Source of the DNA: Fimbriimonas ginsengisoli Gsoil 348
Lineage (GTDB): Bacteria; Armatimonadota; Fimbriimonadia; Fimbriimonadales; Fimbriimonadaceae
Reading direction: 5' to 3'
Assembly: GCA_945881865.1 (NCBI GenBank)
Contig: CAMCVK010000002.1
Coordinates: 248,001-312,000, forward strand
Length of the DNA stretch: 64,000 nt
Position numbers and translations under genes: made by a program. Below, piece by piece: positions 1-64,000 of the stretch (position 1 is its first letter; each line of letters starts with the position of its first letter). The notes beneath the pieces were generated by a model that worked only from the letters and a program-made list of their open reading frames with translations, had not been told where the DNA came from and searched no databases.

Positions 1-359
1 CCCTTCTCATCGAGGACATTAAAGCTTGCGGCCTGGTAGCCCTGCTTCGTCTTGCTCAGCTTGTACGGAGTTGCCTTGCTTCCGACCGGGCTGCTTCGCA
101 TGATGAAAAAGAGCGAAGTTTGGTACAAGCGGTCCCAGCCTTGCTTGCCGCCGCCGGGCGCCGTCATGGCGGTCATTTCGCCTTTCTTCGCGACAGGAGC
201 CTTCATCTCGCGCTGACCGAACGACGTCTCCTCGCCGATCTCCCATCCCTTCGGCACTTCCAAGGAATAGGATGCGGTTTCGACCCGGACGAAGCCGTCC
301 TTCAGGTCGGTGACTTTGGCGTCTTGAAACATGATAACGGCGGCGAGAAAGGTCAACAT
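1..359 (-). CDS. Partial gene, possibly exported protein of unknown function
   Basis: The gene runs off the left edge, so only about 119 N-terminal residues are visible. The chosen ATG gives a short hydrophobic start (MLTFLAAVIMFQ), which could be a weak signal peptide. It is followed by a segment SYSLEVPKGWEIGEE that resembles the opening strand of small beta-rich exported domains of the PsbP/DUF1795 kind. It lies 28 bases after the upstream C45-like hydrolase gene on the same strand and is probably co-transcribed with it. I do not recognise the family; the domain resemblance is only suggestive. Confidence 0.7.
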   Translation of the reverse strand, partial: MLTFLAAVIMFQDAKVTDLKDGFVRVETASYSLEVPKGWEIGEETSFGQREMKAPVAKKGEMTAMTAPGGGKQGWDRLYQTSLFFIMRSSPVGSKATPYKLSKTKQGYQAASFNVLDEK

Positions 360-387
360 AGCCGTGACTACGCAGCCAACGCGAGAA

Positions 388-1680
388 TCATTTCTCCGGT
401 CGGAAGAAAACCCACGGTTGCGAAGGAATATCTCTCAGCATCGCCGGGCGGTTCGCGCCGAACTTGCGCTCGCTGCCGTCCGAGACGCCCATTCTTGCCC
501 AAAAGCTCATCTTCCCGGCCAGATCGGCGGTGACCACTTTTGAATTGATCGCCCCGCTGAGCGGGCCCTTTCCGCACAGAACGCCCCCGCTCGCTACGTT
601 CTTTTTCAGCACCTCGTCGTAGGTATCTGCCAAGAAGGCTTTCGCCTTCTCGTCGGTAACCTGGCCGTCGTTCTCCCTCAGAAGGGTCTTCCAACGGGCG
701 CGACGCCGCTCGCATCCGTTCGCCAAATCGCCCGAATCCCAGCCGCCGGGAATCTCCTCTGCGATCAGCTTTGGGTTCTCGGGGAAGTTCGAACCCACAA
801 ATGAACCATCGGTGGCGGTGGCGAAGATCACATTCTTGAGGCCAAGCTCCAGCTTTCCGATTTCGTTGGTCTTAGTGTCGGCGAGCAACCAAGTGTTGGC
901 GTAGCCGCCGTTGTTGCCCTTCTTCATGATGGCGGCGAACTCATCCAGCGAGTTTGCATATTGCGTCGCCTTCCGCATCCGCATGAACTCCGGAATCCCT
1001 TTCGTATCGAATCCGGCAAAGCCCGAAATGGTCGTTTCCGTGATCAAGATGCCGGCGGAGTTGATGGCAAAATCGCTGCCGCTGTGGATGAACCCGGCCA
1101 GCGCGTCCATCACAAACCGGTTCCCCTTGGCCGGCGTAACGTCGAGGATGAAATTGAACCGCTGGCCCATCCGGTAATCCCACCACAGGTTGTGGCCCAT
1201 CACGACTTTGCCGTCTTTGGTGGCACTGCCGGTAGAGACGAACGCGCTACAGGCTTCCTTGTTGCTCGGCTTATTCTGAAGCGAAGGAATATAGTAGCCC
1301 TCGGTTTCGATGTAGCTGTTGAAGGCGAGAACGTCCCAGGTGTCGGCCTTGAACCCGGCCTGGGTCAGCCCTTCCGCCTGACCGGCAAGCTCTTCTTGAT
1401 ACTCTTTGTCGATCTTGTCCCAGTAGATTGCCTTGGAGGTATCGCGGAACCAGCTCCAGTCCTTGCCGGTGTTCTCCTTCAGCGAGAGTTTCAGCGCGGC
1501 ATGGGCGTCTTGGATTTCGACCTTTGCAAGGCGACCGTATTCCTTACCAATGTGGCGCGGACTTCCCGCGAGTTTGAGGTAGACCCAACCGGCTTCCTCC
1601 CGCCGCGTACCGGGCAAGTCGGCAACCGTCGCCGCCTGGGCAACGGCAAGGCAGAAGAGAGGGGCAAAGATTCCGGCCAC
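388..1680 (-). CDS. C45 / phospholipase B-like Ntn-hydrolase, secreted
   Basis: 430-residue protein starting with GTG. Residues 1-16 form a short Sec signal ending in AVAQA. The segment [20 protein letters not shown] (Cys144) matches the C45 peptidase / acyl-CoA:6-APA acyltransferase-like and phospholipase B-like families, where autocleavage exposes an N-terminal Cys nucleophile; the GHNLWWD that follows is typical. In those families the enzyme hydrolyses or transfers amide-linked acyl groups; the substrate here is unknown. It is divergent from the prepilin gene, with about 165 bases between them, and is followed by the partial gene at the window edge. No clear Shine-Dalgarno sequence is visible. 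Confidence 0.8.
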
Positions 1681-1769
1681 GTTGAATCTTATCCCGGATC
1701 TGACGAAAGTAGATTCTTCCTTAACGGCCCTGCGTCGCCCAACGATCGGAAACCTTCATCGCGTCTGCC

Positions 1770-1798
1770 TTGCCAAAACGCAAGGGGAGTTGTATAGT
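1770..1798 (+). promoter_or_regulatory. Sigma70-like promoter of the prepilin gene
   Basis: TTGCCA (-35), a 17-base spacer and TATAGT (-10) give the best canonical promoter seen in the window. Transcription would start near 1805, leaving a leader of about 40 bases before the ATG at 1847. This supports the downstream ATG over the longer reading frame that opens at 1682. Confidence 0.6.
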
Positions 1799-1846
1799 TC
1801 GGATAAGTCGTGTGATGCGTTCGCATCGCGAAGGCTGGTTTACAAA

Positions 1847-2734
1847 ATGATTAGAGTCCACCGCATCCGAAAGGCCTTTACGCTCATCGAGCTTCTGGTC
1901 GTCATCGCAATCATCGCCATTTTGGCCGCGATCCTCTTCCCAGTTTTTGCGCAGGCGAAGGAAGCCGCGAAGAAAACTCAAGACCTCAGCAACAACAAGC
2001 AGATTCTTCTTGGATCGCAGATGTACATGGGCGACAACGATGACGTCTATCCCATGCTTCGAAACGGCCGAACTTTCTGGACCTCCAACGTCACCAGCCC
2101 GCAGATCAATAGCGGCCACATCATGGTGAACCCGTACATCAAGAACAAGCAGATGTGGCGCTCGCCCAACGACACGATGGGTCGGTGCGACGCTAACGCA
2201 ACCGGTTACTCGACGAGCGAGAACCATGCCACCGGCGGCGTTGTTAGCTACGTCTTCACCTACCATAGCGAGGCGCGCCCCTACGCTTTCGGCCTTTCGG
2301 GCTGGGATAGCACCGGTGCATCCGGCGCCGCTTCTAGCTCCGCCGCATCGCCTTCGCGATCCGGAACCGCCGTCGGAAACGTCGGCTCGACCATCTACCT
2401 CATCCCCAGCTACGTTTCGTGGACGTACTGGAACGGTCTGATGCAGCACCGGAACGACCAGCGAGAGTACGCCTTCGCTCCGGGAACCCCGGGCGTTGCC
2501 GGTCATGCTCTTTGGCCGAGGGTGAACTCGATCCCGGGCGTATGGTGCAACACCCAAGACGGGATCTCCCTGGGCAACTACGGCGGAAACACGAACTTCG
2601 GGTTCGCCGACGGCCACAGCAAGTCGATGAATCGAAACAGCATCATGGATGCACGATGGGCATCGGCTCCGGCCGACGCGATCGCCAATAACGCGAAAAA
2701 TCTCATTCACTGGGACGATCGCTACAAGAACTGA
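1847..2734 (+). CDS. Prepilin-like protein with N-terminal methylation motif
   Basis: 295 residues from the ATG chosen here. The N-terminus [20 protein letters not shown] is the type II/IV pseudopilin signal, cleaved between Ala and Phe, followed by the single hydrophobic helix. The C-terminal segment [15 protein letters not shown] corresponds to the processing-associated H-X9-DG region seen in the large DUF1559-like prepilin families of Planctomycetota and Armatimonadota. The middle is Gly/Ser/Asn/Tyr-rich. Such proteins are thought to be processed by a prepilin peptidase and exposed at the cell surface. The stop codon overlaps the start of a small membrane protein gene, so the two form an operon. 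Confidence 0.9.
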
Positions 2735-2979
2735 TGAACGAGAACACCAAGAAAGCCGCGCTGATCGTGCTCATCGTGATCGCCGTGCTCGTTGCCGCCT
2801 ACAGTGCGTACAACATGAGCCAGGGCGACAAGATGATCATCGATAACGTGACGAAAATGCCGGAAGGGCACAAGTCCGAAAAGGAACTTGCGCTCGAAGA
2901 AGAGGCTAAGTCGGGGGCCAAGGCTCCGGTCGAGGAGAAAGACCTCGGCGGCGATCTCGGCGGCGGCGGAAAGAACTAG
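2734..2979 (+). CDS. Small single-pass membrane protein, unknown function
   Basis: 81 residues. The ATG shares one base with the prepilin stop (TGATG), which argues for translational coupling. A hydrophobic helix at about residues 8-25 (AALIVLIVIAVLVAAYSAY) is followed by a hydrophilic Glu/Lys-rich tail that ends in a Gly-rich stretch (LGGDLGGGG). Topology is probably N-in with the tail outside. It has no recognisable domain. Its place directly behind a prepilin suggests an accessory role in the same surface structure, which is an inference from context only. A strong terminator follows 45 bases downstream. Confidence 0.75.
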   Translation: MNENTKKAALIVLIVIAVLVAAYSAYNMSQGDKMIIDNVTKMPEGHKSEKELALEEEAKSGAKAPVEEKDLGGDLGGGGKN

Positions 2980-3023
2980 GGTTCTTGCCAAGTGCGTGGC
3001 GCGGTGGCTCTGCCACTACTTTT

Positions 3024-3053
3024 GGAAGGCGGCTCTGTCGCCTTCCTTTTTTT
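3024..3053 (+). terminator. Rho-independent terminator of the prepilin operon
   Basis: An 8-bp perfect stem GGAAGGCG/CGCCTTCC with a 7-base loop is followed directly by seven T residues. The flanking DNA (GCTCTGCCACTACTTTT upstream) loosely resembles one arm of the 81-bp dispersed element found at 45341 and 58411. Confidence 0.85.
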
Positions 3054-3168
3054 CTGCCGACTTTGGATGCCACCGCTTTAAGAGGCAGCGGAGCCGCCGG
3101 TCTCAAAAAATCGGCCAAGGAAGCCATACTTGTACGTCTGGCAATGTCGCCCGGTTTGGAAGAAATTC

Positions 3169-4044
3169 ATGCGAGTTTTGGTTACGGGCGGATCGGGAAA
3201 GTTGGGCATGTACGTGCTCCGCGAGTTGTTAGACGCCGGGCATGAGGTCATTAACCTAGACCGCAACCGGCCCGGCCAGCATCGCGGCGAAAAGATGTGG
3301 ACTCGGACGTACATCGCCGATCTACAAAACGCGGGGGACGTACTGGACGTCTTGATGCAGGTTCGACCGGAAGGGGTCGTTCATCTGGCAGCGAATCCCG
3401 CACCCCATGTTGTCGCCCGGCATCGCCAGTTTCTAGACAACGCCGGCGGCTGCCAGCTCGTTTTCCAGGGCGCGGCCGACGTCGGAGTGAAGCGTATCGT
3501 CTATGCCAGTTCGGAGCAGGCTAATGGCTGGTCGTCGGCAGAGGAATGTCCGCCGGCGATTCCTTTCAACGAGACCCACATGCGCACGCCGATTGGCACC
3601 TACGCGCTTACAAAGCTCCTCGGCGAACAAATCCTAGAATCGGTGACGGCTTCGACGCCAGGCCTCTCTTCTGCGAGTCTGCGCATCAACGCCGTTTGGC
3701 GCGAAGACGATATCGAGTGGTGGCTGAAACACATGCATCGTTGGCCCGGCCTTCATGCCAACCTTTGGGCATACTGCGAGGCCGCCGACACTGCCCGCGC
3801 GTTTCGCCTTGCCCTGGAGGCCGATATCCCTGGCCACCACGCCTACATGGTCGCCTCGGCAGACTCGGCCGTTCAGCTCCCGACACGCGAAGCCGTGGCC
3901 AAGTTCTTCGGTCCGGGGATCGCCGTCGCGGACGATTTGGCCGAGTTTGGCTCCACCGTTGACTGCAGCCGGGTGTATAAAGACCTAGGCTGGAAATCTT
4001 CCTACTCCTGGCGAAACCACGCCGAGGGTGCCAGCGTTGATTAA
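3169..4044 (+). CDS. NAD-dependent epimerase/dehydratase (extended SDR)
   Basis: 291 residues starting MRVLVTGGSGKLG, the Rossmann GxxGxxG nucleotide-binding motif right at the N-terminus. This, together with GGAAGA 6-11 bases upstream, is why the ATG at 3169 is preferred over the in-frame start at 3130. The catalytic Tyr-x-x-x-Lys is in GTYALTKLLGEQ. The family interconverts or dehydrates nucleotide sugars or related alcohols; the C-terminal half is short, so the substrate cannot be assigned. HtpX follows 3 bases after the stop, so the two are probably co-transcribed. Confidence 0.88.
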   Translation: MRVLVTGGSGKLGMYVLRELLDAGHEVINLDRNRPGQHRGEKMWTRTYIADLQNAGDVLDVLMQVRPEGVVHLAANPAPHVVARHRQFLDNAGGCQLVFQGAADVGVKRIVYASSEQANGWSSAEECPPAIPFNETHMRTPIGTYALTKLLGEQILESVTASTPGLSSASLRINAVWREDDIEWWLKHMHRWPGLHANLWAYCEAADTARAFRLALEADIPGHHAYMVASADSAVQLPTREAVAKFFGPGIAVADDLAEFGSTVDCSRVYKDLGWKSSYSWRNHAEGASVD

Positions 4045-4047
4045 CCC

Positions 4048-4872
4048 GTGAACGCAATTAAGACGGGAATCCTGATGGTCGTTATCGGCGTGGTCGCAGT
4101 GGCGATCGGCAGGTACTTCTTCGGGACGATGGGTGCCATTTTTGGCCTTCTCATCGCGCTAGGATTCCAGGGTTTTTCGCTGTTTGCTGGGCATAAAATT
4201 GCGCTTTCGATGGCGCGCGCGCGCCCGCTACTGTCGGGGGAGATGCCCTGGTACCAGCAGGCCGCCGAGCAACTGTCGCGGAAAGCCGGCATTCCCACGC
4301 CGGACCTCTACCTTTCGCCCGACCCACAGCCGAACGCTTTTGCCGCCGGCCGAAGCCCCAGCGTGGCGGTGGTTTGCGTCAATCAGGGATTGGTAGACCA
4401 GATGCCGCGCGACCAGGTGATCGCCGTCTTGGCGCACGAAATCGGCCACATCAAGAACCGCGATATTTTGACGATGACGGTGACCGCCGGCATGGTGACC
4501 TTCATCAGCTTTCTGGCGAACATCGCTTGGTTCATCCCTCGCGGCGACAACGAGGACCGGAACCCGTTCGTCGACTTGCTGATGATGATTCTTGCCCCCA
4601 TCGGCGCGACAATCATCCAACTGGCAATTTCGCGAACTCGCGAGTTTTCTGCCGACCGAACCGCCGCCGAATTGATGGGTGATGCAAGGCCGATGATGGG
4701 CGCACTGGCTTCGCTGGAGCGAGGAACGACGGTAACGCCAAGCTATACCGCTCAAGGGTCGACGGCGCACATGTACATTGCCAGCCCTTTCCGGGGAGGC
4801 GGCATCATGAAGTTGTTCAGCACGCACCCGCCCATTGAAGACCGGATCGCTGCTCTCCGCAAGACCGCCTAA
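4048..4872 (+). CDS. htpX: Zinc metalloprotease HtpX
   Basis: 274 residues from a GTG start. M48-family membrane protease that degrades misfolded membrane proteins. Two hydrophobic helices lie at about residues 5-45 and two more at about 145-195. The zinc motif HEIGH is at 130-134 and the third ligand is Glu199 in SRTREFSADRTAAELMGD. It has the usual length for the family. It follows the epimerase gene with only 3 bases between and is closed by a strong terminator. Regulation is not visible; in other bacteria the gene responds to heat or envelope stress. Confidence 0.95.
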   Translation: MNAIKTGILMVVIGVVAVAIGRYFFGTMGAIFGLLIALGFQGFSLFAGHKIALSMARARPLLSGEMPWYQQAAEQLSRKAGIPTPDLYLSPDPQPNAFAAGRSPSVAVVCVNQGLVDQMPRDQVIAVLAHEIGHIKNRDILTMTVTAGMVTFISFLANIAWFIPRGDNEDRNPFVDLLMMILAPIGATIIQLAISRTREFSADRTAAELMGDARPMMGALASLERGTTVTPSYTAQGSTAHMYIASPFRGGGIMKLFSTHPPIEDRIAALRKTA

Positions 4873-4898
4873 GCTGCCGCGAATAGCTCTGGCATGAC

Positions 4899-4936
4899 CA
4901 CGTTGGACGCGTCCTATGCGTTCAACGTGTTTTTTT
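4899..4936 (+). terminator. Rho-independent terminator after htpX
   Basis: A long stem CACGTTGGACGC/GCGTTCAACGTG (12 pairs including one G-T) has a 7-base loop and is followed by seven T residues. Confidence 0.88.
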
Positions 4937-5211
4937 ATTGTCTCGTTTGTCTGCCGTGATCCTTGTTCACGACGGCTTCGCATCCCACCCCGCCACCTGT
5001 CGCCCACTTTACGCGGGGTGCAAAATTGACAAAAGTTAACGCTTGACAACCCCCCGAGGGGAAGCAGTTTAATCCTTATCCATTAGTCCTCGCCGCTCGT
5101 GCGGTTTATCACCGCTTGCGCAATTTTTTGTACGCATGCTGATTGAGGAATTTCCTCCGAACGAATTCTAAAAAACTCGCGGGGAGAACACCTGGAAAGC
5201 GGTAACCGAAA
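4937..5211 (+). other. Intergenic region upstream of the radC-like gene
   Basis: No coding sequence is seen. Two TTGACA hexamers occur at 5028 and 5043; the second is followed after 19 bases by TTTAAT (5068-5073), a sub-optimal promoter. A weak hairpin GCGGT/ACCGC (5101-5115) is followed by TTGCGCAA and a run of six T (5124-5129), so a transcript from this promoter could end about 50 bases downstream, before the radC-like gene. This may be a leader attenuator or a short RNA, but the stem is weak. Confidence 0.3.
5043..5073 (+). promoter_or_regulatory. Possible promoter of the radC-like gene
   Basis: TTGACA and TTTAAT are separated by 19 bases, longer than optimal. It is the only sensible promoter candidate between the htpX terminator and the gene at 5212. 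Confidence 0.3.
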
Positions 5212-5733
5212 ATGCTCAAGAACGAAGCCAGCCTTAACCTGATCGATTGCGACCGAATGCCACCCGTGTTTCGGGTCCAGCTGGTTCGCGAACGGCAGGG
5301 CATCCGAGAAGAAGCCGCCTGCCCGGCGGATGCGGCAAAAGTGATCTCCCGCTTTTTGCAGAGCCCGGACCGGGAGCACGTAGTGGTTCTGATGCTCGAT
5401 GTCAAAAACCGCGTGATCGGCCTCCATACGGTGAGCGTCGGCTCGCTAGAAGCATCGATCGTGAACACGCGCGAAGTGTTTAAAGCTCCAATCTTGGCGA
5501 ATGCGGCTTCCATCGTGGTGGCCCACAATCATCCCTCCGGTGACCTGACGCCGTCTCGCGAGGACATCGAAATTGGACGGAAACTGTACGAAGCCGGCAT
5601 TCTGATGGACATCGACGTCATCGATCACATCATTATTGGTGAGGACGGAGATTATTTCTCTTTTCAGCAGGCCGGGATTCGGCCATACGGTACACCCGGA
5701 ATGAGATCAGATGGCAAACGAAAACAGAAGTAG
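5212..5733 (+). CDS. RadC-like JAB/MPN domain protein, short form
   Basis: 173 residues. The JAMM metal motif H-x-H-x7-S-x2-D is intact in HNHPSGDLTPSRED (His105, His107, Ser115, Asp118), and the preceding VNTREVFKAPILANAASIVVAHNHPS is the hallmark of the RadC (DUF2466) family. Typical RadC is about 220-230 residues with an N-terminal helix-hairpin-helix domain; that domain is missing here, as in many mobile or anti-restriction RadC-like proteins. The biochemical role of the family is unsettled. The 3' end overlaps the following lipoprotein gene by 23 bases. Confidence 0.88.
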   Translation: MLKNEASLNLIDCDRMPPVFRVQLVRERQGIREEAACPADAAKVISRFLQSPDREHVVVLMLDVKNRVIGLHTVSVGSLEASIVNTREVFKAPILANAASIVVAHNHPSGDLTPSREDIEIGRKLYEAGILMDIDVIDHIIIGEDGDYFSFQQAGIRPYGTPGMRSDGKRKQK

Positions 5734-6115
5734 CGGCTTGGCGGCGGTAGTGCTTGCTCTCTTGCTCCTTACGGGATGCAGCCCGGCTAAGCCGGCGGTT
5801 CGGGACAACACGCCGCACCCGCCGATGATGGTCGTTCCACATGCCGAACGATTGATCGGTGAGGCGACCGACCGAAACATCGTTCGCGTTGATATTGAGG
5901 TGGCAGGGTTAGACTACGTGTGTTCAGACCCCGCGAAAATCGAGCTATTCGTATTCCAGAACATTTCCACACAGAGGGCGGCGTCGAAAACCCGAGACGC
6001 TACGGCGAGATTCACGTTCAAAAGAGCGCCATCCGGGGCTGTGCCGACCTCGATTCCGATCCGGAGCGAAGTCGTCCGGAATGCCAACTTTGGCTTTGTT
6101 TTGAAGAGTCGGTGA
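5711..6115 (+). CDS. Small lipoprotein of unknown function
   Basis: 134 residues with a lipoprotein signal: a hydrophobic stretch (GLAAVVLALLLLTGC) ends in the lipobox LTGC, so Cys24 should be lipidated. The mature part has no recognised domain. The start overlaps the radC-like gene by 23 bases, suggesting coupled expression. It converges on the Uma2 gene, whose stop lies only six bases away. Confidence 0.75.
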   Translation: MANENRSSGLAAVVLALLLLTGCSPAKPAVRDNTPHPPMMVVPHAERLIGEATDRNIVRVDIEVAGLDYVCSDPAKIELFVFQNISTQRAASKTRDATARFTFKRAPSGAVPTSIPIRSEVVRNANFGFVLKSR

Positions 6116-6121
6116 CCCGAC

Positions 6122-6685
6122 CTAGGCCGGGGCGGCGAAGAGTTCTGCCGGCACCATGAACGGAGTCTCGGATTCCGGGAGAGGCAACTCGTCCCCGGGG
6201 GCGTATTGCGACTCCCGGTAGTACAGCTGAGCGGGGTCCGGCGTGAAACGGCGAATCAGGCGGGCCGCAAGGTCCACCAGCCAGACTTCCGGAATTCCGG
6301 CCGCGAAGTAGCGCGGCATCTTCAACCGCCGATCTTGAAGGGCGGTCGTGTCGGCGACCTCGATGACCAGCAGAAGTTCCGGCGGGGTCGGGTGGTGGTC
6401 GCGGAAAGCTGATTCCCCGCCACGCGCGATCACCAGGTCCGGCTCCGGCTCGGAGTCATCGCTCAACGCGATCGGTAACTGACACCGAACCGCAACATCG
6501 AGCGCGAGCACCCGCGCCAAAGCACGATTCAACAGCGAAACGGCGAACGCGTGCGGGCTATTCTGCGGCATTTTTGGCACCAATTCTCCGCCGAGGAGAT
6601 AGACGTTATCCGGAATCTCACCGAGCTCGTAGCGTCGCCGATACTCGGCTCGGTCGAGCTTTTGGGTGGGAGCTACCGCAGCCAT
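6122..6685 (-). CDS. Uma2 family endonuclease, downstream copy of a tandem pair
   Basis: 187 residues, Uma2/DUF820 family, a PD-(D/E)XK fold common in cyanobacteria and other environmental bacteria and often present in many copies. The catalytic pattern is visible in SEPEPDLVIARG and ELLLVIEVADTT followed by a Lys (RRLKMPRYFAAGIPEVWLVD). The cellular role is unknown. It is a tandem duplicate of the gene at 6721-7284: the first 49 residues are identical and the C-terminal half nearly so, while residues about 50-95 differ clearly. Start ATG is preceded at 6 bases by TAGAAT, which looks like a leaderless promoter. Confidence 0.9.
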   Translation of the reverse strand: MAAVAPTQKLDRAEYRRRYELGEIPDNVYLLGGELVPKMPQNSPHAFAVSLLNRALARVLALDVAVRCQLPIALSDDSEPEPDLVIARGGESAFRDHHPTPPELLLVIEVADTTALQDRRLKMPRYFAAGIPEVWLVDLAARLIRRFTPDPAQLYYRESQYAPGDELPLPESETPFMVPAELFAAPA

Positions 6686-6691
6686 AAGGAC

Positions 6692-6697
6692 ATTCTA
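6692..6697 (-). promoter_or_regulatory. -10-like TAGAAT 6 bases before the Uma2 start
   Basis: TAGAAT sits six bases upstream of the ATG, with no Shine-Dalgarno sequence. The same box at the same distance precedes the second Uma2 copy, so it was duplicated with the gene. Confidence 0.5.
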
Positions 6698-6720
6698 CGC
6701 TGAAGAAGCCGAGAGCCGAC

Positions 6721-7284
6721 CTAGGCCGGGGCGGCGAACAGATCGGCCGGAACCACGAAGGTGGCCTCGGATTCCGGGAGAGGTAGCTCATCGCCAGGGG
6801 CGTGTTGCGACTCCCGGTAGTAAAGCTGAGCGGGGTCCGGCGTAAAACGGCGGATGATGCGGGCGGCAAGGTCCACCAGCCAGACTTCCGGAATTCCGGC
6901 CGCGAAGTATCGCGGCATCTTAAGTCGCCGATCTTGCAGGGCGGTGGTGTCCGCAACCTCGATCACCATCAGAAGCTCCGCCGGGGTCGGGTGATGGTCT
7001 CGGAAAGCAAGATTCGGCAAGCAGGCAATCGCGACGTCGGGTTCGGGTTCCGAGTCCTCGCTCAGCCCAATCGGGCACTGCGTCCGAACGGCCTTGTTGC
7101 CGAGATAAACGAGCGTCAACGCCTCGGACACCTGCGAAACGGCAAACGCATGCGGGCTGTTCTGCGGCATTTTTGGCACCAGTTCTCCGCCGAGGAGATA
7201 GACGTTGTCCGGAATCTCGCCGAGCTCATACCGTCGCCGATACTCGGCTCGGTCGAGCTTTTGGGTGGGAGCTACCGCAGCCAT
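6721..7284 (-). CDS. Uma2 family endonuclease, upstream copy of a tandem pair
   Basis: 187 residues, same family and length as the neighbour at 6122-6685. The motif region reads SEPEPDVAIACLP and ELLMVIEVADTTALQDRRLK. Compared with its partner it has QVSEALTLVYLGNKAVRTQC where the other has LLNRALARVLALDVAVRCQL, whereas both ends are almost unchanged; many remaining DNA differences in the ends are silent. Each copy has its own promoter-like box. The function of multi-copy Uma2 nucleases is not established; the middle region may set specificity. Confidence 0.9.
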   Translation of the reverse strand: MAAVAPTQKLDRAEYRRRYELGEIPDNVYLLGGELVPKMPQNSPHAFAVSQVSEALTLVYLGNKAVRTQCPIGLSEDSEPEPDVAIACLPNLAFRDHHPTPAELLMVIEVADTTALQDRRLKMPRYFAAGIPEVWLVDLAARIIRRFTPDPAQLYYRESQHAPGDELPLPESEATFVVPADLFAAPA

Positions 7285-7290
7285 AGAGAT

Positions 7291-7296
7291 ATTCTA
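7291..7296 (-). promoter_or_regulatory. -10-like TAGAAT 6 bases before the second Uma2 start
   Basis: The box is identical in sequence and spacing to the one at 6692. There is no Shine-Dalgarno sequence in the six-base gap, which fits a leaderless mRNA. Confidence 0.5.
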
Positions 7297-7317
7297 CGCC
7301 GAAGTAGCCCCAATTTC

Positions 7318-9105
7318 CTAACGTCCGGTCTGGATGATATCCGCCACCGCATAGCTGCGCCGGATGTCTTGTAGGAGGACCTTGGCCCGCGCGCCGATGT
7401 GCTCCTGACCTTCGATCAGCTCCACGAAGAAGCCCGAATCGGTCCAACCGACCGCCTTCTGAACGCTCTCGAACGCCGAACGTCGAACGTTGGCCTCCAA
7501 GACCTGGGCCCGTCGGAAGCCCATAAACCGTCGGTCGTACTCTTCGATGGTCCCCGACTGGATGTCGTACTCCTCGTACTCCATGTCGAAGTTCGCGCGA
7601 ATGTAGATTCCGCGCCGCATCTCGTGCTCAAGCTGCTCAACGTTCTCTCCGTCCAGCCCGATGAGCGCCTCGACGACCGCCGGGTGGCACTCGACGAGGA
7701 ACGCGTTACCGGCCTCGCTCATCTTGCGCCACATGTCGCGCTCAATCCACAGGCTGACCGTGTCCTTGCTGGCAATGCGGCCAACTCCGGCGCACATCGG
7801 GCAGATCTCCGTAATCTCTTGGGTCACCGATTCGCCGGTTCGCTTGCGCGTGAGCTCAACCAAACCAAGCGAGGAGATTCGTCCCACGCGGGTGCGAGCG
7901 CGGTCACGGGTCAAACCGTTCGTGAAGTGGTCAAGAATGCGCTTCCGGTCATTCTCATCCTCCATATCGATGAAGTCGCAAACGATAATGCCGCCCATGT
8001 CGCGCAACCGAAGCTGACGAAGGATCTCGTCGGCGGCCTCGAAGTTGCTCTGAAGGATCGTTGCGCTAAGCGAAGTAGAGCCGACGTGCTTGCCGGTGTT
8101 CACGTCGATCGCGGTCAGAGCCTCCATCTCATCCACCACCAGATATCCGCCGGACTTTAGCGGAACCTTGTGCTGCATGATGCGGTCGAGCTCTTTCTCG
8201 ACCCCGTAATGGTCAAAGATCGGCGCATCCTTGTCGAACAGCGTGATCTTGTCGCGCAGGCTCGGGGCGACAATGTTCGCCACGAGGTGGACCTTCTCGT
8301 ACTCGTCTGGATCGTCGATGACCATCTTGTGGATGTTCTCGCCGAACATATCACGAACCGTCCGGAAGAGCAAGGATTGGTCCTTGTGCACGCAGGCCGG
8401 GGCGCGCTGGCCCTTTGCGTTCTTCAGGACGTCTTGCCACAAGGTCACCAGGTAGGCGACGTCGGCGTACAGTTCGGCTTCCGTGCGGCCTTCGCACTCG
8501 GTCCGCAAGATGAGGCCGAAGCCTTCCGGCCGGATCCGGTCGCCGACCTTCTTCAGGCGGTCGCGCTCGGCACGGTCTTCCAGCTTTCGCGAAACGCCCA
8601 TGCTGCTCGCCTCGGGCATCAGAACCACGTACCGGCCCGGAAGCGCGATGCGTGTGCTGACGCGGGCGCCTTTCGTGCCGCGCGGGCCCTTGGTGACCTG
8701 CACCATAATCTGCTGACCAGGCTCCAGGAGGTCGCGAATCTTGCGGCGGCGAAGCTCGCTTCGACGCATCGATGCCGGGCTACCATCGTTGCCGCCGTCA
8801 TCCGGAAGGATGTCGGCAATGCTGAGGTAAGCGTTGCGCTCCAGGCCGATGTCGACGAAGGCGGCTTCCATGCCCGGAAGCACGTTTTGCACGATGCCTT
8901 TAAATATCGATCCGACCACGCGCTCCTCGCGCTCCACTCGATACTCGGTCAGTTTTCCGTCTTCGAGGAGGGCGATTCGCGTTTCGCGGTTGGAAACGTT
9001 GACGATAATTTCTTTCGTAACTCCGCCGGATGCACCGCGCGGTTCATTAAAATCGTTCTTCGGGCGAGACGTTCGACGTCCCTGCCCCATGCGTTGTCTT
9101 GCCAT
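7318..9105 (-). CDS. rng: Ribonuclease E/G family endoribonuclease
   Basis: 595 residues from the ATG chosen here (a TTG four codons upstream is possible). It cleaves single-stranded RNA in rRNA maturation and mRNA decay. An S1 RNA-binding domain (about 35-130) is followed by the catalytic core, with the metal-binding Asp in AIDVNTGKHVG (about 334) and in IIVCDFIDMEDENDRKR (about 377). The zinc-link Cys pair is in EICPMCAGVGR (about 435/438). There is no long C-terminal scaffold, so it is closer to RNase G in length. A basic 30-residue N-terminal extension precedes the S1 domain. It ends 33 bases upstream of the Uma2 pair and is divergent from the zinc-ribbon gene. Confidence 0.93.
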   Translation of the reverse strand: MARQRMGQGRRTSRPKNDFNEPRGASGGVTKEIIVNVSNRETRIALLEDGKLTEYRVEREERVVGSIFKGIVQNVLPGMEAAFVDIGLERNAYLSIADILPDDGGNDGSPASMRRSELRRRKIRDLLEPGQQIMVQVTKGPRGTKGARVSTRIALPGRYVVLMPEASSMGVSRKLEDRAERDRLKKVGDRIRPEGFGLILRTECEGRTEAELYADVAYLVTLWQDVLKNAKGQRAPACVHKDQSLLFRTVRDMFGENIHKMVIDDPDEYEKVHLVANIVAPSLRDKITLFDKDAPIFDHYGVEKELDRIMQHKVPLKSGGYLVVDEMEALTAIDVNTGKHVGSTSLSATILQSNFEAADEILRQLRLRDMGGIIVCDFIDMEDENDRKRILDHFTNGLTRDRARTRVGRISSLGLVELTRKRTGESVTQEITEICPMCAGVGRIASKDTVSLWIERDMWRKMSEAGNAFLVECHPAVVEALIGLDGENVEQLEHEMRRGIYIRANFDMEYEEYDIQSGTIEEYDRRFMGFRRAQVLEANVRRSAFESVQKAVGWTDSGFFVELIEGQEHIGARAKVLLQDIRRSYAVADIIQTGR

Positions 9106-9146
9106 GTAGGGTCTCAAGCCTTAAGGCGCGAGTTTACCGGGACCGG

Positions 9147-9152
9147 TATTCT
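9147..9152 (+). promoter_or_regulatory. -10-like TATTCT 6 bases before a GTG start
   Basis: TATTCT lies six bases upstream of the GTG of the zinc-ribbon gene, with no Shine-Dalgarno sequence between. It fits the leaderless pattern seen at many genes in this window. Confidence 0.45.
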
Positions 9153-9158
9153 TCCACC

Positions 9159-9488
9159 GTGCCCGTATTCGAATTTCGCTGCCAGGAGTGCAAAACAAAA
9201 TTTTCCACCCTTATGGGAATGGTAGCGCAACCGGGCGACTCGACGTGTCCCAAATGCCGCAGCGAGAACACGACGAAGCTGGTGAGCCGGTTTGCACGGG
9301 TTCGAAACGAAGACGATCGCATCGACGAATTGGCCGACCGCTTGGAAACCATGGCCGAGCCGGAATCGCCGCACGAGATGCGAGGGCTGGTTCGCGAACT
9401 GGGCAAAGCAATGGATGAAGACGTCGCGGACGAGTTGGAAGAGCTTTTCGAAGCCGACATGCACGGCGAAAGCGATGAAGAAGCATAA
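9159..9488 (+). CDS. FmdB-type zinc-ribbon regulatory protein
   Basis: 109 residues from GTG. The N-terminus [18 protein letters not shown] with a second pair CPKC is the FmdB/CxxC zinc-ribbon signature (about residues 8-40). The rest is an acidic helical tail rich in Glu and Asp. The family is described as putative regulatory proteins; the exact role is unknown. The GTG was chosen because the zinc ribbon normally begins within the first residues and because of the upstream -10-like box. The last 14 bases overlap the thymidine kinase start, so the two are co-expressed. Confidence 0.82.
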
Positions 9489-10050
9489 GTCGCCCGGCGA
9501 GCTCACCGTGATCTGCGGCAGCATGTTCGCCGGAAAGAGCGAAGAACTGATTCGATTGGCACGGCGTGCGCTGTACGCGAAGCGACGGGTTCAGGTGTTT
9601 AAGCCGTCCGTCGACGACCGCTACGACCGCGAGATGGTGGTGACGCACATGGGCGTTTCCCACATCGCGGTGCCGGTTCGCAACGTCGCCGATCTACGCG
9701 TTGCCGTCGATCCCACCGCGGAAGTCGTGCTCATCGAGGAGGTTCAGTTTTTCGATGACTCGATCACGGAGCTGTGCGTGCGGCTGGCAAACGACGGCGT
9801 CCAGGTGATTTGCGCGGGCCTAGACCAAGATTTTCGCGGGAAACCGTTCGGGCCGATGCCGAATTTGCTCGCGGTCGCCGATGTGGTCATCAAGCTGCGG
9901 GCCATCTGCATGAAATGCGGCGCGCCGGCCAGCCACACCCAGCGCATCATCGACGGTCGCCCCGCACACAAAAACGACCCGATTGTGCTGATTGGCGCAA
10001 CCGAGTCGTATGAGGCGCGGTGCCGGAATTGCTTCCGGCTCCGAGGTTAA
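9475..10050 (+). CDS. tdk: Thymidine kinase
   Basis: 191 residues. It phosphorylates thymidine to dTMP in pyrimidine salvage. The P-loop is GSMFAGKS (15-22), the catalytic Glu lies in [12 protein letters not shown] (about 88-89), and the structural zinc is held by CMKC (145-148) and CRNC (183-186). Length is normal for the bacterial type II enzyme. The start overlaps the zinc-ribbon gene by 14 bases and the stop abuts the stop of the convergent gene at 10051 with no gap. Confidence 0.95.
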
Positions 10051-10758
10051 TTACTCGCTACGGTTAAGCTCGAACGTAGCGTTAGCCGGGCCAGGTGCGC
10101 CGGGGAACGGCGTGTTCTTGTAGGCACCAACGAACTTGACCATGGTCCAGTCTGCCTTGTTCAGGAAGAACGAACCTTCGAGGGTGGCCGGGTCGCTGCC
10201 GGTTTCCTTGAAGTTGACGCTGATCTTGAGAACGTCGAAAGCTCCGATCTTCTCTTCGCCCTCGACCTTGTACGTCGCGGATGCAGCGACGGCTCCGGTC
10301 TTCTCGTCGGCCTTGATCTCCTTGGACCAAGTGTCGCCAACGTTGACGGCCTTTGCCGGCTGCACGAACTCGTTCATGTTCGAGATTCGTCGTGCGTTCG
10401 GATTCTCTGCGCCCGGGCCACGGGTCTCCAGAAGTTCGCCAAGCGCGTTGTAGACGCTGACGTCGGCGCCCTGGTCGGGAACCGGCATTTCTTGGCCGCC
10501 AAAGGTGACCTTGCTGTCACTCTGCGACGACTCGATGGTGTACTTGCCGTCGGCTTCTACCTTGAGCGTCTTCTCGATGACGTTACCGGTGACGGTGACG
10601 GAGGTTCCGCTGAGGTCGAGTTCTGCCTTCAGCTTGTACTTAATGACCTCGCCTTCTTTTGGCGTTCGCTTGATGGTGAATTCCATCGCGCCAAATGCCA
10701 TTGCGCCGAGAGCGAGGAGAGCGGCCGCAACGCCGAGCAATCGTGTTTGAGTTTTCAT
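10051..10758 (-). CDS. Secreted protein of unknown function
   Basis: 235 residues with a Sec signal peptide (about 1-24, LLGVAAALLALGAMAFGAM). The mature part is beta-rich, with FTIKRTPKEGEVIKYKLKAE near the start and a segment VNVGDTWSKEIKADEKTGAV, a layout seen in uncharacterised secreted proteins of the DUF6263 type. A -10-like TACAAT lies about 27 bases upstream of the ATG, with a modest AGG Shine-Dalgarno-like core. It is a single gene, divergent from the HAD hydrolase. Confidence 0.75.
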   Translation of the reverse strand: MKTQTRLLGVAAALLALGAMAFGAMEFTIKRTPKEGEVIKYKLKAELDLSGTSVTVTGNVIEKTLKVEADGKYTIESSQSDSKVTFGGQEMPVPDQGADVSVYNALGELLETRGPGAENPNARRISNMNEFVQPAKAVNVGDTWSKEIKADEKTGAVAASATYKVEGEEKIGAFDVLKISVNFKETGSDPATLEGSFFLNKADWTMVKFVGAYKNTPFPGAPGPANATFELNRSE

Positions 10759-10877
10759 CGTTTACCTAAAAAGGAATACGCTGAGATTGTAGCGGGGAAC
10801 CACGGTCGTCGTAGGATTTTCTGCCTACTGCGGGCGATGTTTCTTGAAATCCCTGGCGTGGTACACCTGTCCAACTG

Positions 10878-11600
10878 ATGGCACCGCGCATGACTCTCTT
10901 CTTCGACTGTGCGGAGACCCTCGTCGAGACGCGTTGGGACATGGTGCGATTTACGCGAGAGATCGCCCAGGCAGTCGGGCTAAATCTTACCGATGCCGGC
11001 CTGTACGAGCTCGGAAAGATGCAACAGGCAGAGGAGCCGGACTTCCTGCGCGTGAACCAAACCCGCGATGCCGCCCTCGGCGACGCATGGTGGCTCGAGT
11101 TCACCCGGCGATGGCTGAAGGAGATCGGAGAGCCGCCAGAGCTAGCCGAAGCGATCTCAGCGGAATCTTACCGACGGCTTTACGGCCCAGACCAGACCCA
11201 GTTCCGGCTGTACCCCGACGTGGTTCCGGCGCTGGACCGGCTAAAAGCCGACGGCTTCAAAATGTGTATCGTGTCGAATTGGGACTTCGGGCTCCATCGC
11301 GTCGTGGACCGCCTCGGCATCGCGCCCTACTTCGACCACATTCTGGCCAGCCTGGTAGAAGGCGTCGAAAAGCCTGACCCCGGACTCTTTCAAATCGCGT
11401 TGCAGAGGGCCAACGTTGTTGCCGACGAAGTCATCCACGTCGGGGACAACCCGATTGATGACATTCAAGGCGCGCACGCCGCCGGGATTTCCGCACTGTT
11501 CCTCGACCGAACCGGCAATTCCGACCCGGATAGCTCCATCTCGTCCCTTGATCTGCTCCCGAACGCGCTAGCCCGAGCCGTATCTCCCCTGAAACCGTGA
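10878..11600 (+). CDS. HAD-superfamily hydrolase, HDHD3-like
   Basis: 240 residues. Motif I is FFDCAETLVE, with the nucleophile Asp present but Ala in place of the usual second Asp (DxD); motif II is CIVSNWDFG, the motif III Lys is in VEKPDPGLF, and motif IV is VGDNPIDDIQGAHAAG. This pattern matches the HDHD3-like branch, in which the +2 Asp is often missing, so phosphatase activity is uncertain. An alternative start is the ATG at 10890. The stop overlaps the GTG of queA (GTGA), so both are translated together. Confidence 0.85.
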   Translation: MAPRMTLFFDCAETLVETRWDMVRFTREIAQAVGLNLTDAGLYELGKMQQAEEPDFLRVNQTRDAALGDAWWLEFTRRWLKEIGEPPELAEAISAESYRRLYGPDQTQFRLYPDVVPALDRLKADGFKMCIVSNWDFGLHRVVDRLGIAPYFDHILASLVEGVEKPDPGLFQIALQRANVVADEVIHVGDNPIDDIQGAHAAGISALFLDRTGNSDPDSSISSLDLLPNALARAVSPLKP

Positions 11601-12625
11601 ACCAGCTTTCGGATTACGACTACCATCTGCCCGACCACCTGATCGCCCAGACTCCGCTTGAGGACCGGGCTGCTTCGCGCCTCTTGCACCTGGACCGTTT
11701 CTCCGGGGCCGTCGTGCATCGCCAGTTCCGGGACGTACCAAGTCTTTTCCGCGAAGGTGACCTCCTGGTGGCCAACGAAACGCGCGTTACGGCACTCCGG
11801 CTCTTCGGCAAGCGCGCCGAAACCGAAGGCCGCATCGAAGCTTTGCTGTTGCGCCCAGAAGGTCCATTTGCTTTCGAAGCAATGGTGCGACCCGCCAAGC
11901 GCCTTCGCCTCGGCGAAAGGGTTGAATTCGAACAGGATCTCACCGCAACCGTCACCGAAGTTCGCAACGACGGAATCCGTCAGTTGACCTTCAACCCGAC
12001 GGACGACCTCTGGGAACGGCTTCAGCGGGCCGGCGAAACGCCGCTTCCCCCCTACATTCATGCGGCCCTCGCCTCGCCCGAGCGCTACCAGACCGTTTAC
12101 GCATCCGGCGATCCCCGCCAGAATGGAAGCGCCGCCGCCCCGACGGCCGGGCTGCATTTCACGCCGGAAATCTTGGAAGAGATCAGGAAAAAGGGCATTC
12201 AAATCGCGATGGTCCGGCTCGACGTCGGAATCGACACCTTTCGCCCCGTAACCGCTGAATCGCTCGATGATCACCAAATGCACGGCGAGGTAGCGCGGAT
12301 TCCGGAAGAAACGGCCGAGGCGATTTCCGCCTGCAAAGGCCGAATCATTGCCGTGGGAACAACCACCGTTCGCACGCTCGAATCGTTTGCCGAAGGGAAT
12401 GGCCGGGTGCGTAACGGAGAAACAAGGACGAGTTTATTCATCCGTCCTGGCTACGAGTTTCAGGTCATCGACGGGATGTTTACGAACTTCCACCTGCCCC
12501 GCACCACGATGCTCGCCATGATCTCCGCCTTAGCCGGGCACGAATCCGTGTTCGCGGCTTACGAAAGTGCGATCAAGGAACAATACCGATTCCTGAGTTT
12601 CGGTGATAGCATGCTCATTCTTTAG
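11597..12625 (+). CDS. queA: S-adenosylmethionine:tRNA ribosyltransferase-isomerase QueA
   Basis: 342 residues from a GTG that overlaps the upstream stop. It transfers the ribosyl group of SAM to preQ1-tRNA to make epoxyqueuosine. Recognisable family segments are DYHLPDHLIAQTPLEDRAAS at the N-terminus, AAPTAGLHFTPEILEEI, VGTTTVRTLES and GYEFQVIDGMFTNFHLPRTT near the C-terminus. Length and motifs are complete. Another queuosine-pathway gene, queD, lies at 35298-35753, but the two are not clustered. Confidence 0.96.
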   Translation: MNQLSDYDYHLPDHLIAQTPLEDRAASRLLHLDRFSGAVVHRQFRDVPSLFREGDLLVANETRVTALRLFGKRAETEGRIEALLLRPEGPFAFEAMVRPAKRLRLGERVEFEQDLTATVTEVRNDGIRQLTFNPTDDLWERLQRAGETPLPPYIHAALASPERYQTVYASGDPRQNGSAAAPTAGLHFTPEILEEIRKKGIQIAMVRLDVGIDTFRPVTAESLDDHQMHGEVARIPEETAEAISACKGRIIAVGTTTVRTLESFAEGNGRVRNGETRTSLFIRPGYEFQVIDGMFTNFHLPRTTMLAMISALAGHESVFAAYESAIKEQYRFLSFGDSMLIL

Positions 12626-12735
12626 CGAGTTCGTACCTTCTACCTTCGCTTCCAGCCCAGGGTCGCCCACCGGAAAGCGATGATCCGTGCCGTCCGTCGT
12701 GTAGAATCCAACGTATTACACGTAATGGGAAACCT

Positions 12736-13269
12736 TTGAAGAAGACCGACTTTGATCCCCTAGCCTACATCGAGAACGCTTTCCTCGATAATCAACCGGA
12801 AGCGGAAGAGCAATCCGCTGCCCTGCCCGAGTTAGGCGAATATCTTGATGCCAACGGCGAGAAAGCCAAACCACGCAAGTTTGAAAAGACGGAGATGCGT
12901 GCGCCGCGGCCAAGACGCAAGGGTGTAGCAAGTTCTCCATCTCCGATAGATCCCGCATTGCGGGCCGTTTGGGAGAACCTGCCCAAAAACGTCGCTTTTC
13001 TTTTCGAATTTTTCGATGACGAAGTCACCAGCCACTACTATCGTGGCGACTTTGCCGAGACGCGACAAGAGCTGATGCAGCGTCTGCTGGACCCCGAAAT
13101 CACTTTGGAAGAGGCAAGTCGGCTACTGGGCGTTTGCCCGGCAACCGTGCGACGCTACACGAACAAAAACTGGTTAAAGCATCATCGCACCGCCGGAGGC
13201 CAGCGCCGGTTCCGCCTGAGCGACGTCGTGAACTTTGTAAACGAGCACGGCCGTTTTCCAAAAGACTAA
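12736..13269 (+). CDS. MerR/excisionase-like helix-turn-helix protein
   Basis: 177 residues, from a TTG start. The C-terminal third (about 120-172) is a winged-helix domain of the MerR/BldC type: LEEASRLLGVCPATVRRYTN is the HTH, and HRTAGGQRRFRLSDVVNFV is the wing. The N-terminal two thirds are acidic, then basic, without a known domain, so the DNA-binding part is at the opposite end from standard MerR regulators. It probably binds DNA as a transcription factor; the target is unknown. It is followed 21 bases later by the GT4 gene. Confidence 0.8.
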   Translation: MKKTDFDPLAYIENAFLDNQPEAEEQSAALPELGEYLDANGEKAKPRKFEKTEMRAPRPRRKGVASSPSPIDPALRAVWENLPKNVAFLFEFFDDEVTSHYYRGDFAETRQELMQRLLDPEITLEEASRLLGVCPATVRRYTNKNWLKHHRTAGGQRRFRLSDVVNFVNEHGRFPKD

Positions 13270-13277
13270 CGAGCGCG

Positions 13278-13283
13278 TAAGCT
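13278..13283 (+). promoter_or_regulatory. -10-like TAAGCT before the GT4 gene
   Basis: TAAGCT ends seven bases before the ATG. A GGGTGG lies in the gap, so a Shine-Dalgarno reading is also possible here. Confidence 0.35.
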
Positions 13284-13290
13284 AGGGTGG

Positions 13291-14478
13291 ATGCCGGAAC
13301 CTTCGCTGCCGCCGTTGCGAATCGCGATCTTTTCCGACAGCGCGTTTCCCATCCTAAATGGGGTCAGCGTGAGCGTTGACACCCTCATCAACGAGCTGCG
13401 TAACCAGGGACACAGCGTCCACCTTTACGCCACTTCGTTCCCCGGCAATCGAGACACGGACCCGAATACGTTTCGCTTTCCCTCTATGGAATTTCCCTTT
13501 TGGCGGGGCTACCCATTGCTCATCCCGCCGGTCTATCCCATGCTTGCTCGCTTTCGAAAGCACACCTACGACATCATCCACACCCACACGCCGTTCCTCG
13601 TGGGAATGGTTGGGTTGCGCTGGGCCGAGTCGCACGAGATCCCGATCGTCTCGACCTACCACACGCTCTACGATCGGTACGCGCACTACGTCAAGATGCT
13701 TCCGCGCCGCTACGTTCGGTTTCGCATCGCCAAGCACACCAACTTTTATTACAACCGTGTGAACCACGTCATCACCCCGACCGACATTTCGAAGAAGTGG
13801 CTTCTTCGGCACTCGGTCACCTCGGAAGTCACCATCATTCCCACCGGCAGCCCACGTCCCCCGAGCTTGAACCGCCACACGATTCGCGCCGAACTCGGGA
13901 TTGCCCCGGAGCAGCGCATCCTGCTCTATGTCGGCCGACTCGCGCGTGAGAAGAACCTCGAAGTGCTTATCGAGGCGGCCAGCATGGCGATGAAACGGGA
14001 TCCTGCCGTTCAACTTTGGATGGTCGGAGACGGACCGTACCGGCCTGAATGCCTGGAACTGATTCGGGAGTTGGGGATCGGCGACCGCACCCGGCTGATC
14101 GGCTTTGTGCCGCGTGCCGAAGTGGACCGGTACTATTCGGCGGCTGATCTCTTCTTGTTCACCAGCATCTCAGAGACGCAGGGGCTGGTGGTGCAAGAGG
14201 CCATGCAGCTAGGTCTTCCGGCGGTGGTTGCTTCCGGCGGAGGGGCCGGCGAGGCCGTCCGGCACTTGGAGAACGGAATGTTGGTTAAGAATGACGTGCA
14301 AGAATTGGCCGAAGCTGTCCATACCGTGCTCTCCGACCCGGAACAATATGCGCGCCTTTCGGCAAACGCCCGCCTAACCGGCCTGGCTGCCGGAGTCGGG
14401 CCGATGGCTTCGGCCGTGACTTCGGTCTATCGTGGCGTCGTGGCATCTTACGCAGCCGACCTGGCGGGGAATCGATGA
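13291..14478 (+). CDS. Glycosyltransferase family 4 protein
   Basis: 395 residues with the two-domain GT-B layout. The N-terminal domain starts LRIAIFSDSAFPILNGVSVS and contains DIIHTHTPFLVGMVG; the C-terminal donor-binding domain has LLYVGRLAREKNLEVLIEAA and the E-x7-E region SISETQGLVVQEAMQLGLP. It resembles diacylglycerol glucosyltransferases and other lipid-linked GT4 enzymes, so a role in glycolipid or envelope glycan synthesis is likely but the substrate is open. The last four bases overlap the start of a polytopic membrane protein. Confidence 0.9.
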   Translation: MPEPSLPPLRIAIFSDSAFPILNGVSVSVDTLINELRNQGHSVHLYATSFPGNRDTDPNTFRFPSMEFPFWRGYPLLIPPVYPMLARFRKHTYDIIHTHTPFLVGMVGLRWAESHEIPIVSTYHTLYDRYAHYVKMLPRRYVRFRIAKHTNFYYNRVNHVITPTDISKKWLLRHSVTSEVTIIPTGSPRPPSLNRHTIRAELGIAPEQRILLYVGRLAREKNLEVLIEAASMAMKRDPAVQLWMVGDGPYRPECLELIRELGIGDRTRLIGFVPRAEVDRYYSAADLFLFTSISETQGLVVQEAMQLGLPAVVASGGGAGEAVRHLENGMLVKNDVQELAEAVHTVLSDPEQYARLSANARLTGLAAGVGPMASAVTSVYRGVVASYAADLAGNR

Positions 14479-15536
14479 CTTCCGCCGCTGTCGCCCGGGG
14501 TACGGCCCCAAAGCCCGCTAGCGCCAATCCTTTCCAAACAAAAGGTGCCCGGGATGCGGGAATTCTGTTGCTCTTCATGACCGTCGTGCGGGTGTTGATC
14601 CCGTTTGTGCCGGTTCCGATGCAGTTCGCCGGGGTCGCGAATGTCTTCGCGACCTTTGTTTTCATGATCTGCCCGGTCGTGGCACTTGTTCGGGCCGCCG
14701 AGCCGGTATGGAGTCGGGCTTACGCCTGGGCGTTCCTTCTTGGTGGCGTGGCTATTCAAGTTGGCCTGACCTTTGCCGCGTTCCAACTGAAAGCGGGTGC
14801 CGCAAGCGTAGTGCTGTCGGCGCTTGCCCAGGCCGGCTTGATGTTCTGGTGCTTTGGGGTCGGCGCACTCCTAAGCTCGATCTTAAGCGATAAAAACCTT
14901 CTGGTTCCGCTGGCCATCTTTTTGGCCGTTTTCGACATCTGGCTCGTCTTTTCGCCGGATGGCTTCGTGAACCAGGCACAGCGATCCGGTTCGCAGGTGT
15001 TGGCGACCGTGGCCTACACATTGCCGAAAGTGGAGTCGGCGGTGGCCACCGTACGGACCGCCCAGGCAACGGCGCAAGCCTATGTTGGCCCCGCTGATCT
15101 GCTTTTCCTCTCGATGTTCTTCACCGCGCTCTCACGCTTTGGGATGCGACTCGCGCAGACCGCAAGGGTGATGGCTCCGGTGTTGCTCGGCTACCTTGTC
15201 ATCGTTTTAGCCTTTCCCACCGTGTCGATCGGGCCGATCAGCCTTGGGGCTCTGCCCGCCCTCGTGCCTATTGGCATCGTGGTGCTCATCGTGAATTGGC
15301 CCGAGTTTCGTCTTACGGCGGACGAAAAGCGGAGTTCGCTAGTTCTGCTGATTCTTGCGGTTGGCCTGCTGCTTTGGCGCTTCAGCGTGAACGCGCAAGC
15401 GCCGCCGACTGCGCCTTCGAGGCTACCGAGCGCCCAAGAACGGCCAGGACCTCCATCGACGCCTGCGCCAGGCGACCCAGGTCTACCGAAGTCGGCAGTC
15501 CCTGCCGATCCAAAAAGTACACCAGGTCCTCGGTAG
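14475..15536 (+). CDS. Polytopic membrane protein with Pro-rich tail
   Basis: 353 residues. About eight hydrophobic helices span residues 25-310 (for example DAGILLLFMTVVRVLIPFVP and VPIGIVVLIVNW). No known transporter or enzyme family is recognised. The last 45 residues are Pro/Ala/Ser-rich and are encoded on the strand opposite to the end of the HMG-CoA lyase gene, giving a 155-base antisense overlap; the membrane domain ends at about the point where the overlap begins. It is coupled to the GT4 gene by an ATGA overlap, so an envelope-related role is plausible. Confidence 0.8.
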   Translation: MTSAAVARGTAPKPASANPFQTKGARDAGILLLFMTVVRVLIPFVPVPMQFAGVANVFATFVFMICPVVALVRAAEPVWSRAYAWAFLLGGVAIQVGLTFAAFQLKAGAASVVLSALAQAGLMFWCFGVGALLSSILSDKNLLVPLAIFLAVFDIWLVFSPDGFVNQAQRSGSQVLATVAYTLPKVESAVATVRTAQATAQAYVGPADLLFLSMFFTALSRFGMRLAQTARVMAPVLLGYLVIVLAFPTVSIGPISLGALPALVPIGIVVLIVNWPEFRLTADEKRSSLVLLILAVGLLLWRFSVNAQAPPTAPSRLPSAQERPGPPSTPAPGDPGLPKSAVPADPKSTPGPR

Positions 15537-16266
15537 CCAGGTTCCCCGCCGCGCCGGGTGCAAACGGACAGCCGCCAAGCCCAGCCGCGCTGGCATCAAA
15601 ACCGGCCCAATCACCCGCTTCCAGGCAGGCCGCCACGTTGGCGATGGCCGTGCCGTTCGTATCGTGAAAGTGCCAAAAAATTTGATCCGGCTGGCCGCCA
15701 AAGCTCGCCTTGAGTTCGCGAATAAGGGCCCTCACTTCGTTTGGCGTCGCAACGCCGATCGTATCCCCCAGTGAGATTTCGGTGCATCCGAGTGCAATCA
15801 GCTGATTGGCGACTTCGACGACTTTGCCCGGCGCGATGCGGCCCTCAAATGGACACTCGAACGCGGTGCTGACATAACCTCGAACTCGCTTTAGCCCCGG
15901 CGACCGGGTGAATTCGGCGAAATGGGTCAGGCTTTCCGCGATGGTGGCGTTGATGTTGCGCTGAACGAAGGTCTCGCTGGCGGCGGTGAAAACGGCGATC
16001 TCCTCCACACCGACCGCTTGCGCCCGAGCCCAACCACGCGCGTTTGGCACCAGCGCCAGGAAGCGAGGACCCTTCGGAAGCTGCGGCCAAAGCGAATCGG
16101 CGTCGGCCATTTGCGGAACCCGCGTTGGCGAAACGAAGCTGGCGACTTCCAATTCGGTGAGCCCGGCCGCAATCAGATTTTCGATGAAGCGAAGCTTCAC
16201 CTCGGTCGGAACCGGCACCGCCTCGTTCTGCAGGCCGTCTCGAAGGCCAACCTCGACAATTCTCAT
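15382..16266 (-). CDS. mvaB: Hydroxymethylglutaryl-CoA lyase
   Basis: 294 residues. It splits HMG-CoA into acetyl-CoA and acetoacetate, the last step of leucine degradation. The DRE-TIM motif region is VEVGLRDGLQNE at the N-terminus, the metal-binding His pair is in WHFHDTNGTAIANV, and the family signature with the catalytic Cys is GLGGCPFAPGAAGN. Length is normal. It is the last gene of a four-gene minus-strand operon in which each pair overlaps by four bases (ATGA). Its 3' end overlaps the convergent membrane protein gene by 155 bases. Confidence 0.94.
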   Translation of the reverse strand: MRIVEVGLRDGLQNEAVPVPTEVKLRFIENLIAAGLTELEVASFVSPTRVPQMADADSLWPQLPKGPRFLALVPNARGWARAQAVGVEEIAVFTAASETFVQRNINATIAESLTHFAEFTRSPGLKRVRGYVSTAFECPFEGRIAPGKVVEVANQLIALGCTEISLGDTIGVATPNEVRALIRELKASFGGQPDQIFWHFHDTNGTAIANVAACLEAGDWAGFDASAAGLGGCPFAPGAAGNLATEDLVYFLDRQGLPTSVDLGRLAQASMEVLAVLGRSVASKAQSAALARSR

Positions 16267-16694
16267 CCTGGTTCGACTATTGCTAAGGTCGCGCCTTCTG
16301 CCACGGCTTCTGCTACACTCACCGGCAACTTGGTCACCTTCCCGGCGAAGGGTGCCTCAAACGGCATCTGGGTCTTCATCGCTTCCAGCACCACCACGAC
16401 AAACCCGGCCTCGACCGAATCGCCCACGGTCGCGTGCACCGCGACGACGGTGCCGGGCATCGGCGCGGTGAGCTCCCCGCTCTTTGCCGAAGCCGCCTGG
16501 CGGCGGGCACTTGCCCGCTCCCGGACCTCGTAGGTGTGGCCTCGATACGAGATCAGAACATCCTCACCCACTCGAAGCACCGCCGCCGAGTGCGTTCCGG
16601 AATCGCTGTGAACCTGCCACAAAGGTCCGTCTTGCGCGAGCGTCGCAGATGAGGATTCAAGTTCCGTTTCGACTCCGTTGACCCAAAGCTTCAT
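16263..16694 (-). CDS. Biotin carboxyl carrier domain protein
   Basis: 143 residues. The C-terminal half is a biotinyl domain with the biotinylated Lys107 in VLEAMKTQMPFEAP; the N-terminal half (1-70) is a small beta domain like the BT domain of 3-methylcrotonyl/propionyl-CoA carboxylase alpha subunits. In most bacteria these two parts are fused to biotin carboxylase; here they stand alone, so the carboxylase subunits must be encoded elsewhere. Beside HMG-CoA lyase it probably serves methylcrotonyl-CoA carboxylase in leucine breakdown. It overlaps both neighbours by four bases. Confidence 0.9.
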   Translation of the reverse strand: MKLWVNGVETELESSSATLAQDGPLWQVHSDSGTHSAAVLRVGEDVLISYRGHTYEVRERASARRQAASAKSGELTAPMPGTVVAVHATVGDSVEAGFVVVVLEAMKTQMPFEAPFAGKVTKLPVSVAEAVAEGATLAIVEPG

Positions 16695-17413
16695 GCCGAC
16701 CTCCGATTCGCGCGATAGGCGCGTGCTGCATCGACAAAAGCTGCAAAGAGCCGCTGGGTGGCCTCATCCTCCGGAGTTCGCTCCGGGTGCCATTGCACGG
16801 CAACGAGCCACGGGCGATCGGTCGCTTCAATCGCTTCGCTCGTGCCGTCTGGATGGGTCGCAACGACCTTCAACTCCGCGCCAGGCACATCTACGGACTG
16901 ATGGTGATAGCTCTTGCCTCGAACGTGCGGCTGGCCAACAATCGTGCCAAACAGGCTGTCGGGGGCTACTTCCGCCTCCTGGAGCTCGCCCGAGCCGTGC
17001 TGCTCTCCTCCGACGCGGTCCGGGGTGTGTTGCTCCAGGGTTCCGCCCCGAAGCACGTTGAGGACCTGGCAGCCATAGCAAATGCCGAGGATTGGGGCGT
17101 CCGCCGGAAAAGCCGCGAAAAGCTTCTGCTCCATCGCGAACCGAGCCGGCACTTGAAGCTCATTCTTTTCGTGGTTGTCCTGGCCGTAATTGGCCGCATC
17201 AAGGTCCAGTCCACCGGGAATGAGCCACCCGTCGATGATTTCCGACACGACCACGGGGTCGGTATCTGGCGTTACCAAAATTGGGATTCCTCCGGCCGCT
17301 GCCACCCGCTGGGCGTAATTCGCGTTCAGGCGGTAGATCATTCCGCCGGTCCGCGGATCGGTGGAATGTCGAGGATCGACCGTGATCCCGATGATGGGGC
17401 CAGATTCTGTCAT
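16691..17413 (-). CDS. Class I glutamine amidotransferase-like hydrolase, peptidase C26
   Basis: 240 residues, gamma-glutamyl-GABA hydrolase (PuuD-like) family. The nucleophile elbow is GICYGCQVLN (Cys112) and the His/Glu of the triad are in VQWHPERTPED (His209, Glu211). The oxyanion region IPGGLDL is present. The family hydrolyses gamma-glutamyl amides; the substrate here is unknown. Its position inside an operon for an E2 acyltransferase, a biotin carrier and HMG-CoA lyase, overlapping both neighbours by four bases, is unusual for PuuD-like enzymes. Confidence 0.9.
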   Translation of the reverse strand: MTESGPIIGITVDPRHSTDPRTGGMIYRLNANYAQRVAAAGGIPILVTPDTDPVVVSEIIDGWLIPGGLDLDAANYGQDNHEKNELQVPARFAMEQKLFAAFPADAPILGICYGCQVLNVLRGGTLEQHTPDRVGGEQHGSGELQEAEVAPDSLFGTIVGQPHVRGKSYHHQSVDVPGAELKVVATHPDGTSEAIEATDRPWLVAVQWHPERTPEDEATQRLFAAFVDAARAYRANRRSA

Positions 17414-18594
17414 GGGGCTGGAATCCAGGAGTCGACGTCTTCGGCGGCGGCTTTGATGGAATTCAAGAACTCGGCCGCCCCGACTCCGTTGAGCACGCGA
17501 TGATCGAACGTAAGGGCGAGGTTGGCGAATCGGGCCGCTTTCAGGCCATCCGCCAGTGGGTCGAGGGCAATATAGACCTCACCGATGAACAGGGTCGCCA
17601 CCATCGGCGGGACCACGACGGGGGTCGCATCGCGTAGGCCAAAGCCTTGCATGTTCGTGAGAGAGATCGTCACCTTTTCGTTGACCTGGTCCACGCCGGT
17701 TCGTGCTTGTTCGATGCGCTCCCGCGTTCGCGCGGCGAAAGTCGGCCAGTCTAGCTTGTTCGCCGACTCAACGACCGCCAGCACGAGTTCATCTTCGGGT
17801 AGCGCAACCGCAATCCCTAGACTCGCGGCATCAAACGTCCGCAGCGTCGCGTCGCCAACCAGTGTGCTTCGGAAATTAGGGTGGGTTTCGAGCGCCTGCG
17901 CAACGAGATAGGCAAACATCGTGAAGAGGCTGGGCTGAAAATCGACGCGGCTCGCCTTGTATTCAGCGCGTCGAGCTTCGAGCGCCTCCCACCGGCAAGC
18001 TACCGACATCGTTCCGGGGACCACGATCTGGTTTCCGCGAACAAGCCGCGAAGCGAGGAGTCGCTGCTTGCTGGAAAGTGGGCGGTCCGAGTACGTCGGC
18101 TGGGTCGCGGAGGCATTGCGATAGGCGTCCACGTCCGAAGGCAGCATCTTTGAACCGGCGAACGGAATGTGGTTCAGCTCGTCGTCGGTGATGCCGAGAT
18201 CCTTCGCGTAGGCCTTGGTTTTGGGCGGAATGAGCGCGTTTCGCGAGCCGACGGTGGCCGCAGTTGCTTCTTCCGCGGCGGCTTCCGGTGCCGGTTCTGC
18301 GGGGTTTTCCGGTTCGGCGGCGACGTCCGCACCTACCTCGACGCGGGCGACTTCCGCGCCGATCGGCAGAATGTCATCCGGCTGCGCGAGCCACTCGATC
18401 AGGACGCCTTCGGTCGGCGACTCGACATCCATAACGGCCTTGTCCGTCTCCATCTGATAAATGGGTTCGTCGCGACGGATCTTGTCGCCGGGCTGCTTAA
18501 GCACCGCGACGAGCCTTGCTTCTTGAAGCCCTTCACCAATTTGCGGAATTCGAACGGATACGACTGCCATTTGCTCACTCGCGGCCACCGGCAT
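17410..18594 (-). CDS. Dihydrolipoamide acyltransferase (E2) of a 2-oxoacid dehydrogenase
   Basis: 394 residues; an alternative start is the ATG at 18570 (MAVVSVRIPQIGEG). A lipoyl domain (about 10-87) carries the lipoylated Lys52 in METDKAVMDVES. A Pro/Ala/Glu linker (about 90-112) leads to a peripheral-subunit-binding domain (about 115-160), then the catalytic domain. The active-site motif reads FDHRVLNGVGA: His365 is present but the usual Asp of HxxxDG is Asn369. It is the first gene of the operon with HMG-CoA lyase, which suggests a branched-chain oxoacid complex. No E1 or E3 gene is in the window. Confidence 0.9.
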   Translation of the reverse strand: MPVAASEQMAVVSVRIPQIGEGLQEARLVAVLKQPGDKIRRDEPIYQMETDKAVMDVESPTEGVLIEWLAQPDDILPIGAEVARVEVGADVAAEPENPAEPAPEAAAEEATAATVGSRNALIPPKTKAYAKDLGITDDELNHIPFAGSKMLPSDVDAYRNASATQPTYSDRPLSSKQRLLASRLVRGNQIVVPGTMSVACRWEALEARRAEYKASRVDFQPSLFTMFAYLVAQALETHPNFRSTLVGDATLRTFDAASLGIAVALPEDELVLAVVESANKLDWPTFAARTRERIEQARTGVDQVNEKVTISLTNMQGFGLRDATPVVVPPMVATLFIGEVYIALDPLADGLKAARFANLALTFDHRVLNGVGAAEFLNSIKAAAEDVDSWIPAP

Positions 18595-18691
18595 GCGGTC
18601 GGGCCGAATGAATCCATTTTGCCACAGGCCGGAAATTTGGTTGGCTTCGACGCAAATATCCTGGTTGTCGATTTGGATTCTCGTGCGGTGG

Positions 18692-18719
18692 TTGGCAGGA
18701 ACCTGTTCGAGGTTAGATT
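18692..18719 (+). promoter_or_regulatory. Likely rplK promoter
   Basis: TTGGCA and TAGATT are separated by 16 bases, about 95 bases upstream of the rplK start, leaving a leader of some 85 bases. A second -10-like TACCAT (18749) lies further down. No known r-protein leader structure is recognised. Confidence 0.45.
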
Positions 18720-18814
18720 CTCACCCCTGATTCGCCGCTCCGGGTACCATATAGCGTTCTCCGCGCGAAGCTTCCCTCTCGCAGGCGATCAAACCCAACA
18801 AAAGAGAAATTTCC

Positions 18815-19240
18815 GTGGCAAAACGCATAACGCATAACATCAAGTTGAACATTCCCGCCGGTAAGGGAACGCCGGCCCCTCCCGTTGGTCCCGCGCTTGG
18901 TCAAGCCGGTATCAACATGATGGAGTTCCTCAAGAAGTTCAACGAGCAAACCGCTCCCCAACTTGGCTTCGTGATGCCGGTTGAGATCACCGTGTTCGAG
19001 GATCGCTCCTACACGTTCAAGATCAAGCAGCCGCTGACGACCGACCTCATCAAGCGCGCCGCCGGGATCACTACCGGTGCCGCCAACGCCAAAACCGACA
19101 AGGCTGGCGTTCTCACCCGAGAAAAGCTTCGCGACGTTGCAAAGCTAAAGATGCTGGACCTCAACACGACCGACGAAGAAATGGCAATGAACATCGTTGC
19201 CGGATCCGCTCGGTCGATGGGCGTCCGCATCGAAGACTGA
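18815..19240 (+). CDS. rplK: 50S ribosomal protein L11
   Basis: 141 residues from a GTG start, preceded by AAAGAGAAA. L11 forms the GTPase-associated centre of the large subunit. Family segments are LNIPAGKGTPAPPVGPALGQ, the linker KQPLTTDLIKRAAG and the C-terminal LKMLDLNTTDEEMAMNIVAGSARSMG. Length is normal. In most bacteria rplK sits between nusG and rplA; here neither is adjacent, and rplK is a single-gene unit closed by a hairpin. Confidence 0.97.
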   Translation: MAKRITHNIKLNIPAGKGTPAPPVGPALGQAGINMMEFLKKFNEQTAPQLGFVMPVEITVFEDRSYTFKIKQPLTTDLIKRAAGITTGAANAKTDKAGVLTREKLRDVAKLKMLDLNTTDEEMAMNIVAGSARSMGVRIED

Positions 19241-19250
19241 TAGGCCAATC

Positions 19251-19279
19251 GGCTACCGGACGTAACCCGACCGGTAGCC
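19251..19279 (+). terminator. Hairpin after rplK, possible terminator
   Basis: A perfect 9-bp stem GGCTACCGG/CCGGTAGCC with an 11-base loop begins 11 bases after the rplK stop. There is no T run after it, so it may be a weak or factor-assisted terminator or an mRNA-end stabiliser. Confidence 0.5.
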
Positions 19280-19308
19280 AACCGTCCCTAACATGGCTTG
19301 AGCACCTC

Positions 19309-19923
19309 ATGAATCTGCGAAATATTCGAAATCGAAGTCTGTGGATCGCCTTGTTAGCCGTCACGGCTGCCATGGCAAATGCTCAAACGGCAGCTAACGC
19401 CAGCGGAGCCACCGCCGAGCTTGGGGCCGATGCCGGTGCGCAGTCCGCCGCCGATTTCATCAAAGCCTATGCGCAGACCGATGGGGCATTTCTTGCCGCC
19501 GGATTGGTGAAGGCAACCTACAACGCCGACGACTTGTCGACAATCCTTCAGTACCCAACCGACAGTCTTGTCGTGGTCTCGCTGACCGGAGCGCAACTCC
19601 GCCAGGCGTTCGAGCGCTCGGTGTCGCTTTTCCCGCAGCCTAATTCCAGTTTTCTCCAGCTCTCTGGCTTCGAGGTCACGTTCAGCAAGTCGGCATCGGC
19701 CAACTCGCGCATCACCTCGATCACGACCAACGGCGCGAAGATCGTAGATTCGAAAACCTACACGGTCGCCATGCCTTCCAGCCTCGGCCGAGGTGGCCTT
19801 GGGTTCTTTAAGATTTGGGACCGGAACAAGATCACCAAAACCTTTGAGGGCGTGACCCTTGAGGACGTCTTGAAGGGCAAGAAGTTCTCCGAAACGTCCG
19901 CCCGGTGGATCGCTGGGTCGTGA
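19309..19923 (+). CDS. Secreted stand-alone 5'-nucleotidase C-terminal domain protein
   Basis: 204 residues with a Sec signal (1-25, WIALLAVTAAMANAQ). The mature part matches the 5'-nucleotidase C-terminal domain (PF02872): SLVVVSLTGAQLRQAFERSV, SSFLQLSGFEVTFS and the TYTVAMPSSLGRGGLGF region. This domain binds the nucleoside base and normally follows a metallophosphatase domain in one chain. Here the N-terminal domain is absent; a metallophosphatase without the C-terminal domain is encoded at 40776-41486. Alone this protein should lack catalysis. The stop overlaps the start of the M28 peptidase gene (GTGA). Confidence 0.85.
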   Translation: MNLRNIRNRSLWIALLAVTAAMANAQTAANASGATAELGADAGAQSAADFIKAYAQTDGAFLAAGLVKATYNADDLSTILQYPTDSLVVVSLTGAQLRQAFERSVSLFPQPNSSFLQLSGFEVTFSKSASANSRITSITTNGAKIVDSKTYTVAMPSSLGRGGLGFFKIWDRNKITKTFEGVTLEDVLKGKKFSETSARWIAGS

Positions 19924-20882
19924 AAATCGGGCTAGTCATCGCGCTGGCCGCCGCAATCGCGACGGCCGTCGCCGTCGGCACCTACCAGGCACCAACCCAG
20001 AAGGTCTCGCCCGCCCCCACCCAAGCCACAAAGTTCGCTTTTGACCAAGACCGGGCCTTTGGATACCTCACCACTCAGGTGAACTTTGGCACCCGGGTTC
20101 CCGGCTCACCTACCGCCGCCAAGTGCCGCGAGTGGATCATCGAGACCGCTTCTCCCTTCGCGGACTCGGTGCAGAAGCAGCCGTTCAGCCACGTTTGGTC
20201 GCAAACCGGAAAGTCCGTTCCGATGGTGAACATCATCGCGGAGCAGAACTGGAAGAACGCGAAAGTCCGCGTGGTGCTGATGGCTCACTGGGACACGCGA
20301 CCGACGGCCGACATGGAAGCCGACCCAGACAAACAAGTCCAGCCGATCCTGGGGGCCAACGACGGTGCCAGCGGGGTTGCTGTGCTGCTGGAACTGATGC
20401 GGGTGCTGAAGGACGTCAATACGGACCTTGGAATTCAGTACGTGTTCGTAGACGGCGAAGACCTAGGCCCGGGAATCGACGAAATGTTCCTCGGCGCGGT
20501 GCGCTACTCCAGCCGACTTCCGTCTCCGCGCCCCGATTACGGCATTCTGCTCGACATGATCGGTGACAAAGACCTCACCGTCCCGATGGAGGCGAACAGC
20601 ATGGACTTCGCCCCGGACCTCATGCGTGCCCTCTACGCCCATGCCGCCAAGATCGGTCTCCAAAAGACCTTTCCGGCCACGCCCGGCCCCCGAATCTCAG
20701 ACGACCACCTAGCGGTGAACGCCGCCGGAGTCCCCATGATCGACCTCATCGACTTCACGTATCCAAGCTGGCACACGCTGGAAGACACGCCGGACAAGTG
20801 CTCCGCAGAGTCGCTCGGTAAAGTAGGCAAGTTGCTGGAAAGCTGGTTCAAGAAGAAACCGCTGTTCGGCGAGAAAAGCTAA
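19920..20882 (+). CDS. M28 family zinc peptidase, glutaminyl-peptide cyclotransferase-like
   Basis: 320 residues from the GTG that overlaps the previous stop; a GTG at 19905 is an alternative. A signal peptide or anchor spans about 1-22. Metal-binding segments are VVLMAHWDTRP, ILGANDGASGVAVLLEL (Asp), YVFVDGEDLG (Glu), LDMIGDKDL (Asp) and the His in YPSWHTLEDTPDKCS. The order and the WHT.EDT.DKC ending match the glutaminyl cyclase-like branch of M28. It could cyclise N-terminal Gln or act as an aminopeptidase. It acts outside the cytoplasm. Confidence 0.88.
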   Translation: MKIGLVIALAAAIATAVAVGTYQAPTQKVSPAPTQATKFAFDQDRAFGYLTTQVNFGTRVPGSPTAAKCREWIIETASPFADSVQKQPFSHVWSQTGKSVPMVNIIAEQNWKNAKVRVVLMAHWDTRPTADMEADPDKQVQPILGANDGASGVAVLLELMRVLKDVNTDLGIQYVFVDGEDLGPGIDEMFLGAVRYSSRLPSPRPDYGILLDMIGDKDLTVPMEANSMDFAPDLMRALYAHAAKIGLQKTFPATPGPRISDDHLAVNAAGVPMIDLIDFTYPSWHTLEDTPDKCSAESLGKVGKLLESWFKKKPLFGEKS

Positions 20883-20923
20883 AGCGCACCGCCAATCGGG
20901 CGTTCCCGAACGTAGAAGTAGCA

Positions 20924-21580
20924 ATGATCACCCCGTACGACTGGCAAGAGGGCATCGGCAACCGAGCTTCCTACATTGAGGGCAAGCTCGCCCACGGCGC
21001 ACCGGTCCTGATCGCCAGCACCCCGGCCGGAATATTGGCCTACACCCGCCGCCGCCAGGGGCGAAAAATTTTCGAAATCTACGACCGGTTGATCTTCACC
21101 GCGATCGGCCAGCAATCCGACATCGACACGATCCGCACCGCTGCGCTTGAGTTCGCCAGCCGAGAAGGCTATAACCGAAGCGAGGCCGACGTGAACATTC
21201 AGCGCGTCGTGAATGCCGTTAGCGGACCACTGAAGCGTGCGTTCGGCGAGTTCGGTTCGGCGCCGTTCGTGATGCGTGCCGTCTTTAGCGAGATCGGCGA
21301 AACCCCGGAAGACGACCGCCATTATCTGATCGATTACGATGGCGATTACGTCTCGACCAAGCACATCTCGGTGCTTGCCGGTTCGCTGGAGTTCTCGAAC
21401 CAAGCGACGGAAAAGCTCACCGCGCTCGAGACCGTCGATCTTGCGGCGCTGCAAGCGATTTACAATGAACTGACCGGGGATGAGCCGTGGGCCGACCTCG
21501 AAGAGGAAGCCGTCCTGTTCGAACGAAGCTCGGAACGGGAGAACCGATTCCGCCACCTGCTGGGAGGCGAGCCGGTATGA
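20924..21580 (+). CDS. Proteasome alpha-type subunit homologue (PrcA-like)
   Basis: 218 residues, no signal peptide. The core IFEIYDRLIFTAIGQQSDID and EFASREGYNRSEADVNIQRV, then HYLIDYDGDYVSTKHISVLA, align throughout with actinobacterial PrcA (LYDRVGFAAAGKFNEFDNLR..., ADTRGYAYDRRDV..., YRITYDGS). The N-terminal 25 residues before the first strand correspond to the alpha-type extension, and no processed Thr nucleophile of a beta subunit is present. Alpha subunits form the outer gate rings of the 20S particle. No prcB, pup/UBact, pafA, dop or mpa gene is adjacent. The neighbours are an M28 peptidase and a LuxR-PAS regulator. The C-terminal 40 residues are acidic. Confidence 0.8.
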   Translation: MITPYDWQEGIGNRASYIEGKLAHGAPVLIASTPAGILAYTRRRQGRKIFEIYDRLIFTAIGQQSDIDTIRTAALEFASREGYNRSEADVNIQRVVNAVSGPLKRAFGEFGSAPFVMRAVFSEIGETPEDDRHYLIDYDGDYVSTKHISVLAGSLEFSNQATEKLTALETVDLAALQAIYNELTGDEPWADLEEEAVLFERSSERENRFRHLLGGEPV

Positions 21581-21590
21581 GGGCAACGCG

Positions 21591-22247
21591 GTGCCCCTAG
21601 AAACCGCTAGCCCGACCTTCGCGGATGCGGCAAAGATTCATGCCCTCTCCCAGCGCGAGCGGCAACTGCTTAAGCTGGCCGCCGAAGGCCTGACAGACCA
21701 GGGCATTGCCCACCGGCTCGGGATCAGTCTGGCGACAATCAGCACGTACTGGGTTCGAATTCGTGGCAAGCTCGGCCAGTTCAACCGGACGGAGCTGGTC
21801 GCCCACTACCTGCGTGATCTCGCTGCGCGCGACGTCATCGAGCTTCGCGAACAAAACCGACAACTTCTGGCGAGCCTCTCGGTCCAGGTCGAGACCGCCG
21901 ATGCCCTCCGCGCAAGCCTCAGCCTGTTTTACGGCCTTGTCGAAGCCGCGCCGGACGCGATCCTGGTCGTGAATTCCGACGGCGTGGTGGAACTGGCAAA
22001 CCTGGCCGCCGCCGAACTGTTTGGCTACACCGAGGAAGAGCTGACCGGGCAAACGCTGGAAGACCTCAGCCTGGAATCTATTCGGGTCCTGGCGGCGGGA
22101 GATGCTCCCCTTCAGCGGCGGATGAGCGAAAACATCACCGCACTTGCCCGCCGAAAGGACGGTTCCAATTTTCGCGCCGCCATCGCGCTCAGCAGCACGC
22201 TTACGACCGACGGCGTCCTCCTCACCTGCATCATTCGCGAGAACTAA
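21591..22247 (+). CDS. LuxR-type HTH protein with C-terminal PAS domain
   Basis: 218 residues from GTG, with GAGGG upstream in the spacer after the proteasome gene. The HTH_LuxR domain (about 19-75) reads SQRERQLLKLAAEGLTDQGI then ATISTYWVRIRGKLG. After a coiled-coil linker, a PAS domain (about 105-215) begins FYGLVEAAPDAILVVNSDGV and has the AAAELFGYTEEELTGQ core. The order HTH then PAS is the reverse of most LuxR sensors. It is likely a transcription regulator that senses a small ligand or redox state. It starts 10 bases after the PrcA-like gene, so the two are probably one operon. Confidence 0.85.
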   Translation: MPLETASPTFADAAKIHALSQRERQLLKLAAEGLTDQGIAHRLGISLATISTYWVRIRGKLGQFNRTELVAHYLRDLAARDVIELREQNRQLLASLSVQVETADALRASLSLFYGLVEAAPDAILVVNSDGVVELANLAAAELFGYTEEELTGQTLEDLSLESIRVLAAGDAPLQRRMSENITALARRKDGSNFRAAIALSSTLTTDGVLLTCIIREN

Positions 22248-22262
22248 TGGCGGCAAGTGGCA

Positions 22263-22268
22263 TACAAT
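22263..22268 (+). promoter_or_regulatory. -10-like TACAAT 5 bases before the cyclophilin start
   Basis: TACAAT ends five bases upstream of the ATG at 22274, with no Shine-Dalgarno sequence. It lies between the in-frame ATG at 22247 and the chosen start and favours the latter. Confidence 0.5.
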
Positions 22269-22273
22269 TCCCC

Positions 22274-23212
22274 ATGCGTTTCCTGATCGCGCCGTTGCTT
22301 CTCTTACCGGTCCTTGCCGCCGCCCAAGTCACCCCGAACAAGCTGTACAACGGAACCAAACGACCGTTCGCCGTCAAAGTTTCGGCTCCGTACGGCAGCG
22401 CAAAGGTAACGCTCCAGATCCTTGCCCCGGTCACCGGAAAAGTGATCGAAGAAGCCGAGACCAAGCCAGGCAAGCAGGATCTTTCGAAGCTATTCGCTAA
22501 GCTCTGGGAGAACGCTAAACCAACGGTTGTGTACCTGCAGGCAACCGCCGAAGGGCGCAAAGTCGGTCCGGCAGTAGTTCTACAGCCGATGACCAATCCG
22601 ACCATCTCTCGTCTTGCGGCGGACGGAAAAACGGTCGAGTTCGTCCCGGATGAAGACCAGGCGTTTGCGGGCTACCGCGCCTACGTGGACCAGCACCTCG
22701 TGCTCGACACCTCTGAGGGTGTGATGGAGTTTCGTATGCGGCCGGACTGCGCCCCGAACACCGCCTTCCAGATTCGCGAATTCACCAAGGGCGGACTCTA
22801 CGAGAACACGATCTTTCACCGAGTCGTGGCCAAGCGCGCCGACGGCAGTCCGTTCGTGATTCAGGGCGGCGACCCGGCGGGAACCGGAAACGGCGGCCCA
22901 GGGTTTGCTTACCCGCTGGAGAAGTCAGCTCTGCCGCACGACTTCGGCGTGATTTCCATCGCTCGTAGCACGGACCCGAACACCAACGGCTGCCAGTTGT
23001 TTGTCGCCCTCAGCCGGGAAGGCACCAAGCACCTCGACAGCCGATACGCATCGTTTGGCGAGCTCTTGCGGGGCAAAGAAGCCGTCCTGAAGATCGCCGC
23101 CGTACCGGTCGGTAAAGAAGATCGTCCTAACGACCCGCCCAAGATTTTCCGAGCTCGGTTGGTCAACGCTCCGCCCTACGGCACCGGCCCGGTCCCGCAG
23201 AAGCGCGGCTAG
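22274..23212 (+). CDS. Secreted cyclophilin-type peptidyl-prolyl isomerase
   Basis: 312 residues from the chosen ATG, which gives a clean signal peptide (RFLIAPLLLLPVLAAAQ). An N-terminal domain of about 110 residues with no known family precedes the cyclophilin domain (about 140-300): APNTAFQIREFTKGGLYENT, IFHRVV, VIQGGDPAGTGNGGPGF and TNGCQLFVALS are typical. It should catalyse cis-trans isomerisation of prolyl bonds during folding of exported proteins. The longer reading from 22247 would add nine residues ahead of the signal peptide and is less likely. Confidence 0.92.
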   Translation: MRFLIAPLLLLPVLAAAQVTPNKLYNGTKRPFAVKVSAPYGSAKVTLQILAPVTGKVIEEAETKPGKQDLSKLFAKLWENAKPTVVYLQATAEGRKVGPAVVLQPMTNPTISRLAADGKTVEFVPDEDQAFAGYRAYVDQHLVLDTSEGVMEFRMRPDCAPNTAFQIREFTKGGLYENTIFHRVVAKRADGSPFVIQGGDPAGTGNGGPGFAYPLEKSALPHDFGVISIARSTDPNTNGCQLFVALSREGTKHLDSRYASFGELLRGKEAVLKIAAVPVGKEDRPNDPPKIFRARLVNAPPYGTGPVPQKRG

Positions 23213-23255
23213 CCACGCTAGCCGCCCGCTACGTCACAATGTTAAGAATCGCGCA

Positions 23256-24380
23256 ATGAAGGTTCCCTTTTACGATATCAAGGCCCAATACACCGAGCTC
23301 GCCGCCGAAACCGACGCGGCGGTTCATGCCGTCATTTCCGGCGGCGCGTACGTCATGGGTCCGAACCACAACGCCCTGGAAGCCGAAATCGCCGCCCGAC
23401 AAGGATGCAAACACGGTATCGCCGTGAACTCAGGCACCGACGCTTTGCGGATTCTGATGGACGCGGTCGGAATCGGTCAGGGCGACGAGGTCATCACGAC
23501 CGCCTTCACGTTTGTTGCGAGCGCAGAGACGATCGTGCAAACCGGTGCCCGCCCGGTTTTCGTCGACATTGACCCGATCACCTTCCAAATCGACCCGGCG
23601 AAGATTGAAGCCGCGATCACGCCGCGCACGAAGGCGATCCTGCCCATCCACCTTTTCGGTCAGATGTGCGACATGACCGCGGTCAAGGCCATCGCCGACC
23701 GGCACGAGATTCTGGTGCTGGAAGATGCCGCCCAGGCAATTGACTCCACCCAACATGGTGTCCCCGCCGGATCCATCGGCATCGGGGCCGGATTCAGTTT
23801 TTACGTCACGAAGAACCTAGGTGCGGCCGGCGACGCCGGACTGATCGTAACGAACGACGATGAGCTCGCTCAGCGGTGCCGCTCGATTCGGGTTCACGGG
23901 ATGGGCCGCGAGCGGTACTACTACGACCATATCGGCTACACCTCGCGCATGGACGAGGTTCAGGCGGCGGTCCTCCGCGTCAAGCTAACGAAACTCACCG
24001 AGTGGAACGCGCGTCGGGCGGCCTTTGCGGCAAGGTACTTCCAAGAACTGGCCGACTCAGACCTCCGACTCCCCGCAACCCTCGCAGGCAACCACCATAC
24101 ATGGCACCAGTTCACGGTGGCGACGCCCGAGCGCGACGCTCTCCAGGCGCACCTGCGGGCCAACGAAGTCGATTCGATGATCTACTATCCGGTGCCGCTT
24201 CACTTCCACGAGCCGTATGCGCGCTTCGCGGACGGACGCGGCTCGCTACCGGTCACCGAGGAAGTCAGCCGAGAGGTTCTCAGCTTGCCGATCCATCCGC
24301 ACCTTTCGGCAGAGCAGGTGCAGTTTGCGGCGTCGGTCGTTCGCGAGTTCACTTCAAGCCGAATCCACGCCGCCTCTTAA
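23256..24380 (+). CDS. DegT/DnrJ/EryC1/StrS family sugar aminotransferase
   Basis: 374 residues. PLP-dependent enzyme that aminates keto groups of nucleotide sugars. The PLP Lys186 is in FSFYVTKNLGAAGDAG, the N-terminal NSGTDALRI contacts the cofactor phosphate, and VLEDAAQAID supplies the Asp. The C-terminal region NEVDSMIYYPVPLHFHEPYA is typical of the family. The substrate, probably a 3- or 4-keto hexose for envelope polysaccharide, cannot be assigned. It stands alone and overlaps the stop of convergent pyrB by four bases. Confidence 0.93.
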   Translation: MKVPFYDIKAQYTELAAETDAAVHAVISGGAYVMGPNHNALEAEIAARQGCKHGIAVNSGTDALRILMDAVGIGQGDEVITTAFTFVASAETIVQTGARPVFVDIDPITFQIDPAKIEAAITPRTKAILPIHLFGQMCDMTAVKAIADRHEILVLEDAAQAIDSTQHGVPAGSIGIGAGFSFYVTKNLGAAGDAGLIVTNDDELAQRCRSIRVHGMGRERYYYDHIGYTSRMDEVQAAVLRVKLTKLTEWNARRAAFAARYFQELADSDLRLPATLAGNHHTWHQFTVATPERDALQAHLRANEVDSMIYYPVPLHFHEPYARFADGRGSLPVTEEVSREVLSLPIHPHLSAEQVQFAASVVREFTSSRIHAAS

Positions 24381-25318
24381 GCGGTGAGGTTAGGCAGTTC
24401 GCCGCCGAAAACCCAATACATGGCGGCCATGCGAACGAAGATTCCGTTCTCAATCTGGGCCGTGATCGCGCTACGCTCGCCGTCGGCGGCGATATCGTCA
24501 ACCTCAATGCCCCGATTTAGCGGACCCGGGTGCATCACCAAGCAATCGTCCGCCGCGTACTGAAGCGTTTCCTGGTTCACCTGATACATCGACGCATACT
24601 CGCCGACAGAGCTAAGCAGGCCCTCCTTCATGCGCTCGCGCTGCAAGCGAAGGCACATGATGACGTCGGCCCCTTCAATTCCCATAGGCAGATTGAAGAA
24701 AACCTTTCCGGGCAACATCGACGTGATGGGCGGAATCAGCGTTCTTGGCCCCACAAATCGAACCTCGGCCCCAAGTTTGCTGAGGAGCCAAGCATTGCTG
24801 CGGGCGACGCGGCTGTGCTCGACGTCGCCGATGATCGCAACAACCTGCCCCTCGATGCGGCCCTTGCGCTCTAAGATCGTCAGCGCGTCGCCCAAAGCCT
24901 GGGTCGGATGCTCGTGCATCCCGTCTCCTGCGTTCAGGACCGGCCCGCCGAAGTGCCGCGCGGCAAGCGAAGGAGCGCCACTCATTTTGTGCCGCATGAC
25001 CAGTCCGTCGAGTCGCTCGTAGCGAAGCGTAAGGATCGTGTCCTTGAGGGTTTCGCCCTTGTTCAGCGAAGAAGCACCCGAGGCGAAGTTCACTGATTTC
25101 AGGCCGAGGTAGTGGGCCGCCTGCTCAAAACTCACCCTCGTCCGGGTGGAGTTCTCGAAAAACAGCATTCCGACCGTCTTGTTGCCGACCGAGGGGACTT
25201 CTTTGCCGGAGATGACACGCTGCTTGAAGTCCGCCGCTAGCGCCAGCAGCGCCTCGATCTGCCCGGCCTCAAGTTGTCGAATTCCCAAAAGGTGTCGTTG
25301 CATCGTCGTTTCTCGCAT
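24377..25318 (-). CDS. pyrB: Aspartate carbamoyltransferase catalytic subunit
   Basis: 313 residues; an alternative start is the ATG five codons later. It catalyses the first committed step of pyrimidine synthesis. The carbamoyl-phosphate loop is ENSTRTRVSFE (57-61 STRTR), the HPTQALGD motif is at about 137-144, and the C-terminal VMHPGPLNRG closes the aspartate site. It is the second gene behind pyrR, with five bases between. No pyrI gene is next to it. Confidence 0.96.
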   Translation of the reverse strand: MRETTMQRHLLGIRQLEAGQIEALLALAADFKQRVISGKEVPSVGNKTVGMLFFENSTRTRVSFEQAAHYLGLKSVNFASGASSLNKGETLKDTILTLRYERLDGLVMRHKMSGAPSLAARHFGGPVLNAGDGMHEHPTQALGDALTILERKGRIEGQVVAIIGDVEHSRVARSNAWLLSKLGAEVRFVGPRTLIPPITSMLPGKVFFNLPMGIEGADVIMCLRLQRERMKEGLLSSVGEYASMYQVNQETLQYAADDCLVMHPGPLNRGIEVDDIAADGERSAITAQIENGIFVRMAAMYWVFGGELPNLTA

Positions 25319-25323
25319 CGGGG

Positions 25324-25851
25324 CTACTCGACGGCGGCGCGCTCCAGCACCACCGCGTCCTCTCCATCATATTCGTTCACTTTCACCACGATGTGATCGG
25401 CCCGTTCGGTCTGAAATTTTCGGCCCAGAAAGTTGGGTTCAATCGGCAGCTCGCGGTGGCCACGATCTACCAAAACCGCAAGCTGAACCCGCCGAGGACG
25501 GCCGCTCTGCATCAGAGCATCCAGGGCGGCACGGGCGGTTCGGGCGGTGAAGATGACCTCGTCGACGAGGATCACGCTCTTACCGGTGATTTGAAATGGG
25601 ATTTCGGTGCCGTCTTCTGCGCCTGGCTTGCCGTCGTCGCGAAATCGTCGAACGTCGATTCGGCCGCACGGAATCGTGGTGCCCTCGATTTGGGTCATCA
25701 AAAATGCGAGTCGCTTGGCGATGGGCCAGCCGCGGCGAAGGACGCCGACCACGACGAGGTCCTCTGCGCCGCTGTTCGCTTCCAGTATTTCGTGAGCCAT
25801 ACGGCCGAGGGCGCGCCGCATGTCTCCGGAATCCATCAGTACGGCGGACAT
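25324..25851 (-). CDS. pyrR: PyrR bifunctional regulator / uracil phosphoribosyltransferase
   Basis: 175 residues. The family binds pyr mRNA or acts as uracil phosphoribosyltransferase. The PRPP-binding motif reads VILVDEVIFTARTARAALDA; the usual form is VILVDDVLYTGRT, so the second Asp is Glu and the Gly is Ala. The segment VLRRGWPIAKRLA is also typical. It is placed directly ahead of pyrB as in many bacteria. No PyrR-binding anti-antiterminator is obvious because the -10-like TAATAT lies only six bases before the ATG, leaving no leader. Confidence 0.9.
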   Translation of the reverse strand: MSAVLMDSGDMRRALGRMAHEILEANSGAEDLVVVGVLRRGWPIAKRLAFLMTQIEGTTIPCGRIDVRRFRDDGKPGAEDGTEIPFQITGKSVILVDEVIFTARTARAALDALMQSGRPRRVQLAVLVDRGHRELPIEPNFLGRKFQTERADHIVVKVNEYDGEDAVVLERAAVE

Positions 25852-25857
25852 GTCCCA

Positions 25858-25863
25858 ATATTA
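25858..25863 (-). promoter_or_regulatory. -10-like TAATAT 6 bases before pyrR
   Basis: TAATAT is close to the sigma70 consensus and ends six bases before the ATG, so the pyrR-pyrB mRNA would be leaderless. This leaves no room for a classical pyr attenuator upstream. Confidence 0.5.
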
Positions 25864-25876
25864 TGCCCGCAGTAGC

Positions 25877-27073
25877 CTAGGCAGGGGCTGCCGCGTCGTC
25901 GGTCCAGCCCTTCAGCGGGAGGGCAAGCGGGAATCCGGCCCGCAGATCCTCCTGCGCCGTGTCGCTGCTTCCTCGCACGAATCGCCGCTCAAACAGGAGA
26001 TAAAACCCGTAGCAGCCGGCCACGACCAACGGCAGCACCGCCAGCAGAAAAACCAGCTTCTGATCTGGGGAATCAAAGCCCCAGGGTCGAATCGCGTAGC
26101 CCACCTGTAGCAGCGGATGATGCATCAAGTACAAGCTGTACGAAAACAAACCCAAGCGGTAGAGCGGAGCCGAAGCAAGCAAGGAAATGAGCGGCCGGGT
26201 CAGCCATCCGTCCGGCCGCACGGTAAGAGTGTAAAGCAGCGATGCACCGAACGCGCCAAACAGAAGATCGCGCACCGGCAGCGGCGCCGAAACCGCGCTA
26301 CCGACCCCAAAAACGGCAAGACCGATGAGCGTCAGCGTTCCACCAAGTGCCGGACGAACGCCTATGCTGACGGAAGGCCGGTATGCGAGTGCCGCTGCGA
26401 CCATTCCCATCGAGAACAGGAGCAGATACCAGGGGTACAGCTTGTTCGCGCCCGGCACTGCGAAGAAAACGACCCCCACAAGCGCCGCATTTGAGAGCAG
26501 GAACCACCACCGACCGCCTCGGCGGAGGAGCATCACGAGGAACGGGAACAGAACGTAAAGCTGCGCCTCGATCGCGATGCTCCACAACACGCCGTTGATG
26601 CGATACATCCAGTCGACGTTGAAGTTGTGCACCAGGAAGACATGCGTCCAAAAGGCAGCCGGCGTCACCGGGACGTAAAGCTCGAACGGCATGCCAACCT
26701 GGCGGTCGGTAATCCCCCAACACACCAGCAGGGACAGAAACAGCGTGACGTAGTAGGGCGGCAGGATCCGGCGGGCGCGCCGGGCAAAGAACCGGGTCGG
26801 ATGCGGGAGGTCACCCGCGTTGCCCACGTAGAGCGACAACTGCAAGCAAAAACCCGAAACCAGGATGAACATGGCCACGGCAAGGTGCCCGAACGCAAAC
26901 GGCATGAGGAGCGACTGCATCCAGGCCGGAGCCGCGGATGGCTTCCCGGTAAGGCCGCTCGGGTCGGCGAGGGTGCCCAAGTGCCCCAGGGTGACGTAAA
27001 GGGCTAGGAGGCCCCGAATGCCCTCCAGAAACGGGAGGCGCTCCGAGGTGGGAAGACCGCCTCCACCGCGCAT
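25877..27073 (-). CDS. Acyltransferase 3 family (OafA/YrhL-like) membrane protein
   Basis: 398 residues with about ten membrane helices. The N-terminal segment LPFLEGIRGLLALYVTLGHL, with the conserved Arg and His, the RRARRILPPYYV region and GVLWSIAIEAQLYVLFPFLV are diagnostic of the acyltransferase-3 family. The family moves acyl groups, usually acetyl, to sugars of exported glycans or antibiotics. It lies 25 bases upstream of pyrR on the same strand, but a separate promoter-like box precedes pyrR. No partner glycosyltransferase is adjacent. Confidence 0.9.
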   Translation of the reverse strand: MRGGGGLPTSERLPFLEGIRGLLALYVTLGHLGTLADPSGLTGKPSAAPAWMQSLLMPFAFGHLAVAMFILVSGFCLQLSLYVGNAGDLPHPTRFFARRARRILPPYYVTLFLSLLVCWGITDRQVGMPFELYVPVTPAAFWTHVFLVHNFNVDWMYRINGVLWSIAIEAQLYVLFPFLVMLLRRGGRWWFLLSNAALVGVVFFAVPGANKLYPWYLLLFSMGMVAAALAYRPSVSIGVRPALGGTLTLIGLAVFGVGSAVSAPLPVRDLLFGAFGASLLYTLTVRPDGWLTRPLISLLASAPLYRLGLFSYSLYLMHHPLLQVGYAIRPWGFDSPDQKLVFLLAVLPLVVAGCYGFYLLFERRFVRGSSDTAQEDLRAGFPLALPLKGWTDDAAAPA

Positions 27074-27131
27074 CTCACGATGATAGCCGCCAGCGGCGAA
27101 ACCCTGCCCGTAACCGGGCGTCTTAAGAGCT

Positions 27132-28103
27132 ATGAAGCGAATCCTCCTGGCAACGGCCGTTTGCGCGGCGGCGGCCCAAATCTCATCGGCGCAGTTCTAT
27201 CCGGGAGTTGCGTCTGACCCGAACAAGATCAACTGGCAGCTGCTGACTAGTGGCGTGAAGTCGCGGATCAAAACCGCCGGGATCGCCGAAATCACGACCG
27301 GCGGCGACTTCGAGCGGTACTGGGTTCGGCTGACCGGCCAGGATGCACGCACCGCGCCGAAGGGCGTCGACTGGGTTCGCAACAAGGTCCTGGCCATCAC
27401 GCTCGGAGAGCGCGAGACCGGCGGCTTTTCCGTTTTCGTACGGTCGATTGAGCGTGGTAGCGGCAACGCCACCGTCGTCACTGCCACGGAGAAAACGCCG
27501 ATGCCGGGCCAATACGTGGCGAAAGGCGCCACCGCTCCCTTCGTTCTGGTCCGCGTCGACCGGCATCCGGGCAACTTCCTGCTCAACTGGTCGCAGCCGG
27601 TCGAGAACGGCAATGTGCTGTTCCCGCCCAACTACGGAGGCGGATACAACAACGGATACGATTACGGCAACAACGACGGCAATCCGCCCTCGCTGCTGGA
27701 TGATGGTGCCGAAGAAATTTGGTGGCGCGGGCTAGACGAAGGCTCAAACTGCCGGGTGCAGGGCCAGTCTTTCACCGTGGTCGAAAACGCTGACCAGATG
27801 CGAAAGGTTTACACCAAGCTGTTTGGCCGATTCACTCCGCAAAACGAGTCGTACGCCGACCGAATGAATTGGCAGCGGGAGAAGCTGGTGGTGGTCACGC
27901 TGGGGCAACGCAACTCGGGTGGGTACGGCATCAACGTGCGCGGCGTCTTCACGAACCCGAACGGCCGCACCGTGGTGAAGGCTACGGAAACTGCTCCAAA
28001 ACGCGGCCAGTTACGGACCATGGAAATGTCGAGCCCGTACGTGATTTTGCGGGTTGACGCACGGGCGACCCAGATCCAATTGGACCTGGGTCTTCCCCGC
28101 TAG
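27132..28103 (+). CDS. Secreted protein with two PrcB_C-type domains
   Basis: 323 residues with a Sec signal (1-20, LLATAVCAAAAQISSAQF). Two copies of the PrcB C-terminal domain (PF14343) can be read: LAITLGERETGGFSVFVRSI...APFVLVRV (about 90-150) and VVVTLGQRNSGGYGINVRGV...SPYVILRV (about 255-318), joined by an Asn/Gly/Tyr-rich linker. The name-giving protein helps mature the Treponema dentilisin protease complex; it is not the proteasome beta subunit. Function here is unknown, but a protein-protein interaction role outside the cell is likely. It is a single gene, convergent with the Spy-like gene. Confidence 0.85.
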   Translation: MKRILLATAVCAAAAQISSAQFYPGVASDPNKINWQLLTSGVKSRIKTAGIAEITTGGDFERYWVRLTGQDARTAPKGVDWVRNKVLAITLGERETGGFSVFVRSIERGSGNATVVTATEKTPMPGQYVAKGATAPFVLVRVDRHPGNFLLNWSQPVENGNVLFPPNYGGGYNNGYDYGNNDGNPPSLLDDGAEEIWWRGLDEGSNCRVQGQSFTVVENADQMRKVYTKLFGRFTPQNESYADRMNWQREKLVVVTLGQRNSGGYGINVRGVFTNPNGRTVVKATETAPKRGQLRTMEMSSPYVILRVDARATQIQLDLGLPR

Positions 28104-28118
28104 AACCGGAAGGTTCTG

Positions 28119-28889
28119 TTACTCGCCGCGTGCCGGAGGCTTCGGAAGCTTGAAGGCTTTGCCGAGCATTTGCTTGAACGTCGCGTTTTGGTTACCGTCG
28201 AGAACGGCGGTCAACTTCGCGAGTAGCTGAGCTCGCTCGGCTTCGGTCGGCGGTTCGGGGCGTCGGTCGCTGTTCTCGTCGGGGCGGCGTGCCTCGCGGA
28301 ACGCTTCCTCGATGGCGCGCATCTTCTCCTGCTGAGTTTCTGTCAGGTTCAACGCTTTCTGGACGTCTGGGTTTCGGAAAGCTCCCGGTCCTTGAGCCTG
28401 AAGCACGATCTCCTTCAGTCGCTTGACCTGGCCAGCGGAGAGGATGCCCTCAATCGCCTTTCGTTCCTCGCCTCCCGGTCCGCCGGGGCCGCCTCGTCCG
28501 CGATCTCCGCCAGGGCCACCTTGTCCCCGATCTCCGCCAGGGCCACCTTGTCCCCGATCTCCGCCAGGGCCGCCTTGTCCACCAGGGCCACCCTGTCCGC
28601 GGCCGCCGCGGCCTTCTTTCTTCAGACCGTTGATCTTGGTCTTCTGGCTTTCGGAAAGACCGAGCTCCTTCTGGACCTCAGCCAAGAAGATGATGTCGAA
28701 GCCGGGGCCGCGTCGCGGACCCATCTGGCCGGGGCCTCCGGGGCCGCCTTGTCGACCGCCGGGGCCGCCAGGGCCGCCAGGTCCACCTTGCGGCCCGCCT
28801 TGGGGTCCGCCCTGTGGTCCTTGGGCAAATGCGAACGTCATGGTGATGCCGAAGATGGCGATCAAAGCGCCGATTCTGGTGTGGTTCAT
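28119..28889 (-). CDS. Spy/CpxP-like periplasmic protein with Gly/Pro repeats
   Basis: 256 residues from the ATG preceded by GAGAGGAAC, a good Shine-Dalgarno sequence. A signal peptide (about 1-21) is followed by GPQGGPQGGPQGG repeats. A helical segment LGLSESQKTKINGLKKEGRG is split by 9-residue GGDRGQGGP repeats, and the C-terminal helical part contains LNLTETQQEKMRAIEEAFRE. The LTxxQ-type motifs are those of Spy/CpxP chaperone-sensors. It lies downstream of a response regulator and histidine kinase on the same strand, matching the Cpx arrangement in which the periplasmic protein feeds back on the sensor. Length is about 100 residues more than CpxP because of the repeats. Confidence 0.78.
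   Translation of the reverse strand: MNHTRIGALIAIFGITMTFAFAQGPQGGPQGGPQGGPGGPGGPGGRQGGPGGPGQMGPRRGPGFDIIFLAEVQKELGLSESQKTKINGLKKEGRGGRGQGGPGGQGGPGGDRGQGGPGGDRGQGGPGGDRGRGGPGGPGGEERKAIEGILSAGQVKRLKEIVLQAQGPGAFRNPDVQKALNLTETQQEKMRAIEEAFREARRPDENSDRRPEPPTEAERAQLLAKLTAVLDGNQNATFKQMLGKAFKLPKPPARGE
28501..28581 (-). repeat. Three 27-bp coding repeats in the Spy-like gene
   Basis: Three direct 27-base units, the first two identical and the third with two changes, encode the 9-residue GGDRGQGGP repeats. They are in frame and likely to vary in copy number. Confidence 0.9.
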
Positions 28890-28902
28890 TTCTTGTTCCT
28901 CT

Positions 28903-28920
28903 CCGCAGATCGCTCTGCGG
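28903..28920 (-). promoter_or_regulatory. Hairpin next to the Spy-like ribosome binding site
   Basis: A 6-bp stem CCGCAG/CTGCGG with a 6-base loop lies directly upstream of the AGAGGAAC Shine-Dalgarno sequence. It may influence translation or stabilise the mRNA after processing of the operon transcript. Confidence 0.35.
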
Positions 28921-29003
28921 TGTCTTACAAGAATCAATTTACGGGACGCTCATGAGGGAATTATTTGGATTTCCCCTGTTTGAAAAAGTCCCCGAAAATT
29001 CGC

Positions 29004-30443
29004 TTAAACCAGCTGCAGCCGGAAGCCAACCCGCGCGCCGTTGCCTTCGGGCGCGTCGCAGAAAACGGTGCCGCCGTGCATCTCCACCAGCGATTTCACG
29101 ATCGAAAGCCCAAGTCCGGAGCCTCCGTCGCCCCGATTTCGGGCCATATCGACCCGGTAGAACCGCTCGAACACCTTGTCTCGCTCGGAAGCCGGAATGC
29201 CGGGCCCAAAGTCCCGCACCGAGACCTCCACCTGTTTCCCGACCACCCGCACCGCCAGCCGAACGCTTGTGCCCGCCGGCGAGAACCGGTAGGCGTTCGT
29301 CAGCAGGTTCGTGAGGCACACGCCAAGCAGGCTCGACTCGCCCAACGCGGTTGCCTTTTCGGCATGGATTTCCAGGCCAACTCCATCCGGCCGGGCAACA
29401 CCTGCCGCAACGCGCTCGGCCCACGCCGACAGTTCAATGGGAACCGGTTCGGACAGAGTCGGCGAGCCGTCCGCGCGGGCAAGGGTCAACAATTGCTCGA
29501 TGAGACCGGTCATGGCACGGCTCGCGTCATCCGTGACTTTCAGCGCGTGACGCAGTTCTTCCACGTCGTCGGGATAGGTGTTTGCCCCATCCACCGCCAA
29601 GCGCAGTCTGGTGAGTGGAGTTCGCAACTCGTGCGAGGCATCGGCGGTGAATCGGCGTTGCCTCTCAAGGCTCGCGCGCTGCTCGGCGAAGGCGACCTCA
29701 AGTCGGCCCAGCAGGCCGTTGATCGCAAGGGAGAGCTGCCCAAATTCATCGGCGGAAGTCGCGGGAAGGCGCTCGGCGAGGTTACGTGCGCCCATCGCCT
29801 CGGCCTGGTTGGCAATGGCCCCCACCGGACGCAGGACCCGGCTGCTGAGCGTGTACGCCGCTCCTCCCGCCGCCAGGAGCCCAATGGGCAACAACCAAAG
29901 CAGCGTTTGCCACAATGTCTGTTGCTGAATCTCAAGTTCGGCGAGGGATCGGCCCGTCTGGAAAACGCCGACCACGCGATCGTCTCGCTTCTGGGCAATC
30001 GTCAAGAGCCGCACCCGCTCGCCGTCCACTATGAGGGTGGCGCGGGCCATCCCTTGGGCCAGCGCGAGCTTGCCCTGCTCGTCGTTGTACAGCTTTTGGC
30101 CGTTCTGTCCACGCACCGCCAGGTCTTCACCCACCATGCGCGGATCGAGCGCACCCGGAACAGGCGGCGGACCGGGGGGACGGCCGTCTCGCCTTCCGCC
30201 CGGCGGGCCAGGAAACCCATCTCGATCTTCACCGGGCCGAAAGCCATTGTCCGGCCCGCGGTCGCTACGAAACGGGCGGTCGATCATGCGCAGCAAGCGC
30301 CGATCATTGTCTCGGTCCATCTCCGCGATCGCCTGGCGAAAGTTGAACTGCACCAAAGCGACAGCAAAACAAGCCATGCAGACAAACAGCACGGCCACGT
30401 TCAGCAACGTCAACCGGAACCGGATGCTCTGCCAGAACTTCAA
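29004..30443 (-). CDS. Sensor histidine kinase, partner of the regulator at 30440
   Basis: 479 residues from a TTG that overlaps the regulator stop (TTGA). A first membrane helix (about 10-32) and a second at about 180-203 enclose a periplasmic loop rich in Pro, Gly, Arg and Asp (PGPPGGRRDGRPPGPPP). HAMP is followed by the H-box ADASHELRTPLTRLRL (His271), N-box NLLTNAYRFS and the G boxes DFGPGIP and GGSGLGLSIVK. It autophosphorylates and transfers to the adjacent OmpR-type regulator. The Pro/Gly-rich sensor loop echoes the composition of the Spy-like protein encoded just downstream. Confidence 0.92.
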   Translation of the reverse strand: MKFWQSIRFRLTLLNVAVLFVCMACFAVALVQFNFRQAIAEMDRDNDRRLLRMIDRPFRSDRGPDNGFRPGEDRDGFPGPPGGRRDGRPPGPPPVPGALDPRMVGEDLAVRGQNGQKLYNDEQGKLALAQGMARATLIVDGERVRLLTIAQKRDDRVVGVFQTGRSLAELEIQQQTLWQTLLWLLPIGLLAAGGAAYTLSSRVLRPVGAIANQAEAMGARNLAERLPATSADEFGQLSLAINGLLGRLEVAFAEQRASLERQRRFTADASHELRTPLTRLRLAVDGANTYPDDVEELRHALKVTDDASRAMTGLIEQLLTLARADGSPTLSEPVPIELSAWAERVAAGVARPDGVGLEIHAEKATALGESSLLGVCLTNLLTNAYRFSPAGTSVRLAVRVVGKQVEVSVRDFGPGIPASERDKVFERFYRVDMARNRGDGGSGLGLSIVKSLVEMHGGTVFCDAPEGNGARVGFRLQLV

Positions 30444-31117
30444 GATTCGGCTCCGTACCGAAAAACGTATCCGACGCCGTGAACGGTGTGGATCACTTTC
30501 TCGTCGTACGGCGCGTCGACTTTCTTCCGGAGCGAGGTGACGTGGAAGTTCACGCTGGCCTCCTGGCTCTCCTCCTCGTCCCAAACGCGCTCCAAAATCA
30601 CCGCGCGGGTGAGGGTTCGGCCGGCGTTGCGTGCCAAAGCCTCCAGCAACTGGAACTCCCGGCGAGTGAGGTGAATCTCGTGGCCGCCTCGCCGCACCGT
30701 TCGTGCCTTGGAGTCGATCGTGAGATCGCCAAAAGTCATCGTCTCCTGCCGGTTCGCCATGTCCCGCCGAAGCAGCAACCGAATCCGTGCGCGAAGCTCG
30801 CGAAAGTCGAACGGCTTGATCAGATAATCGTCCGCGCCGCCCTCCAGTCCTTTCACTCGATCCTCGACGGCGTCCCGCGCGGTAAGCATGAGGATCGGCG
30901 TTTGGATACGGGCGTCTCGCACGGCCTTGCAGATATCCCAGCCCGAACGGTGCGGCAGCATCACGTCGAGAATCAGCAGATCATAGGTGTTCTGAAGGGC
31001 AAACCTAAGGCCGGTGTCGCCTTCCGCCGCAACATCAACCGAGAACTTTTCCTTTTCGAGCAGTCGCGCAAGCTCGCTGGCAATGACAATATCGTCTTCA
31101 ACAAGGAGGAGTCGCAC
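30440..31117 (-). CDS. OmpR-family response regulator
   Basis: 225 residues from GTG. The receiver domain has the acidic pocket VEDD and phospho-acceptor Asp51 in LLILDVMLPHRSG, the Thr in MLTARD and the Lys in DDYLIKPFD. The C-terminal winged helix (about 125-222) has TLTRAVILERVWDEE and the final HTVHGVGYVFR. A -10-like TACAAT lies 11 bases before the start, so the leader is very short. It is the first gene of the regulator-kinase-Spy-like operon and is divergent from a second two-component pair. Confidence 0.94.
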   Translation of the reverse strand: MRLLLVEDDIVIASELARLLEKEKFSVDVAAEGDTGLRFALQNTYDLLILDVMLPHRSGWDICKAVRDARIQTPILMLTARDAVEDRVKGLEGGADDYLIKPFDFRELRARIRLLLRRDMANRQETMTFGDLTIDSKARTVRRGGHEIHLTRREFQLLEALARNAGRTLTRAVILERVWDEEESQEASVNFHVTSLRKKVDAPYDEKVIHTVHGVGYVFRYGAES

Positions 31118-31208
31118 GAGTTTTCGAGATTGTACGGAAAGTTTATGAGGAAATTGTTTGCATGGTTCAGCCTTTCTTCACCCGTGAGAGGCTAAATAGG
31201 TTGTTACC
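31118..31208. promoter_or_regulatory. Divergent promoter region between two two-component systems
   Basis: 91 bases separate the GTG of the minus-strand regulator from the ATG of the plus-strand regulator. Each side has a -10-like box close to its start: TACAAT at 31129-31134 (minus) and TAAATA at 31193-31198 (plus). Binding sites for either regulator could act on both operons. No clear -35 or direct repeat is seen. Confidence 0.5.
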
Positions 31209-31895
31209 ATGCGCATTTTGCTGATTGAAGACGACCCGGATATCTCCGGGGCGGTGCGCGACGGCCTAGAAGATCAAGGCTACTACGTTCAGGTGGTTCG
31301 CGACGGCCCGCGAGCCTTGCGCGTCGCCCAGCAGCAATCGCACGCGCTGATTCTTTTGGACCTCATGCTCCCCGGGATGAACGGGCTAGAGATCGTACGC
31401 ACTCTCCGGCAGGAGCGGGTGACAACCCCGATTCTGATGCTCACTGCACGGGGTGACGTCGACGACCGCGTGGCCGGATTGGAAGCCGGGGCCGACGACT
31501 ACCTGCCAAAGCCTTTCGACTTTGCTGAGTTGGTTGCCCGGGTTCGGGCGATGCTGCGACGCGACTCGACCATCAAGGCCGGCATCATCAAAATCGCCGA
31601 CATGGAGATTGACACCGCCGCCCGGCAGGTCACGCGGATGGGCAAGGAGATCCGGCTAACGCCGCGCGAACTCTCCCTGCTGGAGGCCCTGGCTGCAAAC
31701 TACGGCAAGGTGCTCTCAAGGGATACGATCCAGTCGCGGGTTTGGATGGACGAGTTCAGCACCTCGAACACGGTCGAGGTTCACCTGAAGAACCTTCGGC
31801 GAAAGCTGGACGACGGCTTCGAAATCAAGTTAATCCACACCATCCACGGCATCGGCTACTCCTTACGCGTTGAGGAGCCTAGTCTAGAGAAGTGA
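31209..31895 (+). CDS. OmpR-family response regulator
   Basis: 228 residues. The receiver domain has LIEDDPD, phospho-acceptor Asp51 in LILLDLMLPGMNG, and Lys in DDYLPKPFDF. The DNA-binding winged helix ends LIHTIHGIGYSLRVEEP. It forms an operon with the histidine kinase that follows; the stop overlaps the kinase GTG (GTGA). It is clearly a paralogue of the regulator encoded head-to-head at 30440-31117, so the two systems may have arisen by duplication. Confidence 0.94.
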   Translation: MRILLIEDDPDISGAVRDGLEDQGYYVQVVRDGPRALRVAQQQSHALILLDLMLPGMNGLEIVRTLRQERVTTPILMLTARGDVDDRVAGLEAGADDYLPKPFDFAELVARVRAMLRRDSTIKAGIIKIADMEIDTAARQVTRMGKEIRLTPRELSLLEALAANYGKVLSRDTIQSRVWMDEFSTSNTVEVHLKNLRRKLDDGFEIKLIHTIHGIGYSLRVEEPSLEK

Positions 31896-33298
31896 TTCGG
31901 TGGCGGCTAACGCTTTGGAACATGGCGATTTGTTTCCTGGTCCTCCTCCTGTTGGGAGAACTGGTTTACCAACGCACGCGCGATAACCTCTACGCTTCCG
32001 TGGACCGGGAACTTTTGCAGCGGATTGAACTCGTTCCCCAAGGCTGGCAGTCCGGCCGGTGGCGGCGCCCGCCGAGGATGCAGCCGCCGTCAACCCCGGT
32101 GGAAGATCGCGAAGGGCCCAATCGCGAGCAGTTCGCACGGTTGGAGCGCCGCCGACAATTGCTTTTTCCGCGCGTGGTGCAGCCAGATGGTAAGGCGTTT
32201 GTTGCCGGACGAGAACCACTTTGGGCACCAGAAATGCTCACGAAAGTGACGCCGACGAAGTCGGTTCTCTCGACCGCGATCGTAGAGATCGGCGGGCAAA
32301 AACAACACCTTCGGCTGGCAACAGCTGGCGTTTACGAGGACAGCAAGTTGGTCGCGGTCGCCCAGTTTGCGGTGGACCTCGACGATACCGAAGCCGAGCT
32401 GAGGCGCCTGAGAGAGACCCTCTTGGCTGCCCTTCCGCTTGGAATCATCTTGACCGGCTTGGCGGGACTCATCATGACCGCACGCGCCCTGCGACCGGTC
32501 GGCGAACTAGCCGAAGCCGCAAATCAGATCACGGCCGATCGGCTTGGCGACCGGCTCCCGGTGAAGTCCGACGACGAGTTTTCGCGCGTTGCGCGCGCTT
32601 TTAACTCGGTTTTGGACCGGGTAGAGTCTGCCGTTTCGGACCTGACGCAAGCGAACATCGCGCAGAAGAAGTTCGTCGCCGATGCTTCGCACGAGCTGCG
32701 CTCGCCACTCACGGCGATGAAAGTTCGGCTCGGGGCGGCCAAGATGCGGGAGCCCAGTGCCGCCGGTACCGAGGAGCTTGTGAAGTCGCTGGACCGGTCA
32801 GTATCGGCGATGGCGCGGTTGGTGGACGACTTGCTCATCCTGGCCCGCTCTGCCGATCTTGGCCCGCCCAAGAAGCAATCCGTCACCGCCGCAGAACTCG
32901 CGGACGAAGCAATGCACCCAATTCCGGAGCCATTGCGGTCGCGAATCGTCCTTATTGCCCCGGACGACCTCGCCCTAAACGTCGACCTCAACCAGATGTC
33001 CCGGGCAATCCGAAACCTGCTGGAGAACGCGCTTCATTACTCCGAGGGCGAGGTGCTCCTGACCTTTGGCGTCGGCGAGATTACGGTTTCCGACTGCGGC
33101 ATTGGCATCCCACCGGAATCAGTCAATAAGGTTTTCGACCGCTTCTACCGGGTGGACGAGTCGCGAACCCGCGATTCTGGCGGAAGCGGGCTTGGGCTTT
33201 CGATCTGCCGCGCAATTGTCGAGGCCCACGGCGGCACCGTGGACCTAGAGAGCGAGGTCGGGAAAGGAACGACGGTTCGCGTCAGCTTGCCCGCTTAA
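31892..33298 (+). CDS. Sensor histidine kinase
   Basis: 468 residues from GTG. Two membrane helices (about 7-26 and 178-200) enclose a periplasmic domain of about 150 residues that is Arg/Pro/Gln-rich near its start. HAMP follows with ALRPVGELAEAANQI; the H-box is VADASHELRSPLTAMKV (His267), the N-box is RNLLENALHYS, and the ATP lid motifs are DCGIGIP and GGSGLGLSICR. It pairs with the regulator just upstream. Its 3' end overlaps convergent pckA by 17 bases. Confidence 0.93.
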   Translation: MIRWRLTLWNMAICFLVLLLLGELVYQRTRDNLYASVDRELLQRIELVPQGWQSGRWRRPPRMQPPSTPVEDREGPNREQFARLERRRQLLFPRVVQPDGKAFVAGREPLWAPEMLTKVTPTKSVLSTAIVEIGGQKQHLRLATAGVYEDSKLVAVAQFAVDLDDTEAELRRLRETLLAALPLGIILTGLAGLIMTARALRPVGELAEAANQITADRLGDRLPVKSDDEFSRVARAFNSVLDRVESAVSDLTQANIAQKKFVADASHELRSPLTAMKVRLGAAKMREPSAAGTEELVKSLDRSVSAMARLVDDLLILARSADLGPPKKQSVTAAELADEAMHPIPEPLRSRIVLIAPDDLALNVDLNQMSRAIRNLLENALHYSEGEVLLTFGVGEITVSDCGIGIPPESVNKVFDRFYRVDESRTRDSGGSGLGLSICRAIVEAHGGTVDLESEVGKGTTVRVSLPA

Positions 33299-34793
33299 AC
33301 TCTTTCACGTTCTCTTCGAACCGCGCCGCAAGCATTTGGGCCCGCTGGTCGTACTCCGCCGGATCGCTCCAGGTGCCTCGAGGACTGAGCAACTCCGACG
33401 GTACGTTTTCGCATTGGGTCGGAATCGCCAATCCAAAGACCGGCTCCGTTTCGAACGGGACATTCGCAAGCTCGCCCGACATTGCCGAGTGCAGCATCGC
33501 CCGCGTGTACTTCAGCTTGATGCGCTCGCCGACTCCGACCGGGCCACCCGTCCAACCGGTATTCACCAGCCACACGGTCGGCTTGTGCTCGGCCAGCTTC
33601 TTACCTAGCAAGTCGGCGTAATCCTGCGGGTGCCGCGGCAGGAACGGCTGGCCAAAGCAGGTCGAAAAGACCACCTGCGGCTCCGTCACGCCGACTTCGG
33701 TACCGGCGAGCTTCGAGGTGTAGCCATTCAGGAAGTAGTCCATTGCCTGCTCCACCGTTAGGCGAGAGATCGGCGGGAGAACGCCAAGGGCGTCGCAAGT
33801 GAGGAAAACGACGTTTGCCGGATGTCCGGCCACGCTCGGGTGCACCGCATTCGCAATGTGTTCCAGCGGGTAGGCAACGCGCGTGTTTTCCGTCAGTTCG
33901 CCATCGGCATAGTCCGGAACGCCGTTTGCGTCCAGAACCACGTTCTCCAGGATCGCTCCGCGACGGATCGCGTTAAAGATCTCCGGCTCGCCTTCCGCGC
34001 TAAGGCGGATGCACTTTGCGTAGCAGCCACCCTCAATGTTGAAAATGCCGTTGGGACCCCAACCGTGCTCATCGTCGCCGATGAGGCCGCGCTCCGGGTC
34101 GGCGGAAAGCGTCGTCTTCCCGGTGCCACTAAGGCCAAAGAACAGCGCGCTCTTTCCGTCGGCCCCGACGTTTGCGGAGCAATGCATGCTGAGCACCCCT
34201 TTCTCCGGCAGAAGAAAGTTCATGATGCTGAAAACGGACTTCTTGATTTCGCCCGCGTACTGCGTCCCCGCAATCAGGACCTCACGCCGGTCAAAGTTCA
34301 GCGCGATGACCGCCTCGCCCTTCGTGTGGTCTTTCTCCGGGTCCAGCAGCAGCTTGCCAAAATCGGTGATGACCCAGTCCGGCTGGAAGCTCTCCAGCTG
34401 TTCGGCGGTCGGGCGGATGAGCAACTGCTTGATGAACAGCGCGTGGTACGGCCGCTCTAGAATGAGGCGAACCGAAAGCTGGTTCTCTGGGTCGGCCCCG
34501 GCGAAGGCGTCGATCACGTAGGTCTGGACCGACTGGCCGTAGCCCTCGAACCGCGCGCGAAGCTGGTCAAACGTCTCGGCGGACATTCGGTTCGTGTTTT
34601 CCCACCAAACCGCGTCGTTGAACGCCGCGTCGCCCTCCACGATGAACTTATCCTTGGGCGTGCGGCCGGTGTAGGTTCCGCTGTAGGCCACGACCGCCCC
34701 GGTTTCGGTCAGTCGGCAAGCGTCGGATTCGACACAGGCCTGGATCAAAGTTTCAACAGAGGGGTTCCAGATGGCGTTAGTAGGGGCTTGCAT
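33282..34793 (-). CDS. pckA: Phosphoenolpyruvate carboxykinase (ATP)
   Basis: 503 residues from the ATG at 34793; longer in-frame starts exist but add an unlikely low-complexity leader. It converts oxaloacetate to PEP in gluconeogenesis. The kinase loop GLSGTGKTTLSAD lies at about 220-232, with GDDEHGWGPNGIFNIEGGCY and the N-terminal YTGRTPKDKF. ATP rather than GTP dependence follows from these motifs. Length is slightly short of the usual 520-540. It overlaps the kinase gene at its 3' end by 17 bases. Confidence 0.95.
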   Translation of the reverse strand: MQAPTNAIWNPSVETLIQACVESDACRLTETGAVVAYSGTYTGRTPKDKFIVEGDAAFNDAVWWENTNRMSAETFDQLRARFEGYGQSVQTYVIDAFAGADPENQLSVRLILERPYHALFIKQLLIRPTAEQLESFQPDWVITDFGKLLLDPEKDHTKGEAVIALNFDRREVLIAGTQYAGEIKKSVFSIMNFLLPEKGVLSMHCSANVGADGKSALFFGLSGTGKTTLSADPERGLIGDDEHGWGPNGIFNIEGGCYAKCIRLSAEGEPEIFNAIRRGAILENVVLDANGVPDYADGELTENTRVAYPLEHIANAVHPSVAGHPANVVFLTCDALGVLPPISRLTVEQAMDYFLNGYTSKLAGTEVGVTEPQVVFSTCFGQPFLPRHPQDYADLLGKKLAEHKPTVWLVNTGWTGGPVGVGERIKLKYTRAMLHSAMSGELANVPFETEPVFGLAIPTQCENVPSELLSPRGTWSDPAEYDQRAQMLAARFEENVKEFKRAS

Positions 34794-34875
34794 AGGGGTG
34801 GGTTTGGGTTGCGACGGAGGCGACATTGAACCGAGCGAACGGACCACTTCTGACTGTATGGTACCGCCGGGCAAC

Positions 34876-35322
34876 TTAGCGGCGGGATTTCTGGCGGTCG
34901 GCAAGGGCCGACTCGGTGAAGCCACCTATCGATTTTCCACCCGAACGCGCCATCCAATCGACCACATCTTCGCTCTTCACCAGCACCAGATCGCCGCGCT
35001 TTTTTGCCAGCGCAACCGGTTTCTGATCGAGCAGACCGATATAGCCTTTCGGCGAAGGGATGGGGTCTTTGACCCACAGGAACTCGGCGCCGGCATCGGT
35101 TTTGAACCGGCCCCTAATGGCGAACCGATCGCCCTCGGCGGCGTTTCGAAGGGCCGCGGTGAACTCAGGCAGGCGACGACGCGACTCGGAAATGGCTTGT
35201 TCCAGCTCCGGTTGGGACCCGCCTAGCCGCACGACCGAGGCTTTTCGCGGCCAAAGAAGCCACGTCGCGACTAGCGCAAGAATCAAAAAAATCGGGACTA
35301 CGACTCGGAGAATTCGGCCCAT
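34876..35322 (-). CDS. Membrane-anchored DUF2314 protein
   Basis: 148 residues from the ATG at 35322. An N-terminal helix (about 3-25, VVVPIFLILALVATWLLW) anchors a C-terminal DUF2314 domain: EFLWVKDPIPSPKGYIGLL, KKRGDLVLVKSEDVVDWM and IGGFTESAL are characteristic. The function of DUF2314 is not known. The start overlaps the end of queD by 25 bases, so the two are co-transcribed, but no functional link is evident. Confidence 0.82.
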   Translation of the reverse strand: MGRILRVVVPIFLILALVATWLLWPRKASVVRLGGSQPELEQAISESRRRLPEFTAALRNAAEGDRFAIRGRFKTDAGAEFLWVKDPIPSPKGYIGLLDQKPVALAKKRGDLVLVKSEDVVDWMARSGGKSIGGFTESALADRQKSRR

Positions 35323-35753
35323 GTATTTGGTGTTTCCCAAACTCGCACGCGTTCCAATCCAACCGCCCCGGCGTCAATTCGGTACGGTCCGTGCTCGAAA
35401 CCATCTCTCAATACGCTCGCCACGTAGAAATAAATCTCCTTTGCCATGTTTTCCGTCGTTGGTTCTGCGTCATGGAAAAGGACGAACGCATTCTCCGGAA
35501 AGTGAGCTTGCAGCGACGGAAGCGCGGGGTCGGCGGAGTTCACCGCGAGGGCGTGGTCGTACCGCTCCAGATGATCTTCAATAGCGAGTTTCAGGGCCTT
35601 GAAGTCGAGCAACATGCCGTTCTCGTCAAGCTCTGGCCCAAAGACCACGACTTCGATTTGCCTCGTGTGGCCGTGCGGGAAGCGGCAACTTTCGGGGTGC
35701 CGACTGAGCATGTGCCCGCTTTCGACTCGGAACAAACGGCAAACGCGGAACAC
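35298..35753 (-). CDS. queD: 6-carboxy-5,6,7,8-tetrahydropterin synthase QueD
   Basis: 151 residues from GTG. It makes 6-carboxytetrahydropterin from dihydroneopterin triphosphate, the entry to queuosine synthesis. Zinc ligands are His14 (ESGHML) and His27/His29 (FPHGHT), and the catalytic Cys23 is in ESCRFPHGHT. The segment MLLDFKALK, the YDHALAVN His and the Glu in LERVRVWETPN are also typical. A TAAACT box six bases before the GTG supports this start. QueA is encoded 23 kb away. Confidence 0.92.
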   Translation of the reverse strand: MFRVCRLFRVESGHMLSRHPESCRFPHGHTRQIEVVVFGPELDENGMLLDFKALKLAIEDHLERYDHALAVNSADPALPSLQAHFPENAFVLFHDAEPTTENMAKEIYFYVASVLRDGFEHGPYRIDAGAVGLERVRVWETPNTWAEFSES

Positions 35754-35759
35754 GCAAAC

Positions 35760-35765
35760 AGTTTA
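35760..35765 (-). promoter_or_regulatory. -10-like TAAACT 6 bases before queD
   Basis: TAAACT ends six bases upstream of the GTG start and no Shine-Dalgarno sequence is present. The same hexamer precedes gatC. Confidence 0.5.
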
Positions 35766-35778
35766 CTGTCCACAAAGT

Positions 35779-37812
35779 TCAGAAACCAAACGACAGAAGT
35801 GGCGGCAGGCCGGCGCGAGCCTGGGCTTCGGTGAGCGGCCCGGTGACCTCGCTTCCGCGCACCAGGTAGATTCCCGCGCCTTTCTCTTGTAAGTCTCGTC
35901 GGATGTCGGCCACGGCGGGAGCCACCATCCGTCCTGGCCACCGGCTCGATAGCCGCCCAGCTCGCTCCACCGCATCGACGCCGGTAACAAACACAAAGGC
36001 GTTGTCCTGCATCTGGGCGGCCGCCGTCCAAAAGCCGGCGAGCGTGGCATGATTCGCGCCCGCGATAGACGATCCTCGGTCGACCGCCTCCACTCCGACC
36101 AAGGTGAGTTTTGCGTCACCGGTTAGGCGACCGTAGTCGGAACACAGCCGAACCAGAGTTGCCATTTCGGACTCGCGAAACAAGTCAACCATTCCCACCG
36201 AGCGAGACAACGGCAATTGGTACCGCAGATCCTTCGAGTTGGGCAGCAGCGGAAATGTGCCGGTCTGAATGTCTCGATCCTTCTCTAAGATTTCGTTCAA
36301 GCAGTCCAATCCATCCCGAAAATCAATGATCCGGCCGGTCGCCATGTAGGTTTGCAGTTTGGCGTCCGCGTAGGCCAACCGAGAAACAATCCCGGCCGGT
36401 TCGTTTTGGCCGCGCGCCAACGACCGTAGCCAACCGTTTCCGGTTCGGAACGATCTGAGACGGTCGCTGAGCGACAACGCAAGTTGCAGTCGATCGTTGT
36501 CGCCAAGCAGACGCATCGCCTCGATGAGGCGCGCCGCAACGGTTCCCTCGACATCAAGTTGGCGGTCAGGAGCCGCCTTCAATCTTCCCGCGAGGCTTTT
36601 CCGTAAGCGCAAGGCAACGCTCGTCCATCGCGGATCCTCGAATGTGCGGGGCGAAACCGGATAGGCGGAGAGGAACGGACCATCCGACAATCGCAGGCCC
36701 AAGTTCTCTTGCGCCCAACGCGCGTCCGCCTCCCCCAGCAGGCTAGCAAGCCGCTCCCACGCGAAGCTGCGCGACTCGCTCTTTCCGTTTCGTTTGTCGT
36801 CGCCCAACAGGTAGGGCGAAATGCCGCCCTCGAGCGCAAGGTCACGAAGCACGAAATCGAACACCGCCGTGGCCGTCTTGCGGTGGACCGCCGAGCCCGT
36901 CGTTGCGGCAAGTTCCGCGAACGCGGCGGCCATTTCGGCGTTCTCTACGGCGAGCTTGTCAAACGTAATACGACGGCGGTCGTTGCCGAGCGCGGAGTGA
37001 AAGAAGCCGCCCTGGATGCCATCGTGCATGGGCGAGTAAGCGTAGCTGTCGGCCAACCGCATCGCACTTTCGGTCTGGCCGATCCGCGCAAGGAACCGTA
37101 GCACGTTCGGGGCAAGGTATCGGCGCCCGGCGACGACAGTCGCATTCGGATCATCGCGCAGACTCTGGGTAAAGCCCCCGAAATCGAGCACGGTGCTCTC
37201 GTTTGTGCCAAGCCGGGCGACGTCTTCGTTCTGCTGCTGAAATAGCGGGCTCGACTTGGTTCGGCGGAAGCTATCGTAGGCGCGGGCCGCGTCATGAATC
37301 GCGCCCACAACGCGATCGTAGTTCAGTTTGTCGGTCGTGGACGTTCGCAAATACTTCTCATACGGCTCGCCGGCCGGGTCGAGGAACCAGATTTGAGCTT
37401 CCGGCGAGAAGTCGATGCGAAAACGGGCGATGGGAAGGTAGATCGACGCCCACTCCGGAAGCTCGGTGGAGTCGAGCCGAATCGAGATGAAATTCCGCTC
37501 TAGGTAGTTGGCCAGGTCTTCATCCTTGAAGATGATGTTGTCCAACCGGCGCACCGTTGGGCTGGTCGCGCTTCCGATAAAGAGCAGGATCGGCCGTTCG
37601 GTCCGGCGCGCCAAACGAAATGGCTCATCGGTGAACGGGTACCAACCCACCGGCTGATTCTTCGCCATCTGCAAGAACGGCGACGAGTACGGCGCCAGTC
37701 GGTTTTCGGGGGCCGGCGGAATCTTGCCGCGGAGCGAAGCTACCAGCGCGCCAAGGGTCGCCAGAACGAGAATCACGAAGGTGACCACGTTAAACTCCGG
37801 CTTCCGCATCAT
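35779..37812 (-). CDS. Membrane-anchored DUF255/YyaL-like protein lacking the CxxC motif
   Basis: 677 residues. After an N-terminal membrane helix (about 9-27), residues about 40-170 match the thioredoxin-like DUF255 domain (NQPVGWYPFTDEPFRLARRT, PILLFIG, NYLERNFISIRLDSTELPE). Where that family has STCHWCHVM, this protein has SATSPTVRR (about 81-89), so both Cys and the His are gone. The rest is a long alpha-toroid-like region as in YyaL/SPATA20, including GIQGGFFHS. A redox role is therefore unlikely; a binding or structural role outside the membrane is possible. It is followed by queD on the same strand. Confidence 0.8.
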   Translation of the reverse strand: MMRKPEFNVVTFVILVLATLGALVASLRGKIPPAPENRLAPYSSPFLQMAKNQPVGWYPFTDEPFRLARRTERPILLFIGSATSPTVRRLDNIIFKDEDLANYLERNFISIRLDSTELPEWASIYLPIARFRIDFSPEAQIWFLDPAGEPYEKYLRTSTTDKLNYDRVVGAIHDAARAYDSFRRTKSSPLFQQQNEDVARLGTNESTVLDFGGFTQSLRDDPNATVVAGRRYLAPNVLRFLARIGQTESAMRLADSYAYSPMHDGIQGGFFHSALGNDRRRITFDKLAVENAEMAAAFAELAATTGSAVHRKTATAVFDFVLRDLALEGGISPYLLGDDKRNGKSESRSFAWERLASLLGEADARWAQENLGLRLSDGPFLSAYPVSPRTFEDPRWTSVALRLRKSLAGRLKAAPDRQLDVEGTVAARLIEAMRLLGDNDRLQLALSLSDRLRSFRTGNGWLRSLARGQNEPAGIVSRLAYADAKLQTYMATGRIIDFRDGLDCLNEILEKDRDIQTGTFPLLPNSKDLRYQLPLSRSVGMVDLFRESEMATLVRLCSDYGRLTGDAKLTLVGVEAVDRGSSIAGANHATLAGFWTAAAQMQDNAFVFVTGVDAVERAGRLSSRWPGRMVAPAVADIRRDLQEKGAGIYLVRGSEVTGPLTEAQARAGLPPLLSFGF

Positions 37813-37866
37813 GGCGTTTCCATTATGGACCTCGCGGCGCGTGTAGGTCCCGAAAGTCGGGTGTGC

Positions 37867-37872
37867 TAAACT
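37867..37872 (+). promoter_or_regulatory. -10-like TAAACT 8 bases before gatC
   Basis: TAAACT ends eight bases before the gatC ATG. A longer in-frame start at 37863 would overlap this box and is therefore disfavoured. Confidence 0.45.
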
Positions 37873-37880
37873 CCTCTTCT

Positions 37881-38171
37881 ATGTCGATCTCCCTAGACGA
37901 AGTGCGTCATGTCGCGCGTCTGGCCCGACTGGAGCTTGAAGAAGCCGAAATTTTCTCGCTGCAGACCGAGCTGAACGCCCTGATTGGCCACTTTCAGGAT
38001 ATTCAAGGAATCGACGTAACCAACCTTTCGCCGACCTCCCACGCGGTGGCCATGCGAAACGTTTGGGCCGACGACGTTCCCGGGGCTACCTTGCCCCGCG
38101 ACCGCGCCCTGCGAAACTCAGCCCTGCAACGCGCCGGGCTTTTCGTGGTGCCACAAATCATCGAGGATTAA
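37881..38171 (+). CDS. gatC: Aspartyl/glutamyl-tRNA amidotransferase subunit C
   Basis: 96 residues. A small helical subunit that stabilises GatA in the GatCAB complex, which amidates Glu-tRNA(Gln) and Asp-tRNA(Asn). Family features are SLDEVRHVARLARLELEEAE at the N-terminus and a C-terminal LRNSALQRAGLFVVPQIIED. Length is typical. gatA follows four bases later, forming an operon. Confidence 0.95.
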   Translation: MSISLDEVRHVARLARLELEEAEIFSLQTELNALIGHFQDIQGIDVTNLSPTSHAVAMRNVWADDVPGATLPRDRALRNSALQRAGLFVVPQIIED

Positions 38172-38175
38172 CCCG

Positions 38176-39627
38176 ATGATTCACACCCTGACGCTGGCCG
38201 AGCTGTCGGCAAAACTCGCCGCCCGGGAAGTCTCGGCGGTCGAAGTCACCCAGGCGTACCTGGATCGCATTTCTGCCCACGACGGCGAAGTCGGCGCATT
38301 CCTCACCGTCGCCAGCGAATCGGCATTGCAGGACGCCTCACGCGCCCAGGAGCGACTGGATCGTGGCGAGGGCGGAGCGCTCACCGGAATCCCGATCGCG
38401 TTTAAAGACAACATTTCCACCGACGGGATCGAAACAACCTGCGCTTCCAAGATTTTGAAGGGCTACATCCCGCCCTACGACGCCACCGTGGTCGAGCGAC
38501 TGAAGGCACAAGACGCCGTCGTCATCGGCAAAACGAACCTTGACGAGTTCGCGATGGGCGCCTCGACCGAGACCTCGGCCTACCAACTGACGCGAAACCC
38601 GTGGGACCTGACCCGCACTCCCGGCGGCTCCAGCGGAGGTTCGACGGCCGCGGTGACGGCCCGTTTGGTTCCGGTCGCCATTGGCTCTGATACCGGTGGA
38701 TCCATCCGCCAGCCCGCAAGTCTGTGCGGCATCGTTGGCTTCAAGCCGACCTACGGCCGCTGCTCGCGCTACGGTTTGGTAGCCTTCGGCAGCAGCCTGG
38801 ACCAGATTGGGCCTCTCGCCCAGACCGTCGAAGATGCCGCGATTCTTTCCGAGGCGATCACTGGCCATGACTTCCGGGACAGCACGTCCCTTCCCCACCC
38901 TGCGATCTCAACCAGCGAGCTGAAAAACGGTTCCTTGAAGGGGCTGCGACTGGCGCTCCCCAAAGAGATGCTCGGCGAGGGCACTCAGCCGGGCGTTCGG
39001 GCCGTTTTTGAATCTGCCCTCGAAAACCTGCGGCGCGAAGGCGTGATCATCGATGAAGTTTCGATTCCTTCCATCGCCCTCGGCGTGACGACCTATTACA
39101 TCATTGCCCCGGCCGAAGCCAGTAGCAATCTTGGCCGCTTCGATGGCGTCCGTTTCGGCCCCCGAAGCGAAGGCAAGGGGCACATCGGCGTGGTCGAACG
39201 AACCCGCGCGGACGGCTTCGGGCACGAGGTCAAGAGCCGAATCATGATCGGGACGTACGCGCTTTCGGCGGGCTACTACGACGCCTACTACGTTCGGGCG
39301 CAGCAGGTGCGCGCGTTAATGGTTCAGGAGTTCAATCGCGTCTACCAAGGCTACGATTTCGTGGTTTCGCCGACGAGCCCGGTCACTGCCTTCCGCTTGG
39401 GCGACCTCGACGGCGACCCGCTAGCGATGAAGCTTTTGGATTTCTGCACGATTCCGGCGAACATGGGCGGAATGCCCGGAATCTCGATCAACGCCGGTTT
39501 CAGCGAGGGCCTGCCGGTCGGTTTGCAGCTTTTGGGAGCGCCACTTAGGGATGAAGCCCTGCTCCAAAGTGCGTTTGCCGCCGAAAAAGCCCTTGGACTT
39601 GCCACTGCGCCGCCAAATTTCGCGTAA
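38176..39627 (+). CDS. gatA: Aspartyl/glutamyl-tRNA amidotransferase subunit A
   Basis: 483 residues, amidase-signature enzyme that releases ammonia from Gln for the GatCAB reaction. The catalytic triad is complete: Lys77 (IAFKDNIS), cis-Ser152 in TPGGSSGGSTAA and nucleophile Ser176 in SDTGGSIRQPASLCG. The spacing between these residues equals that of characterised GatA. It follows gatC closely; gatB is not in the window. The stop TAA is part of a -10-like box (TAACGT) for the next gene. Confidence 0.97.
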   Translation: MIHTLTLAELSAKLAAREVSAVEVTQAYLDRISAHDGEVGAFLTVASESALQDASRAQERLDRGEGGALTGIPIAFKDNISTDGIETTCASKILKGYIPPYDATVVERLKAQDAVVIGKTNLDEFAMGASTETSAYQLTRNPWDLTRTPGGSSGGSTAAVTARLVPVAIGSDTGGSIRQPASLCGIVGFKPTYGRCSRYGLVAFGSSLDQIGPLAQTVEDAAILSEAITGHDFRDSTSLPHPAISTSELKNGSLKGLRLALPKEMLGEGTQPGVRAVFESALENLRREGVIIDEVSIPSIALGVTTYYIIAPAEASSNLGRFDGVRFGPRSEGKGHIGVVERTRADGFGHEVKSRIMIGTYALSAGYYDAYYVRAQQVRALMVQEFNRVYQGYDFVVSPTSPVTAFRLGDLDGDPLAMKLLDFCTIPANMGGMPGISINAGFSEGLPVGLQLLGAPLRDEALLQSAFAAEKALGLATAPPNFA

Positions 39628-39630
39628 CGT
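39625..39630 (+). promoter_or_regulatory. -10-like TAACGT 6 bases before the gene at 39637
   Basis: The box contains the gatA stop codon and ends six bases upstream of the next ATG, with no Shine-Dalgarno sequence in between. Confidence 0.4.
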
Positions 39631-39636
39631 TAGCCA

Positions 39637-40419
39637 ATGGACGACGTGCGACGGCGAGACATGAAGCTCTGGATCGAAGAGCTGACCTCACCGGGTGGCA
39701 TTTTTTGCATCATTGCGATCCTCGTCGTCGTTTTCGCGATCTTCCCGGGCGGCTTGCCGGGCAAGACGTTTGGTGCTACGATCGGCCTTTCGCTCATCGC
39801 CTACTGGGGATGGAGCGCCTCGGTTCGCCGGCGATTCAACGACCCACGCTTGAGGGCGATGTGGAAGGGTGTTCAAGATCGCCTTCAACGATTCGAGGCG
39901 GTGAATAAAGAAAACCAACGCAAGATTCCGGAGCTGAGCGAGATGCCGGAAACGATTCGCGGCATCGGCAAAAACCTGTACCTCGCCTTACGGCGGGCAG
40001 ACCTCATCGCCCACGAGATTCGAAGGTCGGAGGAAGGCCTTCTTGGCGGTCCTCCTGCGTGGGCATCGCACACCACGGACGCCCAGAGCCAAGAGCTCTA
40101 TCGGTTGGCCGACAAGAATATTGCGGAGTACCGGCAGGAAATCGCGGGCGTGATGGACGGGGTGCGCCGCACGGAGGCTCAGGCCGCCGTCTTCATGACC
40201 ACGCTCGACTCTATTCGCGTGAAAATGCTGGGATATCGGCTGGTAGGTCGGTCGCCGGAGCTAGCAACCCACGACTTTCTTTCGGCCATCGCCGAGGCCC
40301 GGGCGCAGCTTCAGTCAATCGACACCGCGCTTGATGAATTGGACCTTTCGCACTACCCTCGCCAGATCTCAGTGGTGAAGGAACCGGAAGTTCAAAACAA
40401 AAACGCCGACTCTGCCTAG
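39637..40419 (+). CDS. Membrane protein with cytoplasmic helical domain, unknown
   Basis: 260 residues. Two hydrophobic segments (about 20-40 and 43-60) form a hairpin in the membrane. They are followed by a long helical, probably coiled-coil domain rich in Arg, Glu and Gln (for example RLQRFEAVNKENQRKIPELS). No known family is recognised. The domain composition recalls structural or adaptor proteins rather than enzymes. The stop codon TAG lies at the centre of a perfect palindrome that serves as terminator of the convergent gene. Confidence 0.75.
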   Translation: MDDVRRRDMKLWIEELTSPGGIFCIIAILVVVFAIFPGGLPGKTFGATIGLSLIAYWGWSASVRRRFNDPRLRAMWKGVQDRLQRFEAVNKENQRKIPELSEMPETIRGIGKNLYLALRRADLIAHEIRRSEEGLLGGPPAWASHTTDAQSQELYRLADKNIAEYRQEIAGVMDGVRRTEAQAAVFMTTLDSIRVKMLGYRLVGRSPELATHDFLSAIAEARAQLQSIDTALDELDLSHYPRQISVVKEPEVQNKNADSA

Positions 40420-40431
40420 GCAGAGTCGGCG
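40391..40431 (-). terminator. Strong terminator of the TRASH-domain gene
   Basis: A perfect 28-base palindrome (40404-40431, arms CGCCGACTCTGCCT/AGGCAGAGTCGGCG) is followed on the minus strand by TTTTTGTTTTG. It lies at the end of the convergent plus-strand gene and contains its stop codon. On the plus strand there is no T run after it, so it acts mainly on the minus strand. Confidence 0.85.
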
Positions 40432-40443
40432 CGTGCCGGTAGT

Positions 40444-40716
40444 TCAGCGCTTGGTCGGGATGGCGATGCTCGGAGCCTTGGCGTACTTGGCCGGGCTCGC
40501 CTTGAACGCGCCCGGGCAACCGGCGCAGCAGAAGAAGTAGCGGCGACCCTTATAGTCGGCGAACATCTTCGTCTTCGTTGCGTCGGCGATCTTCACCTTG
40601 TGCGACGGCATTACCGCGCAGGCAAGCTCCTTGGGTGCAGCGGCCTGCTTCGACTGGGCGAAAGCGGCACCGGTGATTACGCCAAGGCAGAGAGCGAGAG
40701 ACAGAATTTTCTTCAT
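40444..40716 (-). CDS. Small secreted TRASH/YHS-like metal-binding protein
   Basis: 90 residues with a Sec signal (1-20, LALCLGVITGAAFAQ). The mature part has Cys33 in ELACAVMPSHKVK and a Cys cluster in YKGRRYFFCCAGCPGAFKAS, which is the TRASH/YHS treble-clef pattern. Such domains bind copper or other metals in transport and sensing. Here it is a stand-alone periplasmic form and may serve as a metal scavenger or chaperone. It is a single gene closed by a strong terminator. Confidence 0.85.
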   Translation of the reverse strand: MKKILSLALCLGVITGAAFAQSKQAAAPKELACAVMPSHKVKIADATKTKMFADYKGRRYFFCCAGCPGAFKASPAKYAKAPSIAIPTKR

Positions 40717-40775
40717 GTTATGGACTTCTTACCAGAATTTTTGGCCCGTCTGACGGGTTCACTCAGTTGTAACGC

Positions 40776-41486
40776 GTGATTCGCTTCCTTCATTCCAATG
40801 ATTTTCATGGGACCCTCGCGGGCCCAAAACTTGCCGCGATGCATGGCCTTCGCGCGGAAGCCGACGTTTACGTGGACACAGGCGACATTATTCGGGCGGG
40901 AAACCTGGGCATCCCGCTTCGACCGGAAGCCGCGTGGGAGCATCTCGCCGCCCTGGATTGCACCGCAAGTTGCCTCGGGAATCGCGAAACTCACGTTTTT
41001 GAAGCCGCGTTTCGGGCGAAAACGGCGGGCGTCCGGCATCCGTTGCTTTGCGGGAATATGTTCACCCGGAGCGGCGACCTCGTCCTTCCCGCCAGCCGGA
41101 TCGTCCAGTTTGGGGGCCAGAAGGTCGGGTTCTTTTCGGTGATGGTGCCGATGGTGACGGAGAAAATGAGGACCCAGGCGGCGAGTGCCTACCTGTGGTC
41201 GCCGCCGATCGCCGAAGCCCAACGCATCGCGGCGAAACTCCGGCCGCAGGTGGATGTGCTTGCCGCCCTGACTCACATCGGCTACCGCCAGGATCAATTG
41301 CTGGCCGAAACCTGCCCGGAAATCGACATCATTTTTGGCGGCCATTCCCACACGGTCCTGGAGTCACCGGTGCTCGTCAACCAAACCTGGATCGCCCAGG
41401 GTGGTTCCCACGGCCGCTTCGCCGGAGTCTATCGGTGGGAGGATGGGGCCCTGACGGGAGGGCTCGTGCCGCTTCCGGCAAAATAG
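40776..41486 (+). CDS. 5'-nucleotidase-type metallophosphatase, N-terminal domain only
   Basis: 236 residues from GTG. Calcineurin-like metallophosphatase with the motifs of 5'-nucleotidases: RFLHSNDFHG at the N-terminus, VDTGD, GNRETH (in place of the usual GNHE), LTHIGYRQDQLLAE and DIIFGGHSHTVLE. The nucleoside-binding C-terminal domain normally fused to it is absent, and there is no signal peptide. A secreted C-terminal domain alone is encoded at 19309-19923. Substrate may therefore differ from nucleotides. It is followed four bases later by purC. Confidence 0.88.
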   Translation: MIRFLHSNDFHGTLAGPKLAAMHGLRAEADVYVDTGDIIRAGNLGIPLRPEAAWEHLAALDCTASCLGNRETHVFEAAFRAKTAGVRHPLLCGNMFTRSGDLVLPASRIVQFGGQKVGFFSVMVPMVTEKMRTQAASAYLWSPPIAEAQRIAAKLRPQVDVLAALTHIGYRQDQLLAETCPEIDIIFGGHSHTVLESPVLVNQTWIAQGGSHGRFAGVYRWEDGALTGGLVPLPAK

Positions 41487-41490
41487 AGTG

Positions 41491-42384
41491 ATGCCGGAAC
41501 TCTTGCATACCGCCGTCTTCGGCCTCCCCCCCGCCCGCATCGGCAAAGTCCGCGAAGTGATCGACGTCGGCGACGCCGTGCTCATCATCGCCACCGACCG
41601 CATTTCTGCTTTTGACTGCGTGATGGCGAACGGCATCCCCGACAAGGGTTGCCTGCTCACCCAAATGAGCAAGTATTGGTTCGAATCGCTCGCCGACGTA
41701 TGCCCGCACCACGTCATCTCGGTGGACTTCGCAGACATCCAGGCGCGCTGTCCTCGACCGCAGTCTGAGTTGAAGGGGCGTACGACCCTGGCCAAGAAGG
41801 CGAAGCCGCTACCGGTCGAATGTGTCGCGCGGGGCTACCTCGCCGGGAGCCTATTCAAGGAGTACCAGACGGAAGGCGGCAAGGTTCACGGGCTTGACCT
41901 TCCGGATGGAATGGTCAACTCGCAGATTCTGCCGGAGCCGATCTTCAGCCCGGCAACCAAAGCCGAAACCGGGCACGACGAAAACATTTCCTTCGCCGGC
42001 GTCGAGAACCGAATCGGCAAAGAGAACGCGGCGCTGGTTCGCGATTGGACGCTGGAGCTTTACAAGCGAGCGGCCGCCCGGGCGGCGGAAGTGGGGCTGA
42101 TTCTTGCGGACACCAAGTTCGAGTTCGGCGAAACCGAAGACGGCCTCATTTGGATCGACGAGGCCCTGACCCCGGACAGCTCGCGCTATTGGGATATCGA
42201 ACGCTACTCGCCGGGGAAAAGCCAGCCGAGCTTTGACAAGCAGTACCTCCGAGATTGGCTAGAAACTTCGGGCTGGAGTAAGACGCCGCCGGGCCCGGTT
42301 TTGCCGCCCGACGTGGTCGCAGAAACCGGCAACAAGTACCGCGAGGCGTACCGGCGGATCGTCGGGCACGACCTCGTGAGCTAA
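41491..42384 (+). CDS. purC: SAICAR synthase
   Basis: 297 residues; a GTG one codon upstream is the alternative start. It joins aspartate to CAIR in purine synthesis. Typical segments are RIGKVREVIDVGDAVLIIAT, TDRISAFDCVM, VECVARGYLAGSLFKEY, GHDENISF and WIDEALTPDSSRYW. This is the longer, stand-alone type of the enzyme. It sits between the metallophosphatase and waaA with spacings of a few bases, and purE follows waaA, so purine and lipid A-core genes share one transcription unit. Confidence 0.96.
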   Translation: MPELLHTAVFGLPPARIGKVREVIDVGDAVLIIATDRISAFDCVMANGIPDKGCLLTQMSKYWFESLADVCPHHVISVDFADIQARCPRPQSELKGRTTLAKKAKPLPVECVARGYLAGSLFKEYQTEGGKVHGLDLPDGMVNSQILPEPIFSPATKAETGHDENISFAGVENRIGKENAALVRDWTLELYKRAAARAAEVGLILADTKFEFGETEDGLIWIDEALTPDSSRYWDIERYSPGKSQPSFDKQYLRDWLETSGWSKTPPGPVLPPDVVAETGNKYREAYRRIVGHDLVS

Positions 42385-42390
42385 CCCGGA

Positions 42391-43701
42391 ATGTTCTATC
42401 TCTACAATTTTCTGGTCACGCTGACGTCCTTCATTTGGGCGCCGTGGATGCTTCTTCGCGCCAATCGCCGCCGCGAGGCGCCGAACTGGGAGGAACGGCT
42501 GGGGCAGCTTGAGATTCCCTCGCCCGCAGGTCGGTCGCGGGTGTGGATTCATGCGGTTTCGGTCGGCGAGGTGATCGCCGCCAAGCCGATCCTGCAACTG
42601 CTGCGGGAGCAGGAACCGACGCTGGAGATCGTTCTCACCGTGACAACCAGCAGCGGCCACCAAACCGCGCGCGAGCAGGCGAAGGACCTCTTCGACTACC
42701 TGTTCTACTTCCCCATCGATGTGCTTCGGTTCCAGATGGCGGGCATGCAGAGGGTTCGGCCCCGCGCGGTCGCCATCATGGAGACCGAACTCTGGTGGAA
42801 CTTCCTCTGGTCGGCCGACATCTTTGAAGCGCCGGTTATCCTCATCAACGGTCGCATCAGCGACCGAAACTTCCGGCGGACGTCCCGCCTCGGGCCGATC
42901 TACCGCCCGATGTTGAAACTGATGCGGCGGTGCCTGATGCAGACCCAGGCCGATGCCGACCGCATCCGCCAACTTGGGGCCGAGAACGTCGAAGTACTGG
43001 GGAACTGCAAGTTCGACCAGGCGGCGGCAGCTCCGGCTGACCCGGCTCTTTGGCGTGAGAAGTTGGGTCTATCGGCCGGAAAGCCGGTTCTCGTGGTTGG
43101 CTCAGCTCGCGCGGAAGAGTTTGCGGTTTTCGCAGAGGCTCTGGTCCCGCTCGCGGCCGAAGCCCAGATCGTCTTTGCGCCGCGCCACTTGGAGAGGTTG
43201 CCAGAGTTCGTCGGTATGTTGCCTTCTTCGCTGGCCGTCGCTTACCGTTCGCGAGGAGAAACCGCGCCAGACGGCGGAATCTTGTTCCTGGACACCTACG
43301 GCGAATTGGCGGACATCTACGCGGTGGCCGACCTGGTTGTCATCGGCGGCGGGTTCGCAAATCTTGGCGGGCAGAACTTGTTGCAGCCGCTCGCGGCGGG
43401 CAAGCCGGTCGTCCACGGGCCGCACATGCAGAACTTCCGCGACGTCGCCCAGCTCGCCGACGCCGCCGGGGCCGCAGAATTGTGTACGGGGGCCGAGCTT
43501 CTTTCGGTGGTTCAGCGCCTCTTGAACGACCCCGAGCGTCGGGTACAAATGGGCGGCGTGGCGCGGCAACTCATTCTCGACAACGTTGGCGCAAGCCAAC
43601 GGTACGCGGACGCGATCCTCGCGACCGTGCGCGAGGGCGAGGACCTGTTCGAAGCCCGCCAAATCCGGCGCAAGCAACGCGAAACCCGCGAGGCCAAGTA
43701 A
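42391..43701 (+). CDS. waaA: 3-deoxy-D-manno-octulosonic acid transferase
   Basis: 436 residues. It attaches Kdo from CMP-Kdo to lipid A at the inner membrane. An N-terminal membrane anchor (about 1-22) is followed by the GT30 domain: VWIHAVSVGEVIAAKPIL, TVTTSSGHQTA, METELWWNFLW, LINGRISDRNF and the C-terminal VIGGGFANLGGQNLLQPLAA. This gene shows that the organism makes an LPS-type outer membrane. It is preceded by purC (6 bases) and followed by purE (9 bases). Confidence 0.95.
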   Translation: MFYLYNFLVTLTSFIWAPWMLLRANRRREAPNWEERLGQLEIPSPAGRSRVWIHAVSVGEVIAAKPILQLLREQEPTLEIVLTVTTSSGHQTAREQAKDLFDYLFYFPIDVLRFQMAGMQRVRPRAVAIMETELWWNFLWSADIFEAPVILINGRISDRNFRRTSRLGPIYRPMLKLMRRCLMQTQADADRIRQLGAENVEVLGNCKFDQAAAAPADPALWREKLGLSAGKPVLVVGSARAEEFAVFAEALVPLAAEAQIVFAPRHLERLPEFVGMLPSSLAVAYRSRGETAPDGGILFLDTYGELADIYAVADLVVIGGGFANLGGQNLLQPLAAGKPVVHGPHMQNFRDVAQLADAAGAAELCTGAELLSVVQRLLNDPERRVQMGGVARQLILDNVGASQRYADAILATVREGEDLFEARQIRRKQRETREAK

Positions 43702-43704
43702 ATT
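43699..43704 (+). promoter_or_regulatory. -10-like TAAATT 6 bases before purE
   Basis: The box contains the waaA stop codon (TAA) and ends six bases before the purE ATG, so purE could also be transcribed on its own. Confidence 0.4.
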
Positions 43705-43710
43705 AGCCGC

Positions 43711-44199
43711 ATGAGCGCGACCGTTGGCATCATCATGGGCAGCATCTCCGACCTGGAGACCATGAAACCTGCCGCCGAAATCCTTGCCGAGTTTGGCGTG
43801 CCGACCGAGATGAAGGTCGTCTCGGCGCACCGGACTCCGGAAGCAATGGTGACGTACGCCCAGTCGGCCGTCGCGCGCGGGCTGAAGGTGATCATCGCGG
43901 GAGCGGGCGGCGCGGCGCATCTGCCCGGGATGGTGGCCTCGCTCACGATTCTGCCGGTCATCGGCATCCCGGTCCAGACGAAGGCGCTCGGAGGGGTCGA
44001 TTCGCTGTACTCCATCGTGCAGATGCCGGCCGGGATTCCAGTGGCGACCGTTTCCATCGGAAACGGCAAGAACGCCGGGATTCTCGCGGCGCGGATTTTG
44101 GCGATTACGGACTCGGCTTTGGCCGAGAAACTGGAAGCTTTCGCCGCGCACCAACGAGCCGCGGTCGAGGCCATGAACGAGCAGCTTAGTTCAGACTAA
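43711..44199 (+). CDS. purE: N5-carboxyaminoimidazole ribonucleotide mutase
   Basis: 162 residues. Class I PurE, which rearranges N5-CAIR to CAIR, the substrate of PurC encoded just upstream. Typical parts are [49 protein letters not shown] and [20 protein letters not shown]. Length is normal. A purK partner is not in the window. Confidence 0.97.
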
Positions 44200-44214
44200 C
44201 TGTTACAAACGTGG

Positions 44215-44220
44215 TAGCGT
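44215..44220 (+). promoter_or_regulatory. -10-like TAGCGT 5 bases before the ADP-ribosylglycohydrolase
   Basis: TAGCGT ends five bases before the ATG at 44226. An in-frame GTG at 44211 would lie inside this region; the ATG is preferred. Confidence 0.35.
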
Positions 44221-44225
44221 TGTGT

Positions 44226-45305
44226 ATGGCTTCCGTCTCACCGCCTCCGACTCTGCTTGACCGCGCAAAAGGTTGCCTGCTTGGCGGGGCCATCGGTGAT
44301 TCCCTGGGTGCTCCCGTGGAGTTCCACACGTTGGGGGTCATCAAAGCCAAATACGGCGAGAACGGAATTCAAGAATTTGACCGCGCGTACGGCATGCTGG
44401 GCGGGATTACCGACGACACGCAGATGACGCTTTTCACCGCCGAGGGCCTCATTCGGGCAAAGGTGCGGCTCGCCCTTCGCGGCGTTTGCCATCCTCCGAG
44501 CGTCATTGCCTTTTCCTACCAACGCTGGCTGCATACCCAGGGCGAGTCGTGCGACCGAAATGCGATCGACTCGGATTCGCTGGGTTGGCTGGTCGGCATC
44601 GATGCCCTCCACCATCGCCGGGCGCCCGGGAACACCTGCCTCTCTGCCCTGCGCGTTTGGAACCAGGACCTGGCGAAAAATGACAGCAAGGGCTGCGGAT
44701 CGGTCATGCGGTCGGCCCCGTTCGGCTTTTGCGAGGCAACGTGGGAGTTGGCTTGGGAGAGTGCCGCCATTACGCACGGCCATATCGAGGCGAAGGCTTC
44801 GGCGGCGATTTTCGCCGAGACAATCCGGTTGCTCGTCGCGGGCCAACCGCTGGAAGCGGCGCTGATTCAGGCATGTTCGCTGGATCGCGACGAAACCCGC
44901 TCGGCCCGGCTCGTTCGGCGGGCAATCGAGCTGGCAAGCGGCGACGTCGATTCTGAATCCGCAATTCGCGAGTTGGGTGAAGGCTGGGTCGCCGACGAGG
45001 CCCTTGGGATCGCCGCGTACTGCGCGTTAAAAGGTGGCTCGGATTTCGAGAAAGTAGTACGGCTGGCCGTCAATCATGATGGCGACAGCGATAGTACCGG
45101 TGCGATCGCGGGCAATTTGGTAGGCGCGCAGTATGGGGTTGGTGTGATTCCGACGCGGTGGCTGGTGCAGATTGAGCTTCGGGACGTGATCGAGCAACTG
45201 GCGACGGACTTGGTTACAGAGCTTCCTCTGGCTCCCCGGGACGGCGCGACCGACGCGCAGAAGCAGGCCGAGAAGGCGTTTTTGGACCGGTACCCGGGCG
45301 GCTAG
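44226..45305 (+). CDS. ADP-ribosylglycohydrolase family protein
   Basis: 359 residues. The family removes ADP-ribose from proteins or related groups with two Mg ions. The metal-binding motifs are complete: GGAIGDSLGAPVEF and ITDDTQMTLFT near the N-terminus, and NHDGDSDSTGAIAGNLVGA near the C-terminus, carrying the Asp residues. It may reverse ADP-ribosylation in signalling or handle toxin-type modification; no partner transferase is seen nearby. It follows purE by 26 bases and is followed by an intergenic repeat. Confidence 0.92.
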   Translation: MASVSPPPTLLDRAKGCLLGGAIGDSLGAPVEFHTLGVIKAKYGENGIQEFDRAYGMLGGITDDTQMTLFTAEGLIRAKVRLALRGVCHPPSVIAFSYQRWLHTQGESCDRNAIDSDSLGWLVGIDALHHRRAPGNTCLSALRVWNQDLAKNDSKGCGSVMRSAPFGFCEATWELAWESAAITHGHIEAKASAAIFAETIRLLVAGQPLEAALIQACSLDRDETRSARLVRRAIELASGDVDSESAIRELGEGWVADEALGIAAYCALKGGSDFEKVVRLAVNHDGDSDSTGAIAGNLVGAQYGVGVIPTRWLVQIELRDVIEQLATDLVTELPLAPRDGATDAQKQAEKAFLDRYPGG

Positions 45306-45340
45306 CCCGGTTTCAAGCCGGTGCAGCCAGTATCCGTTTT

Positions 45341-45421
45341 GTAGCCGCCGGTTGGTTTTTACCGGCGGACGGCAAGCAGAGCTTGCCGCGAGAAAAGCGG
45401 CGGCAGAGCCGCACGCACTCC
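45341..45421 (+). repeat. 81-bp dispersed hairpin-rich repeat, copy A
   Basis: The sequence is shared, in inverse orientation, with 58411-58491: outer parts GTAGCCGCCGGTTGGTTTTT and AAAAGCGGCGGCAGAGCCGC are identical, and differences are confined to the middle. It can fold as three hairpins: CCGCCGGT/ACCGGCGG, GGCAAGC/GCTTGCC and GCGGC/GCCGC. The differences preserve the central GGCAAGC...GCTTGCC pairing. It lies just after the ADP-ribosylglycohydrolase gene, where it may also serve as a transcript end. Confidence 0.9.
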
Positions 45422-45598
45422 GAAACCGGATTTACGCTTCCGAGATGGTTCCCATACGAAGTGGGGGAACCGTAGGGGAGGGGGACTTTCGGCCATACTT
45501 TTTCAGCGGTCCCGCAAGGATTATATGCGAATTGAGAGACTTTGCACGACTTTTTTAATACCCCCTCCCTTAAGGTTCCTCCTTTCAAGGGGAACCTC
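45422..45598. other. Rest of the 293-base intergenic gap, convergent genes
   Basis: No gene is seen. It holds a hairpin AGGTTCC...GGAACCT (45573-45597) next to the stop of the minus-strand GDPD-like gene, a T6 run at 45551-45556 and a polypurine/polypyrimidine stretch (GGGGAGGGGG and CCCCCTCCC) whose arms are complementary and could pair over about 90 bases. The hairpins probably end transcription from both sides. Confidence 0.4.
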
Positions 45599-46420
45599 CT
45601 ACAGAATCTGCTTTGGCTTCGCTAATTCCGTGCGAAGGAACTTGCCGAGGGCCGGGTAGAGGTCGGTGCCGATCAGATCAACCCCGGTGCGGTAGAGCAT
45701 GTTCCAAACCGCCGGGTTCTCGGGTGAGGCCCAGAAACGGAGCTTTTGCTTTTGGGCGTGGGCGCGGCTGATGATGAGGCGGAGTTTTGCTTCCTCGGCC
45801 AGCGGCATCCGGCCCTGGCCGCGCCACTTAAACGTATCTGCCCAGGAGGTGCTGATCAGCGGGATCAGCTCGGCGTCGGTCGCGTTCGGCTCCAGGTCCT
45901 CCGGTCGGCCGTCGATGAAAACCATGCGCTCCTTCTCCTTCGTGACCGTCGCGACCGGTCGGTCGCCGCTGAGGATCGCGGTCACGGCGCGCGTCGTTAC
46001 GCCGTCCGGCTCCTTGTAATAGGTGAAGATTTCTTTGTAATTCTCCAGCAGGGGCTTCAAGGCGGCATAGACCTTTTCGCCGTCTTCCTTGATGTCGATC
46101 AGCAAGATCAGCGGCGCCGTGCCGGGACCGTAAACCGAGCCCTTGTTCGCCGCGACCCGCTTCGCTAGCGGCTCCAGGTACATCGTCTTCAGCGTCCGGT
46201 TCGGGCGAAGGTCCTTGCGGTCGTGGCCAACCAAGAGCTGCCCATCCACCAAAAAGATGTCGGCCTCGATGCTGCCAAATCCCTCTTCCAGTGCCGCCGC
46301 CAACGGGCGAGACTTCACATAGTCGTTGTGCGCGTGCGCCCGCGGAAGCGGAACGAAGGTCGGGTCTGGGGCAGCCTGCCCAAGACCCGCCGAAAAAACC
46401 GCCAACAACATCGCGACCAT
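45599..46420 (-). CDS. Secreted PI-PLC/GDPD-like phosphodiesterase
   Basis: 273 residues with a signal peptide (about 1-16). The mature part begins with RAHAHNDYVKSRPLAAALEE and continues GFGSIEADIFLVDGQLLVGH, the His and acidic residues of the PLC-like phosphodiesterase TIM barrel. It resembles the branch related to glycerophosphodiester phosphodiesterases and yeast Aim6. The barrel ends ... GVDLIGTDLYPALG. It probably hydrolyses a phosphodiester in the periplasm; the substrate is unknown. A single gene located 40 bases downstream of the S8 protease gene on the same strand. Confidence 0.85.
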   Translation of the reverse strand: MVAMLLAVFSAGLGQAAPDPTFVPLPRAHAHNDYVKSRPLAAALEEGFGSIEADIFLVDGQLLVGHDRKDLRPNRTLKTMYLEPLAKRVAANKGSVYGPGTAPLILLIDIKEDGEKVYAALKPLLENYKEIFTYYKEPDGVTTRAVTAILSGDRPVATVTKEKERMVFIDGRPEDLEPNATDAELIPLISTSWADTFKWRGQGRMPLAEEAKLRLIISRAHAQKQKLRFWASPENPAVWNMLYRTGVDLIGTDLYPALGKFLRTELAKPKQIL

Positions 46421-46460
46421 GCGACTGTTTTACTTGGTATTCGTTAAGAGACGCGCGACT

Positions 46461-49388
46461 TTAGAAGTTGACCTGCTGGCTGTAATCCGCAATGATGTGC
46501 CGGTTCGAGTCCCGGTAGACGCCAAACGAGAAGTCATACGACCCAGGCGTGAGCGTGCAACGAATCCGCGCGCTAAAGGAGACCTCCTGGCCGGGCCGCA
46601 CCTCCATCGGCATTGGCTGCGCAAACAGGCCGCCCCAGGTAACCGCGGCCTCGGGGGTAAGGCAAGCAAAAGTGTGCGTCGCGGGCCGCCAGCTATCTGA
46701 GCCCGTGTTGCGGAACGTAAACGTTACCTCTAGCTCGTTGCCGGGGCCTAGAACGTTTTCGCCAAAGTCAACCGAAACAAACACCCCGCGGTCGGGCGAC
46801 AGGCGCAACGGCGAAGTCCGAGAAGGATCGCCAAAAGGAGTGCCAGCGGGAGACCGATGCATCCGCCAAGCGATATTCGCCGAGCCGAAGACGAGCGGAG
46901 GCGTGAGCCGGACGGTGAAGTTCTTGACCTGGCCGGGCCGGATTCGGTCCATCGCGTCCAATGGCTGGAACCGAATGCCCCAGGTCATGTTTCCTGGCGG
47001 ATCCCAAGCGTAGAGGCCATAGCCAGAGGCGCGAGTCCAGTCGGTGCTTCCCGTGTTCAGGGCCGAAACGACGACGGTGACCGGCGCGCCGGAATAGTAG
47101 TACGTCGTGCCCGGGTTGAAGGTCACGATGGCATCGTCGCCGTCCTGTATCTCGAACCGGCGCAACGGAGTCGGAGAGTTCAGGTTGGTAACCCCGTGCC
47201 GGAGCCGCCACTGCATCAACGCCTCTCCGGCCGTCGCCGGGGCCGTCACAGGAACCCGAAACGTCATTGATCCTCCAGGTTCGGCGGCAGAACCCATTTC
47301 GGCCCTCGCGGTCGAAACTCCCCATCGGTTGTTGTTTAGGGGTGCCTCCGAGACCAGCGAGTGGGTGACGTGTGACCAGCTGTCCGTGCCGATGTTTCGG
47401 TACTGAACCGTCGCCGTGTACGGTCGACCAAGGAAGAGCGTGTCGCGGTTAAGGTCGAACCGAACGCACTCCGCCAACGACTGCGGCGCACGCGCCACGA
47501 GAGTTCCATGCCGGGTGACCAGGCGTACGAACCGAACACGGTTGGGTCGCGCGCCCGGACCCGGCCCGGCACCGCGATCTTCCACCCGCAGCTGCCACGC
47601 TCCGGCTCCGTTCTCTCCCCAAAACGCGTTCGAGAGGAACGGCCAGGTGAACGCGCTGGTGAAGGTGTTGGGCGCGCCGTCCATCAACACGCTGGTGGTT
47701 CCGGCGGGGGAAACCAGGGTGATACGCAGGTCGCCGGGTCGAACGTGCTCGATGTCCGTCTGGATGATGACCTCCTCCAGCGGAGTCGTCTCGGCGATGG
47801 TCAACGGGATCTCGACCACCGAACCACCGGCGATCTCACGAACGGTGGCATCGATCACGTCTCGCGACTGGAGCCGCGTGACGCCCGAATACCCGTAGCT
47901 CGCCGAAATCATGGCCATCGCGTCCGGAATTCCGAAGCCATACGATGGATGGAAGTGGCGCATGGCCGCGTTCGTGGTCCATCCCGGGTTGGAAGGGTCC
48001 ACCTGAGTCGCCGTGAGGGCGATGAGATGTTTCGCGAAGCGTAGCGAGAAGTCTGGTTTGGCCTCGGCCAATAGACCAAGCATCCCGGTGACGACGGCGG
48101 CCGAGGCCGATGTACCTTCGAACATGTCGGTGTACTTGCGCGGAACGCCGGTGGAGGAGCCCGGATATCCGGGCGTTTCGGCATTATTCAGGGTCGTCAT
48201 GCCGCGCGAGAGGACGGTGGTCGAGCCGTCATCCTCGGTGTAGTTGAAGTCGTAATGCGTGATGGCGGAACAGAACACGTTCGAGCCAGAACCTGAGGAC
48301 AACCACGGCGATATCTCGTCGAGCTCATTTATTCGGGCGGCGGACACCACGAGCGCGGTTGGCGAAGACAATAGCGCGTTGAGGTTGGTGTAGAACGGGC
48401 CGGCGAGGGTCCCATTTCCAGCGGGAAAAACGTTGGACATTCCCTCGTCGGTGCTTGCTTCCAACGCTTGCACCGCGTTGGTCGCAAGGAAGAATGGCGC
48501 GATGGAAACGCCACCGTGGTTCTTCACCTTGATCGGCGCGTACATGTTTTGGTACCGAATCGCATCGACGTAGTTCGAGGTCAGCCCGAGGTTGAAGTCA
48601 TATCGCAATCCGGTTAGGGTCGCCTGCGGGCAAACGCCGCTGATCCCGACGCCGTTCCCGCCAAGGGCTCCGGCAATCCCCATCACGGCCGTGCCGTGGA
48701 TATCACTTGCCTGGCCGATGTAGGCATCGAGGTCGTTATCCCGGAAGTCCCGGTCGCCGTCACGATCGTAATTGTCGAGATCTTCGTGGTGGGAGTAGTC
48801 GAAGCCGTCGTCGATAAATGCCAGTGACGACGAGATGCCGGTTCCGGCGGCGGTCAAGTCGGTCGTCAGACCGTCGTACGAGTGGAAGAACGGTTCCCGG
48901 GGAAGGTAGGGCTGGCCCAAAAACTGCGAAGTCGAGATTGGGTTGGGCGCCGCGAAGTTTTGGGCTTCGGCGAGGGGGTCATTTAGGGTGAAGCTGGCCT
49001 TTACGCCCGGATTCCCGTAATCGCGCCAACAGGAGACGACGCTTTGGTCTTTGCGAAGGCTCGCGAGGAACTCGTTGAAGTTCTTGACGTTGTTGGCCCC
49101 GAAAACCAAGACGTTCGGGTCACTGAAGAACGCCCGGCGGTAGATCATGCCAAATCGTCCGGCCAAAGCCTTGGCGTCGGTGCCCGGCCGGACGGTGACG
49201 ACAACCTGGTTGAGGCTGCGAATCGTTTTTGGGACCAGCGGCGGAACGTACTTGCCGAGGGTCTGACGCAAGAATGTCCCAAACGCGCGGGCTTCGGTTG
49301 ACTGAGCGCGGGCTTCCGGAGCCGCGAAACCAATGGTCGCCAAGGCGGCGGCAAGGGCACCCATGCGGTGTGCGAAACAGCAATGCAT
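46461..49388 (-). CDS. Secreted S8 subtilisin-like protease with P-domain and Ig-like repeats
   Basis: 975 residues with a signal peptide (about 1-28). The peptidase S8 domain (about 160-500) has Asp193 in LAFIDDGFDYSHHED, His231 in DIHGTAVMGIAG, oxyanion Asn in FPAGNG and Ser427 in FEGTSASAAVV. Residues about 60-120 look like an inhibitor-type propeptide. A P-domain (about 520-630) contains HVRPGDLRITLVSPAGTTSV. Three NBR1-like Ig modules follow (GTDSWSHVTH, GSTDWTRASG, GSDSWRPATH). It is an extracellular protease with binding modules. The TATCTT box six bases before the ATG suggests a leaderless mRNA. Confidence 0.9.
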   Translation of the reverse strand: MHCCFAHRMGALAAALATIGFAAPEARAQSTEARAFGTFLRQTLGKYVPPLVPKTIRSLNQVVVTVRPGTDAKALAGRFGMIYRRAFFSDPNVLVFGANNVKNFNEFLASLRKDQSVVSCWRDYGNPGVKASFTLNDPLAEAQNFAAPNPISTSQFLGQPYLPREPFFHSYDGLTTDLTAAGTGISSSLAFIDDGFDYSHHEDLDNYDRDGDRDFRDNDLDAYIGQASDIHGTAVMGIAGALGGNGVGISGVCPQATLTGLRYDFNLGLTSNYVDAIRYQNMYAPIKVKNHGGVSIAPFFLATNAVQALEASTDEGMSNVFPAGNGTLAGPFYTNLNALLSSPTALVVSAARINELDEISPWLSSGSGSNVFCSAITHYDFNYTEDDGSTTVLSRGMTTLNNAETPGYPGSSTGVPRKYTDMFEGTSASAAVVTGMLGLLAEAKPDFSLRFAKHLIALTATQVDPSNPGWTTNAAMRHFHPSYGFGIPDAMAMISASYGYSGVTRLQSRDVIDATVREIAGGSVVEIPLTIAETTPLEEVIIQTDIEHVRPGDLRITLVSPAGTTSVLMDGAPNTFTSAFTWPFLSNAFWGENGAGAWQLRVEDRGAGPGPGARPNRVRFVRLVTRHGTLVARAPQSLAECVRFDLNRDTLFLGRPYTATVQYRNIGTDSWSHVTHSLVSEAPLNNNRWGVSTARAEMGSAAEPGGSMTFRVPVTAPATAGEALMQWRLRHGVTNLNSPTPLRRFEIQDGDDAIVTFNPGTTYYYSGAPVTVVVSALNTGSTDWTRASGYGLYAWDPPGNMTWGIRFQPLDAMDRIRPGQVKNFTVRLTPPLVFGSANIAWRMHRSPAGTPFGDPSRTSPLRLSPDRGVFVSVDFGENVLGPGNELEVTFTFRNTGSDSWRPATHTFACLTPEAAVTWGGLFAQPMPMEVRPGQEVSFSARIRCTLTPGSYDFSFGVYRDSNRHIIADYSQQVNF

Positions 49389-49394
49389 GGATAC

Positions 49395-49400
49395 AAGATA
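49395..49400 (-). promoter_or_regulatory. -10-like TATCTT 6 bases before the S8 protease
   Basis: TATCTT ends six bases before the ATG, with no Shine-Dalgarno sequence in the gap. Confidence 0.45.
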
Positions 49401-49409
49401 GTCGTCCTG

Positions 49410-49447
49410 GCAAAAAGGTTCAAGGGCAGACCCAATGATCTGCCCTT
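49410..49447 (-). terminator. Terminator of the lipoprotein gene at 49474
   Basis: On the minus strand a 9-bp stem AAGGGCAGA/TCTGCCCTT with an 8-base loop is followed, after GAACC, by five T residues. It separates the lipoprotein gene from the S8 protease promoter. Confidence 0.6.
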
Positions 49448-49473
49448 TACTGTTATTAATACTGGCTAGAAGC

Positions 49474-50127
49474 TCAGTACCACTTCATGAGGATGTCGCT
49501 CTTGGCTCCGCGGTAGCTTAGAGTGCCATTGATGGCGTACTTCGAGTCGCGGTCGCTGGGCGACGCCTGGAAGCTGACCTTCACCAACTCGTTTCGGCTG
49601 GCGTTGTCGACCAGTTCGAATCGAATCAGGCCATCGACCAGGTAGGAACGGCCGTTGGAGTAGACCTTTTGTACACCTTCGCCGGTGATGATCGCCGTTC
49701 GCTTGTTCCGGTCCGTGCGGAACCGGATCGTGCTGGTCTTCGCGCTTCGGACGTAGGCCACACCATCCCGAACCATTCGGTTGATGACCTGGCGGTCGTT
49801 GTACGCGTAGAGCGGCCCGCTGGCCGAGCTCGTGTACTGCGTCAGGTAACCGTCGGCGTAGAAGCGATCCGTCCTTCCGGGGTTCCCCGAGACCTTGAAG
49901 ATGATGCCGCGTCGCTCGATCTCGTCTTCGGCCACCTCGGTCGTTTCCTCGGTCGTCTGATCGCCCGTAACGGCGGCTGCTTCCTCGGCCGAAATAAGGC
50001 TGTCACTCGAGCGAGTCGCAACCTCGCCGGCCGAACCTGCGATCGAGTCGGCACCTCCGCACCCGATCATCGTGAAGGCAGCGAACATAGCGAAAGCGGT
50101 AACCGTGATAAATTTTACGTTGCTCAT
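49474..50127 (-). CDS. Lipoprotein of unknown function
   Basis: 217 residues from the ATG preceded by GAGAGGAATCAA, a good Shine-Dalgarno sequence. A lipobox (TMIGC, Cys23) ends the signal. An acidic, Thr/Glu/Ala-rich linker (about 45-72) leads to a beta-rich C-terminal domain with many Tyr, Arg and Asp. No known family is recognised. A longer frame beginning at 50205 adds a charged leader before the signal and is unlikely. It is divergent from the M14 peptidase gene. Confidence 0.78.
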   Translation of the reverse strand: MSNVKFITVTAFAMFAAFTMIGCGGADSIAGSAGEVATRSSDSLISAEEAAAVTGDQTTEETTEVAEDEIERRGIIFKVSGNPGRTDRFYADGYLTQYTSSASGPLYAYNDRQVINRMVRDGVAYVRSAKTSTIRFRTDRNKRTAIITGEGVQKVYSNGRSYLVDGLIRFELVDNASRNELVKVSFQASPSDRDSKYAINGTLSYRGAKSDILMKWY

Positions 50128-50233
50128 TTGATTCCTCTCGGGGCCTCTGTCGCCCACAGGAATATGATCGCCCGGACGGAAAAAACGGGCCTTGCGAAAT
50201 GTCACTTTCGCGTCGGTTAGCGGAACCCTGCGC

Positions 50234-50239
50234 TACACT
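50234..50239 (+). promoter_or_regulatory. -10-like TACACT 7 bases before the M14 peptidase
   Basis: TACACT ends seven bases before the ATG at 50247, giving a leaderless mRNA. It lies inside the longer reading frame from 50199, which argues against that start. Confidence 0.5.
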
Positions 50240-50246
50240 TTCGCCT

Positions 50247-52790
50247 ATGCCGCTTGCCGTGCTCGCGTTTGCCGTCTTTTCGACCGGCGTTGCCTTCCCC
50301 GGACCCAAGAAGTTCGACTTCTACTCCGAGGGTCCGTACCGATCCGATATCCCCCGGGTGGAAGCCGAGCTAGGCTACGAGCCGGGCACCCGAATCACCA
50401 CGTTCCGCGACCAGGAGCGCTACGTCAACCTCGTCGCCTCCCGCGCGAAGGACCGAATCAAGGAGTTTCCGTACGGAAAGAGCGTCCAGGGTCGGCCGTT
50501 GCGCATATTTGCGATCTCAAGCCCCAAGAACCTCGCCCGCCTCGATTCCATTCGAAAAGCGCACCTGGACATCGCCGAAGGCAAGTCCGTGGACACCGCG
50601 AATCTGCCCGCGATCGTTTGGATCAATCAGTGCATCCACGGCAACGAGCCAGCTTCCTTCGAGTCTGGCATGTACTTTTTCTACAACCTGGCCGCCTCTA
50701 CCGGAAAGCGGATTTCGAGCACGCTGGACAATGCCGTCGTCATCTTCAATCCGGTTTACAACCCGGACGGCCACGAGCGGTTTGCGGTGTTCAACAACGC
50801 AATTCAGACCGCACCCGGCAACCAGCCTGGCTTCGAGCTCCAGGAGCCAAGCATTATTCACGGCCGAACGAACGCCTACCGGTTCGACATGAACCGCGAC
50901 CGCGTCTCCTTCTCGCAGGACGAGACCCGACAGGAGTTCGCCGAATTCCTTCGCTGGCGACCGCAGATTTACATCGACCAGCACGGCCAGGTTGGAACCT
51001 ACTTCTTCCCGCCCGAACCGATGTCGGTGAACCAGAACGTCGACCGCGAACGCAACTATAAGTGGACCGACGTGATTGGCCGCGCGATCGCCGGTGACTT
51101 CGACAAGAACGGCTTCCAGTATTTCGTTAAGGACACCTACGACCTCTACTTCCCGGGGTACGTGGACTCGTCCACGACGCTTTCGGGTGCCGTCGGCATG
51201 ACGCATGAGACCGACGGCGGCAAGTATCTTGCCGAGGAAGGTCCGGATGGCTACGTGCTGACGCTGCGCCGCGGCATCGAAAAGCACTTTGTTTCCGCGT
51301 TGGCCGTGGTTTCAGCGACCGCGACGAACCGGAAGGCGATCGTTGACAGCTGTCTGGCTTTCAAGAAAAAGGTCGTCAGCGGCGAGGCCGCCGGCAATTT
51401 CCAGCGTGTTGTCATCACGTCGGAAGACCCGCGCCCGCTGAAGCGGCTACAAACCCAGCTTGGCTTTGCCGGCATCAAATCGGGTTTTGCCGCCCAGGCC
51501 TTTTCGGCCGAAGACGCCAACAACTATTGGACCGGTAAGCGCGAAAAGGCCAGCTTCCCCAAGGGTTCCCTCGTCGTTGACATCGCGCAGAGCCAGGGCG
51601 CATTCGCCAAAGCCCTTTTGGAGCCGGGCCAGAACTTCGAGAAAGAGTTCATCGAAGCGCAGGTCGGCAAGAAGAAAACCGCTCCCGAAGGCGAAACCTA
51701 CCCGGGACCAGATTCCATCGAGTTCTATGACCTCACCGGTTGGGCCCTGCCCTATGCATACAACCTGAAGGCATGGTGGGTTGAATCGGCACCGTCGATC
51801 GCAACCGTCGCGATTGACGCAACCGCTTGGAAGGCACCGGCGAGCAGCTCGGTTGGCTACGCGATGCGGTACTCAGACCAGGAAGACGCGCTCGGTGCGT
51901 TGGCCATTCTTTCCGCCGACGTTCGGGGCGCCGTCGCCACAAAGCCGATGGTGCTGAAAGACGGAACTTATCCGGCAGGCACGTTCCTGTTCCTCGCGGA
52001 CCGAAACAACGAAGGCTACGAAGAGAAACTGTTTGAGATCGCCAAGAAGCGAAACCTCCCGCTGACCCCGCTGGTCAGCAGCTACCCCGAGGTCGAGCGA
52101 TACGGTCCGGGAAGCGATAGCGTAACCCGACTGCGCAAGCCGAAGATCGGCGTAGTGTTTGGCGACGGCACAAGTCTGGGCGACGTGAGCGGCATCTGGT
52201 ACGCCATGGAGCGGGTGTTTAAGCTTCCGTACACGGCGATGAGCGTCGGGCAACTGAACCGCGACCTCAGCGAGTTCACGGCAATCGTGATTCCTTCGGG
52301 AGCCAGCGCCAGCAGTCCGAGGCTGAAAGAATGGGTGAGTGCGGGCGGCACGTTGATCCTCTTGGAAGGTTTCGCGAACTCGGGCTACAGCAACCTCGAG
52401 AAGATTTCTGGCGAACCTCAAGAGCTCCCCGGAGCCTTGTTCCACGCGCAGCTCGACCCGCGAAGCGCCCTCAGCTACGGCTATGGAACCGCGAAGCCGG
52501 GCGAGAAACTCGAAATCTCGGTACCGGTCTACGGCGACACGTTCTACAAGATCCGAAAGCAAGGCGGCTCGGTTGTCACCTTTGGCGGCGAGAAGACGAC
52601 GAAGCTCCTAACCGGCTGGGCGTGGCCCGACGACACCGAGAAGAACCTCGCGAACACGACGTGGCTCCAGGACGTTCCGACCGGTCGCGGCCATGCCTTC
52701 CTCTTCACCCAGAACCCAACCGACCGAGCCCTGTGGCCCGGCCTACATAAGCTTCTGTTGAACGCCATCCTGTTCGGCCCGACGATGTAA
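50247..52790 (+). CDS. Secreted M14 family zinc carboxypeptidase
   Basis: 847 residues with a signal peptide (about 1-17). The M14 domain (about 45-370) has zinc ligands His131 and Glu134 in NQCIHGNEPASFESG and His246 in YIDQHGQVG, the substrate Arg in RFDMNRD and the likely catalytic Glu in GMTHETDGG. The C-terminal half (about 600-720) contains a glutamine-amidotransferase-like fold (IGVVFGDGTSLGDVSGIWYA, TAIVIPSGASASSPRLKEWV), as in large M14 proteins of Bacteroidota and others. It should cleave C-terminal residues from peptides outside the cytoplasm; specificity is unknown. Confidence 0.9.
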   Translation: MPLAVLAFAVFSTGVAFPGPKKFDFYSEGPYRSDIPRVEAELGYEPGTRITTFRDQERYVNLVASRAKDRIKEFPYGKSVQGRPLRIFAISSPKNLARLDSIRKAHLDIAEGKSVDTANLPAIVWINQCIHGNEPASFESGMYFFYNLAASTGKRISSTLDNAVVIFNPVYNPDGHERFAVFNNAIQTAPGNQPGFELQEPSIIHGRTNAYRFDMNRDRVSFSQDETRQEFAEFLRWRPQIYIDQHGQVGTYFFPPEPMSVNQNVDRERNYKWTDVIGRAIAGDFDKNGFQYFVKDTYDLYFPGYVDSSTTLSGAVGMTHETDGGKYLAEEGPDGYVLTLRRGIEKHFVSALAVVSATATNRKAIVDSCLAFKKKVVSGEAAGNFQRVVITSEDPRPLKRLQTQLGFAGIKSGFAAQAFSAEDANNYWTGKREKASFPKGSLVVDIAQSQGAFAKALLEPGQNFEKEFIEAQVGKKKTAPEGETYPGPDSIEFYDLTGWALPYAYNLKAWWVESAPSIATVAIDATAWKAPASSSVGYAMRYSDQEDALGALAILSADVRGAVATKPMVLKDGTYPAGTFLFLADRNNEGYEEKLFEIAKKRNLPLTPLVSSYPEVERYGPGSDSVTRLRKPKIGVVFGDGTSLGDVSGIWYAMERVFKLPYTAMSVGQLNRDLSEFTAIVIPSGASASSPRLKEWVSAGGTLILLEGFANSGYSNLEKISGEPQELPGALFHAQLDPRSALSYGYGTAKPGEKLEISVPVYGDTFYKIRKQGGSVVTFGGEKTTKLLTGWAWPDDTEKNLANTTWLQDVPTGRGHAFLFTQNPTDRALWPGLHKLLLNAILFGPTM

Positions 52791-52822
52791 GGTCCGAGAC
52801 AATTTGGACTTGACGAAGCGAT

Positions 52823-52858
52823 GGCTACCCGGTTGACAAGGCTGGGTAGCCTCTTTTC
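52823..52858 (+). terminator. Hairpin with T-rich tail just before the ABC transporter ATG
   Basis: An 8-bp stem GGCTACCC/GGGTAGCC with a 13-base loop is followed by TCTTTTC and the ATG. It can end the M14 peptidase transcript. The right arm also contains TAGCCT (52847-52852), a -10-like box six bases before the ATG, so terminator and promoter of the next gene coincide. Confidence 0.5.
52847..52852 (+). promoter_or_regulatory. -10-like TAGCCT 6 bases before the ABC exporter
   Basis: The box is part of the hairpin arm described at 52823-52858 and follows the leaderless spacing rule of other genes here. Confidence 0.35.
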
Positions 52859-54700
52859 ATGATGCGTAATGGAGCCGGTCGCGGCGAGGGGACGGAAGCC
52901 GAAGCCCCCAAACGAGATAGAGCGTCGGACCGAGCCATAACCAAGCGGGTGATCGCCCTCTTCGGTCCCCACAAAAAGCTTGTTATTCTAACCTGCGCGG
53001 CGGTTTTGATTGCCGTCGTTCTCGGCATCGCGCCTCCCATCCTCACGCAGATCCTCATTGACGAAGGACTCCAGAAAAAGGACCTCGGCGTAACGATGAC
53101 CTACTCGCTCTGGACGCTCGTGAGCGTTCTGGCCGGAGCGGGAATGACGCTGGTTTACGGCTATTGGGGTGTGGTCGTCGGCCAAAAAATCATGGTCGAC
53201 CTGCGCGGTCAGCTGTTCCGACGGCTCCAGCAGATGTCCCTGCGGTTTTTCACCGCCACCCGAACCGGCGAGATTCAGACTCGCCTTCTCAGCGACGTTG
53301 CCGGCGTCCAGACGGTCGTCAGCAACACGATTACCGACCAGGTATCCAACATCGCCATCGTGATTTCCACGATGGCCGCGATGATCTGGGTCGACTGGCG
53401 GCTCACGCTCCTGTCGTTCGCTATGGTTCCGGTTTTTGCCGTCGTCGGTCAGCGGGTCGGTGACTTTGCGCGCGACGTTCGGAAAGGCACCCAGGAACAA
53501 ACCTCCGAGCTGAACTCGATGATGCAGGAGTCGCTGAGCGTCTCGGGCATTTTGCTTACGAAGACTTCCGGCCGCGCCGACATCATCCGCTCGAAGTTCG
53601 ACGTCGAGAACGAAAAGCTAGCCGGGTGGCAGGTGAAGAGCGCGATCATCATGTACCTGTTCTTCGGCATGATCCGGCTCATCACCCAGTTGGCCCCGGC
53701 GCTCGTATACTGGCTGGCCGGTTGGCTACTGATCCAGCAGGGCGACACCAGCATCACCATCGGAAAGCTGGTCGCGTTCACCGTCCTGCAAACCCGCCTC
53801 TTCTTCCCGATGACCGGCCTCATGAGCGCGCAGGTCGAGATCATGAGCTCGTTCGCGCTGTTCCAGCGGATCTTTGAGTACACCGACATGGAGCTCGACA
53901 TCAAGGAAAGCCCGAAAGCGGAGGCACTTTTGCCCGAGAACGTTCGCGGCCGCGTCGAGTTCCGCAACGTGATGTTCAGCTACGAGAAAGAAGGCGGCCA
54001 AACGCTTTCGCACATTAGCTTCGTCGCCGAGCCGGGCCAATTGGTCGCGCTTGTCGGGCCTTCCGGTGCCGGAAAGACCACGCTCACCTACTTGATTCCG
54101 CGACTGTACGACGCCGATGCCGGAACCGTGCTGCTAGATGATCGTCCGGTAGAGGACATCAAGCTCGATAGCCTGGCGACGATTGTCGGTGCCGTCACCC
54201 AGGAAACCTATCTGCTGCACACCACGATTCGCGAGAATCTTCAGGTTGCGAGACCGGGAGCAACGGACGCCGAACTAATCACCGCCTGTAAAGCCGCGGC
54301 CATCCACGACCACATCGCGTCGCTGCCCGAAGGCTACGGCACGATCGTAGGCGAGCGGGGTTACAAGCTTTCGGGCGGCGAGAAGCAGCGGCTGGCGATT
54401 GCCCGAGCGATCCTCAAGAACCCGCGCATCCTCATCCTCGACGAGGCGACCTCCGCCCTCGATACCCATTCCGAGCGTCTGATTCAGGCCTCGCTCAGCG
54501 AACTGATGAAGGGCCGAACGACATTTGCGATCGCCCACCGACTGTCGACGATTCTCGCCGCCGACCAGATCTTGGTGCTGGAAGCCGGACAGATTGTGGA
54601 GCGCGGCACGCACCCCGAACTGCTGAAGCTCGGCGGTCTCTACTCGCGTTTGTACAACGAGCAGTTCACCGCCGAGAAGCGGCTTGAAGCCAGCGTTTAG
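52859..54700 (+). CDS. ABC exporter, fused permease and ATPase (MsbA/BmrA-like)
   Basis: 613 residues. Six membrane helices (about 35-330) form the exporter fold; the ATPase domain follows with Walker [10 protein letters not shown] (about 400-408), the Q-loop in VTQETYL, the signature LSGGEKQR (about 503) and Walker [13 protein letters not shown] (about 523-530), then the H-loop AIAHRLSTI. Homodimeric half-transporters of this kind export lipids, drugs or peptides; a specific substrate is not evident. It begins ATGATG, so the start may be one codon later. The 3' end overlaps convergent metK by four bases. Confidence 0.94.
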
Positions 54701-55824
54701 GCGTTCTTGAGAGCTTCGGCTTCCGTCGTGCGTTCCCAGGGGAACGCAACGTTGCCGAAGTGACCGTTCTTCGCCGTCTCGAGATAGATCGGGCGGCGAA
54801 GGTCAAGGTGGTCGATGATTCCCTTGGGCGAGAGGTCAAACGTCTGCCGGACGCGGCGGACGATTTCGTCCGTCGGGATCGTCTCCGTGCCGAACGCTTC
54901 CACGTTCACGGCGACCGGCTGGGCGACGCCGATGGCATAGGCAAACTGGACGACAACGCGGTCGGCGAGACCGGCCGCTACGATGCACTTAGCCACGTGC
55001 CGGGCCATGTAGGCCGCGCTTCGGTCGACCTTCGTTGGGTCCTTGCCGCTGAAGGCACCGCCGCCGTGCGGGCACATGCCGCCATAGGTGTCCACGATGA
55101 TCTTCCGGCCGGTAACGCCGGTATCGCCCTGCGGGCCACCTTCGACGAACTTACCGGTCGGGTTGATGTGGAACAAGATCTCGCCGTCAACGAACTCGGA
55201 ATACTCTTCCAGCACCGGCTTGATGATTCGCTCAAGCACGATGTCTTGCACCACGTGCGTGATGTTTTCGTTGTGCTGTTGCGATACCACGATGGTATTG
55301 ATGCGCCTGGGCTTGCCGTCCTCGGCATATTCGACCGAAACCTGGCTCTTGACATCCGGTCGCAGCCCGAGATCCGGGTGCTTTCGCCGAACCGACATTG
55401 CGCGGCGCGTCAGCGCGTGGGCAATGGAGATCGGCAGCGGCATCAGCTCGGGTGTCTCCCGGGTGGCCATGCCAAACATCATTCCTTGGTCGCCGGCGCC
55501 ACCGGTGTCCACGCCCATGGCGATGTCGGCGGACTGTCCTTGGATGGCAACCAGAACACCGCAGGTCTTGCCGTCGAAGCCGAGGTCAGTATCGGTGTAA
55601 CCCGCCGACGTAATCGTGCGGCGTACGATTCCCGGAATATCCACGTAAGCGGAAGTAGTTATTTCGCCGGCAACCACGGCAACGCCGCGCGTGAGCAAGG
55701 TTTCTACCGCAACCCGCGCGGACGGGTCTACCCGCAGAAGCTCATCGAGTAGAGCGTCGGAAATCTGGTCGGCGAGCTTGTCCGGGTGGCCCTCGCTTAC
55801 GCTTTCGGAAGTGTAAATCCTCAT
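54697..55824 (-). CDS. metK: S-adenosylmethionine synthase
   Basis: 375 residues. It makes SAM from methionine and ATP. The N-terminus [20 protein letters not shown], the ATP-binding [12 protein letters not shown] and the phosphate loop [20 protein letters not shown] are characteristic. Length is normal. No SAM riboswitch is seen: only a hairpin and about 15 bases separate it from the PEP-CTERM gene. It is probably a single gene. Confidence 0.97.
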
Positions 55825-55835
55825 CTTGGTAGGAA

Positions 55836-55869
55836 CGAAAGGGTACCCGGGGCAATTGCCCGGGTACCC
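55836..55869 (-). terminator. Hairpin between the PEP-CTERM gene and metK
   Basis: On the minus strand an 11-bp perfect stem GGGTACCCGGG/CCCGGGTACCC with a 7-base loop is followed by TTTCGTT. It lies 25 bases after the PEP-CTERM stop and ends 17 bases before metK, so it should separate the two transcripts. Confidence 0.65.
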
Positions 55870-55893
55870 CGTATGCGTTCGCGCTGCGGCGGA

Positions 55894-56451
55894 TTACTTA
55901 GCGGCTTTCTTTCGTCGAAGAAGGGCCGCCGCACCGAGACCGAGAACGGCGATCGTGGCCGGCTCTGGAACGGGCGCAGGCACCGTCGGTCCGTAAGCAA
56001 AGAACGTGTCGCCGCCGCCCGCCAGATTGCCGTTTACTCGCACGTGGTAGCCGGTGAGAACAGCACCGGTCGCCGCGAAGGAACCAAGCTTGAAGTCAAA
56101 CGACTCGCCAGGAGAGAGGCTGTTGCTCTTGTTGTTGTTCGTCCAACCGATGGTGTTCGTGTTCTTGTTCTGAACGCCGTCGAACTTCCAGCTATTGGGA
56201 GCGAGCGAAGAAGCCGCCGAAGTAATCGTGCCGGTCTTCGTGAATCGGAAAACGCCGAAGACATCCTTAATCGTGTACTTCACGCCGTTCAAAGTGACCT
56301 TTGCGCCGGACGAGAGGGAGATATTAAAGTTATTGCTAAGCGGCTCGGTAGCCGTGAGACCCTCAAATGTAACCGCCTGGAATGAGTTTGCGCTTTGAGC
56401 GAAAGCTCCAGTCGAGACCGCCGCGAGCGACAAGATGATAAAGTTCTTCAT
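55894..56451 (-). CDS. PEP-CTERM sorting-signal protein
   Basis: 185 residues. A Sec signal (1-18, FIILSLAAVSTGAFAQ) and a beta-rich Ser/Asn/Thr-rich middle precede the C-terminal tripartite signal PVPEPATIAVLGLGAAALL followed by RRKK. PEP-CTERM proteins are processed by an exosortase and are linked to extracellular polysaccharide or surface display. No exosortase gene is in the window. A TAAATA box lies nine bases before the ATG; an in-frame ATG at 56460 is an alternative start. Confidence 0.9.
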   Translation of the reverse strand: MKNFIILSLAAVSTGAFAQSANSFQAVTFEGLTATEPLSNNFNISLSSGAKVTLNGVKYTIKDVFGVFRFTKTGTITSAASSLAPNSWKFDGVQNKNTNTIGWTNNNKSNSLSPGESFDFKLGSFAATGAVLTGYHVRVNGNLAGGGDTFFAYGPTVPAPVPEPATIAVLGLGAAALLRRKKAAK

Positions 56452-56503
56452 GGTTAGCATTATTTACTATCAGCCAACCCATCACTAGCCACCAGTTTCC
56501 GCG

Positions 56504-57019
56504 TCACCTTTTTCCGGTATCGGAAACGGCAAAGATGGCCAAGTCGAGGTCCAGTTTCTCTCCCCGAACGTGGAGCCATAGTCGATGTCGCAAGAGCTTG
56601 ACCGGAATCGGAGAACCTAACTCGACTTTCGCGACTTCGCCACGCTTGGCATCCAGCACCTTCAGCGTCGCGGTTCCCTGCGCTAGGCCCTTCTCGATCC
56701 GTGCCGCCGAAGCCGCCGGAAACTTGATGTTTAGGTGGCCCTTGCCGTCTTTGGACGCCACCGCACCCCAAAGCGCCTTCAGCTCTGGGTCCGACGGGAG
56801 CGAAAGAGCGTAGCCTTCGCTGACGACCAAGGAAAGTCCGGGCGACGGGGGCGAACCGAACTTGCCCGCCGTCGCGGTGATCATCGGCCCTTTTTCCGCT
56901 TTCGCGACCGGCTTTGTAGGACGGCTAATGACGGCGTTGGCGACGAGGATCAGCACCACTACCGCTGCGGCAGATGCGGCGAGCGTACGGATCAGCGGCG
57001 CTTTTATGTCTTGCAACAT
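56504..57019 (-). CDS. Membrane-anchored protein of unknown function
   Basis: 171 residues. One N-terminal membrane helix (about 9-31, IRTLAASAAAVVVLILVANA) is followed by an extracytoplasmic beta-rich domain of about 130 residues with Ala/Lys-rich stretches. No known family is recognised. It starts 29 bases after msrB ends... in transcription order msrB lies downstream on the left-running strand only from 57597, so this gene follows msrB on the same strand with 29 bases between; co-transcription is plausible. Confidence 0.7.
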   Translation of the reverse strand: MLQDIKAPLIRTLAASAAAVVVLILVANAVISRPTKPVAKAEKGPMITATAGKFGSPPSPGLSLVVSEGYALSLPSDPELKALWGAVASKDGKGHLNIKFPAASAARIEKGLAQGTATLKVLDAKRGEVAKVELGSPIPVKLLRHRLWLHVRGEKLDLDLAIFAVSDTGKR

Positions 57020-57048
57020 CGGTTACGGCGATGTTACTCGCCGCGCGC

Positions 57049-57597
57049 CTACGACTTTCCGGACTGTAGCCGCTTGATCTCGGCCGTCAACTTGGCGCCC
57101 TTGAACTCTTTGAAGGTGAGCCCATCGGAGTTGATGCAGAACCGAAGGCCGCCTTTGTCGCTCGGCCCATCGTTAAACACGTGGCCCAGGTGGCCATCGC
57201 ATCGCGAGCAATTGACTTCCTCACGCACCATTCCGAACGAGCGGTCGGCCTTTTTCCAGGTATTTCCCTTCACGACCGGTTGGAAGAACGATGGCCAGCC
57301 GGTGCCGGAATCGAACTTCGCATTGGAAGCAAATAGCGGCAGGTCGCAGCCGGCGCAGGAATAGACACCGGTCTTCTTACTGTCGTGGAACCGACCGCAG
57401 AATGCCGCTTCGGTGCCGTTTGTGCGCAAGATTTTGTATTGGGCGGGCGTCAGCTTCTTCTTCCACTCGGCATCGGTGAGAACCACCTTATCGGCGCGCT
57501 TAGGGCTCACGCCGTCGGTCTGCTGGGCTGAGCTAATCAGCGGAACCGCACACCCAACTCCAACGACAAACAACGCGAATCCGATCCAAGGTCTCAT
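57049..57597 (-). CDS. msrB: Secreted peptide methionine-(R)-S-oxide reductase MsrB
   Basis: 182 residues from the ATG at 57597. A signal peptide (about 1-24) places the enzyme outside the cytoplasm. The MsrB domain (about 40-175) has zinc Cys pairs in YSCAGCDLPLF and NCSRCDGHLGHVF, the substrate region SGTGWPSFFQPV and the catalytic Cys in LRFCINSDGL. It repairs oxidised methionine in exported proteins. A much longer in-frame reading up to 58101 would fuse unrelated sequence across the DedA promoter and is rejected. Confidence 0.94.
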   Translation of the reverse strand: MRPWIGFALFVVGVGCAVPLISSAQQTDGVSPKRADKVVLTDAEWKKKLTPAQYKILRTNGTEAAFCGRFHDSKKTGVYSCAGCDLPLFASNAKFDSGTGWPSFFQPVVKGNTWKKADRSFGMVREEVNCSRCDGHLGHVFNDGPSDKGGLRFCINSDGLTFKEFKGAKLTAEIKRLQSGKS

Positions 57598-57765
57598 GTG
57601 TAATTCATACGTCAACCGTTGCGGAAAACGTCGCTGAAATTTCCGGAGAATCCTTTTGATCGGGCCGGTGATCGAAACAACGGTCACCTCGTGACGGACC
57701 TTTTGGCCTGCGCCTGAGACCAAGCTTTCAGAAAAACCTGAAAGTTCGGGTAAATTCTTTACGAG

Positions 57766-58374
57766 ATGCAAAAGTTTCTGGAGACGGACACCCTGCGGAC
57801 GTTTGCCCAAGAGCAAGGGCCGCTGATCTATCTGATCTTGTTTGCCGCGTTCCTTTTCCAGACCGGCTTCCTGCTTGGCCCGGCCATCCCGGGCAATCCG
57901 CTTATCTTCGCGGCGGGGCTTTTGGCAAACCCGGCGACCGGCCCGCTGAACCTCTTCGTGCTCATCTTGGTTGTCTCGGCGGGCGTTTTCACCGGGAACC
58001 TTCTGAACTACGCTCAGGGAAAGAAGACCGGACCGGCCGTTAAGAAGCGTGAGCGATGGCGACAGAACATCGAAAACGCAGAGGTTTTCTTTGAGAAGCA
58101 TGGTGCCCGTACCGTGGCGTTGGCGACGTTCGTTCCGTTCATCCGGGCGTTTGTGCCGTTCGTCGCCGGAATGGGGCGGATGGATTACCGCCGATTTGTG
58201 ATCTCAAGCCTCATCGGTGCGTTCGCGTGGATCTCGGTCTGGAGCGTGCTCGGCTATTACCTGGGGCAGTTCAAGATTGTTCAAGACAACCTCACGAAGA
58301 TCATTCTCGGGATCGTCCTCCTGGTGTCGGTGGTGGCAACCGTCAAGCTGATCGCCGGCCGCCGCAAGAAGTAG
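57766..58374 (+). CDS. DedA family membrane protein
   Basis: 202 residues with about five hydrophobic segments. The family motif region is GNLLNYAQGKKTG then FFEKHGARTVALATFVPFIR and RAFVPFVAGMGRMDYRRFVI, including the conserved Phe/Arg/Gly residues of DedA proteins. DedA members are lipid scramblases or flippases, for example for undecaprenyl phosphate, and affect envelope integrity. It is somewhat short but complete. A TAAATT box lies nine bases before the ATG. A repeat-bearing intergenic region follows. Confidence 0.92.
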   Translation: MQKFLETDTLRTFAQEQGPLIYLILFAAFLFQTGFLLGPAIPGNPLIFAAGLLANPATGPLNLFVLILVVSAGVFTGNLLNYAQGKKTGPAVKKRERWRQNIENAEVFFEKHGARTVALATFVPFIRAFVPFVAGMGRMDYRRFVISSLIGAFAWISVWSVLGYYLGQFKIVQDNLTKIILGIVLLVSVVATVKLIAGRRKK

Positions 58375-58410
58375 CGTTGTCCTTGGAATCGGCTGGGCCG
58401 AGTGCGCTTT

Positions 58411-58491
58411 GGAGTGCGTGCGGCTCTGCCGCCGCTTTTCACCGGGCAAGCAACGCTTGCCTTGCGCCGGTAAAAACCAACCGGCGGCTAC
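58411..58491 (-). repeat. 81-bp dispersed hairpin-rich repeat, copy B
   Basis: Inverse copy of 45341-45421. On this strand the element starts GTAGCCGCCGGTTGGTTTTT and ends in GCCGCACGCACTCC. The middle has compensated changes (GGCAAGCGTTGCTTGCC against GGCAAGCAGAGCTTGCC), so the hairpin is kept. It lies 37 bases after the DedA stop. Confidence 0.9.
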
Positions 58492-58782
58492 GAATATTGA
58501 GCGAAGCGTGTTGTATCACCCACCGTGGCTGGTTTGGCTCGATCCCGGAGGGATCGCCGATATTAGCCCCGGGTCGCAGACCCGGGGGACCCGCGAGCCG
58601 TTTGCCCCGACGCTGGAGGCGTCGCAGAAACTCCGGCACCCCTGCCAGTTGCCGGGAGCGACGGCACGGGGCCGGCGGCTACCAGCCGCGCTCCGGTGGC
58701 CGAGAAGGAGCTTTCAGACCAAACTATACTTTTCGGTCAACATTCCGGCCACAATAGTCGTAGTCCTTACTGACCCGAATTT
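58492..58782. other. Hairpin-rich intergenic DNA upstream of sufC
   Basis: No gene is seen. A run of perfect hairpins occurs: GATCCC/GGGATC (58541-58555), CCCCGGGTC/GACCCGGGG (58567-58587) and GACGC/GCGTC (58609-58623). The style, with small loops and short spacers, is that of dispersed intergenic repeats, but no second copy is in the window. A -10-like TATACT (58725-58730) about 50 bases before sufC is the best promoter candidate; the operon-encoded Rrf2 regulator may bind near it. Confidence 0.5.
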
Positions 58783-59544
58783 ATGCTGACCATCCATAAC
58801 CTGCACGCCCGCGTCGAAGACAAAGAGATCCTGCGAGGCATCAACCTCGAAGTTAAGCCCGGAGAGGTCCATGCGATCATGGGACCGAACGGCTCCGGAA
58901 AGAGCACCCTCGCCAGCATCTTGGCCGGTAAGCCGGGCTACGAAGTCACCGAAGGCTCCATCACTTTCAACGGCGAAGACTTGCTGGAAATGGACCCCGA
59001 GACCCGCGCCGCCGAAGGCGTCTTCCTGGCGTTCCAATATCCGGTCGAGATTCCGGGCGTTTCGAACACCTATTTCCTCCGCACCGCACTGAACCAGAGC
59101 CGCAAGCATCGTGGCGAACCTGAGCTGACGATGCCGGAGTTCACCCGCCACATCCGAAGCAAAGTCGAGATGATGGGGCTAGACAGTTCGCTTCTTTCGC
59201 GAGCCGTGAACGAAGGCTTCTCCGGCGGCGAGAAGAAGCGAAACGAGATTTTCCAGATGGCGGTTCTGGAACCGAAGCTGTGCGTACTGGACGAAACCGA
59301 CTCCGGGCTCGACATCGACGCCCTCAAAGTCGTCTCGGCCGGCGTGAACGCGCTTCGCAATCCGGATCGCGCCGTTATCGTGGTGACGCACTACCAGCGA
59401 CTTCTGAATTACATCGTGCCGGACTTCGTCCACGTGCTAATGGAAGGGCGCATTGTGCGGTCGGGCGACCGAACCCTCGCGCTGCAACTGGAGGATGAAG
59501 GCTACGGCGTGATTGAGGCCGAGGTGCTTGCCGCCGCCAACTAA
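58783..59544 (+). CDS. sufC: Fe-S cluster assembly ATPase SufC
   Basis: 253 residues. The ATPase of the SufBCD scaffold. Walker A is GPNGSGKST, the signature is FSGGEKKRNEIFQM and Walker B is LCVLDETDSGLDIDALK, the specific SufC form. The segment PEELAAEGVFLAF-like region reads ETRAAEGVFLAFQYPVEIPG. Length is normal. It is the first gene of a six-gene operon ending in sufA. No sufB precedes it. Confidence 0.96.
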   Translation: MLTIHNLHARVEDKEILRGINLEVKPGEVHAIMGPNGSGKSTLASILAGKPGYEVTEGSITFNGEDLLEMDPETRAAEGVFLAFQYPVEIPGVSNTYFLRTALNQSRKHRGEPELTMPEFTRHIRSKVEMMGLDSSLLSRAVNEGFSGGEKKRNEIFQMAVLEPKLCVLDETDSGLDIDALKVVSAGVNALRNPDRAVIVVTHYQRLLNYIVPDFVHVLMEGRIVRSGDRTLALQLEDEGYGVIEAEVLAAAN

Positions 59545-59559
59545 GGCGCGAGAACACGC

Positions 59560-60879
59560 ATGCTTGACCTCTCCCTCCGTCCCCACCCCCTGGTGAGCCA
59601 GTTCGAATCGTTGCTGGCGGTTTTGAACGCCGACCTTCCGGCCGAACTCGCAACGTTTCGGCGCGATGCGCTCAATCGGTTTTCGCTCGTTGGCTTGCCG
59701 ACACGTTCCGATGAAGAGTTTCGCTATCTAAGCGCAAGAACCTTCGAAGACTTCCCGTCGGCTCCGGCTTACGGGGCGACCATCTCGCGCGAGCAAATTG
59801 AGTCCACCATTACCGGCGGCATCGACTCGGTTGTGGTCGTTTTCGTCAACGGTGAGGCGGCTCCAGAACTGTCTTCGTACGAAACGCTTCCCGAAGGCGT
59901 GATCGTCGGCACCCTGCGAGCTGCCCTGGCGGAAGGAACCGCAACCGGTTTCGGCACCATCGCGACGCTGGAAGGCAAGCTTGGTTCGACCAACGACGAG
60001 CGCCTCGTCGACCTTAACTCGGCTTACTTTGCCGACGGCGGGTTCATTTTCGTGCCGCGTGGGCTGGCGCTTGAGCGCCCGATCCAGATCATCCACGTCA
60101 CCCAGGCGGACCACGGGACGTTTCTCGTCGCCCCCCGCAACCTGATTGTCCTGGAAGACGGCGCGGAGGCGAAGATCATCGAGAGCTACGTTGGCCTCGG
60201 CGGAACCTACGCCAGCATTCCGGTGACCGAAGTGAAGGTCGGCGAGCGCGCGCACCTCGACTGGGTGCGGGTGCAACAGGAGAGCGAAACCGCGATTCAC
60301 CTTTCGACCACGGCCGTTTTTCAGGCGGAAGCGAGCGTTGTTCGATCAACCGTCGTGAACTTTGGTGGCTTGGTGGTTCGCAACGAGCTGAACGCCGACG
60401 TACGTGGCGAGCGCACCGAGACGTGGCTGAACGGCGTCAACGTCGGCCAGGGCGAGCAGCTCATCGACAACCACACGCGCCTGGACCACGCGGTTCCGAA
60501 CTGCCAAAGCTTCGAAGTCTATAAATCGGTCTTGGACGACCGCTCGACAGGCGTATTCAACGGCAAAATCTTCGTTTACGAGGACGCCCAGAAGACCGAC
60601 GCCAAGCAGACGAACCAGGCGATTCTGCTCTCGGGACAGGCGACGTACAACACGAAGCCGCAGCTTGAAATCTTTGCCGACGACGTGAAGTGCACCCACG
60701 GCGCGACGGTTGGCACCCTCCGCGACGACGCGCTTTTTTACCTCCGCTCGCGCGGAATCCCGGAAAAGCAGGCGCGCGCGCTCCTCATTTACGCGTTCGC
60801 CGCGGACGTTCTGGAAGGGGTCTCGTTGCCAGAAGTTCGATCCGCGCTGGAAGCCGCCCTGTTCGCCAAGCTCGTCTAA
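59560..60879 (+). CDS. sufD: Fe-S cluster assembly protein SufD
   Basis: 439 residues. Partner of SufB and SufC in the scaffold. The SufBD beta-helix region is seen with the C-terminal signature FADDVKCTHGATVG and LRSRGIPEKQARALLIYAFA, which is the SufD form; SufB would carry a CEHEAT-type motif. The N-terminal part (RHDALNRFSLVGLPTRSDEEF-like) also fits SufD. It follows sufC by 15 bases. No sufB lies between or next to them. Confidence 0.93.
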   Translation: MLDLSLRPHPLVSQFESLLAVLNADLPAELATFRRDALNRFSLVGLPTRSDEEFRYLSARTFEDFPSAPAYGATISREQIESTITGGIDSVVVVFVNGEAAPELSSYETLPEGVIVGTLRAALAEGTATGFGTIATLEGKLGSTNDERLVDLNSAYFADGGFIFVPRGLALERPIQIIHVTQADHGTFLVAPRNLIVLEDGAEAKIIESYVGLGGTYASIPVTEVKVGERAHLDWVRVQQESETAIHLSTTAVFQAEASVVRSTVVNFGGLVVRNELNADVRGERTETWLNGVNVGQGEQLIDNHTRLDHAVPNCQSFEVYKSVLDDRSTGVFNGKIFVYEDAQKTDAKQTNQAILLSGQATYNTKPQLEIFADDVKCTHGATVGTLRDDALFYLRSRGIPEKQARALLIYAFAADVLEGVSLPEVRSALEAALFAKLV

Positions 60880-60884
60880 AGCCA

Positions 60885-61196
60885 ATGGAACCTGAAAAAG
60901 CCGAGCTTCGAGAAGCCATCCACCTGCTGCGGCAGGGGGATTTGGAAGCCGCGCACGACATCGTTCAGCGGTACGAGAGCGGCGCGGGTGCCTATCTGCA
61001 CGGGGTCGTCCACCGAATGGAGGGAGACGTATCGAACGCACTCTACTGGTTTCGGCGGGCGGCCGAACTAGCTGACGCCGTCGGCACCGATCCGGTTGAC
61101 CTCACCCACCGCGCCGCCGCCGCGCCGGTTCCCGACGACATGCTGAAGACCGACTTTGAGAAAGAGCTGACCGCCGTCCTCGCCTACTTGGATTAG
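60885..61196 (+). CDS. Small helical-repeat protein in the suf operon
   Basis: 103 residues. The N-terminal part AIHLLRQGDLEAAHDIVQRY and the following HRMEGDVSNALYWFRRAAEL read as two TPR/SEL1-like helix pairs. No catalytic motif is visible. It starts five bases after sufD and stops three bases before the sufT-like gene, so it is an integral member of the operon. Its job is unknown; an adaptor role in Fe-S transfer is inferred only from context. Confidence 0.8.
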   Translation: MEPEKAELREAIHLLRQGDLEAAHDIVQRYESGAGAYLHGVVHRMEGDVSNALYWFRRAAELADAVGTDPVDLTHRAAAAPVPDDMLKTDFEKELTAVLAYLD

Positions 61197-61199
61197 AAC

Positions 61200-61571
61200 A
61201 TGCCGAGCCCCGCATCCATCGAACGCAACGAACCCGATCCGGTTCCGCCGCTGAGCCCGATTGCCAAGTCGCTTTTTGCGAACGAAGTGGCAGAGCTGAT
61301 TCGAACCGTCTACGACCCGGAGTTGCCGGTGAACGTCTACGACCTCGGCCTGATCTACGACATCCAGGTGGACGACTCCAAGAACGTTCACATCATGATG
61401 ACGCTGACCTCGCCCGCCTGCCCGGTGGCCGGAAGCCTTCCGGGAGAGGTGCAGGTGGCAGCCGGCCTCACGCCCGGCGTCGGTCGTGTATCGGTGGAAC
61501 TCACCTGGGACCCGCCGTTCACTCTTGAGCGAATGAGCGAAGACGTCCGCCTGCAACTTGGATTCATGTAG
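61200..61571 (+). CDS. sufT: SufT/MIP18-like (DUF59) Fe-S assembly protein
   Basis: 123 residues. The DUF59 core is complete: IRTVYDPELPVNVYDLGLIY, MMTLTSPACPVAGSLPGEVQ with the conserved Cys, and VELTWDPPFTLERMSEDVRL. Proteins of this family help deliver or mature Fe-S clusters and are often encoded in suf operons. About 25 residues precede the domain. It starts three bases after the helical-repeat gene and is followed two bases later by the Rrf2 regulator. Confidence 0.92.
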   Translation: MPSPASIERNEPDPVPPLSPIAKSLFANEVAELIRTVYDPELPVNVYDLGLIYDIQVDDSKNVHIMMTLTSPACPVAGSLPGEVQVAAGLTPGVGRVSVELTWDPPFTLERMSEDVRLQLGFM

Positions 61572-61573
61572 CC

Positions 61574-62080
61574 ATGAAGTTTTCTGCGCAAGAGGAGTAC
61601 GGGTTGCGGTGTTTGCTCCAGATCGCCCGTCGATCTGCCGCTAAGAGCGCGCTCACCATTCCTGAGATCAGCGAGATGGAGGGCCTTAGCCAGACCCACG
61701 TCGCAAAACTGCTCATGATCCTCCGCAAAGAAGGATTCATCACGAGCACGCGCGGCCAAATCGGGGGCTACACCTTGTCGCGCGGGCCGGCCGAAATCTC
61801 AGTGCGGGACGTACTTACCGCCCTCGGTGGCCGACTGTTCGACGGCGAGTTTTGTAGCCGCCACTCCGGACAACTCGATATCTGCCGCCACGCGGTGGAC
61901 TGCGGCGTGAAAAGCCTCTGGCAGGAGATTCAGAGTGCGGTTGACGCGGTCACGGCAAGCCTCACCATCGCCGATCTTATTCCGGCCGCAACGCCAAACG
62001 TCATTCAACTGACCTTTTCGGTGCCTCGCGGCGTCGAACCAACAAGCGCATCGCTTACCGCCGAAACATTGGCCCCTTAA
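61574..62080 (+). CDS. Rrf2 family Fe-S cluster regulator
   Basis: 168 residues. N-terminal winged helix: MKFSAQEEYGLRCLLQIARR, then LSQTHVAKLLMILRKEGFI and TRGQIGGYTLSR. Three Cys (94, 104 and 110, in FCSRHSGQLDICRHAVDC) can hold a [2Fe-2S] cluster as in IscR, although the first spacing is nine residues rather than five. It probably senses Fe-S status and controls this operon. It lies two bases after the sufT-like gene. Confidence 0.92.
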   Translation: MKFSAQEEYGLRCLLQIARRSAAKSALTIPEISEMEGLSQTHVAKLLMILRKEGFITSTRGQIGGYTLSRGPAEISVRDVLTALGGRLFDGEFCSRHSGQLDICRHAVDCGVKSLWQEIQSAVDAVTASLTIADLIPAATPNVIQLTFSVPRGVEPTSASLTAETLAP

Positions 62081-62086
62081 ACCGAA

Positions 62087-62449
62087 ATGGAAACCGAACT
62101 TTCCCCATTCCCGATTACGCTCACCCCCGCCGCCGTTGGCCAGGTGAAGCGCATGATGACGAAGCAGGCCAAGACCGGCGCTGCGCTTCGGCTTGGTGTG
62201 AAAGGCGGCGGATGCAGCGGGTTTGAATACGTGATTCGCTTCGAAGAGATCGCGAAGCCGATCGACCTGCGGACCGAGATCGACGGGCTTACGGTTCTAT
62301 GCGATGCGAAGTCGGCGGTCTACTTGCAGGGCGCGACGTTCGATTACACCGGCAATCTGATCGGCGGCGGCTTCAAATTCACGAACCCCAACGTGGCGCG
62401 CAATTGCGGTTGCGGAACAAGTTTCTTTCCGAAAGAGATCGCGTCGTAA
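62087..62449 (+). CDS. sufA: A-type Fe-S carrier protein SufA/ErpA
   Basis: 120 residues. The three cluster-binding Cys are present: Cys43 in KGGGCSGFEY and Cys107/Cys109 in RNCGCGTSFF. The HesB/IscA fold motifs ITLTPAAV and LIGGGFKFTNPNV are typical. It receives clusters from the scaffold and hands them to target proteins. It is the last gene of the operon and starts six bases after the Rrf2 gene. Confidence 0.95.
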   Translation: METELSPFPITLTPAAVGQVKRMMTKQAKTGAALRLGVKGGGCSGFEYVIRFEEIAKPIDLRTEIDGLTVLCDAKSAVYLQGATFDYTGNLIGGGFKFTNPNVARNCGCGTSFFPKEIAS

Positions 62450-62488
62450 CGCAACTCGTTTCTTAACCTCGCCCGTGCGCGGAATGGT

Positions 62489-62517
62489 CCTAGGACTATG
62501 CCTTTCGCACGTACACT
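62489..62517 (+). promoter_or_regulatory. Promoter candidate with palindrome upstream of the last gene
   Basis: TACACT (62512-62517) is a good -10. The -35 position is covered by a 10-base palindrome GTCCTAGGAC (62487-62496), which might be an operator. The 5' leader would be about 45 bases, with GCGGGGAA as the Shine-Dalgarno sequence. Confidence 0.4.
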
Positions 62518-62565
62518 AATGCAAACGAAACGCGACGGTGGTCCCGTCTCGTTTAGCGGGGAACA

Positions 62566-64000
62566 ATGATTCGAAGCACCGTAGCGATTTGCAAGGTATT
62601 CACCGTCGGCATATGCCTTGCCGCGCTCGGCTCTTTTGCGGGAGCTGCCGACCCGCTTCGCATGGTGGTGACGTCGCTCTTCGAGAAGGTAATTCCGCAA
62701 TCCCAGAGCCAGCCGATTCTCATTCAGCTGGAGAATGACGGCGCCGGTGCCCAGGGCGTACTTCGGCTCACCAGCGGCTCCTTCAGCGTCGAACAGGCAG
62801 TTGACTTGCCTTCCGGGGCGAAAAAGAAGGTCGTGATGTACGTTCCGACCGACTACCAGGGAGTGAACGCCGTCCTCAGCACGAACCGTGGCGGCGTTCA
62901 AAAAACGTTCAATCCTCCCTTCTCGTCGGACAATCAATCGCTCTTCCTGAACATTACCGATTCGCCCGGCGACATGGGCTTCCTTCAGCTCGCGATTCGG
63001 GCCCAGGGGAGCGTCCGCAACGTGGTGATTACGAAGGACGCCTACGTCGCGCCCGCGCTCGCCCCGACCCGCAGCGTTGGCTACAAGGGCTTTGCCGCCG
63101 TCATGCTGGGTAGCGGCAGCGAGCGGCTTTCGGACGAAGCGGTTGCTGCCCTCAAGATGTGGGCCCAGACCGGTGGTCACATCGTTTTCGTCGGCGGCGC
63201 GTCCGATCCGGTGCTGAGTGATGCCCGCTGGACCGACGCCCTGCCAATTAAGGACGCAAGGGTGAAGACCATCCCGCAGGCCACGTACTTGGCCGATTTG
63301 TCCGCCGAAGAAGCCCCCGGCCCGATCTCGGTGGTCGCGGGCACGCCGCTGCCGGGCGTCACCACCCTCGGCGACGACGAGAAATACGCGTTCAAGCGAC
63401 GCTACGGAGTTGGCGCCATCACGCTGTTGACCTTGAATCCAACGGAGGCACCGTACAATCGCTGGGTCGGCAACCGACGGGCTTTCCTTCGCCTGGTCGA
63501 TCAATACGACGTTGGTCGCTCAACGTCGTACATCGGCGGCAGCGGCGTTGAAGTATCTTCGATGGGGAGCGGTTCGCTCACAACTTTTACGAGAACGACG
63601 CCTCCTCCAATGAGTCCCGCAGGGGTGCCTCAGGCCTACGCGGACGCCGACCCGTTCAGCACGAAACTGCCGGACGGCTCTTTCTTTGTCGGGATCCTGG
63701 TGGGTTACTTGGTGCTCGTCATCCCGGTCAACTTCCTCATCCTGAAGAAAATGAAGCGGGGCGAGTTGGCCTGGATCACCGCTCCCGTCCTTAGTCTGGG
63801 CTTCTCGATCTTCCTCTTTCAGTCGGCCCAAAGCCTTTACAAAGCCGAAGCCTCGGTCGCCAGCCAGGGCGTCGTCATTTTCCGGCAGGGGTCACCGGAT
63901 TCGTTCTTTGTCGGCCAATCCCAGCTCTTCATCCCACGCAGCGGCGGCTACAACCTCAAGCTGCGGGGCGTTGAAGCAATCACGAATGGCGGCGGAGTTG
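62566..64000 (+). CDS. Partial gene, large exported or membrane protein
   Basis: The gene runs off the right edge; 478 residues are visible. A signal peptide (about 1-26, VGICLAALGSFAGAA) is followed by an extracytoplasmic region with a GATase-like piece (EAVAALKMWAQTGGHIVFVG, about 205-225) and, near residues 375-440, two membrane helices (FFVGILVGYLVLVIPVNFLI and APVLSLGFSIFLF). The layout recalls uncharacterised membrane proteins with an N-terminal Ig-like domain and a class I amidotransferase-like fold. The start is supported by GCGGGGAACA just upstream. Function is unknown. Confidence 0.8.
   Translation, partial: MIRSTVAICKVFTVGICLAALGSFAGAADPLRMVVTSLFEKVIPQSQSQPILIQLENDGAGAQGVLRLTSGSFSVEQAVDLPSGAKKKVVMYVPTDYQGVNAVLSTNRGGVQKTFNPPFSSDNQSLFLNITDSPGDMGFLQLAIRAQGSVRNVVITKDAYVAPALAPTRSVGYKGFAAVMLGSGSERLSDEAVAALKMWAQTGGHIVFVGGASDPVLSDARWTDALPIKDARVKTIPQATYLADLSAEEAPGPISVVAGTPLPGVTTLGDDEKYAFKRRYGVGAITLLTLNPTEAPYNRWVGNRRAFLRLVDQYDVGRSTSYIGGSGVEVSSMGSGSLTTFTRTTPPPMSPAGVPQAYADADPFSTKLPDGSFFVGILVGYLVLVIPVNFLILKKMKRGELAWITAPVLSLGFSIFLFQSAQSLYKAEASVASQGVVIFRQGSPDSFFVGQSQLFIPRSGGYNLKLRGVEAITNGGGV

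Follow-up and report, generated by a model that had tools for sequence, protein, structure and literature searches.

A four-gene operon probably unites a BCKDH-type acyltransferase, leucine-catabolic genes and a PuuD-like gamma-glutamyl hydrolase in a Fimbriimonadaceae-like genome

What is a gamma-glutamyl hydrolase doing in the middle of an operon that otherwise carries pieces of branched-chain amino acid oxidation, and how could such an operon serve a pathway with so few of its subunits? The question arises from a window of 64,000 nucleotides (the whole stretch of DNA that was analysed) in a Fimbriimonadaceae-like genome of the Armatimonadota, a phylum with few cultured members. Four genes lie there end to end:

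15382..16266, minus strand: HMG-CoA lyase, LiuE-like (Pfam HMGL-like; NCBIfam NF004283)
16263..16694, minus strand: predicted biotin carrier subunit of a split 3-methylcrotonyl-CoA carboxylase (Pfam Biotin_lipoyl; PDB sequence match)
16691..17413, minus strand: PuuD/SpuA-like class-I gamma-glutamyl hydrolase, Peptidase_C26 (PF07722, 150 bits)
17410..18594, minus strand: E2 acyltransferase of a 2-oxoacid dehydrogenase complex (Pfam PF00364, Biotin_lipoyl, and PF00198, 2-oxoacid_dh)

By ORF coordinates, each of the three junctions is an overlap of exactly 4 bases, and these coordinates and the Pfam identities bear out the overlapping four-gene operon of a preliminary description. The genes are presumably co-transcribed; a promoter and terminator scan gave no signal above shuffles. 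Their order is not due to chance, since the hydrolase (hereafter C26) adjoins the carrier gene in 30 and the E2 gene in 29 of 32 same-family loci. These counts cover 32 of 36 same-family relatives, with context up to about 19 kb; the other four were judged from match coordinates only, which are consistent with E2-C26 linkage in three (G007, G009 and G016) and fall at a contig end in the fourth (G032), and loci L104 to L115 were left out as partial duplicates of other genomes.

The reading that we favour, and consider reasonably likely, is that a BCKDH-type acyltransferase and a leucine module share the operon with a general gamma-glutamyl hydrolase. The operon would co-express parts of branched-chain amino acid oxidation: (i), the E2, partnered by an alpha-beta E1 fusion from contig C10, would produce branched acyl-CoA, including isovaleryl-CoA from leucine; (ii), the carrier, a stand-alone biotin carboxylase (contig C2) and an MCC-type carboxyltransferase (contig C1) would form a three-piece methylcrotonyl-CoA carboxylase (MCC); (iii), the HMG-CoA lyase would finish the route, yielding acetoacetate and acetyl-CoA. 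C26 would most likely release glutamate from gamma-glutamyl amides or peptides in general scavenging, probably a job separate from the leucine route, and may travel with the operon genes since a cell feeding on peptides would profit from both, not as a step of that route. The description of F. ginsengisoli in PMC4072686 gives peptone and casamino acids as used as sole carbon source, and mono- and disaccharides as not used.

The apparently broken pathway is explained if its subunits are dispersed, not missing, and if the MCC alpha chain is split. The preliminary description had noted the absence of E1, biotin carboxylase and carboxyltransferase; they are indeed absent from the operon but not from the genome, where the search that it proposed located all three on the contigs named above, so the variant route that it envisaged is unneeded and a leucine route running without these subunits is ruled out. 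The carrier, with its biotinyl Lys107 in EAMKTQ (EAMK, and hence the AMK motif, is kept in 32/32 rows), finds its best PDB sequence match in residues 537-648 of the P. aeruginosa MCC alpha chain, and the biotin carboxylase, encoded at about 394 kb on C2, matches residues 9-500; because the two tile the alpha chain, we infer a split MCC. The carboxyltransferase, encoded at about 15 kb on C1, has the MCC-type beta chains 4q0g and 3u9r as best matches. The three proteins would presumably assemble physically as an MCC. The biotin carboxylase gene overlaps that of a LiuC-like crotonase (matching the gamma-carboxygeranoyl-CoA hydratase model), the carrier gene lies between the biotin carboxylase and HMG-CoA lyase genes at locus L093, and a genome of a related family (G042) holds MCC beta, LiuC-like, biotin carboxylase, carrier and HMG-CoA lyase genes in an 11-kb liu cluster without C26. 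The earlier assignment of E2, carrier and lyase to leucine or branched-chain catabolism fits, and the split-MCC partners and this related-family cluster make it stronger.

Labels such as LiuC-like and LiuE-like follow the Liu gene names of leucine catabolism in Pseudomonas and others. As in that system, the genome encodes MCC alpha-type biotin carboxylase and carrier, MCC beta, a LiuC-like hydratase and an HMG-CoA lyase (PDB matches for the comparison: 3u9s, 3u9r and 2ftp); what differs is that the MCC alpha chain is here divided into biotin carboxylase and carrier genes, and that the set is spread over three places, with carrier and lyase in one operon with E2 and C26. The lyase gene itself scores 337.2 bits to NF004283 (curated cut-off 246) and matches the HMG-CoA lyase structure 2ftp at E 7e-74. 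Of 61 genomes, 52 have HMG-CoA lyase as well as MCC beta, five have neither and four lack one of the two (Fisher p 5e-5, a value without kinship correction), and all five genomes that lack both retain C26 and E2. This co-absence, set against the retention of C26 and E2, separates leucine-use genes from those that merely share the operon.

The E2 carries one lipoyl domain (50.4 bits; lipoyl Lys52) and an acyltransferase domain (111.7 bits), both above the Pfam cut-offs, and NCBIfam E2 models match it far below theirs. Its start may instead be the second ATG, at 18570. With branched-chain 2-oxoacid dehydrogenase E2s, it shares the single lipoyl domain, the acyltransferase domain and orthologues that adjoin an E1 in other families: among 24 genomes from the four other families, eight have the fused E1 no more than 2 kb away, five of them directly adjacent. 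It differs from them in that its E1 partner is an alpha-beta fusion encoded away from the operon, and in its active site, DHRVLNG (His365, Asn369), with Asn for the usual Asp of DHRxxDG. The canonical E2 motif is HxxxDG; the operon E2 reads HRVLNG, with both Asn and His in 41/41 orthologue rows, unlike the other two E2s of the same genome, which carry DG. A literature search on the HXXXDG motif with dihydrolipoyl acyltransferase found no paper.

This E2 is probably BCKDH-type, and E1 alpha similarity and context are what point to a branched-chain 2-oxoacid as the substrate of the E1/E2 pair: the best match of the alpha part of the fused E1, by about 50 bits, is 1um9, a 2-oxo acid dehydrogenase of Thermus, with BCKDH chains next. 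Against this assignment stand the top match of the beta part, which is labelled pyruvate dehydrogenase, and the low NCBIfam E2 scores. Since the genome encodes three E1 sets and three E2s, sequence does not fix this substrate, and there is some chance, perhaps a modest one, that the pair acts on another 2-oxoacid (pyruvate or 2-oxoglutarate), in which case the operon would mix central metabolism with leucine catabolism. The pair does occur in relatives without the leucine module, BCKDH could be another E1/E2 set of the genome, and a search with PF00676, expected to catch a SucA-type 2-oxoglutarate E1, gave just three E1s, none of them long. However, retention of BCKDH is to be expected in any case, given its part in the use of valine and isoleucine. 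Elsewhere the genome encodes a PDH-like E2 and a separate E1 alpha of PDH-like type (392.4 bits, a little under the cut-off of 393.85), and the ranking of the E1 alpha matches also speaks for a BCKDH-type complex.

C26 scores 150.3 bits to Peptidase_C26 against a Pfam cut-off of 20.5, and the columns of its Cys112-His209-Glu211 triad are kept in 37/37 aligned rows (the alignment is without L046, where the ORF caller missed the gene). Its AlphaFold model (pLDDT 96.7) has PuuD and SpuA as nearest solved structures (Z 31-32; 32 to PuuD), and fold and Cys-His-Glu residues are those of these gamma-glutamyl amide hydrolases. It differs from them in its low identity (about 26%), its score far under the NCBIfam PuuD equivalog cut-off (59.3 bits against 266), its neighbours, and a genome in which no PuuA-type gamma-glutamylputrescine synthetase was found, the one PF00120 match being presumably a glutamine synthetase; a Puu-type polyamine route is, on this count, not supported. 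A search of plasmid proteins gave just distant homologues (<60% identity). The substrates of C26 are presumably gamma-glutamyl amides or peptides, and these, like the Asn-type active site of the E2, make for small, directly testable questions.

The genomic distribution of C26 bears on whether it belongs to the leucine route. C26 is present in 59 of 61 genomes, and its linkage to E2 and carrier is confined to the same family, C26 being unlinked in 22/22 C26-bearing genomes of the order's other families. The preliminary description had also proposed a tie between CoA-thioester metabolism and glutamyl conjugates, a proposal undercut by this unlinked placement and by the retention of C26 in the five relatives without HMG-CoA lyase and MCC carboxyltransferase. 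By the refuting condition set in that description, its placement in the operon is lineage-specific, yet we would not call it plainly incidental, because linkage to E2 and carrier outlasts rearrangement in the family (4/5 loci that have lost both flanking markers) and because six Planctomycetota loci have HMG-CoA lyase close to a C26 homologue; a purely separate job for C26 predicts neither. These six loci represent 6 of the 20 genomes whose HMG-CoA lyase match reaches E 1e-50 or better, in a sample of 25 picked for having a C26 locus, and need just two changes on the tree, so that they add about one event. Outside the Armatimonadota, C26 neighbours show no single theme, being a mixture of class II tRNA synthetase, GcvT-like, GCS2, fumarase-like and acyltransferase genes (10 of 83 listed neighbours).

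We therefore also weighed whether C26 takes an active part in supplying leucine by cleaving gamma-glutamyl-leucine and related gamma-glutamyl peptides, the freed amino acid then passing to the E2 complex and to the MCC/HMG-CoA lyase module for oxidation. Close linkage within the family, the Planctomycetota neighbourhoods and the intact active site would suit such a role, which we nevertheless regard as improbable given the five genomes that keep C26 without the module, its unlinked state in the other families and the near-single Planctomycetota event. Slightly more speculative still is that leucine catabolism took in a PuuD-like hydrolase, perhaps on two occasions (Fimbriimonadaceae and Phycisphaerae); the enzyme would open gamma-glutamyl-leucine-type peptides or amides, and the product would feed a branched-chain dehydrogenase whose E2 has an active site of the Asn type. 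Literature searches found no paper joining C26 with MCC, and nothing about the operon under Armatimonadota branched-chain dehydrogenase, C26 and folate, Fimbriimonas and leucine, fused E1, or PuuD substrates. Least likely of all, C26 could be a folate poly-gamma-glutamate hydrolase, as its almost universal retention and the GcvT/YgfZ-like folate-binding proteins adjoining the Planctomycetota homologues near HMG-CoA lyase (4/4 scanned) might suggest, but in its predicted structure it resembles PuuD and SpuA far more than vertebrate (animal) gamma-glutamyl hydrolase (Z 21.7).

Four minus-strand genes, with a 4-base overlap at every junction, make up the operon, and the reading frames, overlaps and domain calls all agree with the preliminary description:

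17410-18594, minus strand, E2 (ORF and domain calls)
16691-17413, minus strand, C26 hydrolase (ORF and domain calls)
16263-16694, minus strand, biotin carrier (ORF and domain calls)
15382-16266, minus strand, HMG-CoA lyase (ORF and domain calls)

The window covers 248001-312000 of contig C2. The same operon occurs in genome G008 (locus L043). It is a lineage-specific assembly of known parts. The E1, biotin carboxylase (BC) and carboxyltransferase subunits, whose reported absence had suggested a variant leucine route, are indeed absent from the operon but not from the genome (3.23 Mb, 98% complete), which encodes three E1 sets, three E2s, two BCs, one MCC/PCC-type carboxyltransferase (MCC, 3-methylcrotonyl-CoA carboxylase) and a two-gene AccD/AccA-like pair. 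The carboxyltransferase at 15 kb of contig C1 best matches the MCC-type beta chains 4q0g (labelled AccD1) and 3u9r (labelled MCC beta). On P. aeruginosa MCC alpha (3u9s), the BC at 394 kb of contig C2 aligns with residues 9-500 and the window carrier with residues 537-648, so that together they tile one split subunit. Overlapping this BC gene is a crotonase-family gene (L088, 9856-10629), called LiuC-like here; gamma-carboxygeranoyl-CoA hydratase is its second-best model, below cut-off. In a genome of another family (G042, L093), MCC beta, LiuC-like, BC, carrier and HMG-CoA lyase genes all lie within 11 kb, the carrier flanked by BC and lyase. This compact liu cluster of another Fimbriimonadia family also holds a putative short-chain fatty acid transporter (6348-7742, by eye) between the MCC beta and LiuC-like genes.

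Of 61 genomes, six have no HMG-CoA lyase orthologue at E below 1e-60 (G011, G027, G038, G039, G050, G059) and eight no MCC beta orthologue at E below 1e-100 (G011, G027, G038, G039, G048, G049, G050, G057; G048 and G057 are less than 90% complete); five lack both (Fisher p 5e-5, uncorrected for kinship). In the two double-absent genomes of the same family (G011, G027) the carrier is also gone from the locus, and C26 and E2 are present in all five. This pattern groups carrier, lyase and MCC beta as a leucine module and makes E2 and C26 independent of it; the earlier interpretation is partly supported. Members of a family of small proteins, about 130 aa long, are encoded between carrier and lyase in several relatives (L044 10034-10432; L050 8971-9366; L065 8206-8595; L075 8162-8551; also L062, L066, L068); two members scanned gave no Pfam match, and in G011 it still adjoins C26 though carrier and lyase are both gone.

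Among 32 fetched same-family loci, E2 lies directly upstream of C26 in 29, the carrier directly downstream in 30 and HMG-CoA lyase at most 2.4 kb away in 26; where both flanking markers are missing, at L042, L051, L059, L061 and L067, E2-C26 and C26-carrier are each kept in four of the five. Neighbourhood comparison does not support the proposed functional link: of the 22 genomes from other families in which C26 has a match (many of them drafts, five loci read directly), none has E2 or HMG-CoA lyase within about 12 kb of it, judged by coordinates. One result speaks against simply separating C26 from the leucine module: HMG-CoA lyase is encoded no more than 6 kb from the C26 homologue at six of 65 loci examined outside Armatimonadota (L118-L183 without L138), and all six are from Planctomycetota. 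The lyase is present in 20 of 25 searched Planctomycetota genomes, and linked to C26 in six of those 20. On the C26 tree the six linked loci need two changes, five sitting in one starred clade of six; the linkage counts as about one extra event and may be chance, several genes having been tested across many lineages. A GcvT/YgfZ-like protein is nearby in 4/4 scanned loci, and the run C26 homologue, GcvT/YgfZ-like, HMG-CoA lyase is conserved in L180, L175, L172 and L158.

The active-site motif of E2 enzymes usually has Asp where the operon E2 orthologues have Asn: DHRxxNG stands in 41/41 aligned rows (residues 363-370 of the operon E2), and the genome's two other E2s read DHRxxDG. Two lipoyl motifs occur in 13 of the 41 rows. 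A fused alpha-beta E1, orthologous to a gene on contig C10, directly adjoins the E2 orthologue in G037, G038, G039, G050 and G051; in G042, G043 and G044 the distance is up to about 2 kb, with E1 on the other strand in G044. The two are beside or near each other in 8 of 24 genomes of the four other families (coordinates; some loci read). Its alpha part best matches a Thermus 2-oxo acid dehydrogenase (1um9), then chains of branched-chain 2-oxoacid dehydrogenase (BCKDH). The other non-PDH set (E1 on C9, E2 on C12) could be the BCKDH instead; we consider the fused E1 and operon E2 the probable BCKDH-type pair. In G021, E2 is on another contig, and the fused E1 (L061, 11665-13680) has the C26-carrier pair as a near neighbour on the other strand.

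C26 has a match in 59/61 genomes; the two that lack one are 85% and 84% complete. Its best named relatives are Fimbriimonadaceae/Fimbriimonadia and Armatimonadetes MAGs, which bears out the assignment to Armatimonadota. Cys112, His209 and Glu211 are kept in 37/37 aligned rows. In fold, the predicted model (pLDDT 96.7) most resembles PuuD (Z 32.0), SpuA (31.3) and lin1909 (30.7), beyond which similarity falls to Z 24 and below (vertebrate gamma-glutamyl hydrolase, 21.7). The protein scores below the PuuD equivalog cut-off (59 vs 266 bits), and the single glutamine synthetase in the genome speaks against a PuuA partner.

Gene identities, partner genes, co-absence, linkage and motifs are directly observed, whereas the route itself is inferred. 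Leucine degradation runs through transamination, 2-oxoacid dehydrogenase, isovaleryl-CoA dehydrogenase, MCC and a hydratase, and ends with HMG-CoA lyase releasing acetoacetate and acetyl-CoA. Here, leucine would be transaminated and passed to the fused E1/E2 complex, a putative isovaleryl-CoA dehydrogenase, a three-piece MCC (carrier, BC, carboxyltransferase) and the LiuC-like hydratase, HMG-CoA lyase presumably yielding acetoacetate and acetyl-CoA as the last step; C26 may free glutamate from gamma-glutamyl amides or peptides. F. ginsengisoli can live on peptone and casamino acids but cannot use mono- or disaccharides as its only carbon source (PMC4072686), a diet that would suit an operon for peptide use.

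At its 3' end the HMG-CoA lyase gene overlaps a convergent membrane-protein gene (14475-15536, plus strand) tail to tail by 155 bases (15382-15536). Such an overlap, 65-395 bases long, recurs in 25/25 same-family loci having both genes, and the tail running antisense may be passive.
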